This document shows, in pieces, positions 1-60,103 of a stretch of DNA of 60,103 bases. Source of the DNA: Pseudomonadota bacterium (GTDB taxonomy: Bacteria > Pseudomonadota > Gammaproteobacteria > Acidiferrobacterales > UBA6901). The DNA lies in assembly GCA_027364845.1 (NCBI GenBank), contig DAHXOO010000012.1, positions 1-60,103 on the forward strand, written 5' to 3'. The position numbers and the translations under genes are program-made. How positions within the stretch are numbered: position 1 is the first letter of the stretch; each line of letters opens with the position of its first letter. A model generated the notes under the pieces. That model did no database searches, was not told the DNA's origin, and saw only the letters and a list, made by a program, of their open reading frames with translations.

Positions 1-132
1 GGGACAATATCGATATGCATGGGTGCAGTATACATATACTACACAAATAATCAAGCTTATTATATTTTTACTACATGACTACATTCCGACAGATAAAAAG
101 CTGCCTCCTGCGTCCTTACCGATTCATTTCAT

Positions 133-753
133 TCAGGTTTTTGCCGATGAGAGGGGGAAATGTCTGGAGAACTTCAGGTTAAAAACAGTACTCGCGTCGA
201 AGGCGTCTTCATGGACTTGCCAGTCATTGTTATATTGCATCATTGGAGTGCCTGGTTTTATTCGGGCATATTTTGGATAGACGCGCCCGTATTCTGAGCA
301 ACCTCGCTTCAAAGTGATGCGGACTTTGGGCGAAATGTCACACGCAATCACGTCCCGCACGATATTGCGTACTTCTTTTCCTTCGCTCATCCCTCGGTTG
401 TAAATGAATCCCTTGTATGCACCCGTACAATCGACTCGCGCTTCGCACATACATTTTCGGCTGTTGTCGTTGGGAAGATCGAGCTTTTCAAATATCATCA
501 AGAGCTTGAATAGCTCCATGACGGTGCGAGGTTCAACGAGAACCTTGTAACAATCAAAACAATACTTCGGAATAACGTGATACTTGTCAAATACCGTAAG
601 GTGACGGACACATCCCCCCGGATGCGCATCTTTCCACTGGCTTGCCGACATCCCTCTATATACCTCCAGTGAACCGAAGCCTCCGAAAATGCCTGGATTC
701 TGCAGTTTTTCCTGGAATGATTGCCTGACATCTTCGTCTGCGATCATGGTCAA
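133..753 (-). CDS. hypothetical protein, Cys-rich, 206 aa
   Basis: I do not recognise a family. The reading frame is long, with balanced composition and no low-complexity stretch. It has two cysteine clusters: CFDC near residue 65 and CMCEARVDC near residue 100, with a further Cys near 136 and near 150. This could bind a metal but is not a known motif to me. No signal peptide or membrane segment is visible. The ATG at 753 is the first available start. It reads away from the exopolysaccharide genes and is separated from them by IS debris, so context says little. Confidence 0.5.
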   Translation of the reverse strand: MTMIADEDVRQSFQEKLQNPGIFGGFGSLEVYRGMSASQWKDAHPGGCVRHLTVFDKYHVIPKYCFDCYKVLVEPRTVMELFKLLMIFEKLDLPNDNSRKCMCEARVDCTGAYKGFIYNRGMSEGKEVRNIVRDVIACDISPKVRITLKRGCSEYGRVYPKYARIKPGTPMMQYNNDWQVHEDAFDASTVFNLKFSRHFPLSSAKT

Positions 754-1048
754 TTAAGTCCATATAGATAGTTGGAGTGCAACCTCAAGGCCCCCTCGTG
801 GCGCCCTGTTTGTCCTCAACCCCATACGCGCGTTTCTGATTCTTGGTGGTCGGCACGCGGACAAAATCACGACCGTTGCATCAACCCCCCCTACTACATT
901 CCCCAACACTCGCGAGTTCGAGTGTTGGCCAGCCACACCCGGCATGATTTCCATCATAAGCTGAGAAGGGACAATCAAAAGTTCAGTTCGTTGGATCAGC
1001 TGTTCGAATTCCTCTGGCAATAAACAACCCGGCAGGGGAATGCAGCCG

Positions 1049-1440
1049 TTACTGATTGTACACCTCCGTATTTTGAACTTCCGAACAAAGAACTTGCACG
1101 ATACTCCGCGTCCACGGCCCGAGGGCGAACCCGTACTGCATCGGGTTCTTGCCATTGACCGAGCGAAACACCTGTCGCGCTTGCGCAACAGTGAACCTGC
1201 GGAGGGGTGCCCCTACCTGGTTCATCAAATGGTTAGTCACGGGAGCGACATGATAGAAAGCACCGTCACGGAACATCGCGTAGAAGACATCGCGCAGTGT
1301 CGCCGGGTGAGCGCGATGAGCGCCTGATTGTGCCGCTTGCCCGGGTGGATTTTGCGGTCGCAGTAGACTCGGCAAATACAAGCTGGTTTTTCGGTCATCA
1401 TCACCCGCGAGCAGAAGTACCCATTCGAGAACGACATTCT
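1049..1440 (-). pseudogene. fused remnants of IS110-type and IS630-type transposases
   Basis: Two transposase scraps are joined on the minus strand. About 1240-1420 encodes a C-terminal IS110-like piece (GKRHNQALIALTRR, then in another frame RDVFYAMFRDGAFY). About 1060-1200 encodes the N-terminal IS630 motif (AQARQVFRSVNGKNPMQYGF), and the same motif recurs in the IS630 copy near 13.1 kb. Neither is complete and the frames disagree. The rest of 754-1643 shows no gene I can support. Confidence 0.5.
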
Positions 1441-1643
1441 CCATTTGCCGCGGCTGTATTTCTTGTTGACCAACTGAAAAGGTGAGTATGATGCTGGAAA
1501 TACGGGAAACGAGTCGCGCTTGACGGTCCGTAGCACATCATGTTCCAATGAAAAGGTAAGTCATTCTGATAACAACATGGCGGGCAGTCTCGGTATTGCC
1601 TATCCAGGGGTTCCATTTTATTCATCTTAGAAAGACCACTAGC

Positions 1644-2237
1644 ATGTTGAAAGTCATGAAATCCCTTTCCCTTGTCGTACTGCTGTTCATGGCGCTGGGC
1701 GCACTGGCACCAGTCTCCGCACAGGAATCCAAGCATCCGGTAGTAGCGCCGCAACCGGGCTACCTCATCCAGCCGGGCGACATTCTGACCATTGCCGTGT
1801 GGAAGGAGAAGGACTTGGAGGCCGACGTGCTGGTACTCCCCGACGGAACGCTTTCGTTCCCGCTAACCGGAGAGGTTCAGGCCGCTGGCAGAACCGTGCC
1901 GCAAGTCAGGGAGGAAATCGTCGCCCGACTTGGCAAATACATGCCCAACCCGGTGGTGACCGTGACCGTTAAACAGACCCAGGGTAACGTGATCTACGTG
2001 ATCGGCAACGTGAACAAACCGGGCGCGTTTGTCGCCAACTCCTATCTTGACGTGATGCAGGCGCTGAGCCTGGCCGGCGGTATGACGCCGTTCGCCTCGG
2101 ACAACAACATCAAGATCCTGCGCCGCGTAAACGGAACAGAGACCGCCACCCGGTTCAAGTACGGCCAGGTCGAAGATGGCGAACATCTTGGGCAGAACAT
2201 CGTTCTGCAGGCCGGCGACGTAGTGGTGGTGCCCTAG
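1644..2237 (+). CDS. Wza-type polysaccharide export protein of a PEP-CTERM/exosortase EPS locus
   Basis: Outer-membrane/periplasmic auxiliary protein for exopolysaccharide export, 197 aa. A signal peptide covers residues 1-26 (hydrophobic core, then PVSAQ). It lacks a lipobox cysteine, unlike classical Wza. The Poly_export domain spans roughly residues 35-110 (LIQPGDILTIAVWKE, PDGTLSFPLTGEV) and an SLBB-like domain follows (VIGNVNKPGAF). The short length fits the XrtA-associated subfamily rather than full Wza. I chose the ATG at 1644 because it opens the signal peptide; the frame also has an upstream TTG at 1596. The beta-barrel gene follows after 141 bp, pointing to one export operon. Confidence 0.85.
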   Translation: MLKVMKSLSLVVLLFMALGALAPVSAQESKHPVVAPQPGYLIQPGDILTIAVWKEKDLEADVLVLPDGTLSFPLTGEVQAAGRTVPQVREEIVARLGKYMPNPVVTVTVKQTQGNVIYVIGNVNKPGAFVANSYLDVMQALSLAGGMTPFASDNNIKILRRVNGTETATRFKYGQVEDGEHLGQNIVLQAGDVVVVP

Positions 2238-2378
2238 ACTCACCGCGCCGCCGGTTCGTCAGCATCCGGCGTCCATGATCCCGGTGCCACGACAGGTCGG
2301 AGCGGTGAAAACGGGAACCCCAACTGCGAAGTCCCATGCCGACCGAGCGACCATGCCCCGAACCCCGGCGCTGACCCA

Positions 2379-3746
2379 TTGACTGCGATATCCCCACTCC
2401 GTGCCCGACCCAGCATTGCACTGGCACTTTGTTGCGCTGGCCTGCTCACACCCGGCTGGTCCGCAGCCACCGAGTGGTCCGTCAAGCCCTCGGTGTCACT
2501 CAATCTGCAGCACGACACCAATCTGCTGCTGACGTCCGGACCCCATCAGGGCGTTACGGGGCTGACGCTCGCACCACACATCGACCTCGCCGCGCAGCAG
2601 GAGAACTGGGACGTCACCGGCAGTGCCGAGGTACGCGGCCACCGATATTGGGGGGGGAGTGGTCTCAATGGCAATGATCAGGTCTATAACTTTGCCTCCT
2701 TATATCGGACACAGCGCAGCACCTGGCAACTGGGCGGCGGTTACGCCAAGGAGTCGGTGACGGCAAGTAGCACCTTCAGCCCAGACGTCGGCCTGGTATC
2801 GACCCAGACGCAAAGGACCACGCGCTCGACCAACCCTTCCTGGACCTGGCAGATGACCGAACGCACGCAATTGGAGCTCAGTTACCAGTCCAGCCTGGTT
2901 TCCTATCAAAAAAGCGTTTTCAATACGGGCCTGGTCGACTATGACTCGCGCGACGGGGCCGCCACCCTCCTCTACCAGTGGTCTCCCCAGGACCAGCTGA
3001 CGGCGCAGTTCGACCGCAGCTATTTCAAGGTGCCGCAGACCGGGCTGTCGCAACTCGGGCAACCGGCATTCGCCATAGACGTCGGCGGCTCGCTTACCCT
3101 GCAACCCAACCCGCAGGAACAGAGCAATACGTCCACCACGGACAGTTTCGTGCTGGGATGGTCCCATTCATTCTCGCAGACTTTGAGCGCCAACCTTGCC
3201 GTGGGCACCAGAAACACCGATTCGCGGACAGTCGTGCAGACCTGCACCGCGAGCACACCGCCCACATTTATTCTTGTCAACGGTCAGATCTTCGGCATCG
3301 CGACATGTATCCAGACAGCAAACGCCACATATTCCCAGACAAGCAGTGGCTATCTCTATAACGCGGGGCTCAGCAAGCAATTCGAGCTGACCCAGGTCAC
3401 ACTGTCGATCGGCCGTCAGGTCAGCCCCAGTGGGATCGGCACCCAAGTGCTAACAGATTCTGCGACCCTTGGGGTAAACCGCAAGCTCTCCGCCCGGCTC
3501 AACGCCAGTCTGGCTGTGGCCGGCTACCGGGTCCGGGCCATTGGCAGCAATGCCCCGCCATTGACCGACCGTAACTATGTTCAGGCGTCGGCCAACCTGA
3601 CCTGGCAATGGACCCGACAATTCACGATCCAGGGCGGCTATCGGTATATAGGTCTGAAATTTCCGGGCAGCACCGACAAGGCTTACGACAATGCGGTCTA
3701 TGTGAATTTAGCCTATGCATGGAACGGATTTTCTATTTCTAGATAG
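2379..3746 (+). CDS. outer-membrane beta-barrel protein associated with the PEP-CTERM EPS system
   Basis: 455 aa with an N-terminal signal peptide (ALALCCAGLLTPGWSAATEW) and then alternating hydrophobic/polar strands rich in Tyr, Trp, Gln and Ser through to the C-terminus, the pattern of an outer-membrane barrel. Position directly behind the Wza-like gene matches the 'PEP-CTERM system associated' barrel family (TIGR03016-like); this assignment is by context and composition. The start is a TTG at 2379, since no ATG or GTG in frame precedes the signal peptide. A role as the outer-membrane conduit or anchoring partner for the polymer is inference. Confidence 0.65.
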   Translation: MTAISPLRARPSIALALCCAGLLTPGWSAATEWSVKPSVSLNLQHDTNLLLTSGPHQGVTGLTLAPHIDLAAQQENWDVTGSAEVRGHRYWGGSGLNGNDQVYNFASLYRTQRSTWQLGGGYAKESVTASSTFSPDVGLVSTQTQRTTRSTNPSWTWQMTERTQLELSYQSSLVSYQKSVFNTGLVDYDSRDGAATLLYQWSPQDQLTAQFDRSYFKVPQTGLSQLGQPAFAIDVGGSLTLQPNPQEQSNTSTTDSFVLGWSHSFSQTLSANLAVGTRNTDSRTVVQTCTASTPPTFILVNGQIFGIATCIQTANATYSQTSSGYLYNAGLSKQFELTQVTLSIGRQVSPSGIGTQVLTDSATLGVNRKLSARLNASLAVAGYRVRAIGSNAPPLTDRNYVQASANLTWQWTRQFTIQGGYRYIGLKFPGSTDKAYDNAVYVNLAYAWNGFSISR

Positions 3747-4320
3747 AGATCAATGGTTTATAAGCATAGATACTGCTGCTAAAGGCACTATTCGAGAAAA
3801 GCAGGAAGGCCTGATAGAATGGGTCAGCTCGGTAGAGACCCAAAATCGCCCATCGACAGAACCGGACGGAGAGGGGCTGCTTTTACTAAAAGCACAATAA
3901 TCCCCCGAGCACGCGACGGGACCCGGTCTTGACGCGGGAGGATGGCGAGGAGGCGATCGGTGTCCTATTTTTAAACCCAGCAGTAACAAACACAGGCGCC
4001 CGCCATCGATATCGGCGTGTGTGACATCCTTGCTCGCGGGATCTGGGGGGTTGCGAGAAAAATAGTGGTGTCTGGCACAGGCTGGCGCTGGATGTACAAC
4101 TGAGACAGCGGCCGGCCGTGTCCCCGGGCGTTACCCGACGGACGTAGGAAACGATGTCGTAACGCCTGTTGGCCAGGCTTGAGCCACACAAGGGTGGATT
4201 TGCGCAGAGGTTGTGTGTGCGGCTCGGCATCCCCACCTTGCGAAGAGGAAAAATGTTAAGAGCCGCGCAGAAGGCCACCCAACCCCGGCGTGACGGCATC
4301 CAGCAACGGCGACGCCTGCA
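3747..4320. other. intergenic stretch, no gene seen
   Basis: About 570 bases between the barrel gene and the chain-length gene. Open frames here have no recognisable motif, ribosome binding site or sensible composition. I see no convincing promoter or terminator. It breaks what would otherwise be one export operon. Confidence 0.4.
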
Positions 4321-6096
4321 ATGATGAATGAGTCAATTGGTATGAACGAAGAAGCGATTGAACTGAGCAAAGACCTCGCGGATTACCTGGATGCCCTGCG
4401 CCGGCGACGCAAAGGGATATTGGTAGTCATCGGCGCGATGTGCATCATTACCGTACTAACGGCATTCCTGATCCCACCGGTCTACCGTTCCTCCGCCACG
4501 ATCCTGATCGAGGAACAGGAGATTCCGAAAAATCTGATCCGCTCCACGATTACCGCCTACGCCTGGCAGCGCATCCAGACCATCAGCCAGCGCGTGATGA
4601 CCCGCTCCAACCTCCTTGATCTCATCAGCAAGTATGGCCTCTATCTGAACAAGCGTCGCAGCGACACGACCGAAGAGCTCGTCAAGCGCATGCGGCACGA
4701 TATCAGGCTCAAGGCCATAACCGCAAAGGTAATCGATCCGGTCACCGGGCAGCCACATCCCGCGACCATCGCCTTCAAGCTGTCGTACGATGGTCAGACG
4801 CCTATCGTCGCGCAGAAAGTTGATAACGAACTGACGACCCTGTATCTGAACGAGAACATCAAGACCCGCACCCAGCAGGCGACAAATACCTATAAGTTCC
4901 TCACCAGCGAGGCGCAGAAGCTGCAGAACCACATCACCCATCTCGAGACCAAGATCGCAACCTTCAAGGAAAAGCACCTCAACAGCCTGCCGGACCTGCA
5001 ACAGCTGAACCTGCAACTAATGGACCAGAACGAGTCTCGACTCATGGAGGCGCGCGATGAGCTGCGTTCGCTGCAAGACCGCAAGACGTACCTCGATGGC
5101 CAACTCGCCCAGATTGATCCGAATGCTCCGGTGATCGGTTCCGATGGACGCCCTATCCTTGATCCCCAGAGCCGGCTCGAAACACTCGAAACCGAGTATG
5201 CCACCAAGCGTGCTGAATATTATCCCGACTACCCCGATGTCGTGCGGCTCAAAAGCGAAATCGCTGGGCTGAAAAAGCAGATCGGCGGCGTCTCGGACAT
5301 GCAGGCACAGGCCAAAGAAGCAGCACTCCTTAAGGCAAAGCTCACGGCAGAGCGGGCCAAGTACTCCGACGACTACCCGGATGTGGTGAAACTCAAGACC
5401 GAACTAGCGGCCCTGGAGGCGCGGATGAAGAAGGACGCATCCGCACCCGACGCGCCCGCCGAGAAGCCACAAAACCCCGCGTACATCACACTCAATTCCC
5501 AGCTTGAGGGCGTCAAGAGTAATATTGCGGCCACTATCAAGCAACGTGACCAGCTGCAGGCCAAGATTGCCGATTACCAGAGATACCTCGCCGAAACACC
5601 AGGGGTACAGCACAAGTACCGCGACCTGCAGCGTGACTACGAGAATTCGCAGCGCCAGTATCTCAAGCTCAAAAGCAAGCAAATGGACGCCCGGATCGGT
5701 CAGCAGATGGAAAAGGACCAGGAGGGCGAACGCCTCTCACTGATCGATCCACCCGATCTTCCGCAGAAACCGGCCAGTCCTAACCGCCTGGCCATCGTTA
5801 TCATGGGATTCATTTTTTCGCTGGGTGGCGGCCTGGGCTACGTAGCCGTATTAGAAAACATGGACAAGTCAGTCCACGGCGCCCGTAGTCTCTCTGCCAT
5901 CGTGGGCGAAGCACCACTGTCCGTGATCCCCTATATCGAGAACAGCGCAGACCTCGCACGCCACCAGAGACACAAGAAACTCGCGATGACGTCGGTCTTG
6001 GCCGGTCTGATCGTGGCCGTACTGCTCGTGCAGTTCCTGTGGGTCCCGTGGGATGTGTTGTGGTTCAAGGGAGCGCGCTTCATTTCAGGGTTCTAG
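4321..6096 (+). CDS. Wzz/GumC-type polysaccharide chain-length determinant (exosortase-associated)
   Basis: Inner-membrane polysaccharide co-polymerase, 591 aa. The N-terminal Wzz domain begins with membrane segment 1 at about residues 33-53. A long periplasmic coiled coil runs from about 170 to 470. A second membrane segment lies near 490-510 and a third near 552-572. The coiled coil contains an internal duplication: an A-Y-x2-DYPDVV-x-LK-x-E block occurs near residues 299-315 and again near 339-360. The kinase domain is on a separate gene (next downstream), as in GumC/EpsB-type split systems. ATG at 4321, with an alternative at 4324. Confidence 0.88.
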   Translation: MMNESIGMNEEAIELSKDLADYLDALRRRRKGILVVIGAMCIITVLTAFLIPPVYRSSATILIEEQEIPKNLIRSTITAYAWQRIQTISQRVMTRSNLLDLISKYGLYLNKRRSDTTEELVKRMRHDIRLKAITAKVIDPVTGQPHPATIAFKLSYDGQTPIVAQKVDNELTTLYLNENIKTRTQQATNTYKFLTSEAQKLQNHITHLETKIATFKEKHLNSLPDLQQLNLQLMDQNESRLMEARDELRSLQDRKTYLDGQLAQIDPNAPVIGSDGRPILDPQSRLETLETEYATKRAEYYPDYPDVVRLKSEIAGLKKQIGGVSDMQAQAKEAALLKAKLTAERAKYSDDYPDVVKLKTELAALEARMKKDASAPDAPAEKPQNPAYITLNSQLEGVKSNIAATIKQRDQLQAKIADYQRYLAETPGVQHKYRDLQRDYENSQRQYLKLKSKQMDARIGQQMEKDQEGERLSLIDPPDLPQKPASPNRLAIVIMGFIFSLGGGLGYVAVLENMDKSVHGARSLSAIVGEAPLSVIPYIENSADLARHQRHKKLAMTSVLAGLIVAVLLVQFLWVPWDVLWFKGARFISGF

Positions 6097-6258
6097 GGAG
6101 CCGAGACACGCGCTGCGTGTGCGCCGGCTACTACATACATGAGCAATGGATCAGAGAAAGTGGAAAAAGTCGATGAATGCAGCTGACTGGACCGCAGCCG
6201 CGGACATGCGCGCTGCGCGACGTTCTCCAATTACTATGCAATCCGGGGTCGATTGAGT

Positions 6259-7188
6259 ATGGAACGCATCAAACAGGCGTTGGAAAAGGCGCGCGAAGAG
6301 CGGCTCAAGGCAGGCGGTACAGCAGGAACGTCGGGGGGGACTGCGGGTCCGGTCGCCGCCGTCAGCCAGATCATGTATACCCATACCCGCACCGAGGAAG
6401 TGCCGCTGAAGTTCCTACGCGAAATGCGCGTCATTACCGCGGTCGAGTCGGGGGGGTTCACCGATGCGTATGGGATCCTGCGCACCCAGGTGCTGCAGCG
6501 GCTGCGCGAGAAACAGTGGAATGCGTTGGCAGTGACAAGTCCCGAAATCGGTGAGGGCAAAACCCTCACCGCGATCAACCTGGCCATCAGCCTGGCCAGG
6601 GAAGTCGACTACACGGTGCTGCTGGTCGATGCCGACCTACGCAATCCTGGCGTGCATACCTATTTCGGCATTCATCCGGAACGGGGCCTTAGCGACTATC
6701 TGCTGGACGACGTACCTCTCGCGGAACTGCTCATTCATCCCTCTGGGATAGGGCGCTTTGTCATCCTCCCCGGCGGCAAGCCGCTGGAAAATTCCTCGGA
6801 GATGCTTAATTCGCCCAAGATGGCGCGGCTGGTAGATGAACTGAAAACCCGATATAGCTCGCGCATCGTGCTGTTCGACCTGCCTCCGCTGCTGTCGACC
6901 GCTGACACCCTGGCATTCTCGCCGTACGTCGACGCGGCACTACTCGTGATCGAAGAAGGCAGGACACCGGCGCAGGAGATCGAACGTGCCACCAAGTTGC
7001 TGCTGCAGAACACAAACCTCATTGGCACGGTGTTGAACAAGTCGCATACAATGAAGCCCAGTGACCGGCAATCGCCTCCCTGGCCCGAGCGTGCATTCGA
7101 CCGGCTGCGCGACAACCGCCTCCTCGGCAGAGTCGGAGCCAAACTGCAAGCATGGAGCGGCCGCCTGTCGGGTAAGGCGCGCAGCTGA
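6259..7188 (+). CDS. BY-kinase/CpsD-like ATPase of the EPS system
   Basis: Cytoplasmic partner of the chain-length protein, 309 aa. It has Walker A (SPEIGEGKT, about residues 93-101), Walker A' (LLVDADLRNP, about 120-129) and Walker B (IVLFDLPPLL, about 201-210), the three motifs of bacterial tyrosine autokinases, and the N-terminus MERIKQALEKAREER typical of the exosortase-associated branch (TIGR03018-like). The C-terminal 80 residues contain no tyrosine, so the usual tyrosine cluster for autophosphorylation is absent. ATG 6259 is preferred over TTG 6253 because the GGGGT ribosome site is better spaced. Confidence 0.82.
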   Translation: MERIKQALEKAREERLKAGGTAGTSGGTAGPVAAVSQIMYTHTRTEEVPLKFLREMRVITAVESGGFTDAYGILRTQVLQRLREKQWNALAVTSPEIGEGKTLTAINLAISLAREVDYTVLLVDADLRNPGVHTYFGIHPERGLSDYLLDDVPLAELLIHPSGIGRFVILPGGKPLENSSEMLNSPKMARLVDELKTRYSSRIVLFDLPPLLSTADTLAFSPYVDAALLVIEEGRTPAQEIERATKLLLQNTNLIGTVLNKSHTMKPSDRQSPPWPERAFDRLRDNRLLGRVGAKLQAWSGRLSGKARS

Positions 7189-7563
7189 TAACGGGCAACC
7201 CGCGATGCATGAACGAGCTGCGTTCACGGTATTGCTCCGGGTGGCGAACAGTCCGTACTGAGCCCAACCCGTCAATCATTATGGTGGTCTGCAACCGTAG
7301 GGAGATACTGCAAAAATTACGCGGAACGGTCGGGCGCCTGCCATATAGTCCATCGGCACCGGATTGAGGATGGCGCCGCGGCAAACGCACTCGGCCCGAA
7401 AGAGAGAGTCGATACGCTCCTGATCACCCTGGGACCTCACCGGAATTCATCGACCTGGCTGTGACTCAGGGGTGTATTGATGACCAGGCTCCAAGCGGAA
7501 ACCGGAAACCGGAAACCGAAAACCGCAGCACGAGCCAATCAATCCAGAGGTACCTTAAAAAAC
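7189..7563. other. intergenic leader with short tandem repeat
   Basis: Gap of 375 bases before the ATPase gene. The only structure noted is a short tandem array of a GGAAACC-like unit at about 7497-7525, just upstream of the start. An upstream in-frame ATG at 7477 would translate through this repeat and gives no conserved sequence, so I treat the stretch as untranslated leader. Confidence 0.4.
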
Positions 7564-8460
7564 ATGTACGAGAACTTCTACGGACTGCGGGAGAAGCCGT
7601 TTTCCCTCCTGCCTGACCCGAGCTTTCTTTATCCAAGCCCCAAGCACCGCATGGCGCTGGTGCTGCTGGAATACAGCCTGATGAACCAGGCCGGCTTTAG
7701 CGTCATCACCGGCGAGATTGGCACCGGCAAAACCACACTCATCCGCCAACTACTGAACCAAATTGATCGCGATGTGACTGTGGGGCTGATTTCGAATACC
7801 CACCGTTCCTTCGGCGAATTGCTGCAATGGGTGCTCATGGCCTTCAACCTGGAGTACGCCGGCAAGGACAAGGTGGGCCTGTACCAGACTTTCGTCGACT
7901 TCCTCATCAAAGAATATGCCCGCAACCGCCGCACCGTGCTCATTATCGACGAGGCGCAGAACATGGCTTCTGAAACGCTCGAGGAACTGCGCATGCTGTC
8001 CAACGTGAACGCCGACAAGGACCAGGTGCTGCAGGTCTTCCTGGTCGGCCAAGCCGGTCTGCGCGACCTGTTGCGGCGACCTGACCTCGAGCAGTTTGCC
8101 CAGCGCATTTCGGTGGATTACCACCTGGAACCGCTGAATGCACAAGAGACCCGCGACTACATCCGCCACCGCCTCACGGTGGCAGGGGGTAATCCGGAGC
8201 TGTTCGACAATACCGCTAGCGAGGCCGTGTTCCGCAACAGTGGTGGCGTCCCCCGGCTAATCAACCTGCTGTGCGACACCACGCTCGTATTCGGCTATGC
8301 CGAGCAGGCCAAGCGGATAACGGCAGAGCTGGTCGAAGAGGTGGCGCGCGAGAAGCGCAAGGGCGGCCTCTTCCGCACGAGCCAACAGGCCGATGGGCAG
8401 GATTCCGCAGAACCAGAGGCGCCCACGACCAGCACCTCTACCCATCCTGTCGTCCGATAA
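7564..8460 (+). CDS. ExeA-like AAA ATPase, exosortase-locus associated
   Basis: 298 aa AAA ATPase of the GspA/ExeA type. The N-terminus (MYENFYGLREKPFSLLPDP) is diagnostic for the family found in PEP-CTERM EPS clusters (TIGR03015-like). Walker A is GEIGTGKTT near residues 50-58, Walker B is VLIIDEAQN near 125-133, and the sensor region follows with RISVDYHLEPL. The C-terminal 30 residues are low-complexity Ser/Thr/Pro. ATG 7564 fits the family start and has AGAGG upstream. Its role in EPS assembly is not established; conservation next to chain-length and kinase genes suggests an energy-dependent step. Confidence 0.85.
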   Translation: MYENFYGLREKPFSLLPDPSFLYPSPKHRMALVLLEYSLMNQAGFSVITGEIGTGKTTLIRQLLNQIDRDVTVGLISNTHRSFGELLQWVLMAFNLEYAGKDKVGLYQTFVDFLIKEYARNRRTVLIIDEAQNMASETLEELRMLSNVNADKDQVLQVFLVGQAGLRDLLRRPDLEQFAQRISVDYHLEPLNAQETRDYIRHRLTVAGGNPELFDNTASEAVFRNSGGVPRLINLLCDTTLVFGYAEQAKRITAELVEEVAREKRKGGLFRTSQQADGQDSAEPEAPTTSTSTHPVVR

Positions 8461-8876
8461 AGCGTAAACACCGCCCGATCACACGGAATCGGACATCCGG
8501 CAGATAAGGCAGCCGGACGACACTATACAGAGGTGACATGGTCATAACCATGGGCACCGGACGGCAGAGGCCACAATGATGATGGAGGTCCCGCTTGCCG
8601 ATTTGCCGGCTGCATGTTCCTGGGAGAGTGTACACAGCAAGAAAACCGGTGCGAAGTGTCTATTATAAATAGTGGCTAAGCGCAAGGCTCGTTGGGTCAC
8701 GGGATCAAATGGTGTGGCTCAACCCTGAGCCTGGTCGGATTCCAAGAGCGGGCGCCGGCATTCCGACACCTGACCGAACCAGGGGTCGCACGGAAATGCA
8801 TGACAGCTGCCAGAGGAATCTCACAGTGCAAGACCACCATCCATTTAACTAGCGAAAAGTATTTCGAGGTCCGGAA
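8461..8876. other. intergenic, no gene seen
   Basis: About 415 bases between the AAA ATPase gene and galE. No coding frame with support. I looked for a sigma-54 type GG-N10-GC element with matching flanks and found none convincing. Confidence 0.3.
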
Positions 8877-9857
8877 ATGAGCGCAAACGTGCTGGTCGTC
8901 GGTGGTGCCGGCTATATCGGTTCCCACATGGTCAAGGAGCTGCTGGATGGTTGCGGCGTGGTCGTCCTGGACAACCTATCGCGAGGGCACCGTGAATTGC
9001 TGCCGGGCGGTGAATTCATCGAAGGGGATCTGGGCAATGCCGCGCTGCTGGACTCGATCTTTTCGCAGCATCGCATTGATGCAGTGATGCACTTTGCCGC
9101 CTACTCCCTGGTCGGCGAGTCAGTGGAGCAGCCACTGCGCTATTACCGCAACAACCTCGCACACACGGTCGAACTCGTGGACTCGATGATCCGGCACAGC
9201 GTCAAGCGCTTCATCTTCTCCTCAACCGCCGCGGTATACGGGGAACCCGACCGGACCCCGATCGGGGAGGATCATCCGTGCCGCCCCACCAACCCGTATG
9301 GCGAAACCAAGCTCACAGTTGAACACCTGCTCAAAGACTGCGCCACGGCCCATGGGCTACGCTACGTTTCGCTGCGCTATTTCAACGCCGCGGGCGCCGA
9401 TGCCTCAGGTACGATCGGCGAGCGCCACCAGCCGGAATCCCATCTCATCCCCTTGGTGCTCCAGGTGGCGACCGGCGAGCGTGCGAATATCAGGATCTTC
9501 GGTACCGATTATCCCACACCGGACGGCACCTGTGTGCGGGACTACGTCCATGTAAGTGATCTCGCGCAGGCACATCTGCTCGCATTGCAGTCACTAATGG
9601 CCGGTGGCGACAACGCCGTGTACAACCTCGGCAACAGCAAAGGATATTCAGTCCGCGAGGTGATCGACGTCGCGCGGCGGGTGACGGGACACTCGATTCC
9701 GGCGACTACCTCCGCGCGACGCGCCGGAGATCCCGCTGTGCTGATCGCTGATTCCGCCAGGATACGGCGCGAACTGGGTTGGCGGCCACGCTACGAAAGT
9801 CTCGCCACCATCGTGGAAACTGCCTGGGCCTGGCACAAGCACGAAGCCGCACGATGA
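8877..9857 (+). CDS. galE: UDP-glucose 4-epimerase
   Basis: Interconverts UDP-glucose and UDP-galactose (or the N-acetyl forms), supplying precursors to the EPS. 326 aa, normal for GalE. The NAD-binding GGAGYIGS motif is at residues 9-16, the catalytic serine sits in FSSTAAVYG near 118, and the YxxxK pair in NPYGETK is near 140. The C-terminal LGWRPRY is family-typical. ATG at 8877 follows GGTCCGGAA. A long hairpin lies 19 bases behind the stop. Confidence 0.92.
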   Translation: MSANVLVVGGAGYIGSHMVKELLDGCGVVVLDNLSRGHRELLPGGEFIEGDLGNAALLDSIFSQHRIDAVMHFAAYSLVGESVEQPLRYYRNNLAHTVELVDSMIRHSVKRFIFSSTAAVYGEPDRTPIGEDHPCRPTNPYGETKLTVEHLLKDCATAHGLRYVSLRYFNAAGADASGTIGERHQPESHLIPLVLQVATGERANIRIFGTDYPTPDGTCVRDYVHVSDLAQAHLLALQSLMAGGDNAVYNLGNSKGYSVREVIDVARRVTGHSIPATTSARRAGDPAVLIADSARIRRELGWRPRYESLATIVETAWAWHKHEAAR

Positions 9858-9875
9858 TCTTTTTGGATCTCGGTT

Positions 9876-9906
9876 CACGTGATACGACGGCAGGGCGTAT
9901 CACGTG
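9876..9906 (+). terminator. hairpin behind galE
   Basis: Perfect inverted repeat CACGTGATACG / CGTATCACGTG with a 9-base loop, beginning 18 bases after the galE stop. There is no U-tract after it on the plus strand, so it may be an RNA-stabilising hairpin or a protein site rather than an intrinsic terminator. Confidence 0.45.
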
Positions 9907-10060
9907 CAGAGGACAATGGGCACAGAGGGCCGGGAAATGCAACGACAAACGAGCTTGATCCGGACTAAAGCAACCCATTGGAATCAACACGAAGGCATAC
10001 CTCCTCCGCTATGCCCTTTCCGATACGGCATCGTGAAGACCTGCCGCAAAGAAACCACCC

Positions 10061-10100
10061 ACCACCCGCTACGCACTGTAATTGGTGCGCAACGGGTGGT
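10061..10100 (-). terminator. probable terminator of the dsrE-type gene
   Basis: Inverted repeat ACCACCCG / CGGGTGGT with an inner CGCAC / GTGCG stem and a symmetric three-base internal loop. It lies about 20 bases downstream of the minus-strand DsrE stop. On the minus strand it is followed shortly by a TTTCTTT tract, consistent with an intrinsic terminator. Confidence 0.5.
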
Positions 10101-10121
10101 GTACGACAACCCGTTCAAAGT

Positions 10122-10742
10122 CTAAATAAACAGAGTGACGTCCGCCTTCGACGCGATCGGCAGGAACGATGCGGCACCGACGTAATCCTTCACTTCGGGG
10201 ATGAACTCGTCCTTGTTGAAGCCGAAGACGTCCACGGTCATCTGGCAGGCGATCATTTCGACGCCGGCCTCGATGCATAGATCGCGCAGCTCCTTGACCG
10301 AGGCAACACCCTTGTTCTTGAAGGTTTTCTTCATGAGGCTGGTTGCCACCTTCTCGAATCCGGGAATGCCTGCCATGATCAGATTCGGCATCGGCCAGAC
10401 AAAGCTCTGGAACCATTTGGGACCAAACGGCATTTTCATCGGCATGGCCGGGTTGCCCAAGGGGCTCACCTCGGCCCCGATCTCCTTCTTCAGGAGTAGC
10501 AGGCCGTAGAACGTGAAGAACACCTTGACGTCCCAGCCCAGCGCCGCGCCGGTGGACGCCAGGATGAACGGGGGGTAGGCCCAGTCCAGCGTGCCCTTGG
10601 TCGCGATCAGTGCCATGCTCGGCGTCTTGTTGGCTTCGATGTCTGCCAGCTTCTTGGGCAGCATTTCATCCAGACGCAAATCGATAAATTTCTCGAGCTG
10701 CTTGGTGTCGAGCTGCGAGACCTTCTCTGCGGTAGTTGACAT
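10122..10742 (-). CDS. DsrE/DsrF/DrsH-like family protein
   Basis: DsrE-fold protein of 206 aa. Known relatives carry persulfide sulfur on cysteine in sulfur-oxidising bacteria. The DsrE/F/H region holds two conserved-looking cysteines (DLCIEAGVEMIACQMTVDVFG, about residues 163-183, quoted here in part for the motif CQMTVDVFG). A hydrophobic stretch around residues 55-80 (FILASTGAALGW, KVFFTFYGLLLL) resembles the DsrE2 branch, though a membrane location is not certain. Start ATG 10742 has an excellent AGGAGAGG ribosome site. It stands alone between galE (convergent) and the TIGR03790-type gene (divergent), inside an EPS locus, which is an odd place for it. Confidence 0.8.
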   Translation of the reverse strand: MSTTAEKVSQLDTKQLEKFIDLRLDEMLPKKLADIEANKTPSMALIATKGTLDWAYPPFILASTGAALGWDVKVFFTFYGLLLLKKEIGAEVSPLGNPAMPMKMPFGPKWFQSFVWPMPNLIMAGIPGFEKVATSLMKKTFKNKGVASVKELRDLCIEAGVEMIACQMTVDVFGFNKDEFIPEVKDYVGAASFLPIASKADVTLFI

Positions 10743-11002
10743 CTTGTTCCTCTCCTTCTTCGTGAGTGTTGATGGTGGCTCGTGTCCATCCCTGCACGCA
10801 CCCCTTCGCGAGGGGTGTTTGGTCTGGCCTGCGCTCACGCGCACTTGGCCTTTCCAAAGTTCCGGCACGAGCAGCCCTGCTTCGAACGCGCCCGGTATAC
10901 CCGGTGTCATTAGTCGTTCATCAGTGGGTCGGCATATGATGCCACCCGGGCAAACTCGTTGAACCACAAAGCCAACTCATACTCATAAACAGAGGTGGCA
11001 AA

Positions 11003-12187
11003 GTGAGGACCAACAGATTAATTATATTTATTGGGTCCGCTATCTATACTATGCATTCCAGCACGCTAAAGTCAACACAATTGATGTTGCTAAAATCTCT
11101 TGCGATCGGCTGTTTTATGATTATTTTACAGGGACTTACCATCCCTACAGCGCCTGCCGCTACGGCCACTTCTGCTACGGCGGAAGCGCACCTCGGGCCG
11201 CGCGATCTGGCGGTAATCGTCAATAATGACGACCCGTTGAGCGTACGAATCGGCGAGTACTACCAGGCCCTGCGCCACATACCGGATGCGAACATGATCC
11301 ATGTCCGCTTCAGACCGGGCTCGGTGTCGATGGCGCCATCGGAATTCCGCGCGATCGATGCCCGGGTCGATGCCCTCACACCGAACAATGTCCAGGCCTA
11401 CGCGCTCACCTGGACTGCGCCCTACCGGGTGGGTTGCATGTCCATCACTACGGCATTCGCCGCCGGTTTCCACCAGGCGTATTGCGCAAGCGGTTGTCAG
11501 CCGACCCAGTACGACCCCTACTTCGATTCACCAAGCCACGCTCCCTACACCAACTTCGGGATCCGGCCCACCATGGCGCTCGCCGGCCGGGACTTCCAAG
11601 ACGTCAAACGCCTGATCGACCGGGGCGTGACTTCGGATGGCACCTTTCCGCGCGGGACGGGTTATCTCCTGAGCACTTCCGACCGGGCACGCAATGTGCG
11701 TGCCTCAATGTATCCGGCCATCGTGAGCGAACTGGGCAAAAAGCTGAAACTGCGGATCGTCAGGGCGAATTACATCGTCGGGAAAAAGGACGTACTATTT
11801 TATTTCACTGGCATCGTTCGGGTGCGGGCGTTGCTGAGCAACCATTTCCTGCCGGGCGCGATCGCCGACCACCTCACCTCCCTCGGCGGCGTGCTCATAC
11901 ACAGCAGCCAGATGAGCAGCCTGAAATGGCTCGAGGCCGGCGCTACAGCAAGCTACGGGACCGTGGTCGAACCCTGCAATCTGCCGGATAAGTTCCCGAG
12001 CCCCGGTGTCGTGATACGTTATTATCTAAAAGGCGAGTCGTTGATCGAAGCCTATTGGAAGGGCGTGGCCATGCCGGGTCAGGGCATATTCATCGGAGAA
12101 CCTCTGGCTACACCTTTTTCATTGCCGCGTGAAGGGAATCGGGAATCCCCGGACAACACACGCAACGGCGAGCACATGCATAACTAA
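11003..12187 (+). CDS. TIGR03790-like secreted protein of unknown function
   Basis: 394 aa. The mature region begins HLGPRDLAVIVNNDDPLS, followed by IGEYYQALRHIPDANMIHV, features I associate with the uncharacterised TIGR03790 family often seen in PEP-CTERM genomes. A signal-like hydrophobic stretch (LAIGCFMIILQG) at about residues 31-42 is consistent with export. GTG 11003 has AGAGGTGG just upstream; ATG 11051 would give a shorter, more normal signal peptide and is a good alternative. Function unknown. It diverges from the dsrE-type gene across 260 bases. Confidence 0.6.
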   Translation: MRTNRLIIFIGSAIYTMHSSTLKSTQLMLLKSLAIGCFMIILQGLTIPTAPAATATSATAEAHLGPRDLAVIVNNDDPLSVRIGEYYQALRHIPDANMIHVRFRPGSVSMAPSEFRAIDARVDALTPNNVQAYALTWTAPYRVGCMSITTAFAAGFHQAYCASGCQPTQYDPYFDSPSHAPYTNFGIRPTMALAGRDFQDVKRLIDRGVTSDGTFPRGTGYLLSTSDRARNVRASMYPAIVSELGKKLKLRIVRANYIVGKKDVLFYFTGIVRVRALLSNHFLPGAIADHLTSLGGVLIHSSQMSSLKWLEAGATASYGTVVEPCNLPDKFPSPGVVIRYYLKGESLIEAYWKGVAMPGQGIFIGEPLATPFSLPREGNRESPDNTRNGEHMHN

Positions 12188-12419
12188 GGCACTTGCAGAC
12201 ACGCGGCTTCACGAACTTCGACCATCCGGTGGTCATCGCGTTGACAACGCCTACCCCCAGCGCTCACAGCTATAGCAATATTGGTTCCGGGCCTTGCTTG
12301 CTACTTTCTTTGTTTTCATTCGTCTACCTCAGGTTACTCAGCAGTCACGAATATAGGCGACGGAAGGAGCTTGGAAAAAAGACCGGACAAGCTTTGGATC
12401 GTCGCGAACGTCGGGCGAG

Positions 12420-13190
12420 CTATGGGTCAATCCATCCGGCGAGTTTTTCGCCTTGCTGCAGCGGCCGTCGTGCCGTGCCGGTGCGCTTGAGGTGACTCCA
12501 GACCCATTCATCCGGATTCAATTCGGGCGCGTAACCCGGTAAGCAATGCAGGCTCAGCTTACCTTCGGTCGATTCCACGTAGTCACGAACAAGACGAGTT
12601 TTGTGTGCGGGCAGGTTATCGAGAATCAGCCGCACCGGTTTTTTGCGCCGATGCATTAATTGGCCCAGCAACGCGACAAACAGTTCACCATTCAATCCAC
12701 CGACATAGGTGCAGAACCAAAACTCCCCGCGCGGACCCACTGCAGAGGCGGCCGAGATGGATGGGCGTTGCCCGGGTCGATAAACGATGGGTGTCTGGCC
12801 ACGCAAGCCCCAGGTCTTGCCCTGCACGGTGTCAGCGCGAAAGCCAGACCCATCCCAAAATAGGATCTGCGCGCCGTCGCGTTTAGCCTGGCGGGCCAGC
12901 GCGGGATACGTCTGATCCTGCCACAAGGCAATCGCCTCGGGATCTCGCTGATACGCACGCTGCAGAGGTTTCTGCGGCGTCAGCTGCAGCTTTGCCAACA
13001 GTGAACCGACCGACGTGACGCCCAGATCAATCCCAAACTTCTGCTCGATCAACAGGGCCACGATCGCGCGCGCCCCAAGCCAAAATCCAACCCGTATTGC
13101 CACAGATCACGGCCATTGACCCAGCGAAACACTTGTCGCTCCTGGGCCGCAGTCAAACTACGCGCCGCCGAGCATCTGCGCCTGCTGCGG
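12420..13190 (-). pseudogene. IS630-family transposase, frameshifted near the N-terminus
   Basis: The catalytic core is readable from about 13103 to 12420: FWDGSGFRA contains the first D, LILDNLPAHK the second, and LNPDEWVWSHLKR the terminal E. The N-terminal helix-turn-helix part (AAQERQVFRWVNGRDLWQYG) lies upstream at about 13090-13170 in a different frame, so a one-base deletion near 13078 breaks the gene. No clean terminal repeats were found. Confidence 0.8.
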
Positions 13191-13221
13191 GACTACCCAC
13201 TGCTGTGCAGCATGAGGTAAG

Positions 13222-13333
13222 AAAGGCGACAGCTACGACAACGCGGCGATGGAGTCCTGGAACTACAACCTCAAGGCCGAAGCCATTCACGGTGAACGTT
13301 TCACTACGCGTGAGATGGCCAAGACACAGGTAC
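13222..13333 (+). pseudogene. IS3-family OrfB fragment
   Basis: A short in-frame piece reads KGDSYDNAAMESWNYNLKAE and continues to an IHGERF motif. This is the region around the last catalytic D and E of IS3-type integrases. Nothing before or after it in frame belongs to the gene. Confidence 0.7.
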
Positions 13334-13534
13334 GATTGTGCGCCGGCCCTCCGTGCCTCGCGCGGCGTTAAGCATTGCGGGCGGAGCGCCGTTGCCTCGT
13401 GCGACGCCGCAGGGCAGCCGAGGGCGTGCTAGAGTGGATGCGAAAGCACAAAGAGTGTGCCGAGACCGAGTGCGCGAGGGCGGCTTGGAAGTTCCGTCGC
13501 GTATGCAGCCCGATCCGTGGTGCGCGTGCTGCCC

Positions 13535-13701
13535 CGCACGCAGCAAAGCCCAACCCCTGGCTCCAGGGCCTGTTGGCCCGGCGTCACCCGAACATAGCGG
13601 CAGTGGCCTTGGCCAACAAGAATGCCCGCATCGTCTGGGCGATCCTGGCGCATGGCAGAGACTACCAGCCGGACTTCGTGCCGGTATCAGCCGCCGCATG
13701 A
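13535..13701 (+). pseudogene. IS110-family transposase C-terminal fragment
   Basis: The frame ends NPWLQGLLARRHPNIAAVAL then ANKNARIVWAILAHGRDYQP, which is the C-terminus of IS110/IS1111-type transposases. The upstream part of the same frame (13375-13530) has no matching sequence, so only the tail survives. Confidence 0.65.
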
Positions 13702-13899
13702 TCGGCCCGGCTGACTGAATGACCGAGTTCTGTCGAAGGAGGATCTCCGCCGATTGCTTCAGGCAATCACAACGTGATGGCAAGACAGGTCAGACCGTGA
13801 CCGGGCCAGTCTGTGGCCCTCGGCGTGCTTCAAGCACTTCTTAGTGATTAGACCCCGGTCAGCGGATTCCATCAGGGACAGAGGCAAAAGCCTCATTCA

Positions 13900-14115
13900 A
13901 AGTCCGGATGGTTGGCTGCAATCTTCACCTTCTTACCGTCATCGAGTGTGTGCTTGGCAAGCTGGGTGCGACCATGTACGAGGGCCGACGCACATATCGT
14001 AGCGCGTCACATCGAAGGGCTGCTGGGTTTCAGCACGTGATAACAGGCCGCCGCGAGCTTGTGCGCGAGCGCCTTGGTCGCCACGATGCTATTCCTCGCC
14101 GGATCCATAGCGGCA
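13900..14115 (-). pseudogene. possible second IS110-type C-terminal remnant
   Basis: The minus strand reads ARNSIVATKALAHKLAAACY followed by HVLK near 14040-14105, resembling an IS110 C-terminus, then stops agreeing with any family. The remainder of 13702-14171 shows no gene. Confidence 0.35.
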
Positions 14116-14171
14116 TGCCCTAAGATTGCTTACAATCACCCACATGAATCGGAGAAGGCTCAGAATAACTA

Positions 14172-16073
14172 ATGTGTGGAATTCTTGGAATTATCGGCGG
14201 ACCCTTACCCATTGCAGAGCTGGTTGCCAAATCCGCCTTGCACCTATTGAAACACCGTGGACCCGATGATCACGGGGTTTGGCGCGCGGATAATGCCTGG
14301 CTGGGGCATCGCCGGCTGTCAATCATCGACATCGGCCCTTCCGGTCACCAGCCAATGGTACATAACCAAACTGGGGTTGCCGTCATTTTCAACGGCGAGA
14401 TCTACAACTATCTCGAATTGCGAGATGAACTCGTCGCGCTGGGCCACCCTTTCCAGAGCCATTCCGATACGGAAGTTCTGTTAGTTGCCTATATTGCATG
14501 GGGGAAGGAATGCGTACGTCGCTTCAACGGGATGTGGTCATTTCTCATCTGGGATCCTCGGCTTGGCGAAGCCTTTTTCTCCAGAGACAGGTTCGGAGTG
14601 AAACCATTTTACTATACTCTCGCCCGCGGACGGTTCTCGGTGGCATCCGAGCCCAAGGCTTTGATCGCCCTATATCCCGAACTAAGGAAGGTGGATGAAA
14701 GCGCACTTTACCGATTTCTGGCCGAAGGCATGCTGTGCGATGGTGAACATAGCTTCTACGATGGCATCAAGATACTCGAACCCGCCCACTCTGGTGTCTT
14801 CCGGCCGGGATACTCATACCCGGTAATAAAAAGGTATTGGGATTTTCCGACAGATGCGGACCAATTGCCGGACTCCCCAGGGCTCGCACAGTCTTTTCAG
14901 ACATTGTTCGAGGATTCGGTCCGCCTGCGCCTGCGCAGCGATGTTCCGGTCGGTATCACCCTATCGGGTGGGCTCGACTCTACGGCAGTGCTTCACGCAT
15001 CGGTGCATAATCTGAATAATTTCGATGGTGAATTATTGGCGTTTACTTCGGTATACAGAGCCGCGTCACACGGAAGCACGTTCGACGAGATTAAGTGGGC
15101 TCAAATCGCGTTGAAACAATATCCGCGTGTGCGCCTCCTAGAAGTTGACGCGGAGAGCGATTGGCTCCCAATATTGCGCCGGGTGGCTTGGCACATGGAC
15201 AGCCCCACCTACTCCCCTGCCGTATTTCCCCTGTGGAAAATCATGGAGGCAGCACGACAAAAAAAAGTGCCGGTTTTGCTGGAAGGCCAAGGAGCGGACG
15301 AACTTCTCGGTGGCTACACCCAGTACGCCGCACTCGCATTTCTGAACGACATGCGTAACCTGTTTTTCGGGACCGGCAACGTAACGATCGCACAGGTCCT
15401 GCACAATCTTCGCGCCTATCAAACCAAATTCGGAACGATGCAGTTTCTGTCCTGGCTAGGAAGAACCTCAGTTCCCGCACTAAATTCCGTCAATAGGCAG
15501 TTTCTCGGCGCTCTCGGGACCTTGCGTAAAGATTTTGTCCGACGCGCTAAAGCCGATCAGGACGAACCTGCAGTTGATCAGCGGCGAAGCACCGTAGACC
15601 GGCGACTCCTGGCCGATTTCTCCAAGCATATTCTGCCCGGGCTGCTCCATTATGGCGATGCCATAAGTATGGCCCACTCTATCGAATCGCGCTTGCCATT
15701 TATGGATTACCGGCTCGTCGAATTCGGCTTCTGCCTGCCATCTTCCTGGAAAGTAAGTAACGGCGAAACAAAGCGTATACTTCGAGAGTACTTGCGAACT
15801 TCGGGTCAGACTTCCATCGCATCCCGAAAGGACAAGATTGGATACGCCACTCCTATCGATCAGTGGCTTTCGCCAAACAATGCTGCTGAGCTGCGCAAGA
15901 TTCTGCTGAATCCGGATTCCCACATTCTTCAGTACTGCGACCGCAAGAAGGTCGGGCGGCTGATTGATTGCTATACCAGAGGTTTTGCACGAACCAGTAA
16001 CCATGTCTATAGGTTGCTTACCGCGGAGTTATGGCTAGAGGGATGTATTTTTCCAGTCCACGTGCCAAAATAA
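14172..16073 (+). CDS. asnB: asparagine synthase (glutamine-hydrolysing)-like amidotransferase
   Basis: 633 aa. The N-terminal class II glutaminase domain starts at Cys2 (MCGILGIIGG) and has HRGPDDHG and NGEIYNY motifs. The synthetase domain has the PP-loop SGGLDST near residue 265. Members of this family inside EPS clusters probably amidate a sugar acid rather than make free asparagine; that is inference from location. It opens the sugar-specific block and is preceded by IS debris, so the start of that block may have been recombined. ATG 14172 is fixed by the catalytic Cys2. Confidence 0.85.
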   Translation: MCGILGIIGGPLPIAELVAKSALHLLKHRGPDDHGVWRADNAWLGHRRLSIIDIGPSGHQPMVHNQTGVAVIFNGEIYNYLELRDELVALGHPFQSHSDTEVLLVAYIAWGKECVRRFNGMWSFLIWDPRLGEAFFSRDRFGVKPFYYTLARGRFSVASEPKALIALYPELRKVDESALYRFLAEGMLCDGEHSFYDGIKILEPAHSGVFRPGYSYPVIKRYWDFPTDADQLPDSPGLAQSFQTLFEDSVRLRLRSDVPVGITLSGGLDSTAVLHASVHNLNNFDGELLAFTSVYRAASHGSTFDEIKWAQIALKQYPRVRLLEVDAESDWLPILRRVAWHMDSPTYSPAVFPLWKIMEAARQKKVPVLLEGQGADELLGGYTQYAALAFLNDMRNLFFGTGNVTIAQVLHNLRAYQTKFGTMQFLSWLGRTSVPALNSVNRQFLGALGTLRKDFVRRAKADQDEPAVDQRRSTVDRRLLADFSKHILPGLLHYGDAISMAHSIESRLPFMDYRLVEFGFCLPSSWKVSNGETKRILREYLRTSGQTSIASRKDKIGYATPIDQWLSPNNAAELRKILLNPDSHILQYCDRKKVGRLIDCYTRGFARTSNHVYRLLTAELWLEGCIFPVHVPK

Positions 16074-16514
16074 CGTGGAGATTACCCGTCTTTCGCCATT
16101 CACAGGGGTTGCGGTAAGTAATTGGTGATCACTTCTGGTCTGCCAACACTGGATCTACGTGACTGGATAACCTCAAAATGAGAGGATAGTTGAAAGGTAT
16201 TCGTCTTCAAAGACGTCTGCTGCATTTCCGTCGCTCTGCAATCAGTCGCTTGTAGGTTCGTCATAAATTATCGGCGATAATAGAGCCACAGGGTAGTCTG
16301 AGACGAAATCCGATAACGAATTGTTGTTACATAATTATTCTGTTTTCAAAAAAACCGCCAAACACAAACTTACCACGATCGCTTATAATATCTATGAGTC
16401 CAGCCGCCTCATTGACAATTAGCACCTCTTGCTGCGGCGGGGCATTTCCGTGGAATCAGCCACCTGACCGTTTTTGTTATCGAAGCGTACGCATCAACAC
16501 CCAAGGGGGCGTAA
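16074..16514. other. AT-richer intergenic region
   Basis: 440 bases without a supported gene between the amidotransferase and the FkbM methyltransferase. Its AT-rich middle (16300-16380) could carry a promoter for the following genes, but no motif stands out enough to place. Confidence 0.3.
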
Positions 16515-17213
16515 TTGTTCAACGTCATTTCGGTTAGGGGCCATCACTTATTCGCTGACGATCTGATTGAAAAATCGATTGCTCTCGACTTAGGCGCACA
16601 CAAGGGCGAGTTTTCGGCATGGATCACAGATCGATTTGGCTGCGTCTGTCACGCAGTCGAGGCAGTACCGGTACTGTACCAAGCAATACCACCGTCACCG
16701 CGGGTATCGCTATATAATTACGCCATCACGGCACACGACGGTCCGGTCGAAATATACATTTCTGACAACCCTGAAGCGAACTCCATCTATCCCGGCTCCA
16801 CACGCACCGAGTGTCAAACTCAGACAGTTGAGGGCATAACACTTTGCAGCCTGATGCGTCGCTTGGGTTTGGAAAAAATTGATTTGCTCAAAATAGACAT
16901 CGAGGGGGCCGAAATAGCGTTATTCGATTCCACATCGAACGACGTATTAAGCCGAATCCGGCAGATCACAGTCGAGTTCCACGACTTTATACCGGAATTA
17001 GGCATTCAGAACGACGTTAAGCGGACCAAGCTCAGATTGCAGTCGCTCGGATTCTACTGTATCGAGTGGTCACGCACCAATACAGATGTACTGTTCATCA
17101 ACCGACATGCTTCCTCGACGTCATGGATCGATTACCTATTTGCTAAGTATGTATTGCGCTATGTGTTTGGTATCGGTCGTATGTTGAAAAGACAACTCAA
17201 GAAATCAAACTAA
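16515..17213 (+). CDS. FkbM-family SAM-dependent methyltransferase
   Basis: 232 aa. SAM-binding motif I is ALDLGAHKGEFS near residues 23-34 and the family motif LLKIDIEGAE is near 123-132. Such enzymes O-methylate sugars in polysaccharides. Start is TTG 16515 with a GGGGG ribosome site six bases upstream; no ATG in frame fits before motif I. The stop codon is overlapped by the left flank of a small inverted-repeat element. Codon use is more AT-rich than the export genes. Confidence 0.8.
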   Translation: MFNVISVRGHHLFADDLIEKSIALDLGAHKGEFSAWITDRFGCVCHAVEAVPVLYQAIPPSPRVSLYNYAITAHDGPVEIYISDNPEANSIYPGSTRTECQTQTVEGITLCSLMRRLGLEKIDLLKIDIEGAEIALFDSTSNDVLSRIRQITVEFHDFIPELGIQNDVKRTKLRLQSLGFYCIEWSRTNTDVLFINRHASSTSWIDYLFAKYVLRYVFGIGRMLKRQLKKSN

Positions 17214-17358
17214 CAGTTTGTTAAAAAAGCCCGGAAAACATCAGAATCCGTCATTCCGGCGCAAGCCGGAATACAAACTATTACTGATTTCACTTATTCT
17301 ATTTTACTGGACCCCGGCCTTCACCGGGGTGACGAAGCGTTTTTCAACAAACTGCTAA
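17210..17358. mobile_element. MITE with IS5-like ends and CTAA target duplication
   Basis: Terminal inverted repeats start CAGTTTGTTAAAAAAGC at 17214 and end TTTTTCAACAAACTG at 17354 (141 bp). CTAA flanks each side (17210-17213 and 17355-17358). The centre holds two further hairpins (CCGGCGCAAGCCGG and CCCCGGCCTTCACCGGGG) bounded by CGTCA / TGACG. The ends resemble those of the intact IS5-family element at 32927. The left CTAA supplies the FkbM stop codon. Confidence 0.75.
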
Positions 17359-17464
17359 CCCCGCATCCGACATCGCAGAATGCATGGTGGTCGGCGTGAA
17401 TTCCTGAAACACACCAACGGTATCTGAAATCACAACGCGCACCACTTCTCATTCAGAAAACACA

Positions 17465-18793
17465 ATGGCACACCGCTCGACAACTATCTGGTTAGGGACA
17501 TTGCTGACGAACAGCATAATTCTTCTTGCCGGGGTTGCCACAGGCATTATATCCGCACGCCTGCTCTTGCCCGAGGGTCGTGGCTTGGTGGCCGCGGTAC
17601 GGTTTTGGCCACAGATCCTGCTTGGGCTGGGCCCTTTGGGGCTGAATCAAGCGACCACTTATCGTCTCAGCCAACCGGGCGCCAATCAGAAAACTATAAT
17701 ATCAAGTGCCTTCTGGCTGTCGCTCGCGCTAGCTGGCATCACCATGATTACCGGATTCTTTGTCCTGCCCTACCTGCTCGACAGCCAGCGTGAGCAATGG
17801 CTGCCACTCGCACGCACATACCTATTACTCCTTCTCCCGTTTGGTTTCACCACCCATGTATTGCGCGCGGTCGATCAAGGGAATTTAAAGTTTGGGCGAT
17901 TCAATCTTGTGAATCTCTCCGTTCCTGTGATCTATCTCATTACTTTGATTGTGCTGTGGATATGCCATAAGGTAACGGTGAACACAGTGGTAATAGCTAG
18001 CGTTCTGTCGACGGTAGCTGTGTCGCTCATTCGAATTGTTGCAGACAGCAAAAAATTGGCAGGCGCTTTTTCGTCGCACGAAGCGCGGCGCCTGTTACAG
18101 ACCGGTTGGCGATTTCATATCACTGTTGTATTAATTTTAATCTCTAGCCATGCTGACAGAATCGTTTTGATGTTGCTGTGGGACAATAGGTCTATCGGGC
18201 TTTATATGGTTGCCTTTACCGTGGCATCATCAAGTCTTAATGCCATCGCCGGCAGCTTCTGCACGATCATGTTCCCTAATATCGGTCGGCTGGCTGACAC
18301 GCAAGCGCAACGTCAGTATCTTGGAAAGTATCTGCGCCATGCCATGTTACTACTTGTAGTTGTATCGTTAGCACTCGCGGTATTGGCACACTGGCTCATT
18401 CCGCTCCTGTTCGGAGTAGCATTTAGGCCGGCAGTTCCGCTTACGATGGTTCTTCTATTTGCTTATATTCCAATTTCGATGTGTCAGATCATCGTATCGA
18501 GCCTGAGCGGCTTGGGGGAATCTCGAGCTAGCAGCATTTCTGAAGCGATTGCCTTGATCACCTTTCTCGCGACCTCATACCCTCTCAGAAAACTGATCGG
18601 TCTACCTGGGATTCCCGTGGGTTTGTTTCTCGCGTACACCCTGTCATCGCTGTATCTGGCCGCGCATCTGCGTTCCCGCTTATCCATGCACGCGTGCGAC
18701 TGGTGGGGGCTAAATCGTGCCACGTTTGTCGAGGCTGCAATGACCGGACGGGCTATGCTTTTGCGCGCCATGAACAGAAGATCTGGACAATAA
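17465..18793 (+). CDS. Wzx-type polysaccharide flippase
   Basis: 442 aa integral membrane protein with about 12 hydrophobic segments, beginning with TLLTNSIILLAGVATGIISA. Composition, length and neighbours (glycosyltransferases, ligase) fit the MATE/MOP oligosaccharide flippase family. It would turn lipid-linked repeat units to the periplasmic face. No single diagnostic residue motif exists for this family, so the call rests on topology and context. ATG 17465. Confidence 0.8.
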   Translation: MAHRSTTIWLGTLLTNSIILLAGVATGIISARLLLPEGRGLVAAVRFWPQILLGLGPLGLNQATTYRLSQPGANQKTIISSAFWLSLALAGITMITGFFVLPYLLDSQREQWLPLARTYLLLLLPFGFTTHVLRAVDQGNLKFGRFNLVNLSVPVIYLITLIVLWICHKVTVNTVVIASVLSTVAVSLIRIVADSKKLAGAFSSHEARRLLQTGWRFHITVVLILISSHADRIVLMLLWDNRSIGLYMVAFTVASSSLNAIAGSFCTIMFPNIGRLADTQAQRQYLGKYLRHAMLLLVVVSLALAVLAHWLIPLLFGVAFRPAVPLTMVLLFAYIPISMCQIIVSSLSGLGESRASSISEAIALITFLATSYPLRKLIGLPGIPVGLFLAYTLSSLYLAAHLRSRLSMHACDWWGLNRATFVEAAMTGRAMLLRAMNRRSGQ

Positions 18794-18812
18794 TCACGTC
18801 AAAGGTCGGTGT

Positions 18813-20114
18813 ATGAACCGTCAGCGTAAGGACCATGTGCACGTTGCGATGCTCGGTGCCCGTATGCACTATGCCGTCCCCTTATTGCTCGATAAACGCG
18901 GCATGCTAGGGCGCTTCTATACAGACAATTACATCGGAAACAAGCCATGGCTCGAAAAATGTTTGCGTGCAATTCCAGCCCGCTTGAAAAGCCGCGCCAT
19001 CAACCGCTGGCTGGGACGAACAGCGGAAATTGATGCGTCTAGAGTGGTTTCGTTCGAAACTCTCGGTTTTCGCACTTGGTGGCGGCGCAAGCGAGCAAAA
19101 GATACAGGAATGCTCCGCACTCTATTTGCAGAAGAAAACAGGCACTTTAACCAATGCATCCTGCGGCACGGCATAAATGGCGCCCGCGTGATCTTCGGCT
19201 TCAATGGTGCGGCTCTCGAACTTTTCAGGTTCGCGAAATCCGCTGGCGGAATCGCAACAGTGCTAGAGCAAACCATAGTGCCAGCGGAGATACAGAGGCA
19301 GCTCTTAGTAGAGGAGGTCAAACGATGGCCGGGATGGCAACCGGGGCTAAAATTGGATGCGGACCGGGACCCTCTAAGAGAACGGGAGCAATCTGAATGG
19401 CAGCTCGCGGATATTGTAATTGGCGGATCGCAATTCGTGAAAGATGGGTTAATGAAATTGGGGTTAGATGCCAAAAAGTGCGTCGTCATACCCTATGGCA
19501 TCAATCTGAAACAGTTCGATGCATCGCACAAAAAGCTGAAAGACAAGGATGGGCCGCTACGGGTTCTATTTGCCGGTGAAGTCGGACTACGCAAGGGAGC
19601 ACCATACCTTCTTGAGGCACTGGAGTCGCTCGGCCCGAAGGCAGTGGAGGCACGGTTGGCTGGCTACATTGCTCTTGCGCCACAGGTACTCGCGCGCTAT
19701 CGGCACGTCGCCAGGTTTCTTGGACCGGTGCCGCGCACAAAAATGAAAGAACTCATTGACTGGGCAGACGTTTTTGTGCTCCCCTCCATATGCGAAGGTT
19801 CAGCTACAGTCATTTATGAAGCGCTCGCTAGCGGCATACCGGCTATCGCAACCCCAAACACTGGCTCCGTCATTCGAGACGGCATTGACGGGTACATTGT
19901 GCCGATTCGGGATTCAAACGCGATTGCCCAAACCTTGCATCGCTATTGCACTCAACCAGAGCTTCTTCTTTCACATCATGAAGCTGCACTCGCAGGCCGC
20001 CAGCGCCTCGGACTCGAGCGTTATGGAACTGACCTCGCCCACACACTTGAATGCGTGTTAACATCGATACACACGTCAGAGTCATCACAAGATCCGTGGG
20101 GCATAGCGAAATAA
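18813..20114 (+). CDS. glycosyltransferase, GT4-like
   Basis: 433 aa, two-domain GT-B protein. The C-terminal half has LFAGEVGLRKGAPYLLEAL and the donor-site motif SICEGSATVIYEALASGIP (E-x7-E) near residues 328-346. The N-terminal half is basic and divergent. Starts 19 bases after the flippase stop, so the two are probably co-transcribed. Sugar specificity cannot be read from sequence. Confidence 0.82.
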   Translation: MNRQRKDHVHVAMLGARMHYAVPLLLDKRGMLGRFYTDNYIGNKPWLEKCLRAIPARLKSRAINRWLGRTAEIDASRVVSFETLGFRTWWRRKRAKDTGMLRTLFAEENRHFNQCILRHGINGARVIFGFNGAALELFRFAKSAGGIATVLEQTIVPAEIQRQLLVEEVKRWPGWQPGLKLDADRDPLREREQSEWQLADIVIGGSQFVKDGLMKLGLDAKKCVVIPYGINLKQFDASHKKLKDKDGPLRVLFAGEVGLRKGAPYLLEALESLGPKAVEARLAGYIALAPQVLARYRHVARFLGPVPRTKMKELIDWADVFVLPSICEGSATVIYEALASGIPAIATPNTGSVIRDGIDGYIVPIRDSNAIAQTLHRYCTQPELLLSHHEAALAGRQRLGLERYGTDLAHTLECVLTSIHTSESSQDPWGIAK

Positions 20115-20303
20115 AAGCGGGATCCGACGAGATCATGGTTTAGCGCAGACTAAACTCATACACAGCACACGTAAATCATGCTTTCCTTTCCAAAAGGATC
20201 GACGCATACGTGTTACGGCACATTGTCGTGTGGATTTGTACTGAGCCGCCTTCTGTTGATGTTATTGCGGCAATAACTCCTAACGCTGAATCTAAGGTCC
20301 AGA

Positions 20304-21530
20304 ATGCGGAACCGTAATCCATCATCTCGGGGCGTGGGCGTCGTGCTCGGACTTTGGCTCGCCGGAGTTTTCACGATCGGCCTGCTCGCTCGGGCGTATT
20401 CTCAGGGTTATGGCCCTCTTTTCGCTCTTGCAGGGGCCGTGTTATGGCCTTTCATATATTTCGCACTCAGCCCCTGCCGGTTTTTACCGAGATCGTTGCC
20501 AACCGGCATGTTGCTCGCTATGTCCGTCTTCACGGTGTTTGGTGGGTTGTCTGTCTATGTTAGTCCGGTCATGTGGGAATCGATGGCATATTTTTGCATG
20601 ACGCTGCTCGCATTTTTTCTGGCTCTACAATTTAACTCTAATCTGGAACCAGAAAATTATGAACTTGGACTTAAGTTATACGCATTGCTGACAACGATCC
20701 CGCTTGTTGCGTTTGCCTTTCACTACTACGAACCTGGCGTGAGGCTGGGAAACGGAAAGGGAATTCTTAACCCAAATACAGTTGGGATGATCGCGATGTC
20801 AGTAATTTTATCCGCAACCGCTATACGGCGGTTGATACCACGCTATGTCATAATGATTCCGGTCGCAGTCGTACTCATCCTGACGGATTCTCGTGCCTCT
20901 ACGGTGGCGGCGCTCAGCGGACTCTTTATCATTTTTGTGATGCGACTAAAGTCTGCACACAACAGGAAAAAGACCATTTTATTCGGCGTGGTTGCGCTCG
21001 TCCTGACGGCTGCGGTCTTTTTTTTCGGAGTCCTAGAAAACACATTTGTTTCTTATTTCGCCATTCATAGCAAATACCGCGGGCTCGGGACAGGCTTCAC
21101 CGGGCGATTTATCATCTGGCGCATCGTCTGGAGCCTATTTCTTGAAAACCCTATCCTGGGCATTGGCTTTCGCGCCCTTGGCCACATCGTGCGGATATCG
21201 GCTCATAACGGATATTTGAATCTTCTGGCCGAGATCGGACTGCCAGGTACTATCGCTGTCGCCTATCTGGTTTTCTCCGGTATCACGTCATTGCGAAGAG
21301 ACGCGCGTGATCCGCACTTGCTACCGCTGCTGAGCGTCCTAACTGGTCTCGCCATTGGTTATCTGATGCTGGCCATTTTCGAGCGGTATCTTTTAGATGT
21401 TGGGAACCCGACCTCATTGATCTTTATGCTGGCGATCTTGCGGCCGCGGCAGGCACGAAAGATCATTGATCGCCGGTCATGGGCCACACCAAGGCCAGTA
21501 AAAGGAGGCGTCCGTGAATGGCGGACATGA
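20304..21530 (+). CDS. O-antigen ligase/Wzy-type membrane protein
   Basis: 408 aa with 10-12 membrane segments and a periplasmic loop containing GNGKGILNPNTVGM and later ILGIGFRALGH and SAHNGYLNLLAEIGLPG. This last motif (H-N-x-Y/F-L-x-L-x2-E-x-G) is typical of the Wzy_C/O-antigen ligase superfamily. It would polymerise or ligate repeat units in the periplasm. It overlaps the next gene by 17 bases. Confidence 0.82.
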   Translation: MRNRNPSSRGVGVVLGLWLAGVFTIGLLARAYSQGYGPLFALAGAVLWPFIYFALSPCRFLPRSLPTGMLLAMSVFTVFGGLSVYVSPVMWESMAYFCMTLLAFFLALQFNSNLEPENYELGLKLYALLTTIPLVAFAFHYYEPGVRLGNGKGILNPNTVGMIAMSVILSATAIRRLIPRYVIMIPVAVVLILTDSRASTVAALSGLFIIFVMRLKSAHNRKKTILFGVVALVLTAAVFFFGVLENTFVSYFAIHSKYRGLGTGFTGRFIIWRIVWSLFLENPILGIGFRALGHIVRISAHNGYLNLLAEIGLPGTIAVAYLVFSGITSLRRDARDPHLLPLLSVLTGLAIGYLMLAIFERYLLDVGNPTSLIFMLAILRPRQARKIIDRRSWATPRPVKGGVREWRT

Positions 21531-22701
21531 GTCCATACCTTTGATCCGAGTGATCATTCAGCAGAATCAAATCGCACATTACCGGACCCGGCTATTCGAG
21601 CTTCTGTCTCAGCACCCGGAGATCCAGTTCACCGTTGCTGCCGACACAAAATCGGATACGCCCTATTTGAAGACCTATGACGGGTCCGTAGAGCGCAAGA
21701 TCCGCCATGTCCAGTGTGACACCAAGCTGATCCGCATCCCGGGTCTACCGACACTTTCCTGGCAGCCCCAATCGCTGGCCATCTTGTGGCGGGAGCGCCC
21801 GGATGTGGTCATCGTCATGGGATCACCGTATTCCCTAACAGCATGGGCTGCGGGAATCATGGGCCGCATCCAGGAAATTCCGGTGATCATGTGGGGGCAC
21901 GGACTACTCAAAGAGGAGTCCGGCCCGAAATGGTGGATTCGAAGGACACTCTACCGCCTCGCTGCAGGGCAGTTTCTGTATGGCAATTACGCCAGGAAAG
22001 TGCTGACCGCAAAGGGCTTCGACGCAGAGACTCTGCACGTAGTCTATAACTCTCTGGATTATGACCTACAGGAGGAAGTCATCGCCCAGATTTCCTCTGA
22101 TGACTGCGAAGCTTGGAGGCGAACACTGGGGATCGGCTCGCACGAAGGCGTAGTCGTCTTCACTGGGCGTCTTCAACCCGTAAAGCGATTGGATTTGCTG
22201 ATCCAGGCTGTCGCCACCCTAGCCGACCGGGCCAAGCGCGTGCATGTCGCTCTGATCGGCGAGGGAAGCGAGAAGGACCGGCTGGCGCGTCTGGCGAATA
22301 ATTACGGGATTACCCAACTGGTGCATTTCCTCGGCGAACGTTATGATGAGGATTACCTCGGACTGGCGCTTAGCAGCAGCGATCTGTCAGTAGTTCCTTC
22401 GGGCGCTGGACTGTCAGTCATGCACGCAATGATCTATGGCACCCCGGTATTGATCCATGATCGCGCCGAATTCCATTTCCCGGAATGGGAGGCGGTCAAA
22501 GAGGGGGTAACGGGCTTTTACTATAAATACGAAGATGTGGAGGATCTGGCCGACAAGATCGACCGGGCGATTTTCCCAACGCCGGCGAAGGTGGGCATGG
22601 CAGAGCAATGCCGCAGCATGATCCGCAACTATTACAACCCGCATCGACAGGTGGAAATCATCTCGACCGCCGTCAAAGAAGTCCTGGCCAGTCGAAAATG
22701 A
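21514..22701 (+). CDS. glycosyltransferase, GT4-like
   Basis: 395 aa GT-B protein. VVVFTGRLQPVKRLDLLIQA marks the start of the C-terminal domain. The donor-site stretch reads VPSGAGLSVMHAMIYGTPVL: the first acidic residue of the usual E-x7-E is replaced, so activity or donor type may differ from classic GT4. GTG 21514 is chosen because AAAGGAGG lies seven bases upstream. Overlap with the ligase gene suggests translational coupling. Confidence 0.8.
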   Translation: MNGGHESIPLIRVIIQQNQIAHYRTRLFELLSQHPEIQFTVAADTKSDTPYLKTYDGSVERKIRHVQCDTKLIRIPGLPTLSWQPQSLAILWRERPDVVIVMGSPYSLTAWAAGIMGRIQEIPVIMWGHGLLKEESGPKWWIRRTLYRLAAGQFLYGNYARKVLTAKGFDAETLHVVYNSLDYDLQEEVIAQISSDDCEAWRRTLGIGSHEGVVVFTGRLQPVKRLDLLIQAVATLADRAKRVHVALIGEGSEKDRLARLANNYGITQLVHFLGERYDEDYLGLALSSSDLSVVPSGAGLSVMHAMIYGTPVLIHDRAEFHFPEWEAVKEGVTGFYYKYEDVEDLADKIDRAIFPTPAKVGMAEQCRSMIRNYYNPHRQVEIISTAVKEVLASRK

Positions 22702-22707
22702 TGCAAT

Positions 22708-22723
22708 TTGGCTCCGGCCATGC
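22708..22723 (+). promoter_or_regulatory. possible sigma-54 promoter
   Basis: The 16 bases at 22708-22723 have GG and GC separated by ten bases with TGGC and TGC matches to the -24/-12 consensus. It lies in the 312-base gap before the next glycosyltransferase. PrsR in this window is a sigma-54 activator, so such sites are expected somewhere. One near-consensus match is weak evidence. Confidence 0.2.
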
Positions 22724-23013
22724 CGCAACTTGCAGCCTTTATGATCGACGCCTCATGCGGGGCGTTCTGGCTGGTCTTTCCAGATCCTACTCGCCCCACT
22801 ACAAACGGAAGCAAACACCCGGGCACTTTTCGGGAGACCGGTTGACTAACAAAGCGGTTTTGCGCCTATGGCACGACATTCCGGTGCCCCAAGCATTGTG
22901 TAACCGCTGGGTCGCAACTCGTTGCTGCCTCCGGTGCATTCTCGATAGTGCGTTCTGGATCGCGGGCGCGCACGGCCATAACCCATAACACACAAACTGG
23001 ATGTTCCCAGCGC

Positions 23014-24207
23014 ATGAAAATTATCCACGTCGTGGACTCACTGGACCCGGCGCAAGGCGGGCCACCCATGGTCGTAGCCCGGTTAGGGGCCGCACAGGCA
23101 CAGCTGGGACACGACGTTGAAATCGTCTCCCTGGAATCACATGGCAGTAACAACCAAGTTAACGTCTCGCTCGAAGGCATTCCGCATCTCGACCAGGTCA
23201 CCTTCACGCTGATCAAACGAGGTGGCCCTGTCGATCAACTCCTGGCAACCGCTGCCGGCAGGTATCTCACCCGGCGCGTACCCGAGGCAGATGCGGTACA
23301 TCTGCACAACATGTGGCGGCCCCTGTTGGTAGTGGCCGCGAAAACCGCGAAGCGGGCCGGCGTCAAATATGTCATCGCACCGCATGGGGCGCTTTCGCGG
23401 TGGTCCCTGGGACAGAAACGCTGGAAAAAGCAGGTCGCGCTAGCCCTCGGATGGCGAAAAATCTTGAATGAGGCTTTTTTCATCCATGCACTCAACGCCG
23501 ACGAGGTACGCGAGTCGGCCCCGCTACAGCTGCAACCGCCAGTCGAGATAATCCCTAATGGGGTATTTCCGGAAGAAATCGATAACCTCCCGGAGAAATC
23601 TACGTTTCGTGGATTGTACCCTCAATTGAAGGATCGGCCTTACATCTTGTTTCTTGGCCGGCTGCATTATAAGAAAGGTCTTGATTACTTAGCTGACGCA
23701 TTCAACAGGTTCGCCCGCCAGACGCCGTCTGCGGATCTGGTTGTCGTGGGACCGGACGGGGGCGCAGGCCAGATGTTCGAGGAACGCATCGCGCAGTTCG
23801 GCCTCACGGGGCGCGTACACATGGTCGGTCCGCTATACGGTTTCAAGAAATATGCGGCGATGGTTGACGCCTTATGTATCTGCCTACCGAGCCGAGATGA
23901 GGGTTTCAGCATGACAATCACCGAGGCAATGGGTTGCGGCCTGCCGGTGGTCATTTCCAGGAACTGTAACTTTCCAGAAGTCGCCGAGCTCGAAGCCGGC
24001 GAGGTCGTAGATCTCGATGCTGCCGCAATCAGCGCCGCTTTGCTACGCATGGCGACCGATGAAAACTGGAGGCATCGCGCAGGCCAAGCGGCGCGACAGC
24101 TGGTCTTGTCGCGATTTACATGGCCAACCATCGCGCAGAAATCAATCATCGCTTATAACACAAATCATGAATCTCGTCGAGACCAGTGGCAATCCTCTTC
24201 ACGGTAA
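23014..24207 (+). CDS. glycosyltransferase family 4
   Basis: 397 aa GT-B enzyme. MKIIHVVDSLDPAQGGPP is the typical N-terminal acceptor-domain start. ILFLGRLHYKKGLDYLADAF begins the donor domain and PSRDEGFSMTITEAMGCGLP has the E-x7-E motif. ATG 23014 is used because an upstream extension to 22948 is not family-like. The last codons and the stop are supplied by the left end of the downstream IS, yet the encoded tail (WQSSSR) equals the tail reconstructed without the IS. Confidence 0.85.
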   Translation: MKIIHVVDSLDPAQGGPPMVVARLGAAQAQLGHDVEIVSLESHGSNNQVNVSLEGIPHLDQVTFTLIKRGGPVDQLLATAAGRYLTRRVPEADAVHLHNMWRPLLVVAAKTAKRAGVKYVIAPHGALSRWSLGQKRWKKQVALALGWRKILNEAFFIHALNADEVRESAPLQLQPPVEIIPNGVFPEEIDNLPEKSTFRGLYPQLKDRPYILFLGRLHYKKGLDYLADAFNRFARQTPSADLVVVGPDGGAGQMFEERIAQFGLTGRVHMVGPLYGFKKYAAMVDALCICLPSRDEGFSMTITEAMGCGLPVVISRNCNFPEVAELEAGEVVDLDAAAISAALLRMATDENWRHRAGQAARQLVLSRFTWPTIAQKSIIAYNTNHESRRDQWQSSSR

Positions 24208-26126
24208 ATTTGTTCTCAAAGCCCGGATGCCCCGGTTACCGAGTTTTTCGTCATCCGCAAGTAGTCGAAGACCATACGGGTACGGAAGCAGAGTTTGCGC
24301 ATCATCCCGGCGATGGATTGAGTGGGTTTCTGGAAGGACTTGAGGATACCGACCGCGAAGCGGCGCAGGCGGGTGATGTTTTCCGGGCCGAATCCGGTGC
24401 GGATTCGACTGCGATCCTCATCGTAGTTCCAGTCGATGATGTAATGAACGCTCTCGATGCTCCAGTGCCCGCGGTTGATGGCCAGCACCCGTTGCGGTGA
24501 GGCCTGTTGCGGAGTGCGACTCGTGATCCCCAGAGCGGTCTCACGCGAGTACTCACCGGTCTTTTTATGGATGGATTCGCGCTCGATCAGAAACACCTGA
24601 CCGACGCAGGGGAAGTCGAGGTAGGCATTGAGCGCCGTCCGGCACCAAATCCGCCGCGTCTCGATGCGACCGTGATCGGCGGATTCGATCTCGACGAAGT
24701 CGGCGGCGTCTCGTGTCTCGAACAGCAACGCGATATCGCGTTCCAGCGTGGGTTGGTTGCCCTTGACCGTGAAATGATAGTGCGCCCGCCGCTCGACCAG
24801 ATAGGTCGCCAGCGCGCGCTGGGTCAGCAGGGCGTCGGCCGTGATGTCCTTGCCCGCGATGTTACAGCCGTCAAGCAAAGGGATCGCCATGCCGATTTCG
24901 TTGGTGCGCTTGAGTTCATCGCACCCCGCACCGGGCAAGCTGCCTACTTTTTTTGGGCGTGACAGATTCTGGATTCATGTCCGACCACGCTCAGGATGTG
25001 TGCCTGATGTCCCGCTTCGTCGACGGCATTCTTCATGGTCTTGCCATCGATCGCCAGGGCGCTGTCCTGCGTCCCCCAGGCCTGATTCCAGGTCGTGAGC
25101 GCCCCATCCAGCGCGCCCGGCTTGATGCGAACCAGGCAATCGCGAATGACAAATTCACTGGGGACGACATAGCGTCCGTGCTCACGCCGGCAGCCGAAGC
25201 GCATCCGGGCCTGCTGTCCCAGGGCATCGGCCCAATCAGAGATGACCTTATAGCCGCGCATGCCGCACAGGATAGCGCCCGTCGCGATGCCCAGCACCAC
25301 GGGCAGGCGATGGCGTCGCCCCTGCGCACGGCGTGGATCGGCAATGGACAGGAAGCACTGTGGCAGCGAGCGCATTTGCTCGGCATTCAGCATGATCTGG
25401 GGGGCTCCTGTGAGTTGAAGGTGATTCCGGTCAGGGTGGGTCAGGTGGCGCCTGGGATCGCGGCACAAGGGGCGAACAAAGACCCGCTTGGGGGCGGAGG
25501 CGATAGCGCTGTAGCCTTTTTGGGTACGTCGATACCCCTGGGTCAGGCCCAGTTCCATCCAGTTGGCGGCGCGATACACGCCGCCATGAAAGCGCCTCGG
25601 ATCGACAAAAGTCTCCAGCAGCAGTAACGGATGACCAAAGCGTGCCGGCCAATCGGCCACGACCCGGCGTTCGGTCAGCGACAGGACCCGCGAGCCGATA
25701 TTCGGCCGGTGCCAGTCGGGCAGGATCAGGAAACGGCTGTTGTTGGCGATCAGCTTGAGCCGGCCATACTGGGAGCGAAAGTCCCAGCCGATCCAGCGAT
25801 CACGCACGCCGCATTTCAGGGCGGCGGCCGATAGGCTCAGCTGCGCTACCCACTCTTCCCGCCAGGTCGCGACGTACCATACTGTTTCACCGATCTTCGG
25901 CAGCGCGCCCAGATAGTGATGTTGCGCCATCTGCGCTTGATAACGCCCTTCCTCGTGGCGCTCCACTGGGCGGACTTGAAGCTCCGATAGGGCTTCGCTG
26001 GTGAGTTTCGCCGATTCCATCCGGTGATTTATACCGGGAATCCCGGGCGTTGTCCAGCCTGCTACCTTAATTCTCTGCTTTCTATAACTATTTCCGGTAG
26101 GGCAAATTCACCGTGCAATCCTCTTC
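24189..26126. mobile_element. ISAs1-type insertion sequence with DruA-like domain; 12-bp flanking repeat
   Basis: Direct repeats GCAATCCTCTTC flank the element at 24189-24200 and 26115-26126. The enclosed 1914 bp begin ACGGTAAATTTG and end CAAATTCACCGT, an inverted repeat with one mismatch. A second pair of inverted sequences lies inside (GCCCGGATGCCCCGG near 24220; CCGGGAATCCCGGGC near 26034). Twelve bases is somewhat longer than the duplications I know for ISAs1, so boundaries could be shifted. Confidence 0.65.
24216..26020 (-). CDS. DUF4338 (DruA-like)-ISAs1 transposase fusion, in two frames joined at an A7 run
   Basis: The first frame (26020-24944, 358 aa) has an N-terminal DUF4338/DruA-like domain (HHYLGALPKIGETVWYVATW, ANNSRFLILP; about residues 20-190) and then the ISAs1 N-terminal region with the first catalytic D in LAIDGKTMKNA. 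The second frame (24938-24216) carries the rest: KDITADALLTQ with the second D and GHWSIESVHYIIDW with the E. The frames meet at AAAAAAAG near 24950, where a -1 shift joins them exactly. This could be programmed frameshifting, as in other IS families, or a simple mutation. If the shift does not occur the enzyme is inactive. Confidence 0.7.
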
Positions 26127-26685
26127 GCGCTAAGCTGCAGCCAGAAGTATGCAGACAGGTTGCCTGAGAACCGGCGTCTGGCCCGGTCCGGTAGATCTCT
26201 GTAGGGGACGACAACAGACTCGGCCCGGTAGATACCAGAGTCCAAGAGTGGGGGATAGCCAGAACCTCTGCCCAAACCGTTCCTGTCTCACTGTGTGACT
26301 GAACCTGAACCGGCGCCTCGCGCCGCACAAGGTCTAAGTCCAAGCACAGAGCTGCTGAGAAAATCGGTGATTTTGAATACTTTAAGGCGTAAGATCTTGA
26401 CAAGTGGCTTATAGACCCACGAAGGGAAACGAGCCGAATCAATGACCGTAGTCCAAAATGGAAACGCGGCCATATTAGCGTCTGCCGATAACTGCATAAA
26501 ATTCATTCAAACACTCCCTTGGGAAATCTGGACCGAACTTTTATGGCATTGATTGGTCTGCTGCAGACAAGACCGGGCCGCGTTTCCCACAAACGCGGAG
26601 CCACAATCGGTATGTGGACGATTGCGGCCGCAGGACCCAGCGGAACCAGAATCTCCCATTACAATCGTTGATTCTGCGAGTTCTC
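26127..26685. other. intergenic between IS and fnl operon
   Basis: About 560 bases with no supported gene. It begins with the displaced end of the glycosyltransferase gene (GCGCTAA would have been its original last codons) and should hold the promoter of the fnl genes; I could not place it. Confidence 0.35.
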
Positions 26686-27714
26686 ATGTTCACCGAAAAA
26701 ACCCTGTTAATCACTGGCGGAACCGGCTCCTTCGGCAACGCAGTGCTGCGCCGTTTCCTGGATTCCGACCTACGTGAAATCCGCATCCTGAGCCGGGACG
26801 AGAAAAAACAGGACGACATGCGCAAGCGTTACCACAACTCCAAACTGAAGTTCTATATCGGGGATGTGCGCGACTATCAGTCCATTCTCGGTGCCGTCCG
26901 GGGCGTCGACTTCATTTTCCATGCCGCGGCCCTGAAACAGGTCCCGTCGTGCGAGTTCCATCCGCTGGAGGCGGTGAAGACCAACGTGTTGGGCACCGAG
27001 AACGTCCTCGAGTCGGCGATCTCCTGCGGCGTCAAGAGAGTGATCTGCCTGAGCACCGACAAAGCGGTCTACCCGATCAATGCCATGGGAATTTCGAAGG
27101 CAATGATGGAAAAAGTGGCCGTCGCTAAGTCCCGTAACAGCAATTCGACGGTGATCTGCGCGACCCGCTACGGCAACGTGATGGCCTCGCGAGGTTCGGT
27201 AATCCCGCTGTTCGTGGAACAGGTACGGGCCAGTCAGCCCATCACGATTACCGACCCCAACATGACGCGCTTCATGATGACCCTGGACGATGCCGTCGAT
27301 CTCGTCCTGTACGCGTTCAATAACGGAAGCCCGGGAGACATTTTTGTCCAGAAAGCGCCTGCCGCCACCATTGAAACGCTGGCACAGGCCATGACCGGAT
27401 TGATTGAGGCACCCCGGCACGAGATTCGCATCATTGGCACGCGCCACGGCGAAAAGCTGTACGAAGTGCTGTTGAGCCGCGAAGAGATGGCCGCGGCACA
27501 GGACCTGGGGGCGTATTTCCGGGTGCCACCCGATCTGCGCGACCTCAATTACGGAAAGTTCGTCGAACAAGGCGAATCGCGGATTTCGGCGGCGGTCGAC
27601 TATAACTCACACAACACTACGCGCTTGGACGTCGCGGCGATGAAGGATCTGCTGATGAAGCTGCCCTTCATGCAGGCCATCGCTCACGGAGAGCCTGCCC
27701 ACCCGGAGGATTGA
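26686..27714 (+). CDS. fnlA: UDP-GlcNAc 4,6-dehydratase/5-epimerase
   Basis: First step to UDP-N-acetyl-L-fucosamine. 342 aa SDR enzyme. The NAD-binding motif TGGTGSFGNAVL is at residues 10-21. ICLSTDKAVYPINAMGISKA is characteristic of the CapD/FlaA1/WbjB dehydratases, where Met replaces the usual Tyr of YxxxK (N-A-M-G-I-S-K), as known for this branch. ATG 26686 fits the family; an upstream in-frame GTG or ATG does not. Two bases separate its stop from fnlB. Confidence 0.88.
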   Translation: MFTEKTLLITGGTGSFGNAVLRRFLDSDLREIRILSRDEKKQDDMRKRYHNSKLKFYIGDVRDYQSILGAVRGVDFIFHAAALKQVPSCEFHPLEAVKTNVLGTENVLESAISCGVKRVICLSTDKAVYPINAMGISKAMMEKVAVAKSRNSNSTVICATRYGNVMASRGSVIPLFVEQVRASQPITITDPNMTRFMMTLDDAVDLVLYAFNNGSPGDIFVQKAPAATIETLAQAMTGLIEAPRHEIRIIGTRHGEKLYEVLLSREEMAAAQDLGAYFRVPPDLRDLNYGKFVEQGESRISAAVDYNSHNTTRLDVAAMKDLLMKLPFMQAIAHGEPAHPED

Positions 27715-27715
27715 C

Positions 27716-28822
27716 ATGCGCGTACTGGTCACGGGCTCGCGCGGGTTCATCGGGAAGAACCTGGTCGTCCGACTGGGAGAACTGGCCGGGTTCGAGGCCC
27801 TGCAATTCGCTCGCGGCGATTCCGAGGAATCCCTGCAGACCCTCGTCCGGGAGGCCGGCGTCATCGTTCATCTGGCGGGGGAAAACCGCCCCAAGGATGT
27901 GGCGGCATTCGCGGAGGTGAACGCCGGCCTGACCCGCACGCTTTGCGCTGCGGTTGCCGCCAGCCGACGGAAGATTCCTCTGATCCTGGCCTCTTCGATC
28001 CAGGCGGACCTCGCCAATCCCTACGGCGAGAGCAAGCGCTCTGCGGAGCTGGCGGTGGAACAGCTGGCCGCCGAGCACACCAATCCGGTGGTGATCTTCC
28101 GTCTACCCAACGTGTTCGGCAAATGGTGCAAACCGAACTATAACTCGGTGGTGGCCACGTTTAGTCACAACATCGCCAACGATCTACCGATCCGTATCAA
28201 CGATCCTTCGGCCATGCTGCGTTTGGTTTACGTGGATGATGTCGTCTCCACCATCTTGCGGGAGATCGAATCGACGGCTCCGGGATTGCGCCGGGGCACG
28301 GTCAATCCGGAATATTCCATCACCCTGGGGGAGCTGGCGGCCCAGATCGAAGCGTTCAGGAACTGCCGCGCCAGCCTCGTATCCGAACGGGTAGGTGCCG
28401 GACTCACGCGTGCGCTATATGCAACCTATGTGAGCTACCTTCCGACAACCAAGTTCGCCTATGACCTGCCCTGCCACCGCGACGCACGCGGTGTGTTCGT
28501 GGAAATGCTCAAGACGCCCGACTGCGGCCAGTTTTCCTTCTTTACCGCGCTGCCGGGCGTAACCCGCGGCGGGCACTACCACCACAGCAAGACCGAGAAG
28601 TTCCTGGTCATCAAGGGCTCAGCGCGCTTCAAGTTCCGCCACATGGTAACAAACGAAACCTACGAGCTTTTCACCTCGGGCGAACAACCCCGGGTAGTCG
28701 AAACAGTGCCTGGTTGGACTCACGACATCACCAACATGGGTGCCGAAGAGATGATTGTGATGCTGTGGGCCAATGAAATCTTCGACCGCGCCCATCCGGA
28801 TACGGTCTCCAGCAAGGTCTGA
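27716..28822 (+). CDS. fnlB: UDP-2-acetamido-2,6-dideoxy-hexulose reductase/epimerase (Cap5F/WbjC type)
   Basis: 368 aa. The N-terminal SDR domain has VTGSRGFIGKNL (residues 4-15) and NPYGESKR (YxxxK). The C-terminal 110 residues form a cupin (GGHYHHSKTEKFLVIKGSA), the two-domain layout described for Cap5F, which epimerises and reduces the FnlA product. ATG 27716 has GGAGGA upstream and begins one base after the fnlA stop. Order fnlA-fnlB-fnlC supports the pathway assignment. Confidence 0.88.
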   Translation: MRVLVTGSRGFIGKNLVVRLGELAGFEALQFARGDSEESLQTLVREAGVIVHLAGENRPKDVAAFAEVNAGLTRTLCAAVAASRRKIPLILASSIQADLANPYGESKRSAELAVEQLAAEHTNPVVIFRLPNVFGKWCKPNYNSVVATFSHNIANDLPIRINDPSAMLRLVYVDDVVSTILREIESTAPGLRRGTVNPEYSITLGELAAQIEAFRNCRASLVSERVGAGLTRALYATYVSYLPTTKFAYDLPCHRDARGVFVEMLKTPDCGQFSFFTALPGVTRGGHYHHSKTEKFLVIKGSARFKFRHMVTNETYELFTSGEQPRVVETVPGWTHDITNMGAEEMIVMLWANEIFDRAHPDTVSSKV

Positions 28823-28823
28823 C

Positions 28824-29954
28824 ATGAAAAAGATGAAGGTCATGACGGTTGTCGGGACACGCCCGGAAATCATCCGCCTGTCGCGCGTGATCGCCAGGCT
28901 CGATGAACATACCGAACACGTACTGGTGCACACCGGACAGAACTACGACTACGAACTGAGCGAGATATTCTTCAAGGATCTCGATATTCGCAGGCCCGAT
29001 CATTTCCTGAATGCCGCCGGATCGACCGGCGCCGAGACGATCGGCAAGGTGATCATCGCGGCCGATGTGGTTCTGGCCGAGGAAAAGCCAGATGCCATGC
29101 TGGTACTGGGTGATACCAACAGTTGCATGGCGGTGCTGCCTGCTAGGCGTCGGATGATCCCAGTATTCCACATGGAGGCGGGAAACCGCTGCTTCGACCA
29201 ACGCGTTCCGGAGGAGATCAACCGCCGCATCGTGGACCATATCGCCGACATCAATTTGACCTACAGTTCCATCGCGCGGGAATACCTGCTGCGCGAGGGA
29301 CTGCCTCCAGACATGGTCATCAAGACCGGCAGCCCGATGAACGAGGTGCTGTCCCATTACCGTAAGGGAATCGAGAGCTCGAACGTTCTGGGCAATTTGG
29401 GACTCGAGGAAAATGGGTTCTTTGTGGTCAGCGCGCACCGCGAAGAGAACATCGAATCCGACCGGAACTTCGGCAAGCTGATAAGGCTGCTCAACGCGAT
29501 CGCTGAAGCGTACTGCCTGCCGGTAATCGTTTCGACGCATCCGCGCACCCAGAAGCGGGTCGATACCACAGGCACGAAGTTTCATGAGAATGTGCACCTG
29601 CTGAAACCCCTCGGTTTCAAGGATTACAACAGGCTGCAGATGACAGCGCGGGCGGTCCTCTCAGACAGCGGGACGATCACCGAGGAGTCCTCAATCCTCA
29701 ATTTCCCGGCGATCAATATCCGCGAGGCACACGAGCGTCCAGAGGGCATGGAGGAAGGGTCGGTGATGATGGTCGGCCTCGAGCTGGATCGCACGATGCA
29801 GGCCCTGGCGATCCTTGAAACCCAGCCGCACGGCGAGAAGCGTCTGCTTCGCCAGGTCACCGATTACAGCATGCCGAATGTCTCGGACAAGGTGGTGCGC
29901 ATTATCCACAGCTACACCGACTATGTGAATCGCGTAGTCTGGAAGAAGTACTGA
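28824..29954 (+). CDS. fnlC: UDP-N-acetyl-L-fucosamine synthase (WecB-like 2-epimerase)
   Basis: 376 aa, homologous to UDP-GlcNAc 2-epimerases. VVGTRPEIIRLSRVI at the N-terminus, HTGQNYDYELSEIFF, VFHMEAGNRCFDQRVPEE and LSDSGTITEESS are family signatures. Last in the fnl trio, so it should perform the C2 epimerisation giving UDP-L-FucNAc (Cap5G/WbjD). ATG 28824 overlaps the neighbourhood of the fnlB stop (one base between). Confidence 0.88.
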   Translation: MKKMKVMTVVGTRPEIIRLSRVIARLDEHTEHVLVHTGQNYDYELSEIFFKDLDIRRPDHFLNAAGSTGAETIGKVIIAADVVLAEEKPDAMLVLGDTNSCMAVLPARRRMIPVFHMEAGNRCFDQRVPEEINRRIVDHIADINLTYSSIAREYLLREGLPPDMVIKTGSPMNEVLSHYRKGIESSNVLGNLGLEENGFFVVSAHREENIESDRNFGKLIRLLNAIAEAYCLPVIVSTHPRTQKRVDTTGTKFHENVHLLKPLGFKDYNRLQMTARAVLSDSGTITEESSILNFPAINIREAHERPEGMEEGSVMMVGLELDRTMQALAILETQPHGEKRLLRQVTDYSMPNVSDKVVRIIHSYTDYVNRVVWKKY

Positions 29955-29969
29955 ACTGCGGCCAAACGC

Positions 29970-31163
29970 ATGCGCATTGCTCTCATTGCCGACGCTTTTC
30001 CGCCGATGCGTACCTCGGGCGCGGTTCAGCTGCGGGACCTGTCGGCGGAGTTCGTCCGCCAGGGACACCAGACAACGGTCCTGATACCGGCACCCGGACT
30101 CGAGGAACCCTGGCGCATCGAGACCTGGAACGGCGTGCGGATCGTCCGACTGAGGTCACCGAAGACCAAGGACATCAGCTATGTGCGCCGCACGATCGGC
30201 GAGTTTCTGATGCAATTCTCGATGCTCCGCAATCTGCGGAGCACTGCCTTGGCCACGGAGCGCTGGGATGGGGTGGTCTGGTACTCCCCTACCATCTTTC
30301 TCGGTCCCATTGCCAGGGCGCTGCAAAACACCAGTTCCTGCCGCAGCTACCTCATCATCCGAGATATTTTCCCGGAATGGGCCGTGAACATGGGACTTAT
30401 GGGTCGGGGGCTACCTTATCTTTTTTTCAAGACCATCGAACGCTATCAATACTCAGTGGCGAACGTCATCGGAGTGCAGTCGCAGTCGAACCAAGCCTAT
30501 TTCCACTCCTGGGACCGAGACAAGCGGCGCGTCGAAGTACTCCAGAACTGGCTTGCGGAAGCCCCGAATTCTGGCTGCACCATCAGCATCCGGTCCACGC
30601 CCCTCGCCGGACGGAAGATTCTAGTCTATGCCGGCAACATGGGGGTTGCCCAGGGCATGGGCGTGCTGCTCGATCTGGCAGAAAACCTCAGGCAGCGAAC
30701 AGACATCGGCTTCCTCTTCGTCGGGCGTGGCAGCGATGCCCAACGCCTGCGCGCCGACGCCGTGGCACGCAGGCTCGATAATGCCCTCTTTTTCGATGAA
30801 GTCGATCCGTCCGAGATCCCAGGTCTGTATGCCCAATGTCATGTCGGATTGGTCGCGCTCGATCCGCGCCACAAGACTCACAATATTCCCGGAAAGTTTC
30901 TCTCCTACATGCAAAGCGGCCTGCCGGTGCTCGCCAATGTCAACCCTGGAAATGACCTGGTACGCTTAATCGAGGAAGAGCGGGTGGGAAGAGCGTGCAC
31001 CAGTTCATCGGCTTCTGAATTGCAACGACAGGCGGAAATCCTGGTCGATGGCCTGACCGGAGACGAAGACGTACGTTCCCGCTGCAAGCAGCTGGCGAAT
31101 CGCCTTTTTTCTCCTGAAACAGCCGTCAGACAGATCGTAGAGGCACTGCAGGCACCACCGTGA
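29970..31163 (+). CDS. WbuB-like glycosyltransferase
   Basis: 397 aa GT4-type enzyme. IALIADAFPPMRTSGAVQLR and the following FVRQGHQTTVL, then KTKDISYVRRTIGEFLM, match my memory of WbuB, the putative L-FucNAc transferase that follows fnl genes in enterobacterial O-antigen loci. The donor domain has LVYAGNMGVAQGMGVLLDLA. Fifteen bases after fnlC, so one operon. The specificity for UDP-FucNAc is inferred from gene order. Confidence 0.8.
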   Translation: MRIALIADAFPPMRTSGAVQLRDLSAEFVRQGHQTTVLIPAPGLEEPWRIETWNGVRIVRLRSPKTKDISYVRRTIGEFLMQFSMLRNLRSTALATERWDGVVWYSPTIFLGPIARALQNTSSCRSYLIIRDIFPEWAVNMGLMGRGLPYLFFKTIERYQYSVANVIGVQSQSNQAYFHSWDRDKRRVEVLQNWLAEAPNSGCTISIRSTPLAGRKILVYAGNMGVAQGMGVLLDLAENLRQRTDIGFLFVGRGSDAQRLRADAVARRLDNALFFDEVDPSEIPGLYAQCHVGLVALDPRHKTHNIPGKFLSYMQSGLPVLANVNPGNDLVRLIEEERVGRACTSSSASELQRQAEILVDGLTGDEDVRSRCKQLANRLFSPETAVRQIVEALQAPP

Positions 31164-31640
31164 GTCCTCTTCCCATCTGTAAATCCGCGGCTGATGAATA
31201 GTGGTCCCATTCGGCATGTGGATCGCCCGTTATCGCAAGCGCATGACCAAGCATCCTCGCTGACAAGCCGTGATGCGACGAGGTACCCGGGTGCGCTCGA
31301 TCCCGGACCGGGAGACATTCAGCGAATAAACCATCGCTCATGTTGGTGGACTAAAGTTGCTCTTTGGTGGTCTTGCTCGAAGGACGTTCTGCATAGCCAC
31401 CCACAGCACAATACACTCCAGAACGGAAATAATGGCGCCGTTTAGCTACCCCGCGGACCGCACAGCGTGTGTTTCAGATCCGTAGATAGCGGACACAGAT
31501 AGACGGGCTTGTGACGGCAGCACGCATAAGCTAGGGTATCCAACACAGGACACTGCACCGTGGCATCGGTAATATCGTCCAGGTGACTTCGGATAGGACT
31601 TCGAGTGGCCACGCAGCGCTGGTCCAGTGGAAACACCGTA
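31164..31640. other. intergenic, no gene seen
   Basis: About 480 bases. A minus-strand open frame (31442-31822) overlaps the next gene and has no recognisable motif or ribosome site. Nothing else noted. Confidence 0.3.
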
Positions 31641-32594
31641 ATGAGGAAACAACCGATAATGAAAGTTGTCTGGACAAGAGGCACGGACGGTTCATCCACC
31701 GCCAGTTTGGCTTTGGCAATCTGGCTGGTCTTCGGGTATTGCGTCACTGCGTGGGCCAGGGGCGATGTTTTTTTATCAATGACAACCAGTGCAAATTCTA
31801 CTCGCCCGGCTACCACCGCCAATAACTCTGGCAGTCAGCGTTTCCATGTTTTCGATGGAACTTTGTACAAAGACAAACCGAATCTGTCAACCTATGGACT
31901 TAAGCCCATAACAATTATCTATGGGGGAAATTTTTGGGAACACAAGTCGCATCTGAACCAGCTACCTCATGAGCGCCGCGCAAAGCAATTGGCGCGCGAG
32001 GCAGCGGCGGCAAGCAAACTGGTGTGCATTGACATTGAAAATTGGGAGGTAGCAGGCGACGACGCCACTGTGGCCAGTAGTGTAGAAAAATACGCACTAC
32101 TGATGAAGTGGTTTCAGCAGGCCACCCCCGACGTACAGCATGGATATTACGGTGTGCTGCCAGTTGTGGATTATTGGCGTGCCATTGCACCTGGGGCGAG
32201 CCAACCATACCGCGCGTGGCAGGCAGACAATGCGAGGCTACAACCGATTGCGGCGACCGTAGACGTGGTATTTCCTTCGCTCTACACATACTATCCCGAT
32301 CCCCAGGCATGGGTCAGGTTCGCCATCCGGCAGATCCGCGCGGCAAAAAAATACGGCAAGCCGGTCTATCCGTTTCTGTGGCCGCAGTACCATGATTCGA
32401 ACCCCCAGCTCGGGGGGCAATACCTGCCCGCCGACTACTGGAAACTCGAGCTTGAGACCGTCAAAGCTCATGCAGATGGCGTTGTAATCTGGGGCGGCTG
32501 GGACCTCAAACGTGATCGACCTGCGAAATGGAACAATCAGGCGCCATGGTGGCAGGTCACTAAGGAATTCATGAGACAGCTGACTCATGGTTGA
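31641..32594 (+). CDS. secreted hyaluronidase-like glycoside hydrolase
   Basis: 317 aa. A signal peptide (SLALAIWLVFGYCVTAWA) is followed by a TIM-barrel-like protein. VCIDIENWEVAG near residue 131 carries a D-x-E pair placed as in hyaluronidase-type (GH56-fold) catalytic sites; VVFPSLYTYYPD, YPFLWPQYHDSN and GVVIWGGWD support the fold. A role in trimming or releasing the EPS is inference. The start could be ATG 31641 or 31659; GAGGA precedes the latter at a long distance. Confidence 0.6.
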   Translation: MRKQPIMKVVWTRGTDGSSTASLALAIWLVFGYCVTAWARGDVFLSMTTSANSTRPATTANNSGSQRFHVFDGTLYKDKPNLSTYGLKPITIIYGGNFWEHKSHLNQLPHERRAKQLAREAAAASKLVCIDIENWEVAGDDATVASSVEKYALLMKWFQQATPDVQHGYYGVLPVVDYWRAIAPGASQPYRAWQADNARLQPIAATVDVVFPSLYTYYPDPQAWVRFAIRQIRAAKKYGKPVYPFLWPQYHDSNPQLGGQYLPADYWKLELETVKAHADGVVIWGGWDLKRDRPAKWNNQAPWWQVTKEFMRQLTHG

Positions 32595-32881
32595 GAGAAA
32601 AAAACACGCTGATGGGACCTGCCTCCGTACAAGCGCGTCATGGCCACTTGTTGAGCATGCTGGAGTGCGGTCCACGCGGAAACGCCCAGGATCGGTCCAC
32701 TCTGCGTTGGGAACGCACTCTGGATAGCCCCAGACCACAGCGGACGGGTGGATACCGGATCACAAGCTCGGTATCATGGCTGCATCAAGTCTGGTGCGGA
32801 GGACGCACACAACAGATAACAAAGAACCTCGGACGGGATCGCGACACCGTTGCGATTGCGGCTCGGGGCCGGAGGGAAAGC

Positions 32882-32913
32882 GCAGTCACTCCCGCCGCGG
32901 TGGGAGTGACTGC
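32882..32913. repeat. 32-base near-perfect hairpin upstream of the IS5-family element
   Basis: GCAGTCACTCCC and GGGAGTGACTGC are exact inverted repeats around CCGCGG. It lies 13 bases left of the IS end, so it is either target DNA with its own role or a terminator for the hydrolase gene without a U-tract. Confidence 0.5.
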
Positions 32914-32922
32914 AAGCGTAAG

Positions 32923-34230
32923 CTAGCAGTGTGTTGATAAAGCCCCGAACAACTTCGTTTCCGTGCGGTCATAGTGACAACGCGATTAACGGGAGAACAA
33001 GAATGCGCGGTCACGTGGATCCCCAGAGTAGTCTGTTCAGCTATTTCTCGATTGAGGAGCGGATTCCTGCCGAGCATCCGCTGCGGGCCATCAAGGCACG
33101 GGCCGATGCGGTGTTGGCCTCGATAAGTCCGGCGTTTGCGGCCATGTACGCCGACGATGGCCGGCCGTCGATCGCGCCGGAGCGGCTGCTGAAGGCGAGC
33201 CTTCTGATTGCACTCTACTCGGTGCGTTCCGAGCGCCTGTTCTGTGAACAGCTCGGCTACAACATGTTGTTTCGCTGGTTCCTGGATAGGGATCTCGAAG
33301 CCCGCGCCTTTGACCACTCGACGTTCTCCTTGAACCGCTCGCGCCTGATCGCGCACGACATCGCCCGGACCTTCTTTGCCGGTATTGTCGAGCAGGCGCG
33401 TGCGAAGCGGCTCCTGTCGGACGAGCACTTCACGGTCGACGGCACCCTGATCGAGGCATGGGCGTCGTTCAAGAGCTTCAGGCGCAAGGACGGGCCGCCA
33501 CCGCGTTCGGGCGGAGACGGCACCGGCATGGCCGATTTCCGCGGCGAGAAGCGGACCAACGCGACACACGAATCCACGACCGATCCGGAGGCGAAACTGA
33601 TGAGGAAGGGCAACGGCCAGCCGGCGAAACTCTCCTACGGGGCGCACGCCCTCATGGAAAACCGCTCCGGCCTGCTCGTCGACATCGCGATCACCGATGC
33701 CACACTTTCCGAACCCCGTGCGGTGACACCCCTGCTGGACCGTCGGCGCCGGGCACGACAGGGCCTGCGCACGCTCGGCGCCGACAAGGGTTATCACAAT
33801 AAAGCGTTCGTCGGGCTGCTGCGGCAACGCCGCATTGCACCGCATATCGCCCGGATCGAGAACCGTGCCACGCCGGGGCTCGATGCACGGACCACGCGCC
33901 ATCCGGGCTATGCCGTGAGCCAGAGGAAAAGGAAGCGCATCGAGGAAATCTTCGGCTGGATGAAGACCGTGGGTGGATTCCGGAAGACGCGCTTCATCGG
34001 ACAGACCAAGACCCAGCTTGCTGCCTACCTGGTCGGCGCCGCCTACAATTTGCTGCGTAGGGCCCGATTGCAGACCGCGGCGGGATGAGTCCTTGCGCAA
34101 CATGTCCAACGAGACCAATTTATCCATGAACCGATACCCCTGCGTCGAACACCTTACCCATCTCGCGACCAGGTGTGTACCGACAGGCGCGGAAAATGAC
34201 GTTAAGCGGCATTTATCAACACCCTGTTAG
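32923..34230. mobile_element. IS5-family insertion sequence, complete, 1300 bp
   Basis: Left end CAGTGTGTTGATAAA at 32927, right end TTTATCAACACCCTG at 34226, inverted with one mismatch in 15. Flanks are CTAG (left) and TTAG (right), both fitting the YTAR target of IS5, though not identical. One intact transposase gene lies inside. The right end lies 62 bases before the exosortase start. Confidence 0.85.
33003..34088 (+). CDS. IS5-family transposase
   Basis: 361 aa DDE transposase, apparently intact. The DUF772-type N-terminal domain has FSYFSIEERIPAEHPLRAIK. Catalytic residues: D in FTVDGTLIEAW, D in LGADKGYHNKAF, and E in RKRIEEIFGWMKT. ATG 33003 is the family-like start; the frame is open further upstream but with unrelated sequence. 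Confidence 0.9.
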   Translation: MRGHVDPQSSLFSYFSIEERIPAEHPLRAIKARADAVLASISPAFAAMYADDGRPSIAPERLLKASLLIALYSVRSERLFCEQLGYNMLFRWFLDRDLEARAFDHSTFSLNRSRLIAHDIARTFFAGIVEQARAKRLLSDEHFTVDGTLIEAWASFKSFRRKDGPPPRSGGDGTGMADFRGEKRTNATHESTTDPEAKLMRKGNGQPAKLSYGAHALMENRSGLLVDIAITDATLSEPRAVTPLLDRRRRARQGLRTLGADKGYHNKAFVGLLRQRRIAPHIARIENRATPGLDARTTRHPGYAVSQRKRKRIEEIFGWMKTVGGFRKTRFIGQTKTQLAAYLVGAAYNLLRRARLQTAAG

Positions 34231-34288
34231 GCCTGCGGATCCCAACGTTACAGAAGACTCGCAAGCAAGCCAAACGCGGAAAATTTTG

Positions 34289-35869
34289 ATGAAAACTTCA
34301 AGCACCGAGACTCTAGAAGTATGGAAAGAACCCGTCAGCGTGTGGATCTTCTTGCTGGGAATAGCTGCACTAGTCGGCTTCATATTCTCCAATGGCCTTA
34401 CCGTGATGGTAAAATGGTGGCACCAGCCGGCATACAGCTACGGCTACCTCATTCCCTTTATCACTCTGTTCCTGATCTGGCAGAAAAAAGGCCGACTGGA
34501 ACGCGCTCCGTTCGATGGTTCCTGGTGGGGCATCGTCGTGGTGACGATAGGTGTGCTGCTGTTTCTCGCCGGGGAATTGAGTACGCTTCTGAACGTTATC
34601 CAGTATTCCTTCCTAGTTGTCACCGTTGGCGTCGTGCTGACCACCATGGGCTGGAGGGCATTCAAGATCGTCTGGATGCCCCTGACAATTCTTGTCTTCA
34701 TGATCCCGCTGCCCAACTTTCTTTTTTTCAATCTGACGCAACAGCTGCAGCTGATTTCCTCCCAGCTCGGCGTGTGGGTCATACGCCTGTTCAACATTCC
34801 GGTGTTCCTGCAGGGCAATGTCATCGACTTGGGCGTGTTCAAGCTGCAGGTGGCACGGGCCTGCAGCGGGCTGCGCTACCTTTTTCCGCTGATGACGCTC
34901 AGCTACATCGCCGCATATTTCTTCAAGGGGCCATTTTGGAAGCGCGTGATCATATTCCTTTCGAGCATGCCCATCACGGTACTCATGAACAGCTTCCGGG
35001 TCGGCATGATCGGCGTGCTCGTGAACTACTGGGGGATATCGATGGCGCAGGGATTCCTGCATGCCTTCGAGGGATGGGTAGTGTTCATGGCGTGCATCGG
35101 CATCATCGTGGCCGAGATGTGGATCCTGGCCCACATCGGCAAAACCCCGCGGCCCCTGCGCGAGGTCTTCGGCCTAGAGTTTCCGGCCCCTACGCCGGCC
35201 GATGCCACTGTCCGCAGGCGCGCCGTTACGGCGCCGATGATTGCGACCGCAAGCCTCCTGGCGCTGGTCGCGATCCTGCACGGTACACTGCCACAACGGG
35301 TGGAATACACGCCGCAGCGCACGGAATTCGCTGATTTTCCGATGAACTTCGGGGCATGGCACGGAACGCTGCAGCCGCTGCAGCCGGTCTTCATCAACGC
35401 GCTCAAGTTCACCGACTACATCATGGCCGACTACACCAAGGCGGGCCACGATACGGTGAATTTCTATGTTGCCTATTACGCCTCGCAGCATGCGGGCGAC
35501 TCGGCGCATTCCCCGCGCTCCTGCATTCCCGGCGGAGGGTGGGTGATCAAAAGCCTGTCGCAGCGCAACGTCAAAGGCGTGGAGATCGCCGGACAACCAC
35601 TGCGCGTCAATCGCGTCCTGATCCAAATGGGCGGTACCGAGCAGCTGGTGTATTACTGGTTCCAGGAACAGGGACGTCTGCTCACGAACGAATATCTCGT
35701 CAAATGGTTTCTGTTCTGGGATGCCCTGACGCGCAACCGCTCCGACGGGGCGCTGGTGCGGCTGGTTACTACCATTCCGACTGACGAGACTATCCGGGAG
35801 GGCGATGCGCGACTGGCATCGTTCGCGCGGGCCGTGAGCCCGCATCTCGGTGCCTTTGTTCCCGATTAG
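34289..35869 (+). CDS. exosortase with fused C-terminal EpsI domain
   Basis: 526 aa. The N-terminal exosortase domain has about eight membrane segments with the catalytic Cys in ARACSGLRYL (about residue 191), Arg in MNSFRVGMIG (about 237) and His in LHAFEGWVVF (about 257). The C-terminal EpsI domain (about 310-526) includes SAHSPRSCIPGGGW. Exosortases cut PEP-CTERM proteins at the membrane and couple to EPS export. Fusion to EpsI occurs in XrtA and XrtD types; the Prs genes nearby favour XrtA. ATG 34289. The promoter side is an IS end. Confidence 0.88.
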   Translation: MKTSSTETLEVWKEPVSVWIFLLGIAALVGFIFSNGLTVMVKWWHQPAYSYGYLIPFITLFLIWQKKGRLERAPFDGSWWGIVVVTIGVLLFLAGELSTLLNVIQYSFLVVTVGVVLTTMGWRAFKIVWMPLTILVFMIPLPNFLFFNLTQQLQLISSQLGVWVIRLFNIPVFLQGNVIDLGVFKLQVARACSGLRYLFPLMTLSYIAAYFFKGPFWKRVIIFLSSMPITVLMNSFRVGMIGVLVNYWGISMAQGFLHAFEGWVVFMACIGIIVAEMWILAHIGKTPRPLREVFGLEFPAPTPADATVRRRAVTAPMIATASLLALVAILHGTLPQRVEYTPQRTEFADFPMNFGAWHGTLQPLQPVFINALKFTDYIMADYTKAGHDTVNFYVAYYASQHAGDSAHSPRSCIPGGGWVIKSLSQRNVKGVEIAGQPLRVNRVLIQMGGTEQLVYYWFQEQGRLLTNEYLVKWFLFWDALTRNRSDGALVRLVTTIPTDETIREGDARLASFARAVSPHLGAFVPD

Positions 35870-36063
35870 CCTGCATCAAACCGTCACGGATAGACACGGG
35901 GGGAGCGCAGCCGGACCGGTGGTATCCGGAACCTGCACCCTATCGACTATACAGTGTCTGAAGGGTTCATGAACATGACGGACCGTATTGGCACGCGCGT
36001 AACGGCCGACGATGACGGCCAGGGCTGCGCCGTCCACGCAAGTCGACCCGCGAGTATCGGGCA

Positions 36064-37695
36064 TTGAACTATCTTCTCGTCTTCTTCCTGGCGATGATCG
36101 TGAGCGTGGCCCTCATTCCACTCATGATCCGGCTTGCCCCGAGACTGGGTATGGTCGACCATCCCGATGCACGCAAAGTCCATTCGGCGCCGATCCCGCG
36201 CGCCGGTGGGGTCGGCATCGCTATCGGCGCGCTGATTCCGGTCCTGATTTGGGTATCTACAGGGCCGGCGCTGCGCGCGTATCTTGTCGCCTCACTGATT
36301 CTGCTTGGCTTCGGCATGTGGGACGATGCGCGCACGCTCGGCGCCGCGGTGAAGTTCACTGGCCAGTTTCTCGCCGCCGTCATCGTTGTCTACTACGGCC
36401 ACGTCTACGTTCTTTCCCTGCCGTTCATGGACCTGCACCGGCTACCTTTGTATCTCGCGCAACCATTTACCGTTTTCGCGCTGGTCGGCATGATTAACGC
36501 GCTCAACGTTTCGGACGGCCTGGATGGTCTGGCCGGCGGTCTGTCGATTCTGAGCCTGGGAGCCATCGCCTATCTCGCGCTCCAGACCTCGGGCTATTCG
36601 GCGGTGGCCATTGCTCTGGCCACACTCGGCGGCGTGCTCGGCTTCATGCGCTACAACACCCATCCCGCTAGGGTCTTCATGGGGGACGCCGGCAGCCAGT
36701 TCCTCGGCTTCACGCTGGGCTTTCTGGCGGTATTCCTGCTGCAGAAGGTCAACCCCGCACTCAGCCCTGCGCTGCCGCTGCTGATCCTGGGCCTGCCCAT
36801 CGCCGACCTGCTGGCGGTCATCGTACAGAGGCTCTATCTCGGCATCAGCCCGTTCGTGGCGACCAAGCACCACGTGCACCACCGCCTGCTCGCGCGTGGC
36901 TTCGACCACTACGAGGCGGTCGTGATCATCTACGCGATTCAGACGGCTTTCATCGTGCTGGCGTTGCTTATGCGTTACGATGCCGACAGTGCAATCTTCG
37001 CCGTCTATCTCGGCATCTGCGGCCTGCTGTTCCTGTTTCTGTTCGTAATGACGCATCTGGGGCTCAAAGTACACGCATCGCGCGCTCCGTCGCGGCTGAC
37101 CACAGCCATTCGCGCGGTCCGCAACCACCCACTATTCTACGCGACTCCGGTACGCCTAATCACACTGTTGATCCCGCTGCTTTTCGTTGCCGTCAGCCTA
37201 CTCGCCAGGGAAGTGCCCAGGGACTTCGGAATCGGTGCTTCGGTCCTTGCCATGCTGCTGCTTCTGCATCTGGTTTTTTCCAGCGCGACAGATTCGATCG
37301 TGCTGCGCGCCGTCAGCTATGTGACAGCAGCCTTCGTCATCTATCTGGAAAGCAAGTACCTCACGGGCCGGGCACCGCTGCTCGATGCAGCGGAGATCGG
37401 GTATTTCGTCGTGCTTGCCACTGCTATCGGGCTGGCCGTTCGCTACAGCGCAGCCGTCGAATTCCGCACCACACCGATGGACTACCTCGTGATCCTGATT
37501 GTCCTGTCGGTGGGCCTGCTGACGGGCGACAGCACGCACCGGGCGTATATCGGGGCGATGGCCATCAAGCTCGTGATTGTATTCTACGGCTGCGAGTTTA
37601 TCGCCGCGCGCATGAAGAGCCGGTGGAACCTGCTCAATCTCTCGTCGCTCGCAACGCTGGTCATCCTCGGCGCACGCGGTCTGGGTCTGGCATAA
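36064..37695 (+). CDS. WecA/MraY-type glycosyl-1-phosphate transferase with long C-terminal extension
   Basis: Starts repeat units by moving a sugar-1-phosphate to undecaprenyl phosphate. The family core is residues 1-340: DHPDARKVH, GFGMWDDA (near 85), NVSDGLDGLAGG (near 150), FMGDAGS (near 207) and HHVHHRLL (near 270). Normal members have about 350 residues; this one has 543, with a further 190 mostly hydrophobic residues of unknown role. The start is TTG 36064 (MNYLLVFFLA), since ATG 36094 would cut the first membrane segment. It follows the exosortase gene after 194 bases. Confidence 0.85.
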   Translation: MNYLLVFFLAMIVSVALIPLMIRLAPRLGMVDHPDARKVHSAPIPRAGGVGIAIGALIPVLIWVSTGPALRAYLVASLILLGFGMWDDARTLGAAVKFTGQFLAAVIVVYYGHVYVLSLPFMDLHRLPLYLAQPFTVFALVGMINALNVSDGLDGLAGGLSILSLGAIAYLALQTSGYSAVAIALATLGGVLGFMRYNTHPARVFMGDAGSQFLGFTLGFLAVFLLQKVNPALSPALPLLILGLPIADLLAVIVQRLYLGISPFVATKHHVHHRLLARGFDHYEAVVIIYAIQTAFIVLALLMRYDADSAIFAVYLGICGLLFLFLFVMTHLGLKVHASRAPSRLTTAIRAVRNHPLFYATPVRLITLLIPLLFVAVSLLAREVPRDFGIGASVLAMLLLLHLVFSSATDSIVLRAVSYVTAAFVIYLESKYLTGRAPLLDAAEIGYFVVLATAIGLAVRYSAAVEFRTTPMDYLVILIVLSVGLLTGDSTHRAYIGAMAIKLVIVFYGCEFIAARMKSRWNLLNLSSLATLVILGARGLGLA

Positions 37696-37873
37696 AGCGG
37701 ACCGGCTACGAACGCCGGGACCCTCGCCGCAAGCAGCGCGCTGCGCTCGCTCGGTCTACCGAGCTCGGCGGTTTTGTGTTTTACTGTACCGCGCCGCGGC
37801 CAGGATGGCAGTCACATGCCGTCGCTGGACGCATTCAATGTTCGAAATTCAGCAGTGGGTTTGGAGGAGCAAC

Positions 37874-40261
37874 ATGTCCGTGCGTAAGAGTCTCTCGGGG
37901 ATCCTGGTATTAATATTTGCAGCCATCGTGCTTGCCGCCTGCGGTGGGGCGGCTGGACGCGAAGCCGCATACCTGAAGCGCGGCAAGGCCTATATGGCAA
38001 GGCAGGATTATCCGAAGGCCGAGATCGAGCTCAGGAATGTGCTGCAGATCGACCCGAAGAACGCTGAGGCCTGCTACCTTCTCGCCAGGAGCGAGGAAAA
38101 GCAAGGCAACTACCAGCCGGCGTTCGGCTACTACGCCAAGGCGATAGAATTGAAACCTGACTACCCGGCAGCACAGGCCAGGCTCGGAACCTTCTACCTC
38201 CTGTCCGGCAATCTCGCCAAAGCCAGCCAGACGGCGGATGCCATCCTCAACAAGCATCCCACCGACGCCGGCGGGCAGCTTCTCAAGGCGGCGGTGATGG
38301 CGAGGCAGGGAAATGCCCAGGGCGCGATCAAGGAAGCAAGCGGCGTGCTCGCAGTGGATCCGTCCAATTACCAGGCAGCTTCGCTGCTGGCCGTGATCTA
38401 TGACAACCAGGGAGATACTGCCAAAGGGATTGCGGTGCTGCAGGATGCGATCTCCAAGAATCCCAAGAACGTTCCGCTGCGGATCAGTCTGATCAGGCTT
38501 TACGCGAAAAACTCCAGCGACTACGCCAAAGCGGAACAACTGTTTCGCGAGATCATTGCGATCGAACCCACCAAGCTGCAGCCGCGCATCATGTTCGCGT
38601 CATTCTTGGTTCAGATCAACCAGGTCGACCTGGCTGAACAGGTACTGCGCGACGCGGTTCAGGCGAACCCGAAGGATGTGCGCCGGCACGTAACGCTGGC
38701 TGAATTCCTCGCTGTCAAGAAGAGTGTGGCGCAGGCCGAGGCGGAACTGCAGAAAACCATCCAGTCCTACCCCGACTCCGACGCGCCACGCTTTGCCCTT
38801 GCTACGCTGTACGCGCGCACCAACGAGCCTGCCAAGGCTGAGGCGACCTACCGCGAAATCATCTCGCGCGACGACACGAAGCCGTCCGTGCTGAAAGCCC
38901 GAGACCAGTTGGCCGCCCTGCTGGTGCAAGAGGGCAGGACGGACGAAGGCATGAAGCTGATCAAGAACGTCCTGAAGGAAAATCCGCAGGACAACGACGC
39001 GCTGCTGCTCCAGGGAACGATAGCCCTGCAGCAGGGTCACGCCCTGACCGCAATGTCGGCGTTCCGCTCCATCCTCAAGGATCAGCCCACCTCCGCCAAG
39101 GTGCTCGCGCTTCTAGCCCAGGCCAACCTGATGAACCACGCGCCGGACCTCGCAAAGGAGGAACTGCAGCGCGCCGTGAGTGACAACCCGAACGACGCCA
39201 ACGCGCGTCTGCGTCTGGCCCAGTATCTCATGCAGGAACACGACAGCGGGGCCGCACTCAAGCTGATCGACCAGGCACTCGTCATCGCACCCAACGACCC
39301 AGGTGCACTGCAGGCCAAAGCCGATGTGATGCTCACCCGACACGACTCCACCGGTGCCGTGAAGGCGCTCGAACAGCTCAGCGCCGCCTACCCCAAGGAT
39401 CCTACTGGCCCCTACCGGCTGGGACAACTTTACGGATCGCAGAAGCAGTACGCCCAGGCGGAGTCCCAGTTCGAACTTGCCCTCGCACGCGCGCCGCAGG
39501 CACCGCAACCGCTGACCGCGCTCATCAACGCCTACGTAATGGAGGGTGCGCCCAAGAAGGCAGTGGCACGGCTTCAGAAACTGATCAAGACTTCCCCAGA
39601 CGACGCGCCGGCGCACGAACTGCTGGGCGAAGTGTACATGCGCATCAAACAGTATCCCGACGCCGCGAAGGAATTGAATCGCACCATCGCCATCGCCCCA
39701 AAATGGGATGCGCCCTACGTCAACCTCGCCCGGTTCGATCTGCAGCGCGGTGATGGTGCCGGCGCACTGGCACTTTACCAGCAGGGCCTGAAGGCGATCC
39801 CTGGAGACCAGCAGCTGTTGCTGGCGCTGGCGGGTTACTACGAGTCGAAGCAGGACTATCACGACGCGATCGCCACCTACCGCACGGCCGTCAAAGCCAA
39901 CCCGGCCAACGCGGTGGCAACAAACAATCTGGCAGCGCTGCTCGTCATCCAGGGGGGTGATGCCCGGCTCAAAGAGGCGCAGAAGCTTAGCGCGCGCCTG
40001 GCATCGTCCCCGGTGCCGGCATTCCAGGACACGGCTGGCTGGGTCGATCTGAAATCCGGCGAAACCGACAAGGCGATCGCGCTGCTCACCAAGGCTGTCA
40101 ACGCAGCGCCGCAGGTTCCCATTTTCCAGTATCACCTCGGCGTGGCGTACCGCCAGAAAGGCGATGTTGCGAATGCCAAGATTCACCTGGCCAAGGCGGC
40201 GGCGGCGCGCGACTTCGCCCAGGCCGGCGAAGCACGCAAGATGCTGGATTCACTTCACTGA
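37874..40261 (+). CDS. prsT: PEP-CTERM system TPR lipoprotein PrsT
   Basis: 795 aa lipoprotein: signal peptide with lipobox VLAAC, Cys23. The rest is an array of about 20 tetratricopeptide repeats (for example AEIELRNVLQIDPKNAEACY, then repeats to the C-terminus). Length and position before prsK/prsR match the PEP-CTERM TPR protein family. It probably scaffolds the export machinery in the periplasm. ATG 37874 has a perfect GGAGGAG site four bases upstream; the frame is open further back without conservation. Confidence 0.88.
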   Translation: MSVRKSLSGILVLIFAAIVLAACGGAAGREAAYLKRGKAYMARQDYPKAEIELRNVLQIDPKNAEACYLLARSEEKQGNYQPAFGYYAKAIELKPDYPAAQARLGTFYLLSGNLAKASQTADAILNKHPTDAGGQLLKAAVMARQGNAQGAIKEASGVLAVDPSNYQAASLLAVIYDNQGDTAKGIAVLQDAISKNPKNVPLRISLIRLYAKNSSDYAKAEQLFREIIAIEPTKLQPRIMFASFLVQINQVDLAEQVLRDAVQANPKDVRRHVTLAEFLAVKKSVAQAEAELQKTIQSYPDSDAPRFALATLYARTNEPAKAEATYREIISRDDTKPSVLKARDQLAALLVQEGRTDEGMKLIKNVLKENPQDNDALLLQGTIALQQGHALTAMSAFRSILKDQPTSAKVLALLAQANLMNHAPDLAKEELQRAVSDNPNDANARLRLAQYLMQEHDSGAALKLIDQALVIAPNDPGALQAKADVMLTRHDSTGAVKALEQLSAAYPKDPTGPYRLGQLYGSQKQYAQAESQFELALARAPQAPQPLTALINAYVMEGAPKKAVARLQKLIKTSPDDAPAHELLGEVYMRIKQYPDAAKELNRTIAIAPKWDAPYVNLARFDLQRGDGAGALALYQQGLKAIPGDQQLLLALAGYYESKQDYHDAIATYRTAVKANPANAVATNNLAALLVIQGGDARLKEAQKLSARLASSPVPAFQDTAGWVDLKSGETDKAIALLTKAVNAAPQVPIFQYHLGVAYRQKGDVANAKIHLAKAAAARDFAQAGEARKMLDSLH

Positions 40262-41265
40262 GTGGCTCTGCAGCGCGACACAAGCCGCCCCAGAAGAGCG
40301 GGAACGGCAAGGCGTTGGGGGGAATTCCCGATTCTGGGTGCTGTTTCCGCGATGCCTTCTCGGCTCAGCCAAGGATGATCAGAAGCTTCTGGACCGTCTA
40401 ACGTTCGCTAGACGGTCCAGGGGGGATTTGCACCGGGTGGGGCCCTGAAGAAGGTTGGGAAACTGCCCCTTATTCCCCCCGCATGGGAAGTCCTCAGTCG
40501 AGCCGCAGCGGGCCCGCCAGCCGCTAAAACGCTGGCTTGCAGCCTCAGTCGCTGGCTACTCGGTATGAACTCGACCGTGGAATCGTCTTTTTAGAATACA
40601 TTAATATAATAATTGAGTTATAGTCATGGGCGGCTCCATTCTCCCGACATCTGGACCTGCCGCCGGATGACCGAGACGTTCAATCGTGATGTAATATTCC
40701 CGTGCTAGAATTACCTGTAGATGCCGGTACGCGCCGGTCTTTCGCTATTCACCTCCCGTCGCGCAAACACGTTACCAGCGCAGGCGGGGCGGAAAACAGG
40801 CATTCTAAGACACGGATGGCGGAAGCGCGGTACGAAGAGATCGTACGTGGCAAGGGGGTCCGGGAACAGCGACTTACCGTCCCTCGCGGGAGCGGTGCCG
40901 GCGATTCTTGATCACGCCGCGCAAGCACGGCTTGGGTCGATACCACTGCCACTGCACAAGAACACCGGCAGGACGGTTGGGCACCGGATTTACACGGAGA
41001 GGAATCCAGCATACCCCACGTGGGCACCGGCCTGATCGCAGGCAGGTGCGAGAACAGGATGGAGTGGCCGTGCGTCGCCGCCCCGGACTGTACACTGCTT
41101 CCGGCAAACCGGAGTCGTTCACTGAATCGGGTTCGCGAAACGGCTGACCCCCGGGAAGCGGCTTTCCGGCTTTGAGCGCAGGCAACAGCCTTAATTGATT
41201 GAAGCGTCTTCACCGCGCCCGTACTGGCCGCGGTGACAACGCGATACGGGAGTACGTAAACTCCA
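40262..41265. other. 1-kb gap before prsK
   Basis: No gene I can support. Short frames at 40702-41035 have no motif. An AT-rich stretch near 40595-40625 could hold a promoter. A strong hairpin lies at 40389-40420. Confidence 0.4.
40389..40420. terminator. hairpin downstream of prsT
   Basis: CTGGACCGTCTA and TAGACGGTCCAG form a perfect 12-bp stem with loop ACGTTCGC, 128 bases behind the prsT stop. It is followed by a G-run, not a T-tract, so it may end transcription inefficiently or serve as a protein-binding site. Confidence 0.45.
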
Positions 41266-43395
41266 ATGATCAATGCGGAAGTGATCAGCTATTCGACGAC
41301 CACTGTGGCCTTCCTGGGCCTGAGCCTGCTGTTGCTCACCGGCCGGCATCGACAAATTCGCAAGACCCTGCTCGCCGTCGCGTCGCTCACGAGCGTTGCC
41401 TGGGCCGCCACCGTGGCCTATCAGGCGGACTTCGGCGGCCTGCTGATCGTCGCGCAGATGCTCGAACTGCTGCGCGACCTCGCCTGGCTCACTTTCCTGC
41501 TGGCCATGCTGAGAGCCGTATATCCGGACAATGCCGCCACGTCCCGCCGTTTCACGATGGTCTTCGGCGTCGCAGCGGCCTTTACCGTCGCGCTTATGCT
41601 TCTTGACCTGTACCGGATCACGGGCGGCTCGGCGCTCAGATTCATCGCCGGCAACGATGTCCTGGCCGGACACCTGCTCATGACCGTCGCCGGCCTCGTG
41701 GTTGTGGAGCAGCTGTACCGCAACACGCCGCGCGAGCTGCACCGCGCCCTGAAATACCTTTGCGTTGGCGTGGGCAGCATGTACGCCTATGACTTCTACC
41801 TCTATTCCGACGCACTGCTGTTTCAGCGCGTCAGTGCCACCCTGTGGGATGCGCGTGGCTTCATCCACGCCATGGTGGTGCCGGTGATCGGCATCGCGCT
41901 CGCGCGCAACGTGCAATGGTCGCCGAACCGTGACGCAATCGATGTCTTCGTTTCCCGACGCATCGTGTTCCACACCACCGCGCTGTTCGGCGCCGGGATT
42001 TATCTGCTGGCGATGGGCGCTGGCGGCTATTACGTAGGGGTTGACGGCGGCAGCTGGGGACTGGTCTTCCAGACGATTTTCCTGTTCGGCGCGGGGCTGG
42101 TGCTTGCCATCCTCCTGTTCTCCGGGCAACTGCGCGCCAGCCTGCGGGTTTTCATCAGCAAGCATTTCTTCGGTTACAAGTATGACTACCGCGACGAGTG
42201 GCTACGTTTCATCCGCACCCTGTCCTCGGGGGAAGCCGCCACCCAGCTGCATGAACGCGCCGTGAAAGCCATCGCGCAGATCGTCGAAAGCCCCGGGGGA
42301 ATCCTGTGGATGCGTCGCGACAACGGACGCTTCGAACCCGTGGCGCGCTGGAACATGGGCGATCCGGTGCCTGCGAGCGAACCAGCCGACGGACTGCTGG
42401 TGCGTTTCCTTGAACATCGTGAATGGGTCATCAATCTGGACGAGCACGACAAGACGGTCCAGCGCTTTCGCGGCATCGATGCGCCTGCGCTTCCGGACTG
42501 GCTGCACGGCGTGCCCACGGCGTGGCTGGTGGTGCCGCTGATTCTGCACGAAAGCCTGCTCGGATTCGTGCTGCTGGCACGCTCCCCGCTCATGCCGGTG
42601 CGCCGCGAATTCAACTGGGAGGACTGCGATCTGCTCAAGACCGCCGGCCGCCAGGCAGCAAGCCATCTGGCACAATTGGAAGCTTCGCGCGCCCTGGCAG
42701 AAACGCGTCAGTTCGAGGCTTTCAATCGCCTGTCGGCCTTCGTCGTCCACGATATCAAGAACCTGATTGCGCAGCTGTCGCTGGTGGTTTCCAATGCGAC
42801 GAAACACAGGCACAACCCGCAGTTCATGGAAGACGCCATCCATACTGTCGAAAGTTCAATCACGAAGATGAACCGCCTGCTGGCGAATCTGCGCAAAGAT
42901 CACACCACGGAGGACCACGCAGACACAGTCGACCTGGCGCAGCTGCTGACGGAAGTGGTCAGCGCTCACGGTGTGCACAGTCCAGAGACGACCCTCGAGT
43001 GCTCGGAGCGCGGGATCGCCGTCGCGGCTAACCGTGACCGGTTGGCTGCAGTGATCGGCCACGTCATCCAGAACGCGCGCGAGGCGACACCTGGCGATGG
43101 GCGCGTGGCGGTGCGCATGCGCGCAGACCGCCGCCATGCCGTCGTCGAGATAGAAGATACCGGCTGCGGCATGGACGAGGTTTTCATGCGGGATCGACTG
43201 TTCCGGCCCTTCGAGACCACCAAGGGCAGTGCCGGAATGGGCATCGGCGCCTACGAAACCCGCGAGTTTATCCGCTCGCTCGGCGGCGACATCGATGTAT
43301 TCAGCCGCCTGGGTCACGGCACGATCTTCCGCCTGCACCTGCCTCTGGCTGACAACCACGGCCTCCCGATTGCATACCGGACAGCTAGCAATTAG
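41266..43395 (+). CDS. prsK: PEP-CTERM system histidine kinase PrsK
   Basis: 709 aa membrane sensor kinase. Eight or so membrane segments fill residues 1-270, a GAF-like domain follows (about 290-470), then the H-box FVVHDIKNLIAQLSL with His near 495. The ATPase domain has the N-box VIQNAREATPG, DTGCGMDEVF and TKGSAGMGIGAYETREF. The architecture and the partner PrsR define the family. It probably senses an envelope or growth signal controlling PEP-CTERM/EPS genes. ATG 41266. PrsR starts 10 bases behind the stop. Confidence 0.9.
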   Translation: MINAEVISYSTTTVAFLGLSLLLLTGRHRQIRKTLLAVASLTSVAWAATVAYQADFGGLLIVAQMLELLRDLAWLTFLLAMLRAVYPDNAATSRRFTMVFGVAAAFTVALMLLDLYRITGGSALRFIAGNDVLAGHLLMTVAGLVVVEQLYRNTPRELHRALKYLCVGVGSMYAYDFYLYSDALLFQRVSATLWDARGFIHAMVVPVIGIALARNVQWSPNRDAIDVFVSRRIVFHTTALFGAGIYLLAMGAGGYYVGVDGGSWGLVFQTIFLFGAGLVLAILLFSGQLRASLRVFISKHFFGYKYDYRDEWLRFIRTLSSGEAATQLHERAVKAIAQIVESPGGILWMRRDNGRFEPVARWNMGDPVPASEPADGLLVRFLEHREWVINLDEHDKTVQRFRGIDAPALPDWLHGVPTAWLVVPLILHESLLGFVLLARSPLMPVRREFNWEDCDLLKTAGRQAASHLAQLEASRALAETRQFEAFNRLSAFVVHDIKNLIAQLSLVVSNATKHRHNPQFMEDAIHTVESSITKMNRLLANLRKDHTTEDHADTVDLAQLLTEVVSAHGVHSPETTLECSERGIAVAANRDRLAAVIGHVIQNAREATPGDGRVAVRMRADRRHAVVEIEDTGCGMDEVFMRDRLFRPFETTKGSAGMGIGAYETREFIRSLGGDIDVFSRLGHGTIFRLHLPLADNHGLPIAYRTASN

Positions 43396-43405
43396 TATCC
43401 GGGGG

Positions 43406-44761
43406 ATGGCGGAATCGGCACGCAAACTCCTCGTGGTCGAAGACGATCCTGGCCTGCAGAGGCAGCTGCGCTGGTGTTTTGACGGCTACGAAGTGCTCAC
43501 CATGGGCGACCGCAGTCACGCCCTGGAACAAGTCCGGCGGCACCAACCGCCGGTAGTGACTCTAGACCTCGGACTGCCCCCCGACCCCAACGGCAGCAGC
43601 GAGGGCTTCGCCACGCTGGAACAGATCCTCGAAGTCGCACCCCGCACCAAGATCATCGTCGTCACCGGGAACGATGATCGCGAGAATGCGGTACGCGCAG
43701 TCGGCATGGGCGCCTATGATTTCTTCAACAAACCGATCAACGCCGAACTGCTTGGGTTTCTCGTCAACCGCGCCTACCGCATGCACGAGCTGGAGACCGA
43801 AAACCGGCGACTCCTTCAGCAGCAAAAGGATTCCTCGATCGAAGGCGTGATCACGTGCAGCGCGGAAATGCTCAAGGTGTGCCAGACGATCGAGAAAGTA
43901 GCCCCGTCAGACGCCACGATTCTCCTTCTGGGAGAGAGTGGAACCGGCAAGGAACTGTGCGCCCAGTCCACCCACAGCCGCAGTCCGCGAGCCACGAACC
44001 GTTTCGTCGCCATCAACTGCGCGGCAATCCCGGAAAATCTGCTTGAAAGCGAGCTTTTCGGCTATGAAAAAGGCTCCTTTACCGGCGCTGCCAAGCAGAC
44101 ACGCGGCAAAATCGAATACGCCGACGGCGGCACCCTGTTTCTCGATGAGATCGGCGACCTGCCGATGGCGCTGCAGGCCAAGCTGTTGCGCTTCCTGCAG
44201 GAGCGCACCTTCGAGCGTATCGGCGGGCGCGAGGAAATTTCGGTCGACGTACGGGTCGTATGCGCCACCCACCAGGATCTCGCTTCCAAAATCCAGGCAG
44301 GTACCTTCCGCGAAGACCTGTTCTACCGCATCAGCGAAATCAGCGTACAGATTCCCTCTTTGCGCCAGCGCACCGGCGACGCCCTGCTGCTGGCGCGCTC
44401 TTTCCTGGATCATTTCGCCCGCGAACAGGGGCGGTCGTTCCGTGGCTTCTCCCGCGAGGCACTTGCAGCGATAGAGAGTTACGGCTGGCCCGGGAACGTG
44501 CGGGAGCTCAAGAACCGTGTGAAGCGCGCCACAATCATGGCGGAGGGATCCCACATCGACGCCAAGGATCTGGAGCTCGACGTTCCGAACGGGGAAGCTG
44601 CGACGTTCAATCTGCGGGAAGTACGCGAACAGATCGAGCGCCAGACCATTGTGCGCGCCCTCGGCCATGCCGCCGGCAAGGTCACCCAGGCGGCCGATCT
44701 GCTCGGCATCAGCCGCCCCACCATGTACGATCTCATCAAGAAGTACAAACTGACAATATAG
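43406..44761 (+). CDS. prsR: PEP-CTERM system sigma-54-dependent response regulator PrsR
   Basis: 451 aa NtrC-type activator. The receiver domain has LVVEDDPGL and the phospho-acceptor Asp in VVTLDLGLPP (about residue 53). The AAA+ domain has GESGTGKE (about 177-184), ELFGYEKGSFTGA and GGTLFLDEIGDLP. The Fis-type helix-turn-helix is at the end (AADLLGISRPTMYDLIKKYK). The sigma-54 contact loop reads GSFTGA in place of GAFTGA. ATG 43406 with GGGGG upstream; the frame extends upstream into prsK only by chance. Confidence 0.9.
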   Translation: MAESARKLLVVEDDPGLQRQLRWCFDGYEVLTMGDRSHALEQVRRHQPPVVTLDLGLPPDPNGSSEGFATLEQILEVAPRTKIIVVTGNDDRENAVRAVGMGAYDFFNKPINAELLGFLVNRAYRMHELETENRRLLQQQKDSSIEGVITCSAEMLKVCQTIEKVAPSDATILLLGESGTGKELCAQSTHSRSPRATNRFVAINCAAIPENLLESELFGYEKGSFTGAAKQTRGKIEYADGGTLFLDEIGDLPMALQAKLLRFLQERTFERIGGREEISVDVRVVCATHQDLASKIQAGTFREDLFYRISEISVQIPSLRQRTGDALLLARSFLDHFAREQGRSFRGFSREALAAIESYGWPGNVRELKNRVKRATIMAEGSHIDAKDLELDVPNGEAATFNLREVREQIERQTIVRALGHAAGKVTQAADLLGISRPTMYDLIKKYKLTI

Positions 44762-45300
44762 TCGTCCGTGTGGACGAACCGGCCGGCGAGGCGGGGGGCA
44801 GATCATCCGGCGAACATGGATGGCAGGGAGTTTTGTCGAGAGAAAATGCCCCACTGAAGCGGGGCACCCTCCAAGGCCGTGTTGGGGATGGTGGAGCAGC
44901 GTGGATCGAACCCCGATCCTTCGCATTGCAAACGTGATGAAATCATCGAGGCCTACCCGGGGGATAAGTATCTGCCGAGCTACCTTGTCTATTCGCAGCA
45001 CCATCCGGCCGCGGCCAGCAGATGGATCAGACAAGCAAGAAGCTCATCACGACTCGCATGCTCAGGCGCCAAGCGGGCACGAATGCGACTGCCCAGAAGT
45101 TTGCGTTTAGATCTCTATGAGGCCCAGAGTCTGCGCGGCAGTGCGGCCCATCTTCCAGGCCCCGGCGGCGGTGGGCACAGCAGCTCTTCCACGCAGATTC
45201 CAGGCCTAGAATCAACGGAAAGTCAGCGAGGTAAGGGACACGAATCAGCGCGCACAGGCCATTTTGTTCCGCCAACCGGGTTTCGTTTAGTAGCACTATT
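44762..45300. other. gap at the left edge of the accessory region
   Basis: About 540 bases holding the tRNA-like fragment at 44887-44933. No gene is supported. The sequence marks the change from the EPS/Prs operons to the mobile and toxin-antitoxin region. Confidence 0.35.
44887..44933 (-). pseudogene. tRNA-Ala-like 3'-half remnant
   Basis: On the minus strand the segment reads from an anticodon-loop-like TTTGCAA through GGGGTTCGATCC to a 3' end GCTCCACCA. This is the 3' half of a tRNA-Ala(UGC)-like gene including CCA. The T-stem pairs poorly and one base seems missing, and there is no 5' half upstream. Such 3' halves are commonly left by integrases at tRNA attachment sites. Confidence 0.45.
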
Positions 45301-45316
45301 TGCAAGTATACTTGCA
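45301..45316. promoter_or_regulatory. 16-base palindrome at the start codon of the DUF4143 ATPase
   Basis: TGCAAGTATACTTGCA is a perfect palindrome whose last base is the A of the ATG. It could be an operator for a small repressor covering the translation start. Confidence 0.45.
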
Positions 45317-46468
45317 TGAAGAACCGCCCATTCTGGCACGACCGGATCGAAAATGCCTGGAAAAGCCGGGCTGTGCTTTGGCTGTCGGGCGTACGGCGAG
45401 CAGGCAAGACCACCCTCTGCCAGAGTCTCACGGAAGTGGAGTATTTCGATTGCGAGCTTCCTCGTACGCGCAGGCAGATGGACGACCCCGAGTCCTTCCT
45501 GGATGGACTCCGCGGGAAACGCGTGGTACTCGATGAGATCCACCGGCTCGACAATCCATCCCGGCTTCTCAAGATTGCCGCCTGATCATTATCAGGACAT
45601 CCGCGTCATTGCCACCGGTTCCTCCACGTTGGGCACCTCGGCGAAGTTCCGCGACACGCTCGCTGGACGCAAAGCAGAATTATGGCTGACGCCGATGGTG
45701 CATTCCGATCTGGAGGCGTTCGGCAAACCCGCTCTGGCGCACCGGTTTCTGCATGGTGGGTTGCCGCCGTTTTTTCTGGCAAAAAGTGTTCCGGAGCGGG
45801 ATTTCCAGGAATGGATGGATGCCTACTGGGCCAAAGATATCCAGGAACTTTTCCGGCTGGAGCGCCGGCATTCTTTCCAAAGGTTCGTCGAGCTGCTCCT
45901 GGCCGCCAGCGGCGGCCTCTTCGAGGCCACCCGTTATGCGCGTCCGTGCGAGGTCAGCCGCACCGCCATCTCCAATTACCTGGCCGTGCTGGAAACGACC
46001 TATGTCGCGCATGTACTGCACCCGTTTAGCTCGCATGCCACCACTGAAATTACCTCGACTCCGAAAGTCTATGGATTTGATACAGGATTTGTCTGCTACT
46101 ACCGCGGCTGGAACGAACTGCGGCGCGAGGACATGGGATTGTTATGCGAGCATTTTGTGCTGAATGAGCTACAGGCTCACCTGCAGTCGCGCGATATCCA
46201 ATATTGGCGCGACAAGAAGGCGCATGAGGTCGATTTTGTTCTGGCACCGAGAAATCACCCGCCCATCGCTATTGAATGAAAATGGTCAGCGGATGATTTT
46301 GACGGAGCTGCCATCAAGGCCTTTCGCAGGAGGTACCTGAAGGGCGAGAACTACGTAGTAGCCCAAAACGTAGATTGCAGTTACGTCCGGCGTTATGGGG
46401 AAATACCTGTGAAGCTCGTCAACCTGCAAGACCTGGTGAAAGGGGTTACGTCTGGCTGGAACCCATAG
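45316..46468 (+). pseudogene. AAA ATPase with DUF4143, broken by a frameshift and a stop
   Basis: The 5' part (to 45585) has SGVRRAGKTTLCQSL (Walker A) and RVVLDEIHRLDNPSRLL (Walker B). One extra T near 45584 throws the frame; the second frame resumes with DIRVIATGSSTLGTSAKF and the DUF4143 part. A second lesion at 46277 turns the family's conserved IECKWS into IE-stop-KWS; the remaining 62 codons to 46468 are still readable. These ATPases are widespread in bacteria and of uncertain role. Clearly inactive as one protein. Confidence 0.85.
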
Positions 46469-46501
46469 AGCTGGGGTGGTTGAGGAGCTACACGGCCAAA
46501 T

Positions 46502-46655
46502 AGCACCGGGCGAACGTAAACCACGCTATGGATATTTACAGAGAAAGCGATCGACTGAAAGTAAAGACATGAACCGGGACTCCTCCGCAAGGCGCCGTAG
46601 ATAGAGAAACCGGCAACCGTAATCCGCGGCGAATAGGCGACATTTTTACCCGGCG
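46502..46655 (+). repeat. direct repeat, copy A (about 152 bp)
   Basis: Shares nearly 90 percent of bases, by eye, with 47831-47983; identical blocks include CCACGCTATGGATATTTACA and GGCGCCGTAGATAGAGAAAC. The two copies bracket the TacA/TacT-like module. No family recognised. Confidence 0.8.
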
Positions 46656-46906
46656 GCAAGAAGGACAAATCAGGCTGGCATGAACACCGCTTGTCTGACG
46701 ACAGCTGCAGCGGCCGGCCACCTATCCATGGCCACGCTCTCTATTGCGTTCCTTACAATCTACGTGGACTCTAACAAGATTCCCGGGCGGCATATCCTCG
46801 TCTGCGGAAACCGGCATCTCTGGAGAAGCACCCGAAGCCTTTCCATTGACAAGCTTCCTTGCGTACAGATATAACCCGCACGTAATACGGCGAGTCGGAG
46901 GTGGCC

Positions 46907-47185
46907 ATGGCGACGAGCGATGCGGCGCGCGCAGACAGGATCGAATTACGCGTCACCAAAGAGGAAAAGCGACTTTTGGCTGCGGCCGCCGCGTACGAGC
47001 GGCTGGACGTCACGAGTTTCATTATGCGCAACGTACTTCCGGCTGCGCGCGAGATAGTGGAACACGCCGAACGCATCGTGCTGAGCGCACGTGATTCCGC
47101 CCGAATACTGAAACTTCTGGAGAATCCGCCGAAGCCAACCCCTGCGCTTTTGGCGGCGGCGCGCCGCCGCTCTCAGAGAAGGTAG
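46907..47185 (+). CDS. DUF1778/TacA-type antitoxin
   Basis: 92 aa ribbon-helix-helix antitoxin of GNAT toxin pairs. IELRVTKEEKRLLAAAAAY is the DNA-binding part and TSFIMRNVLPAAREI follows; the C-terminus is the toxin-neutralising tail. ATG 46907 has GGAGGT five bases upstream; GTG 46901 is an unlikely alternative. The reading frame is intact although its partner toxin is destroyed. It lies between the two copies of a 152-bp direct repeat. Confidence 0.85.
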   Translation: MATSDAARADRIELRVTKEEKRLLAAAAAYERLDVTSFIMRNVLPAAREIVEHAERIVLSARDSARILKLLENPPKPTPALLAAARRRSQRR

Positions 47186-47191
47186 CGTTCG

Positions 47192-47791
47192 GTGGAGTGG
47201 CGCGAGGGGCCACTCGGTCGATGGCACAATCGCAGTCGCGTCGACTGCGGCGTGCACGGGTACTGGGTTTATATTCAATCAGCCCCGGAGCCATCGAGTT
47301 TGACCGCGTGCCGGCAAAGCTGACAAAAAAGCTCGGCCGCTACGAGGTGCCGGTTTTCAGGCCAGGTCGCTTGGCCGTTGATCCTAGATTCGGCAGTTGG
47401 CGTCAGAAACGAGCCATATGCAGTGGATTTCTTTGGAATTTCAACTGCTCCGCAGTTCACCAAATCGGTGAAAACGCATTGTGGCACAAATAGTTATGAA
47501 TCATGCGCTTGCCCATGCAGCAGTGACTTCAACTGCCGAATCTAGGTTGATCGCCTAATGGAGGGCCAGGGTCTAGGGGGCGACTTGCTGCTTGCCGCCG
47601 GCGGGCGCGCCTTGGCGGTGGCCGCGGAAGTAGGTGGTGTGGCGCTTGCTATCAACGCAAAGGACGAGCAAGGGGTGCGATGGTACGAGCGGTTCGGTGC
47701 GTTGCGCCTGTTGGACGATCCACTCAAACTCATCCTTCCGCCCAGCATCATTGCCGAGGCGATCACGATGACGGGAAAACACCCGAAATGA
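47192..47791 (+). pseudogene. TacT-type GNAT acetyltransferase toxin, deleted internally and split by a MITE
   Basis: Three pieces are readable: 47192-47255 (VEWREGPLGRWHNRSRVDCG), 47252-47382 in another frame (VLGLYSISPGAIEF to GRLAVD), and 47547-47791 (GQGLGGDLLLAAGGRAL to the stop). Between pieces one and two about 35 codons are missing. Between two and three a 164-bp element is inserted exactly at GTTGAT. Removing it and one TTGAT restores the frame across the acetyl-CoA loop (RLAVDRLMEGQGLGGD). Confidence 0.85.
47378..47551. mobile_element. 164-bp MITE with IS1380/ISEcp1-like ends
   Basis: Perfect 17-bp terminal inverted repeats CCTAGATTCGGCAGTTG (47383-47399) and its complement (47530-47546), with further imperfect matches inside to about 23 bp. 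A 5-bp target duplication TTGAT lies at 47378-47382 and 47547-47551. The ends start CCTAGATTC, as does ISEcp1 of the IS1380 family, which also makes 5-bp duplications. There is no coding capacity. Confidence 0.88.
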
Positions 47792-47830
47792 CTTCTAACT
47801 ATCGGCAGCCATGGGGAACTGGCGGACATA

Positions 47831-47983
47831 TATCACTGGGCGAACAAATGCCACGCTATGGATATTTACAGAGAACGCTACTGACTGATAGAAAGACGTG
47901 AACCGGGACTCCTCGACAAGGCGCCGTAGATAGAGAAACCGGCAACCGCAATCCGCAGCGAATAGGCGACATTTTACCCGGCG
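47831..47983 (+). repeat. direct repeat, copy B (about 152 bp)
   Basis: Second copy of the sequence at 46502-46655, same orientation, with small indels. It directly precedes the lipS-like remnant. Confidence 0.8.
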
Positions 47984-47989
47984 CCGGAT

Positions 47990-48060
47990 ACTGCGTGGGA
48001 CATCCTCAGCATCTATCCGGCGGTGGACAATACGCACATCGCACCGGTTCAGCGCGAAGG
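47990..48060 (-). pseudogene. remnant resembling the 3' end of the lipS-type gene
   Basis: The minus strand reads PFALNRCDVRIVHRRIDAED, close to PFALNRNDVRIVRRQMEGED at the C-terminus of the radical SAM protein at 56783-57913; about 70 percent of bases match without gaps. Only this tail is present. It overlaps or abuts the end of the small four-cysteine gene. Confidence 0.6.
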
Positions 48061-48255
48061 GGGCGGTGTGACCGGATCGAAGTCCGCACACGCCGGGATC
48101 GGGCGCTGAACGATGTCGCGCCGACCGCAGATGCCATTGTCCGCCCGCACCGCTGAATAGGCGGAGCTCAGGATCCGGAGGCCAGGAACCAGGCGCTCCA
48201 ACTCCCCCGCATCAACCGTAAAATAGCGGCATTCCCAGCAGGTTTGCTGCGTCAT
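48049..48255 (-). CDS. small four-cysteine protein, 68 aa
   Basis: Begins MTQQTCWECRYFTVDAGE and has cysteines at positions 6, 9, 43 and 56 (CxxC, then GICGRRD and PACADF), a spacing suited to one metal or Fe-S site. ATG 48255 has GGGAGG five bases upstream, a strong site. It lies 59 bases behind the YeiH-type transporter on the same strand, so it is probably co-transcribed. I do not know its function; a link with sulfur compounds is only suggested by the neighbour. Confidence 0.65.
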   Translation of the reverse strand: MTQQTCWECRYFTVDAGELERLVPGLRILSSAYSAVRADNGICGRRDIVQRPIPACADFDPVTPPPSR

Positions 48256-48314
48256 GCAACCTCCCGAACGAAGCACAGACATCCGCCGGGCATCGCCCGG
48301 CGGATGCAGCGTCC

Positions 48315-49703
48315 TTACAGGTTCGCCCAGTAATTGCCGAACACGTATACCGAAAGGATATACCCGAGCACTACGTTCATTAGGACGCCAAGGCTGAACG
48401 CGGAAAACGTCTTCCATCCGACCGGCGCAAGATCGCGAAAGCGCGTCGTCAGGCCGATACTGAGGAAACAGAAGATGAACGCCCAGGTCCGCAGGGATAC
48501 CAACGGCAGGATGAGCCCGGGCTTGACGATGTTGTTGAAGTCCGCGGTCGAGTAGCTGTTGGTCACCATCGTCATCAAAATAGACGCGACGAAAAAGCCG
48601 ATGACGAACTTCGGAAACCGCCACCAGATCTCTCTGGCATCCGGCTTGGCGCCCTTGTCCTTGCTCTCCCAGACCATGGTCGCTATCAACGCCCAGGCAA
48701 ACGACCAGATGCCGATCCACAGGTCACGGCCAATCACCTTCATCAGGGTAAAGGCCTTGATCGCCACATCCTCGTTGCCGGCCATCTTACCGTAGGCGCT
48801 GGCCGCGGCAAACCCGGCGGCGTCGGCAAACTCCGAAGTCCCGATCCACGCCCCGGCCACTCCCGGTTTGAGACTGAGGGCATGCGAAATGATCGGCAGG
48901 ATCAGGATCATCACCAGCGCCCAACCCACGACCAGCGTCACCGAGGTGTAAAGATGTTCCTTCTTGGCACCTACCGAGGCGGCGATCGCCATGGACGCGG
49001 ACACCCCGCACACCGAACCCCCCACACCGATCACGGCGGCGAGCCGCCGATCAAGCCCGAATACACGGGTCGCAAGGAAATAAATCGTCAGGCAGGTGGC
49101 CAGCGAAATGACCGTAGCCTGTGCGATGGCCACGGGACCGGCAGTCAGCACCAGGGTGATGGGGAACGTCGCACCCAGAAGGACAATACCAAGCTTGATG
49201 AAGTATTCGACGCGGAGTGCGCTGTCCAGCCGTTTCGGGAGCCTGAACAAGTTGGCCAGCACCAGCCCAACGATCAGCGCAACCAGGGGCGGTTCCATAT
49301 TGAATTCCGCCGCGTTGGCCCATCCCGAGATCGTGAACATGGCGATCGACAGGAGATATAAAAACACGAAGCTGGGAATGAACTCGGATAGTTTGATGCC
49401 CATTACCCGGGCGCTGGCCCCGAAGATGACGAGCCAGGCAATGAACTGCAGGAGATACAGATGGGCATTCTGCGTAAAGTGATCCCGCAGTTGCCCCCAG
49501 GAGCTCCATTTGAGACCGCCGGGATTGATGGCCAGGGATTTGAGAATGGTACTGCCGTTAACAAACAGAACAATGGCCAGGACCATGAGACCCAAACCGA
49601 TCCAGACAGCCCACCAGTCCTCTTTGAGATAAAGCTCCTTCCAGCCCAGCTTCTTAGGCTTTGCATCGTCGCTGCTTTCGTTCCAAGACTCTAACGTTGC
49701 CAT
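48315..49703 (-). CDS. YeiH-family putative sulfate exporter
   Basis: 462 aa membrane protein with about 11 segments. GLVLANLFRLPKRL, VEYFIKLGIVLLGATFPITL and VIGVGGSVCGVSASMAIAAS are signatures of the conserved YeiH/PF03601 family, predicted to export sulfate or a related anion. A soluble N-terminal stretch of 35 residues and a longer first half than YeiH itself are present. ATG 49703 has GGAGGAG upstream. In a sulfur oxidiser export of sulfate or sulfite would make sense; the substrate is not shown by sequence. Confidence 0.85.
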   Translation of the reverse strand: MATLESWNESSDDAKPKKLGWKELYLKEDWWAVWIGLGLMVLAIVLFVNGSTILKSLAINPGGLKWSSWGQLRDHFTQNAHLYLLQFIAWLVIFGASARVMGIKLSEFIPSFVFLYLLSIAMFTISGWANAAEFNMEPPLVALIVGLVLANLFRLPKRLDSALRVEYFIKLGIVLLGATFPITLVLTAGPVAIAQATVISLATCLTIYFLATRVFGLDRRLAAVIGVGGSVCGVSASMAIAASVGAKKEHLYTSVTLVVGWALVMILILPIISHALSLKPGVAGAWIGTSEFADAAGFAAASAYGKMAGNEDVAIKAFTLMKVIGRDLWIGIWSFAWALIATMVWESKDKGAKPDAREIWWRFPKFVIGFFVASILMTMVTNSYSTADFNNIVKPGLILPLVSLRTWAFIFCFLSIGLTTRFRDLAPVGWKTFSAFSLGVLMNVVLGYILSVYVFGNYWANL

Positions 49704-50421
49704 ACGGGTGGTCTCCTCCAACAACTAGTTGTATGCGGACCTTGACTCTCATCCAGTATGCAAACTCCAGAACCACAACGAATACCCCAAAGGTGCTTGG
49801 ACATCCACAGGCATAACGCAAGCCATTCGCCCACGCACTCATCCGGTCAAATTTGGAAAGATCGCCGCCCAAACAAGGCATTGCTCAAACTACAAGTCGT
49901 GGCTTCCACACCGGTCATCCCACTGGGTGAAAACCACCATAAATAGTACAGCACATCCGCTGCGGCACGGCAAGCAAGGACTTATTCTAAACTGGCGCGT
50001 CTACGATGGAGTGTATCTGTGTCTGTATCCGTCTACGTACGGGTCGCCATGGTCAGAAAAGGCTCGACCGATCGCGCAGCTTTTACGCAGCGCTACCGAT
50101 TCTGAGCCTCAACCTGATCTAAAGCACTCCACTGGATACGGCACTTTCAACCACTGCGACGCCGCTCGCACGGACTGCAGAGGGCGACCCGCTGTTTTTC
50201 GGCTAATTCTGGAACAGCGTCTGGCCTATAAAAGAACTATTTTTCTTATCGTGCTCAAAATCAAAGCGCAATGAATGCCTGTGGGTTCAGCAGGCTGGAT
50301 GCTCCAGCCTTTCGCTGGACCTGTAGAGAACGGCACAAAATACCGCATTGAATTGTCGCGCTCGACCGGTTCCGGCAACGATCTAGACCATTTTGACGGG
50401 CCTCACTGCACGGTCCCGGAT
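49704..50421. other. 718-base gap
   Basis: Between the YeiH-type start and the NiCoT stop. No supported gene. A hairpin GGCTGG-ATGCT-CCAGCC lies at 50293-50309 close to the NiCoT stop; its T-run is on the plus strand, so it is not an obvious terminator for that gene. Confidence 0.35.
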
Positions 50422-51588
50422 TCAATGAAAGTGCCGATGCGAATGCCGTTGCCCACCAGGATGGGTATGCTCGTGGCTGTGTTCGCTGATTGGCACATAG
50501 CGCTGCTCGAATCGACCCCGCTTCCACATGCCATAGGAGACCGCCCAGGCCAACAAAAACAGCGCCACGATCAGATAACCCATCCGTTCAAACGACAGAC
50601 TGGAGATAGCATTCACCACCGGCCCCTTCCATTTAAGCTCGATAATGAGCACTTGGACCAATTCTATCGTTCCGATCGCTACGGCGACCATCACCGACAA
50701 TGTCGTTGTCGTCAGGTTATAGAATATTTTCCGAACCGGGTTCAGGAAGGCCCACCCATAAGCCCGCGTCATCAGTACGCCATCGGCTGTGTCCAGCATC
50801 GACATCCCTGCTGTGAACAGGATCGGCAATGAAAGAACCGCTCCCAGAGGGAGATTGCTTGCAGCCGCCCCGCCGGTCAACGCGAGCAGGGCGATTTCCG
50901 AAGCCGTATCAAAACCAAGTCCGAATAAAAATCCGATGGGATACATCTGCCAGCTGTACTTGAGCAGCCTGGTCAGGCGATGACCGAAAAGCCGGTTGAG
51001 CAATCCACGGCGCGACAGGAGCTGCTCGATATGTTCATGGCTGTGCTGGCTTCGGAGACTGCTTTTCCACAGCTTCATCATGTCCAGAAGAATGATCAAA
51101 TTCAGGATACCGATCATCCACAGAAACACCCCGGAGATGAGCGTCCCGGCAATGTTGCCGAACCCTTCCAGGCCAGGCAGATACTGCCGCACCTTGTTGG
51201 CGACCAACGCGGTAAAAACCGCCAGAATAAACACGACACTGGAATGTCCCAGCGAGAAATAAAACCCTACGCCCAGCGGCCGTTTCCCCTTCTGCAGCAG
51301 ATAGCGAACGGTATCGTCCACGGCGGCGATGTGATCGGCATCAAAGGCATGCCGCAGACCGAACAGATAAGCGGCCAGACCCAGGCCGATCAGGGCGGGG
51401 TAACCGCTGGCGTAATAAAAATACAAACCCCAGCCGATCCCATGCAGCAGTGACACGGCTCCGCCGTACCCGGCCAATGCTCGCCAGTCAGCCTGACTGA
51501 AGTGACTACTCGATTTACCGAGCGAAACGGGCGTTGGACGGGGCATTAGCGCACGAGCAGCTGGTTGTGTTCCTGAAATGCCGTGCAT
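50422..51588 (-). CDS. NiCoT-family nickel/cobalt permease
   Basis: 388 aa inner-membrane permease with about eight segments. The NiCoT signature LRHAFDADHIAAVDD is near residue 82; GFDTASEIALL and ALFTAGMSMLDTADG-like motifs (here PILFTAGMSMLDTADGVLM) follow. The C-terminus is His-rich (HSHEHTHPGGQRHSHRHFH), possibly a metal-binding tail. ATG 51588 is chosen over an upstream frame start at 51612 because AAGGAGAC lies just before it. No riboswitch-like leader was recognised. Confidence 0.9.
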   Translation of the reverse strand: MHGISGTQPAARALMPRPTPVSLGKSSSHFSQADWRALAGYGGAVSLLHGIGWGLYFYYASGYPALIGLGLAAYLFGLRHAFDADHIAAVDDTVRYLLQKGKRPLGVGFYFSLGHSSVVFILAVFTALVANKVRQYLPGLEGFGNIAGTLISGVFLWMIGILNLIILLDMMKLWKSSLRSQHSHEHIEQLLSRRGLLNRLFGHRLTRLLKYSWQMYPIGFLFGLGFDTASEIALLALTGGAAASNLPLGAVLSLPILFTAGMSMLDTADGVLMTRAYGWAFLNPVRKIFYNLTTTTLSVMVAVAIGTIELVQVLIIELKWKGPVVNAISSLSFERMGYLIVALFLLAWAVSYGMWKRGRFEQRYVPISEHSHEHTHPGGQRHSHRHFH

Positions 51589-51979
51589 AGCTGTCTCCTT
51601 GAACCTATTCAAGGGGCGGACAGGTCGGTCAAGACCCGGTGAAGCATGGGTCGCTAATGCACATCCAATTCCGACCCATCCTAGACCATTGAGAGTATGG
51701 CTCAGGTCGTGGATGGCTTTCCAGTGTTCGCCCCGCTCTAGGTCGACATGGAACTGTTCTTGATCCTACCGGACTCGTGGCCACGATCAATGATGCGGCA
51801 GAGGTACAAACGCGGATCCCACAGCGCCGTGGTCATCCTGGCATTCCCGGAACCGCTTGGCGGTTTTCTTAAGCGCACTCAAGTCGACGATGCAGCAGAA
51901 TAAAGGAACAGATCACGGATCAGCTGTCTCTTCCAGGCTTCCATGTCGCAATCTCAATACCTCGCTGATCTCTGGTTGG
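51589..51979. other. gap upstream of the NiCoT gene
   Basis: About 390 bases, no gene. A small hairpin AACCGC-TTG-GCGGTT followed by TTCTT at 51851-51870 looks like an intrinsic terminator on the plus strand but no plus-strand gene ends there, so it may be a leftover. Confidence 0.35.
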
Positions 51980-52303
51980 TCATCTGCCTTTTCCCGTGTT
52001 CGTGACTACCGTGTGGATTTGATGGTCGATTACGTTTCGGATGTCCGCAGTCAACAGGTCCTTCTGTTCCAATGTCTTCCAGGCAGAAACTGTCTGCTCC
52101 ATGGTCTCGGTGACGATCCGCCAGACCGGACTGACCGGCAGACACACCGTGTCGGCGAAGCGCCGCCGCACCTGCTCGGCGGTGACTTCGCTCAGGCTAC
52201 GGCTCCCGCCGAACGTCAGGGCGAGCTGATCACCGGGGATATAGGGAAGCGTGGCGACAAAGTCGTAGGCAGGCGATAAAACTGGCGTACGGCCATCAGG
52301 ATA
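51980..52303 (-). pseudogene. HipA-type toxin kinase, C-terminal remnant
   Basis: The minus strand reads LSPAYDFVATLPYIPGDQLA then LTFGGSRSLSEVTAEQVRR and SPVWRIVTETMEQTVSAW, the C-terminus of HipA kinases. The catalytic N-terminal two thirds are missing; the sequence upstream in frame is unrelated. The region from 52304 to 52686 holds nothing else I can identify. Confidence 0.75.
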
Positions 52304-52686
52304 CAACTTTTTCGCAAAGCAAATGGATACTCCCTGGCCAATGCGGACACCGAGAATCTCAACAACCTGATCCCGGTCATGAATCGCCTCGGCAGGGCCT
52401 ACTCGTTCGAGGCGCCACGGGCCAAGGTTCTCTTCGCCGACAGCGGTATAACCGCGCGCCTTTCCAGATGGAACCCACAAGGTGCACTTGGAGCCGGAGG
52501 ATGCCGTTGCCCGTCACCCTGGGTGTCATGGTGGCGCGCATGACACGGTTGCACTACGGGCCGGCCATCCGACCCGAGCGCTGGAATTCCTGCCCTCTTA
52601 CTGGACAGTCTGTGTGCCAGTCGATGCCGGCAACAAAACTGCCGTGGATCTTCATTATCCGGGCACACAGACACGCTTGATTCCGA

Positions 52687-52712
52687 TTAGACCAGTCTAT
52701 ATACTGGTCTAA
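52687..52712. promoter_or_regulatory. operator/promoter of the Phd-VapC module
   Basis: Perfect inverted repeat TTAGACCAGT / ACTGGTCTAA around CTATAT, 24 bases before the antitoxin start. The central TATA-rich part would overlap a -10 box, as expected for an autoregulated toxin-antitoxin operon. Confidence 0.7.
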
Positions 52713-52735
52713 TAGTGATGGCTTTGGAGATACTC

Positions 52736-52978
52736 GTGAAAACAGAAATCGGCTCTTACGAAGCGAAGACCAAACTCCCCGAGTTGCTCCGGCAAGTAAG
52801 GGCAGGCAAGAGCTTCACGATCACCATCCGCGGCGAGGCGGTCGCGGATCTCGTGCCCAGCGCGCGCGCCAAATTCAAAGACAAGGTGACTGCAGTGGAT
52901 CGGATCAAGACCTTCATGCGGACGGATCCGGTGCAGGGAGTGAACATCAAGGAACTCCTCGAGGAAGGACGTGCGTGA
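52736..52978 (+). CDS. Phd/YefM-type antitoxin
   Basis: 80 aa. MKTEIGSYEAKTKLPELLRQ followed by GKSFTITIRGEAVADLVPS is the standard Phd/YefM DNA-binding domain, and the acidic tail (IKELLEEGRA) would bind the toxin. GTG 52736 is preferred to GTG/ATG 52715-52718 because GGAGA lies six bases upstream and the family start matches. It overlaps the PIN toxin by four bases (GTGA) and has its own palindromic operator. Confidence 0.88.
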   Translation: MKTEIGSYEAKTKLPELLRQVRAGKSFTITIRGEAVADLVPSARAKFKDKVTAVDRIKTFMRTDPVQGVNIKELLEEGRA

Positions 52979-53394
52979 ATTTCGTGCTCGACAACTCGGT
53001 GACCATGCGCTGGTTCTTCGGGGACGGCCAGCCGCACGAACTGGCCTATGCCCAAAACGTGCTCGAGGCAATGATGGAAGCAAGCGCGCTGGTTCCGGTA
53101 ACGTGGGGGCTTGAAGTGGCGAATGTCCTTGCGCGGGCGGAGGCCAAGGAATTGGTCACCGAGGCACGCAGCCGGGCATTCCTCGAATTGTTAGATGAGG
53201 TAGACGTCATTGCCGATACGGCCACCTTCTCGCAGGCATTGTCCGAGACGCTACATCTGGCCCGGCGGTACCGGCTCTCGTCCTATGACGCTTCCTATCT
53301 TGAGCTGGCGTTACGGGCCGGCTTACCCCTTGCGACGCTGGATAAGGATTTGAGGGATGCCATGAAACGTGCGGGTGTTAAGCGATTTTCCTGA
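52975..53394 (+). CDS. PIN-domain toxin (VapC type)
   Basis: 139 aa ribonuclease-type toxin. Acidic residues for the PIN site: D6 in FVLDNSVTMRWF, E in PVTWGLEVANVLARAE, D in SSYDASYLELALR, and D in LATLDKDL. Length normal. Starts at a GTG overlapping the antitoxin stop. Apparently intact, so this pair may be functional. Confidence 0.9.
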   Translation: MNFVLDNSVTMRWFFGDGQPHELAYAQNVLEAMMEASALVPVTWGLEVANVLARAEAKELVTEARSRAFLELLDEVDVIADTATFSQALSETLHLARRYRLSSYDASYLELALRAGLPLATLDKDLRDAMKRAGVKRFS

Positions 53395-53957
53395 ATCGCA
53401 CGCTCCCATTTCCTCTGGATAGGAGAGAAGACAAATATCAGGCAGGGAGATAAATACCGGGTGGGTTGGCGCCAGACCATGATCACCGGCAGCGCCAGGC
53501 AGATCTCACCAATGCTTGTCGCGGGCCGGCACACCTCCTGCCCCATCGCGGGCTCGGGCTGCACGTCGTCATGCTCTCATATCGGCGCACGGGGATACGG
53601 CAAGCCCGTGCAGCCGGCCAACCTGCAGCGCCGACAGCTCGCCGTCCTCTCCAATGACCAATGCATTACTTCACGCTCTCCCCTTGCCGTCCGTTCGATG
53701 CGGATTTTCCTGACTTGGCACGTGGGAAAGCGGGCTTCGTTCATCTCCGCCGACACTTGAGAATTCTTTTAAGGCATATCGATTCAAGTTTGCCGCGCAC
53801 TGGATCCATCAAGTAAGAGTTATTTATAATTTTGCAAATAAAATACGGGCAGAATTCGGGACTTACGATATCAATAGCTTGAGTTACGTCTGCCAGGTGA
53901 TATTTTCCAGCTAATATACGGATTCGTTTTGCTTCTCTTATCTTCCGTAGTCGGTAT
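53395..53957. other. gap between two toxin-antitoxin modules
   Basis: About 560 bases. The first 350 are GC-rich with open frames lacking support; 53790-53900 is AT-rich. No repeat matching the others was seen. Confidence 0.3.
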
Positions 53958-54248
53958 TCACACCGCTTTGCGCAGTTCGACGGTGAACTTAAGACCTAGC
54001 GCGCGAATCAATTCCATGACTGTTTCGATTTTGGGATTGCCACGGCGCGAAAGGGTGCGATAAAGACTTTCACGGTTCACCCCCGCGGCTTTTGCGAGTG
54101 CGCCCATGCCACCCCTGATCTGCGCGACGTTGCGCAGCGCTTCGAGCAGCACCGCAGGCTCGCCATCTTCCAACGCGGCGTTTAGGTAAGCGACGACATC
54201 CTTCTTAGTCCTCAGATAATCCGAAGTCTTGAATCCAACGCTTTTCAT
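53958..54248 (-). CDS. HigA-like addiction-module antitoxin
   Basis: 96 aa helix-turn-helix antitoxin of the 'addiction module antidote' family (TIGR02684-like): AYLNAALEDGEPAVLLEALR, then MGALAKAAGVNRESLYRTLS. ATG 54248 has GGAGGTAG just upstream; this site overlaps the toxin stop codon. The toxin-first order fits HigBA-type modules. Confidence 0.88.
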   Translation of the reverse strand: MKSVGFKTSDYLRTKKDVVAYLNAALEDGEPAVLLEALRNVAQIRGGMGALAKAAGVNRESLYRTLSRRGNPKIETVMELIRALGLKFTVELRKAV

Positions 54249-54250
54249 AG

Positions 54251-54565
54251 CTACCTCCGATATTCTTGCCAATACGACTTGGCCAAATCGATATCCCGCC
54301 TCTGCGTGGATTTATCACCACCACAAAGCAGGATCACAACCGTCTTGCCTTCGCGAGCGAAATACACCCGGTAGCCCTTGCCTACAAAAATCCGCATCTC
54401 AAACACGCCTTCTCCAACTGGCTTCCAATCCCCCTCCAGTCCGAGTCGCAAACGATCGAGTTGAATCAGAATCCGCGTCTTGGCGCGCTCGTCCCGTAAT
54501 TTTGTTATCCATCGATCGAATGGGATCAATCCATCCGAGCGACGGAACTTGCGGATTTCGATCAC
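54251..54565 (-). CDS. RelE/HigB-like toxin
   Basis: 104 aa. RDERAKTRILIQLDRLRLG, EMRIFVGKGYRVYFAREG and ILLCGGDKSTQRRDIDLAK are typical of the phage-derived Gp49/HigB-like killer proteins (TIGR02683-like), which cleave mRNA. Start is GTG 54565. Intact, upstream of its antitoxin, and preceded by a palindrome. Confidence 0.88.
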   Translation of the reverse strand: MIEIRKFRRSDGLIPFDRWITKLRDERAKTRILIQLDRLRLGLEGDWKPVGEGVFEMRIFVGKGYRVYFAREGKTVVILLCGGDKSTQRRDIDLAKSYWQEYRR

Positions 54566-54572
54566 AGAAGAA

Positions 54573-54592
54573 TTGTAGCCTATGGGCTACAA
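54573..54592. promoter_or_regulatory. operator of the HigBA-like module
   Basis: Perfect inverted repeat TTGTAGCC / GGCTACAA around TATG, 8 bases upstream of the toxin GTG. Likely the autoregulatory site. Confidence 0.65.
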
Positions 54593-54706
54593 CCATTCAA
54601 GCCCAAAGATCTGGGAGCTGGATTCCGGATACCAAAAAATATTCTCCACTTGGCCTTTTTTTATTTGCCGATGGCTTTTGAAAAAGTGACCTAAGTCCTT
54701 GATTAA

Positions 54707-54755
54707 TGGTGCCGGTGCCCGGAGTCGAACCGATGACCTAGTGATTACGAATTGG
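54707..54755 (-). pseudogene. tRNA-Thr-like 3'-half remnant
   Basis: On the minus strand it reads TTCGTAA (anticodon loop, CGU) through GGTCATCGGTTCGACTCC to CACCGGCACCA. The sequence 5' of the anticodon loop does not pair and is not tRNA-like, so only the 3' half with CCA is present. This is the typical shape of an attachment site copy left by an integrating element. Confidence 0.6.
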
Positions 54756-55234
54756 TTAGTCGAAAGGCGGGTTTTGTCTTCTCGTTCAATACGTTAACCA
54801 ATATTTCGCACCTAGGACACACGTTCACTTACGTACACATAGATTCAATCACATACAGATAGGTTTTCGCACACCGGCGAATGCCGTACAGACAATTATC
54901 ATTCGGTCCTGACACATGGCGCGGTCGGCCGTTATCCTAGTATCGATATCCCGGCTCGAGGGATCGACTAGATTGCGTTTTTTGACATCGATCCCTTAGA
55001 GATTCCACCTTCGGCTCGACGACCCGGAAAAGTTGCATTCCGGAGACTCCATGTTCTCCTGGCGGCGATGACGTATCGCCATTACCGCATTCCGGGGTAG
55101 ATTTCCATCGTGTTCGGACCCCGGTTATTTCGGTCACCGGAGGCGGCGTAATTGGTAATTCGCCGGGCACACGCGGACGCGGCCAAAGACCCGTGATATG
55201 CTTATAAACAGGTTCACACGGCGAGACTTTCTCC
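54756..55234. other. gap between tRNA remnant and ParDE module
   Basis: About 480 bases, no gene. Contains the first copy of a 60-bp direct repeat at 55094-55155. Confidence 0.35.
55094..55155 (+). repeat. 60-bp direct repeat, copy 1
   Basis: Shares CGTGTTCGG and CCCCGGTTATTTC-like blocks and GGCGGCGT with 55826-55887. The two copies bracket the ParD/ParE pair. They may be fragments of an IS end (GGTCACC is seen in IS21-type ends) but I cannot name it. Confidence 0.6.
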
Positions 55235-55423
55235 ATGCCCTCCACCGATCGTAAACAGGTTGCTCATCAACTGATTGACCGGCTTCCGGATGACGCCACC
55301 TACGACGACATGATGCGCGAGCTCTATGAACACCAAGCCATCGAGCGTGGGTTGGCTGATAGTGAGGCAAACCGCGTGAAGGACGTCAAAGACGTGCGCG
55401 CGAAATACGGCTTGCCGGAATGA
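55235..55423 (+). CDS. small antitoxin of a ParE pair
   Basis: 62 aa, acidic: HQLIDRLPDDATYDDMMREL then QAIERGLADSEANR. This is the pattern of the short antitoxins preceding RelE/ParE toxins. Its stop overlaps the toxin ATG (ATGA). It lies between the two copies of a 60-bp repeat. Confidence 0.75.
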   Translation: MPSTDRKQVAHQLIDRLPDDATYDDMMRELYEHQAIERGLADSEANRVKDVKDVRAKYGLPE

Positions 55424-55707
55424 AGGTTGTCTGGACCGAGGAGGCCCAGGCCCATCTCGACGGCATCTACCAATACATCGCCCGCGATGCACCGCTTTAC
55501 GCCAAACGCGTGGTCGATAAACTGACACGCCGCTCCGAACAGCTGATTCAACATCCCCAGTCAGGACGCATCGTGCCGGAATATGAGGACCAGCAACTGC
55601 GCGAACTCATCGTCTTCCCCTATCGCTTGGTTTATCGGACCGGGCGTGATCGCCTCGACATCATCGCCATCTTCCACGGCGCGCAAAAACTGCCCGAATC
55701 GCTGTAA
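55420..55707 (+). CDS. RelE/ParE-family toxin
   Basis: 95 aa. VVWTEEAQAHLDGIYQYIAR, GRIVPEYEDQQLRELIV and YRLVYRTGRDRLDIIAIFHG are typical ParE motifs. Intact, ATG overlapping the antitoxin stop. ParE proteins usually inhibit gyrase, but target cannot be told from sequence. Confidence 0.9.
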   Translation: MKVVWTEEAQAHLDGIYQYIARDAPLYAKRVVDKLTRRSEQLIQHPQSGRIVPEYEDQQLRELIVFPYRLVYRTGRDRLDIIAIFHGAQKLPESL

Positions 55708-56037
55708 CCCTCGGCATCTAACGGCGACGCCCTGGCCGTATTGTTGAAAATACGAACGATACTACAACGTACCAAATATGGGGCTCAACACTCAGGCCCC
55801 ACTCAGGCCCCATCGCTGCGCTCATGGGGAAATTTCCGTCGTGTTCGGGACCCCCGTTATTTCAGTCCCTAAGGGCGGCGTGATTAGAGACTATGAAGAG
55901 CGCCCCCGCTGAATCATGCTGACCCTGGCGCGTCAGGCAAACACAACCGGAGGATCAAACGATGAGCGCTCTTCAAGAGAAAACTGTATCACAACCAGCG
56001 GTGATGTTTATGGCGATGGAGCTAAGGAGGAAAATCC
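55708..56037. other. gap with repeat copy 2
   Basis: 330 bases without a gene. Holds 55826-55887, the second copy of the 60-bp repeat, and a doubled CACTCAGGCCCCA-like sequence near 55789-55812. Confidence 0.4.
55826..55887 (+). repeat. 60-bp direct repeat, copy 2
   Basis: Same orientation as 55094-55155, roughly 80 percent identical by eye. Confidence 0.6.
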
Positions 56038-56337
56038 GTGACTACACTGCAAGTAAAACTGAAGTTACCCGATCCGCTCGCCGCTGAGGCGCAGGCCGCC
56101 GGGCTACTCGCACCGGAAAAGCTGGAGCGGATGTTACGCGAAGCACTGCGTACCAAACGCGTTGAGAAGCTGGCCGCAACGCGTGACATATTGGCGGCCA
56201 ACCCTCTTCCCCGTGACACCCGAAGAGATTCAAGCCGGAATCGACGCTTATCGCACAGAAATTCACCGTACGACTGGTACTCGATACCAACGCAGCGATC
56301 TCGGGCCTCCCGTGGCACGGCACGCCCGGCAAGCTGA
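56038..56337 (+). pseudogene. antitoxin of a PIN-toxin pair, frameshifted
   Basis: The first 55 codons (LQVKLKLPDPLAAEAQAAGL, LREALRTKRVEKLAA) look like a normal antitoxin. From about 56208 the family-like tail (TPEEIQAGIDAYRTEIHRTT) continues in the next frame, so an indel has broken the gene; the listed end is that of the shifted frame. GTG 56038 has a strong AGGAGG site seven bases upstream. Confidence 0.7.
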
Positions 56338-56694
56338 TTACCGCCGCACATTCCAGATTAGTTACGCTTTGTACCAGCGCTATCCGCGCTGGGCAAACAG
56401 CGCGGCGTGCTCACGCGAGAGAAGTTCGCCTAGCAACTTGAATCCTACGGGCTGAACGTGGTCGAAGACTTCGACGGCTACGCAGCGTTGGCCACCATTG
56501 TCGTTCCCGTAATTATCCATCCGGTCACCATCAATGACCCTTCCGACGATGCCATACTTGCGTGTGCGCTTGGCGCGAAGGCTGAGATCATTGTCTCGGG
56601 GGATCGGCAGTTGCTGGATCTCAAGGAGCACCAGGGCATTCGGATCATAACGGCAGTTGAGGCGGTGCGCCTTATCGCAACCGACCGCAGGTAA
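56265..56694 (+). pseudogene. PIN-domain toxin, decayed
   Basis: LVLDTNAAISGLPWHGTPGK begins the PIN domain near 56270 without a usable start. A frame change follows near 56375, then an in-frame TAG at 56430 inside FA-stop-QLESYG. The C-terminal part (NDPSDDAILACALGAKAEII to the stop at 56694) is intact, with acidic residues in place. Not functional as it stands. Confidence 0.75.
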
Positions 56695-56782
56695 AGATCA
56701 CTGCGATCTATTCTGCATTACCTCTACCGCCACGCACGGCTCCTTATAATACGCTCTATGTCATGCGCTGATCAGTAACCCG

Positions 56783-57913
56783 CTACAGCGTACCGATGTC
56801 CTCGCCTTCCATCTGGCGCCTGACGATGCGCACATCATTCCGATTCAGCGCAAACGGGAAGGAGCGGATGTCAGTAGGGCTGGAATCGCCGTAGGGGCGG
56901 TTGCAGGCTGAAACCTCCTCGTCGCTCCTGCCGGGACAGCCAGAGGTCTGAAACGGCTTTCCGGAATCGATAAGCGTGGCAAGTTCCGCTTCCGGCAGCC
57001 CGAAGTCGATCACCCGCCCTTCGCCGTCGAAGCGCATGTGCGAGACATGGCCACCGGCGTAGTCGATGATGAAGCGGGCGAGCTGGACGCGGCGCCACTG
57101 GTCCCGCGGAGCCGGCGGCCAGTCCTCCATGAGCGAGCCGCGTTCCGGAAAGAAGGCGAACATGTGGTTGTGGCCGCCGAGGTCCGTGATGCGCTGGGCA
57201 ACTTCGAGGATCTCCTGCTCGGTCTCACCCATGCCGCAGATCAGGTGCGCGCCGAACTTCTCCGGCCCGAAAACCTCCGCCGCCCACTCGATCGCCCGCC
57301 AGTACTGGTCCCATTTGTGCGGGCTGTCGACGCCCTTGCCACGCGTGCGCTCGAAGATCTGCGGGGTAACCGCATCGAGTGCCACCGTGAAGATGTCGGC
57401 CCCGAGGTCCCGCAATTCGATGAGATCGTCCTTTTCCATCGTCGTCGGATTCGACAGGATGGACACCGGGATGCCGGGAATCTCGGACGTCCAGCGCTTC
57501 AGCAGCACGCGCGTGTCGGCATCCGAGCTGGGATGGGTAATCATGGAGATGCACATGCGCTCGAACTGGTTCGCGTCGGCGCCGGACTTGACGCGTTCGA
57601 TGACCTCATCGTAGCGCACCGCCGGCCAGTCCACGCGGATGAAATTACGGTCGGCGTAGTCCCGCGCCTCCTCCCGATGGCGCGCCAGACCGCAGTAGGC
57701 ACAGTTGGCACGGCAACCTTCCGGATAGGTGACCAGCAGGTTCAGACAGTGGGTGCAACCGGTGCGATGCATGGCCCCGGCAATGAGTCCGAGCGTGATG
57801 GCCGCCGCGGTAGACATCTGTACGTACTCTGGCGAGCGCATGTGCGGCGTCTTGACGTGGTAATCCGGCCGGTAAAACGTGACCGGCGCGACTTCCTCTT
57901 GCTGGGCACCCAT
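56783..57913 (-). CDS. LipS-type radical SAM sulfur-insertion protein (LipS1 or LipS2)
   Basis: 376 aa. The radical SAM cluster motif CRANCAYC has Cys67, Cys71 and Cys74; an additional TGCTHC (Cys53, Cys56) precedes it and TSGCPG plus SACNRPYG lie near the C-terminus, providing ligands for an auxiliary cluster. In the pathway described by Tanabe, Dahl and co-workers, LipS1 and LipS2 insert sulfur into octanoyl groups on lipoate-binding proteins of the sHdr system. Whether this is LipS1 or LipS2 I cannot tell. ATG 57913 has GAGGAGAT upstream. Located 89 bases behind lipT. Confidence 0.8.
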   Translation of the reverse strand: MGAQQEEVAPVTFYRPDYHVKTPHMRSPEYVQMSTAAAITLGLIAGAMHRTGCTHCLNLLVTYPEGCRANCAYCGLARHREEARDYADRNFIRVDWPAVRYDEVIERVKSGADANQFERMCISMITHPSSDADTRVLLKRWTSEIPGIPVSILSNPTTMEKDDLIELRDLGADIFTVALDAVTPQIFERTRGKGVDSPHKWDQYWRAIEWAAEVFGPEKFGAHLICGMGETEQEILEVAQRITDLGGHNHMFAFFPERGSLMEDWPPAPRDQWRRVQLARFIIDYAGGHVSHMRFDGEGRVIDFGLPEAELATLIDSGKPFQTSGCPGRSDEEVSACNRPYGDSSPTDIRSFPFALNRNDVRIVRRQMEGEDIGTL

Positions 57914-58002
57914 GGTGATCTCCTCTCTGATTCCGCTGTCATGCAACCGCCGGCACATGTCCGGCATCTTCGTCCGCCCTGGGCTTGCGCCCGTGCCGAC
58001 GG

Positions 58003-59112
58003 CTAAACCGAAAAATACTCCGGAAACGCAATCCAACCGCGACGCATTGTCCGGTCATCGTTGGCGTTCGGTGTGCGCCAGTGGCGTTCCAGATCCCGAC
58101 GCCGCGCCGCCGCGCGCTCCAGCGCGACTCCGTACTGATCGCGCATGTCCTCATCGTAGCCGGCCAAAGCGGCCGCCTCGTCCGCACGCGCAAAGCGCGC
58201 CGCCGCGCGCCCGGCGCACTCACCCGATTCGACGGCCGCTGCGATGCCGGCGCCGGTGATGGGGTGAGTCAGGCCGGCCGCATCACCCACGAACAGGACC
58301 GATTCCAGCACCAGGCTCGCGCGCATCCCGCCCACCGGTATCGCCCCGCCGGTGCGGGACAGGATCTCGCTACCCACCAGACCCTGGGCCACGAGCCGCG
58401 CGTGCAGCCGGTCGAGCGGGGCTTTGAGATCGTGCTCGAAGTGCCGGTCGGCCCCCATGCCGAGATTCGCCACTGGCCCCTTCGGAAAAAGCCAGCCGTA
58501 GCCGCCGGGAAATTCGTCCGACAGCCAGATGTCCGTATCCGCGTGCGGTTGCAGCAGCTTGACCGTGTACTGTCGCGTATGGACTACCGGCAGCTCCGGC
58601 AGGCCGGCCAGGCGGGCGACCGCCGAATGCGGTCCGTCGGCCGCGATAAGCGCGCGGTACTCCACGGTTGCGCTCGCGCCGTCGGCAAGCCCGATCACGG
58701 CCGTGCGTGTGCAAACATCCAGCCCGGTCAGGCGCGTGCACGTCATGACCTCGGCTCCGGCCTCCTGCGCACGCCGCGCCAGCGCCCGATCGAAGCGGGC
58801 GCGATCAACCATGAGTCCCGGAAACGGCGACTGCTCGGACGCGCCGGACGGCAGAAAACTTTTCATTCCCTCGATATGCTGTCGTAGCACACCCTCATCC
58901 TGTGCCCAGCGGCCCAGCGGGGCGGGGATGAATTCCGCGCACTGAACCGGTTCGCCGATGCACTTCTTGCGCTCGATGGCAAGCACGCTGGCGCCGGCCA
59001 CTGCCGCCCGATAGGCCGCCGCACCGCCACCCGGACCAAGCCCGACGACCAGCACGTCCAGCGTGCGCCGACCGCCAGCAGTTCCATATCCGATCGCTTT
59101 GGGTTCTCCCAT
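58003..59112 (-). CDS. lipT: LipT-like FAD-dependent oxidoreductase (geranylgeranyl reductase family)
   Basis: 369 aa. The FAD-binding motif VVGLGPGGGAAAYRAA is at residues 22-37, CIGEPVQCAEF near 51 and FVGDAAGLTHPITGAGI near 270 belong to the geranylgeranyl-reductase/GGR flavoprotein family. Between sLpl(AB) and a LipS-type gene it corresponds to LipT of the sHdr-linked lipoate pathway, proposed to supply electrons. ATG 59112 begins three bases after the sLpl(AB) stop, so translation is coupled. Confidence 0.8.
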   Translation of the reverse strand: MGEPKAIGYGTAGGRRTLDVLVVGLGPGGGAAAYRAAVAGASVLAIERKKCIGEPVQCAEFIPAPLGRWAQDEGVLRQHIEGMKSFLPSGASEQSPFPGLMVDRARFDRALARRAQEAGAEVMTCTRLTGLDVCTRTAVIGLADGASATVEYRALIAADGPHSAVARLAGLPELPVVHTRQYTVKLLQPHADTDIWLSDEFPGGYGWLFPKGPVANLGMGADRHFEHDLKAPLDRLHARLVAQGLVGSEILSRTGGAIPVGGMRASLVLESVLFVGDAAGLTHPITGAGIAAAVESGECAGRAAARFARADEAAALAGYDEDMRDQYGVALERAAARRRDLERHWRTPNANDDRTMRRGWIAFPEYFSV

Positions 59113-59115
59113 GAC

Positions 59116-60103
59116 TCAGCCCGAGGCCGCATCCCCGACACCGGCGAGCGTCTGCAGCGCGTGCTCCATGGCGGCGATGAAATCCTCGCGCCGCAACAGC
59201 AGCATCTCCGCCGGGTAGCTGTCGAAAAACCGGTTCACCGTCGCGCGATAGTCCGGCAACGACGAATCGCGCAACGCTGCCTCAAGATCCACGACCATGC
59301 GCCGCGGATTGACGAAGAAATCGCCGGTAAACCATGCCTGCTTGATGCGATCCTTGGCCAGATCCACCGCGAGCGACACCCGCAACAGACCGCCGGTCGA
59401 ACGGTGCATGCCATCGAGGGTGGGTGCCTCCGCCGCCGGCCGGCTGATCTGCTCCACCCACTCGGAAGTCTCGACTTCGGCCAGGGCAGCGTGGAACTTC
59501 TCATCCTCAGCCGCGTTCAAGGCTTCGGCACGTTCAAAGTCAACTCCGAATTCCTCGGAAAATGCCTGCACCATCACCGCCAGCACCCGTTCCATCGGCG
59601 GCGCCTCGCCCAGGAGCTCCTTGAGGTTGGCCACGCGCTCGCGCGCCGAGGCGATGGCCTTGTCCTGGAGCTTCTCGGCCGGAATCTTGAGCACCCGCAA
59701 CATGCGCTCGACATCGAAATCGACCAGCAGGGAGCCGTGATAGAGGAAAACATCGCCGTCGTAGGTGCCGCCGGTACCGGCGATCTTGCGTCCGCCGACC
59801 TCGATGTCGTTGCGCGGACGAAAGCGCGCTTCGACTCCAAGGGCACCGATGCCGCGCGCCGCCGTCTCGCAGATGCGGCGCGCGATGTCCAGCATGTCGT
59901 TCGAACCGGCAGTCCGGCGGTCCAGGTACAGCTCCCAGCCGACCACGGTGCTGTCCACGTACAGGGCGCCGCCGCCGCTGATGCGGCGCTGGATGGTGAT
60001 GCCGTGGGCCTGGCAGTAGTCACGCCGCAGCTCCTGATCGACGCTTTGATGGAAGCCCACGAGCGCCGCCGGTTCGCTAAAACTCAGAAACGAAAGCGTG
60101 TTT
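59116..60103 (-). CDS. sLpl(AB)-type lipoate-protein ligase, 5' end beyond the window
   Basis: At least 328 aa, partial at the N-terminus: the frame stays open to the right edge (NTLSFLSFSEPAALVGFHQS). RRISGGGALYVDS and KIAGTGGTYDGDVFLYHGSL are the lipoate/octanoate-binding and catalytic-Lys regions of the LplA fold; the C-terminal part (STGGLLRVSLAVD, ITGDFF-like FTGDFFVNPR) is the LplB-type accessory domain. It attaches lipoate or octanoate to the sHdr lipoate-binding protein. First visible gene of the minus-strand operon. Confidence 0.82.
   Translation of the reverse strand, partial: NTLSFLSFSEPAALVGFHQSVDQELRRDYCQAHGITIQRRISGGGALYVDSTVVGWELYLDRRTAGSNDMLDIARRICETAARGIGALGVEARFRPRNDIEVGGRKIAGTGGTYDGDVFLYHGSLLVDFDVERMLRVLKIPAEKLQDKAIASARERVANLKELLGEAPPMERVLAVMVQAFSEEFGVDFERAEALNAAEDEKFHAALAEVETSEWVEQISRPAAEAPTLDGMHRSTGGLLRVSLAVDLAKDRIKQAWFTGDFFVNPRRMVVDLEAALRDSSLPDYRATVNRFFDSYPAEMLLLRREDFIAAMEHALQTLAGVGDAASG

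Follow-up and report, generated by a model that had tools for sequence, protein, structure and literature searches.

In a 60,103-nt window of a gammaproteobacterial contig, an ISAs1-type transposase is written on the minus strand in two reading frames that meet at a run of adenines, which raises the question of whether the gene has been broken by mutation or whether the break is part of how the protein is made. The first-pass annotation, which confined the locus to 24216-26020, offered programmed frameshifting and fresh inactivation as alternatives. Both ORFs do lie within that span, but the element is larger: a complete insertion sequence (IS) of 1916 bp (24200-26115, minus strand), belonging to the ISAs1 family and carrying an N-terminal DruA domain. 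Its features are listed in Table 1.

An ISAs1-family element with a split transposase frame

The ends of the IS match the boundaries of its relatives in two other genomes (G001 and G301), and consist of 13-bp inverted repeats with one mismatch, flanked on both sides by a perfect 10-bp target duplication; target duplications of 8-10 bp are the range for the ISAs1 family. Identical 10-bp flanks were found for this IS and for eight related copies. The transposase is the sole content of the element, which is present as a single copy in its own genome. The IS entered a glycosyltransferase gene (22948-24207) at its extreme end, and comparison of the sequences at 24147-24207 and 26116-26135 revealed that its terminal bases restore the C-terminus of that protein, which reads ...QSSSR-stop with or without the element; the flanking genes are glycosyltransferase and polysaccharide genes. 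An intact, recently inserted ISAs1-family IS is the best explanation for this arrangement.

Table 1. Positions of the features discussed (window coordinates unless a locus handle is given).
Feature	Position	Strand	Basis or remark
ORF1 (OrfA), 358 aa: DruA, DDE_Tnp_1-associated domain, start of DDE domain	24944-26020	-	
ORF2 (-1 frame): remaining DDE transposase, predicted to be entered by a -1 slip	24216-24949	-	NF033564, PF01609
DruA (DUF4338) domain, residues 14-164, Mom-like GNAT fold	25529-25981	-	Pfam PF14236
DDE_Tnp_1-associated domain, residues 221-311	25088-25360	-	PF13808, E 3e-16
Presumed first catalytic Asp (D325, AIDGKT), ORF1	25046-25048	-	translation and family knowledge
Presumed second catalytic Asp (ITADAL), ORF2	24834-24836	-	translation and family knowledge
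Presumed catalytic Glu (HWSIES), ORF2	24453-24455	-	translation and family knowledge
Slippery heptamer A_AAA_AAG, in phase with ORF1	24947-24953	-	sequence; kept in relatives
0-frame TAG stop directly 3′ of the heptamer	24944-24946	-	sequence
Target-site duplication, left copy CAATCCTCTT (plus strand)	24190-24199	.	identical to 26116-26125
Target-site duplication, right copy CAATCCTCTT (plus strand)	26116-26125	.	identical to 24190-24199
Terminal inverted repeat, ORF2 end: CACGGTAAATTTG	24200-24212	+	12/13 identical to opposite end
Terminal inverted repeat, ORF1 end: CACGGTGAATTTG	26103-26115	-	relatives show CAGGGCGAATTTG there
+1 break at TTTCCCCC(C) run in sister elements	L006 ~1210-1245; L098 ~1720-1745; L102 ~2785-2817; L101 ~1690-1705		

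The proposed fusion of a DruA domain to an ISAs1 transposase, which the first-pass annotation had staked on a DUF4338 profile match, is well founded: Pfam DruA (PF14236, formerly DUF4338) matches ORF1 with an E value of 9e-21 (74.7 bits, cut-off 27), and the NCBIfam profile transpos_ISAs1 (NF033564) runs over both ORFs, with model positions 1-114 in ORF1 and 119-314 in ORF2 (E 1.5e-34, 119.6 bits, cut-off 70, for the ORF2 part). ORF2 also matches Pfam DDE_Tnp_1 (PF01609). From what is known of the ISAs1 family, we take D325 (in AIDGKT), the aspartate of ITADAL and the glutamate of HWSIES to be the DDE catalytic residues; since the first of these lies in ORF1 and the other two in ORF2, neither ORF alone could presumably be a DDE enzyme.

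At the junction the frame of ORF1 reads CAA AAA AAG TAG, with the run of seven adenines at 24948-24954 and the G at 24947. The earlier identification of this A7G as a -1 slippery site holds, since A_AAA_AAG lies in phase within the ORF overlap, as a heptamer of the X_XXY_YYZ form, and a -1 slip on it yields ...PKKVGSLPGAG... and continues in ORF2. In Escherichia coli few heptamers are as shift-prone as A_AAA_AAG, and together with A_AAA_AAA it makes up the bulk of the heptamers of IS1 and IS3 elements (PMC4066793).

We consider it highly probable that this is an intact IS whose transposase is made by -1 ribosomal frameshifting on A_AAA_AAG, the frameshifting itself being read from the sequence. 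Ordinary translation would give OrfA (358 aa), in which the Mom-like GNAT (DruA) domain described below is followed by the ISAs1 N-terminal domain and a single catalytic residue, the first, whereas a minority of ribosomes would slip one base back on the heptamer and enter ORF2, producing OrfAB, a fusion protein of about 600 aa in which the DDE triad is complete and which would be the active transposase. As in IS1 and IS3, frameshifting would then limit the supply of transposase, with OrfA produced in excess; OrfA may have a role of its own in DNA binding or regulation, and possibly in DNA acylation.

The stimulatory stem that the first-pass annotation suggested looking for downstream does not appear as a conserved feature in folding z-scores or pair counts: the z-scores scatter round zero across the copies, except in L052 and L050, and a candidate 5-bp hairpin is only weakly above shuffles (41 of 500 gave covariation as high) and overlaps coding constraint. 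Inspection by eye found no conserved Shine-Dalgarno-like site upstream of the heptamer. Given that neither such a site nor a stable conserved stem was found, frameshifting probably takes place at a low level, as would be fitting for an IS.

Conservation of the break and mobility of the split form

We gathered relatives from one genome collection, and by searches at the order, class and phylum levels, and extracted the junction from each. In relatives with 58-88% identity, from about five phyla, the frame is broken at the same point. The same -1 break with A_AAA_AAG was found in Betaproteobacteria metagenome-assembled genomes (MAGs), Nitrosomonas, Acidithiobacillus, Nitrospira, Acidobacteria, Desulfuromonadales, Syntrophobacterales and Cloacimonadota; the copies were counted in assembled genomes, many of them MAGs, whose taxon labels may be in error where a mobile element is concerned. 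Conservation of the A-run in independent copies had been named as a check on the slippery site, and the in-phase heptamer is indeed present in 27 of the 32 clade members of the tree, from its deepest branch outwards to the tips. Because the break and the heptamer both recur in dozens of copies, we regard them as more than chance. The other five members (L032, L078, L039, L080, and L047) lack a working heptamer, so indels in the A-run do occur. Two copies have only six adenines (CCA AAA AAG in L037 and CGA AAA AAG in L057) and still retain an intact heptamer; it is therefore the heptamer, not the length of the A7 run, that is conserved, which we read as a sign of selection.

The position of the 0-frame stop appears to be constrained as well. 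All 25 tested copies have it at codon +1 or +6 after the site: the +1 stop is TAG, the +6 stop is TAG or TAA inside GTA-G, GTA-A or ATA-G, and every tested copy without the +1 TAG has the +6 stop. When ORF2 was recoded with the family's downstream codon usage (2000 runs), a stop occurred by codon 6 in a mean of 8.9 and a maximum of 16 of the 25 copies, and when the pooled codon usage included the site itself the mean was 17.9 and the maximum 24, in simulations that ignore the relatedness between copies. This constraint is a further likely sign of selection. Conservation of the frameshift site in independent copies is accompanied by selection on both frames: dN is much lower than dS both before and after the break, pointing to purifying selection on both halves.

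These observations bear on where the slip takes place. The main rival to ribosomal slippage is transcriptional slippage, in which RNA polymerase realigns on the A-run and adds one A to some of the mRNAs; homopolymer A runs can slip during transcription, A8 and A6 variants occur among the copies, and this mechanism has been argued for several transposase families, with mixed shift directions as its sign and runs of n > 7 (PMC3711429). However, all copies that bear the site break frame in the -1 direction, the heptamer keeps its phase, and the run has seven adenines (six in L037 and L057). We infer that ribosomes, not RNA polymerase, do the slipping, since the constant direction, the conserved phase and a run of just six or seven adenines fit -1 ribosomal slippage best; a transcriptional origin seems unlikely.

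A third possibility, that OrfA and ORF2 are separate complementing proteins, would need an independent start for ORF2, and a TTG at 24938 could initiate it shortly past the stop. The context near this TTG shows no conserved start, however; moreover, the catalytic triad is split between the two ORFs, and a conserved heptamer and phase would serve no purpose, leaving this arrangement barely credible.

Evidence on mobility comes from a complete, single-contig genome (G001), which contains four full copies of a 1930-bp element that differ at 0-3 positions, lie at different sites, and all carry CCAAAAAAAGTCG, with the heptamer. Three of them have perfect 10-bp target duplications at their own ends, differing between sites; the duplication of the fourth (L086) encloses an additional 117-bp repeat of one end. 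Four near-identical split copies at different sites lead us to conclude that the split form transposes; a dead element would not easily spread in this way unless helped in trans. The copy in the window, with its perfect duplications and open frames, looks as fit as those in G001. As a separate observation, three longer G001 copies (L086, L087, and L089) measure 2047-2166 bp from one outer end to the other, owing to duplications inside the element or at an end, and retain the ends, the target duplications and the slippery site; and in L033 (~4074-4110) the sequence skips from just past the slippery site to the distal end of ORF2, as in an internal deletion derivative.

Fresh inactivation would mean that the copy in the window derives from a single-frame transposase whose A-run lost one base. 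Runs of adenines are prone to indels, and two A8 copies (L039 and L080), the only close homologues with an uninterrupted frame across the junction, read through it in one frame; these, however, are damaged or partial, L039 having an internal stop and the match to L080 beginning only at residue 205. The first-pass annotation had named close homologues with one open frame and no A7 run as evidence against its proposal; single-frame close homologues are limited to these two damaged or partial copies. Within the clade the split state is the norm, and it has multiplied inside genomes, which refutes inactivation for the clade as a whole, and the position of the 0-frame stop is constrained. Of the two choices originally offered, then, programmed frameshifting is strongly favoured by the conservation of the split across phyla and by the four G001 copies, and inactivation of this copy is very improbable.

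Beyond the clade, outgroup DruA-ISAs1 proteins with about 40% identity lack the slippery site in the tree; another such relative, L125 (in genome G288), is a single frame of about 595 aa through both halves, without an A-run and with a shorter linker at the position of the junction. These outgroup relatives suggest that the frameshift probably arose after the DruA fusion. Searches of viral contigs gave no close relatives of the element, and those of plasmids only distant ones (about 40% identity or less).

Sister DruA-ISAs1 elements without the A-run have a +1 frame break elsewhere, at a TTTCCCCC(C) run that lies after the second Asp and before the Glu (Table 1); in L099 and L125 the frames are fused at this position. 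The sister elements have a 0-frame TAA inside GAT-AAG a few codons past the C-run, and L101 meets a TAA at once. This is possibly an independent programmed frame change, and could also be the product of indel-prone C-runs.

A Mom-like domain at the N-terminus

DUF4338 has already been called a GNAT (PMC10853773). We built an AlphaFold2 model of ORF1 (mean pLDDT 77.7), and Foldseek matched it to GNAT acetyltransferases, the best PDB match being Mom of phage Mu (8bv8, E 3.8e-7). A sequence search of PDB gave nothing meaningful, and one Mom sequence alone did not match the DruA profile; hhalign of the DruA profile against a nine-member Mom alignment gave 96.1% (E 3.7e-9, residues 7-194). In this alignment Mom Ser124, changed to alanine in the 'inactive' crystal structure, corresponds to S110, invariant in all aligned DruA domains; Mom Asp149 corresponds to D140, and Mom N163 to N153. 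The motif G-x-x-Y-x-A-(S/A)-N-(F/W) is common to both, and the acyl-CoA motif (Q/R)xxGx(G/A) is degenerate in the DruA domain (PNIGS). On the modelled fold and the aligned active-site residues, we place the DruA domain among the Mom-like GNATs, as a relative of DNA-modifying acyltransferases such as Mom; in the open-access literature we found no paper linking Mom and DUF4338. The relationship provides a concrete, testable idea for the function of DruA/DUF4338, in transposons and Druantia alike.

The label of an antiphage-type domain, given in the first-pass annotation, is weak and finds no support here. PADLOC found no match for ORF1 or for the two flanking genes, the Druantia partners DruB-E are absent beside the element, and the flanks are polysaccharide genes; on these grounds a Druantia defence identity is not supported. 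The domain also accompanies other transposases: it is fused to a Tn5-type transposase in one locus (L100, 437-2818), follows directly after a Tn5-type transposase gene in another (L020, 2-2067; the genome G014 holds many DruA copies), and in the same genome as our IS a DruA gene adjoins an IS66 transposase gene (L030, 2-2424). The DruA of Druantia therefore seems to be one use of a wider family, better described as a Mom-like domain common in transposons, with one branch in Druantia.

A bolder extension, which we regard as rather doubtful, is that a transposase lineage captured a Mom-like DNA acyltransferase domain, that frameshifting yields the modifying OrfA in excess, and that OrfA acylates adenines at the transposon ends or target. 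If true, this acylation might shield mobile DNA from restriction or mark sites, and the DruA of Druantia would be the defence-side use of a domain common to several transposon families.

Comparison with known systems

ISAs1 members are about 1.2-1.5 kb long and have one ORF. Our element shares with them (NF033564) the transposase core, the DDE domain, the terminal inverted repeats and the 10-bp target duplication, and differs in its length of 1916 bp, the additional N-terminal DruA domain and the -1 frame break. Frameshift control of transposases is known from IS1, IS3, IS5 and IS630; ISAs1 is not mentioned in the frameshifting papers that we searched in the open-access literature, and the present IS is a well-supported case from that family.

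The N-terminal domain of OrfA in IS1 and IS3 is a helix-turn-helix, whereas that of the present OrfA is unrelated (Mom-like GNAT); in addition, no stimulator is evident here, and the break falls inside the catalytic domain, past the first Asp. Because the break splits this domain, automatic annotation will label such active elements as broken. The likeness to IS1 and IS3 lies in two overlapping ORFs, the -1 direction, the heptamer A_AAA_AAG and a fusion required for the full transposase (PMC4066793, PMC5009743).

With the DruA of Druantia our element has the same Pfam domain (PF14236) in common, here enclosed in a transposon, with neither a PADLOC match nor the Druantia partners. In comparison with phage Mu Mom, the DruA domain is fused to a transposase and has a degenerate acyl-CoA motif; it shares with Mom the predicted GNAT fold, the profile match, the motif Y-x-A-(A/S)-N-(W/F) and the counterparts of Ser124 and Asp149.
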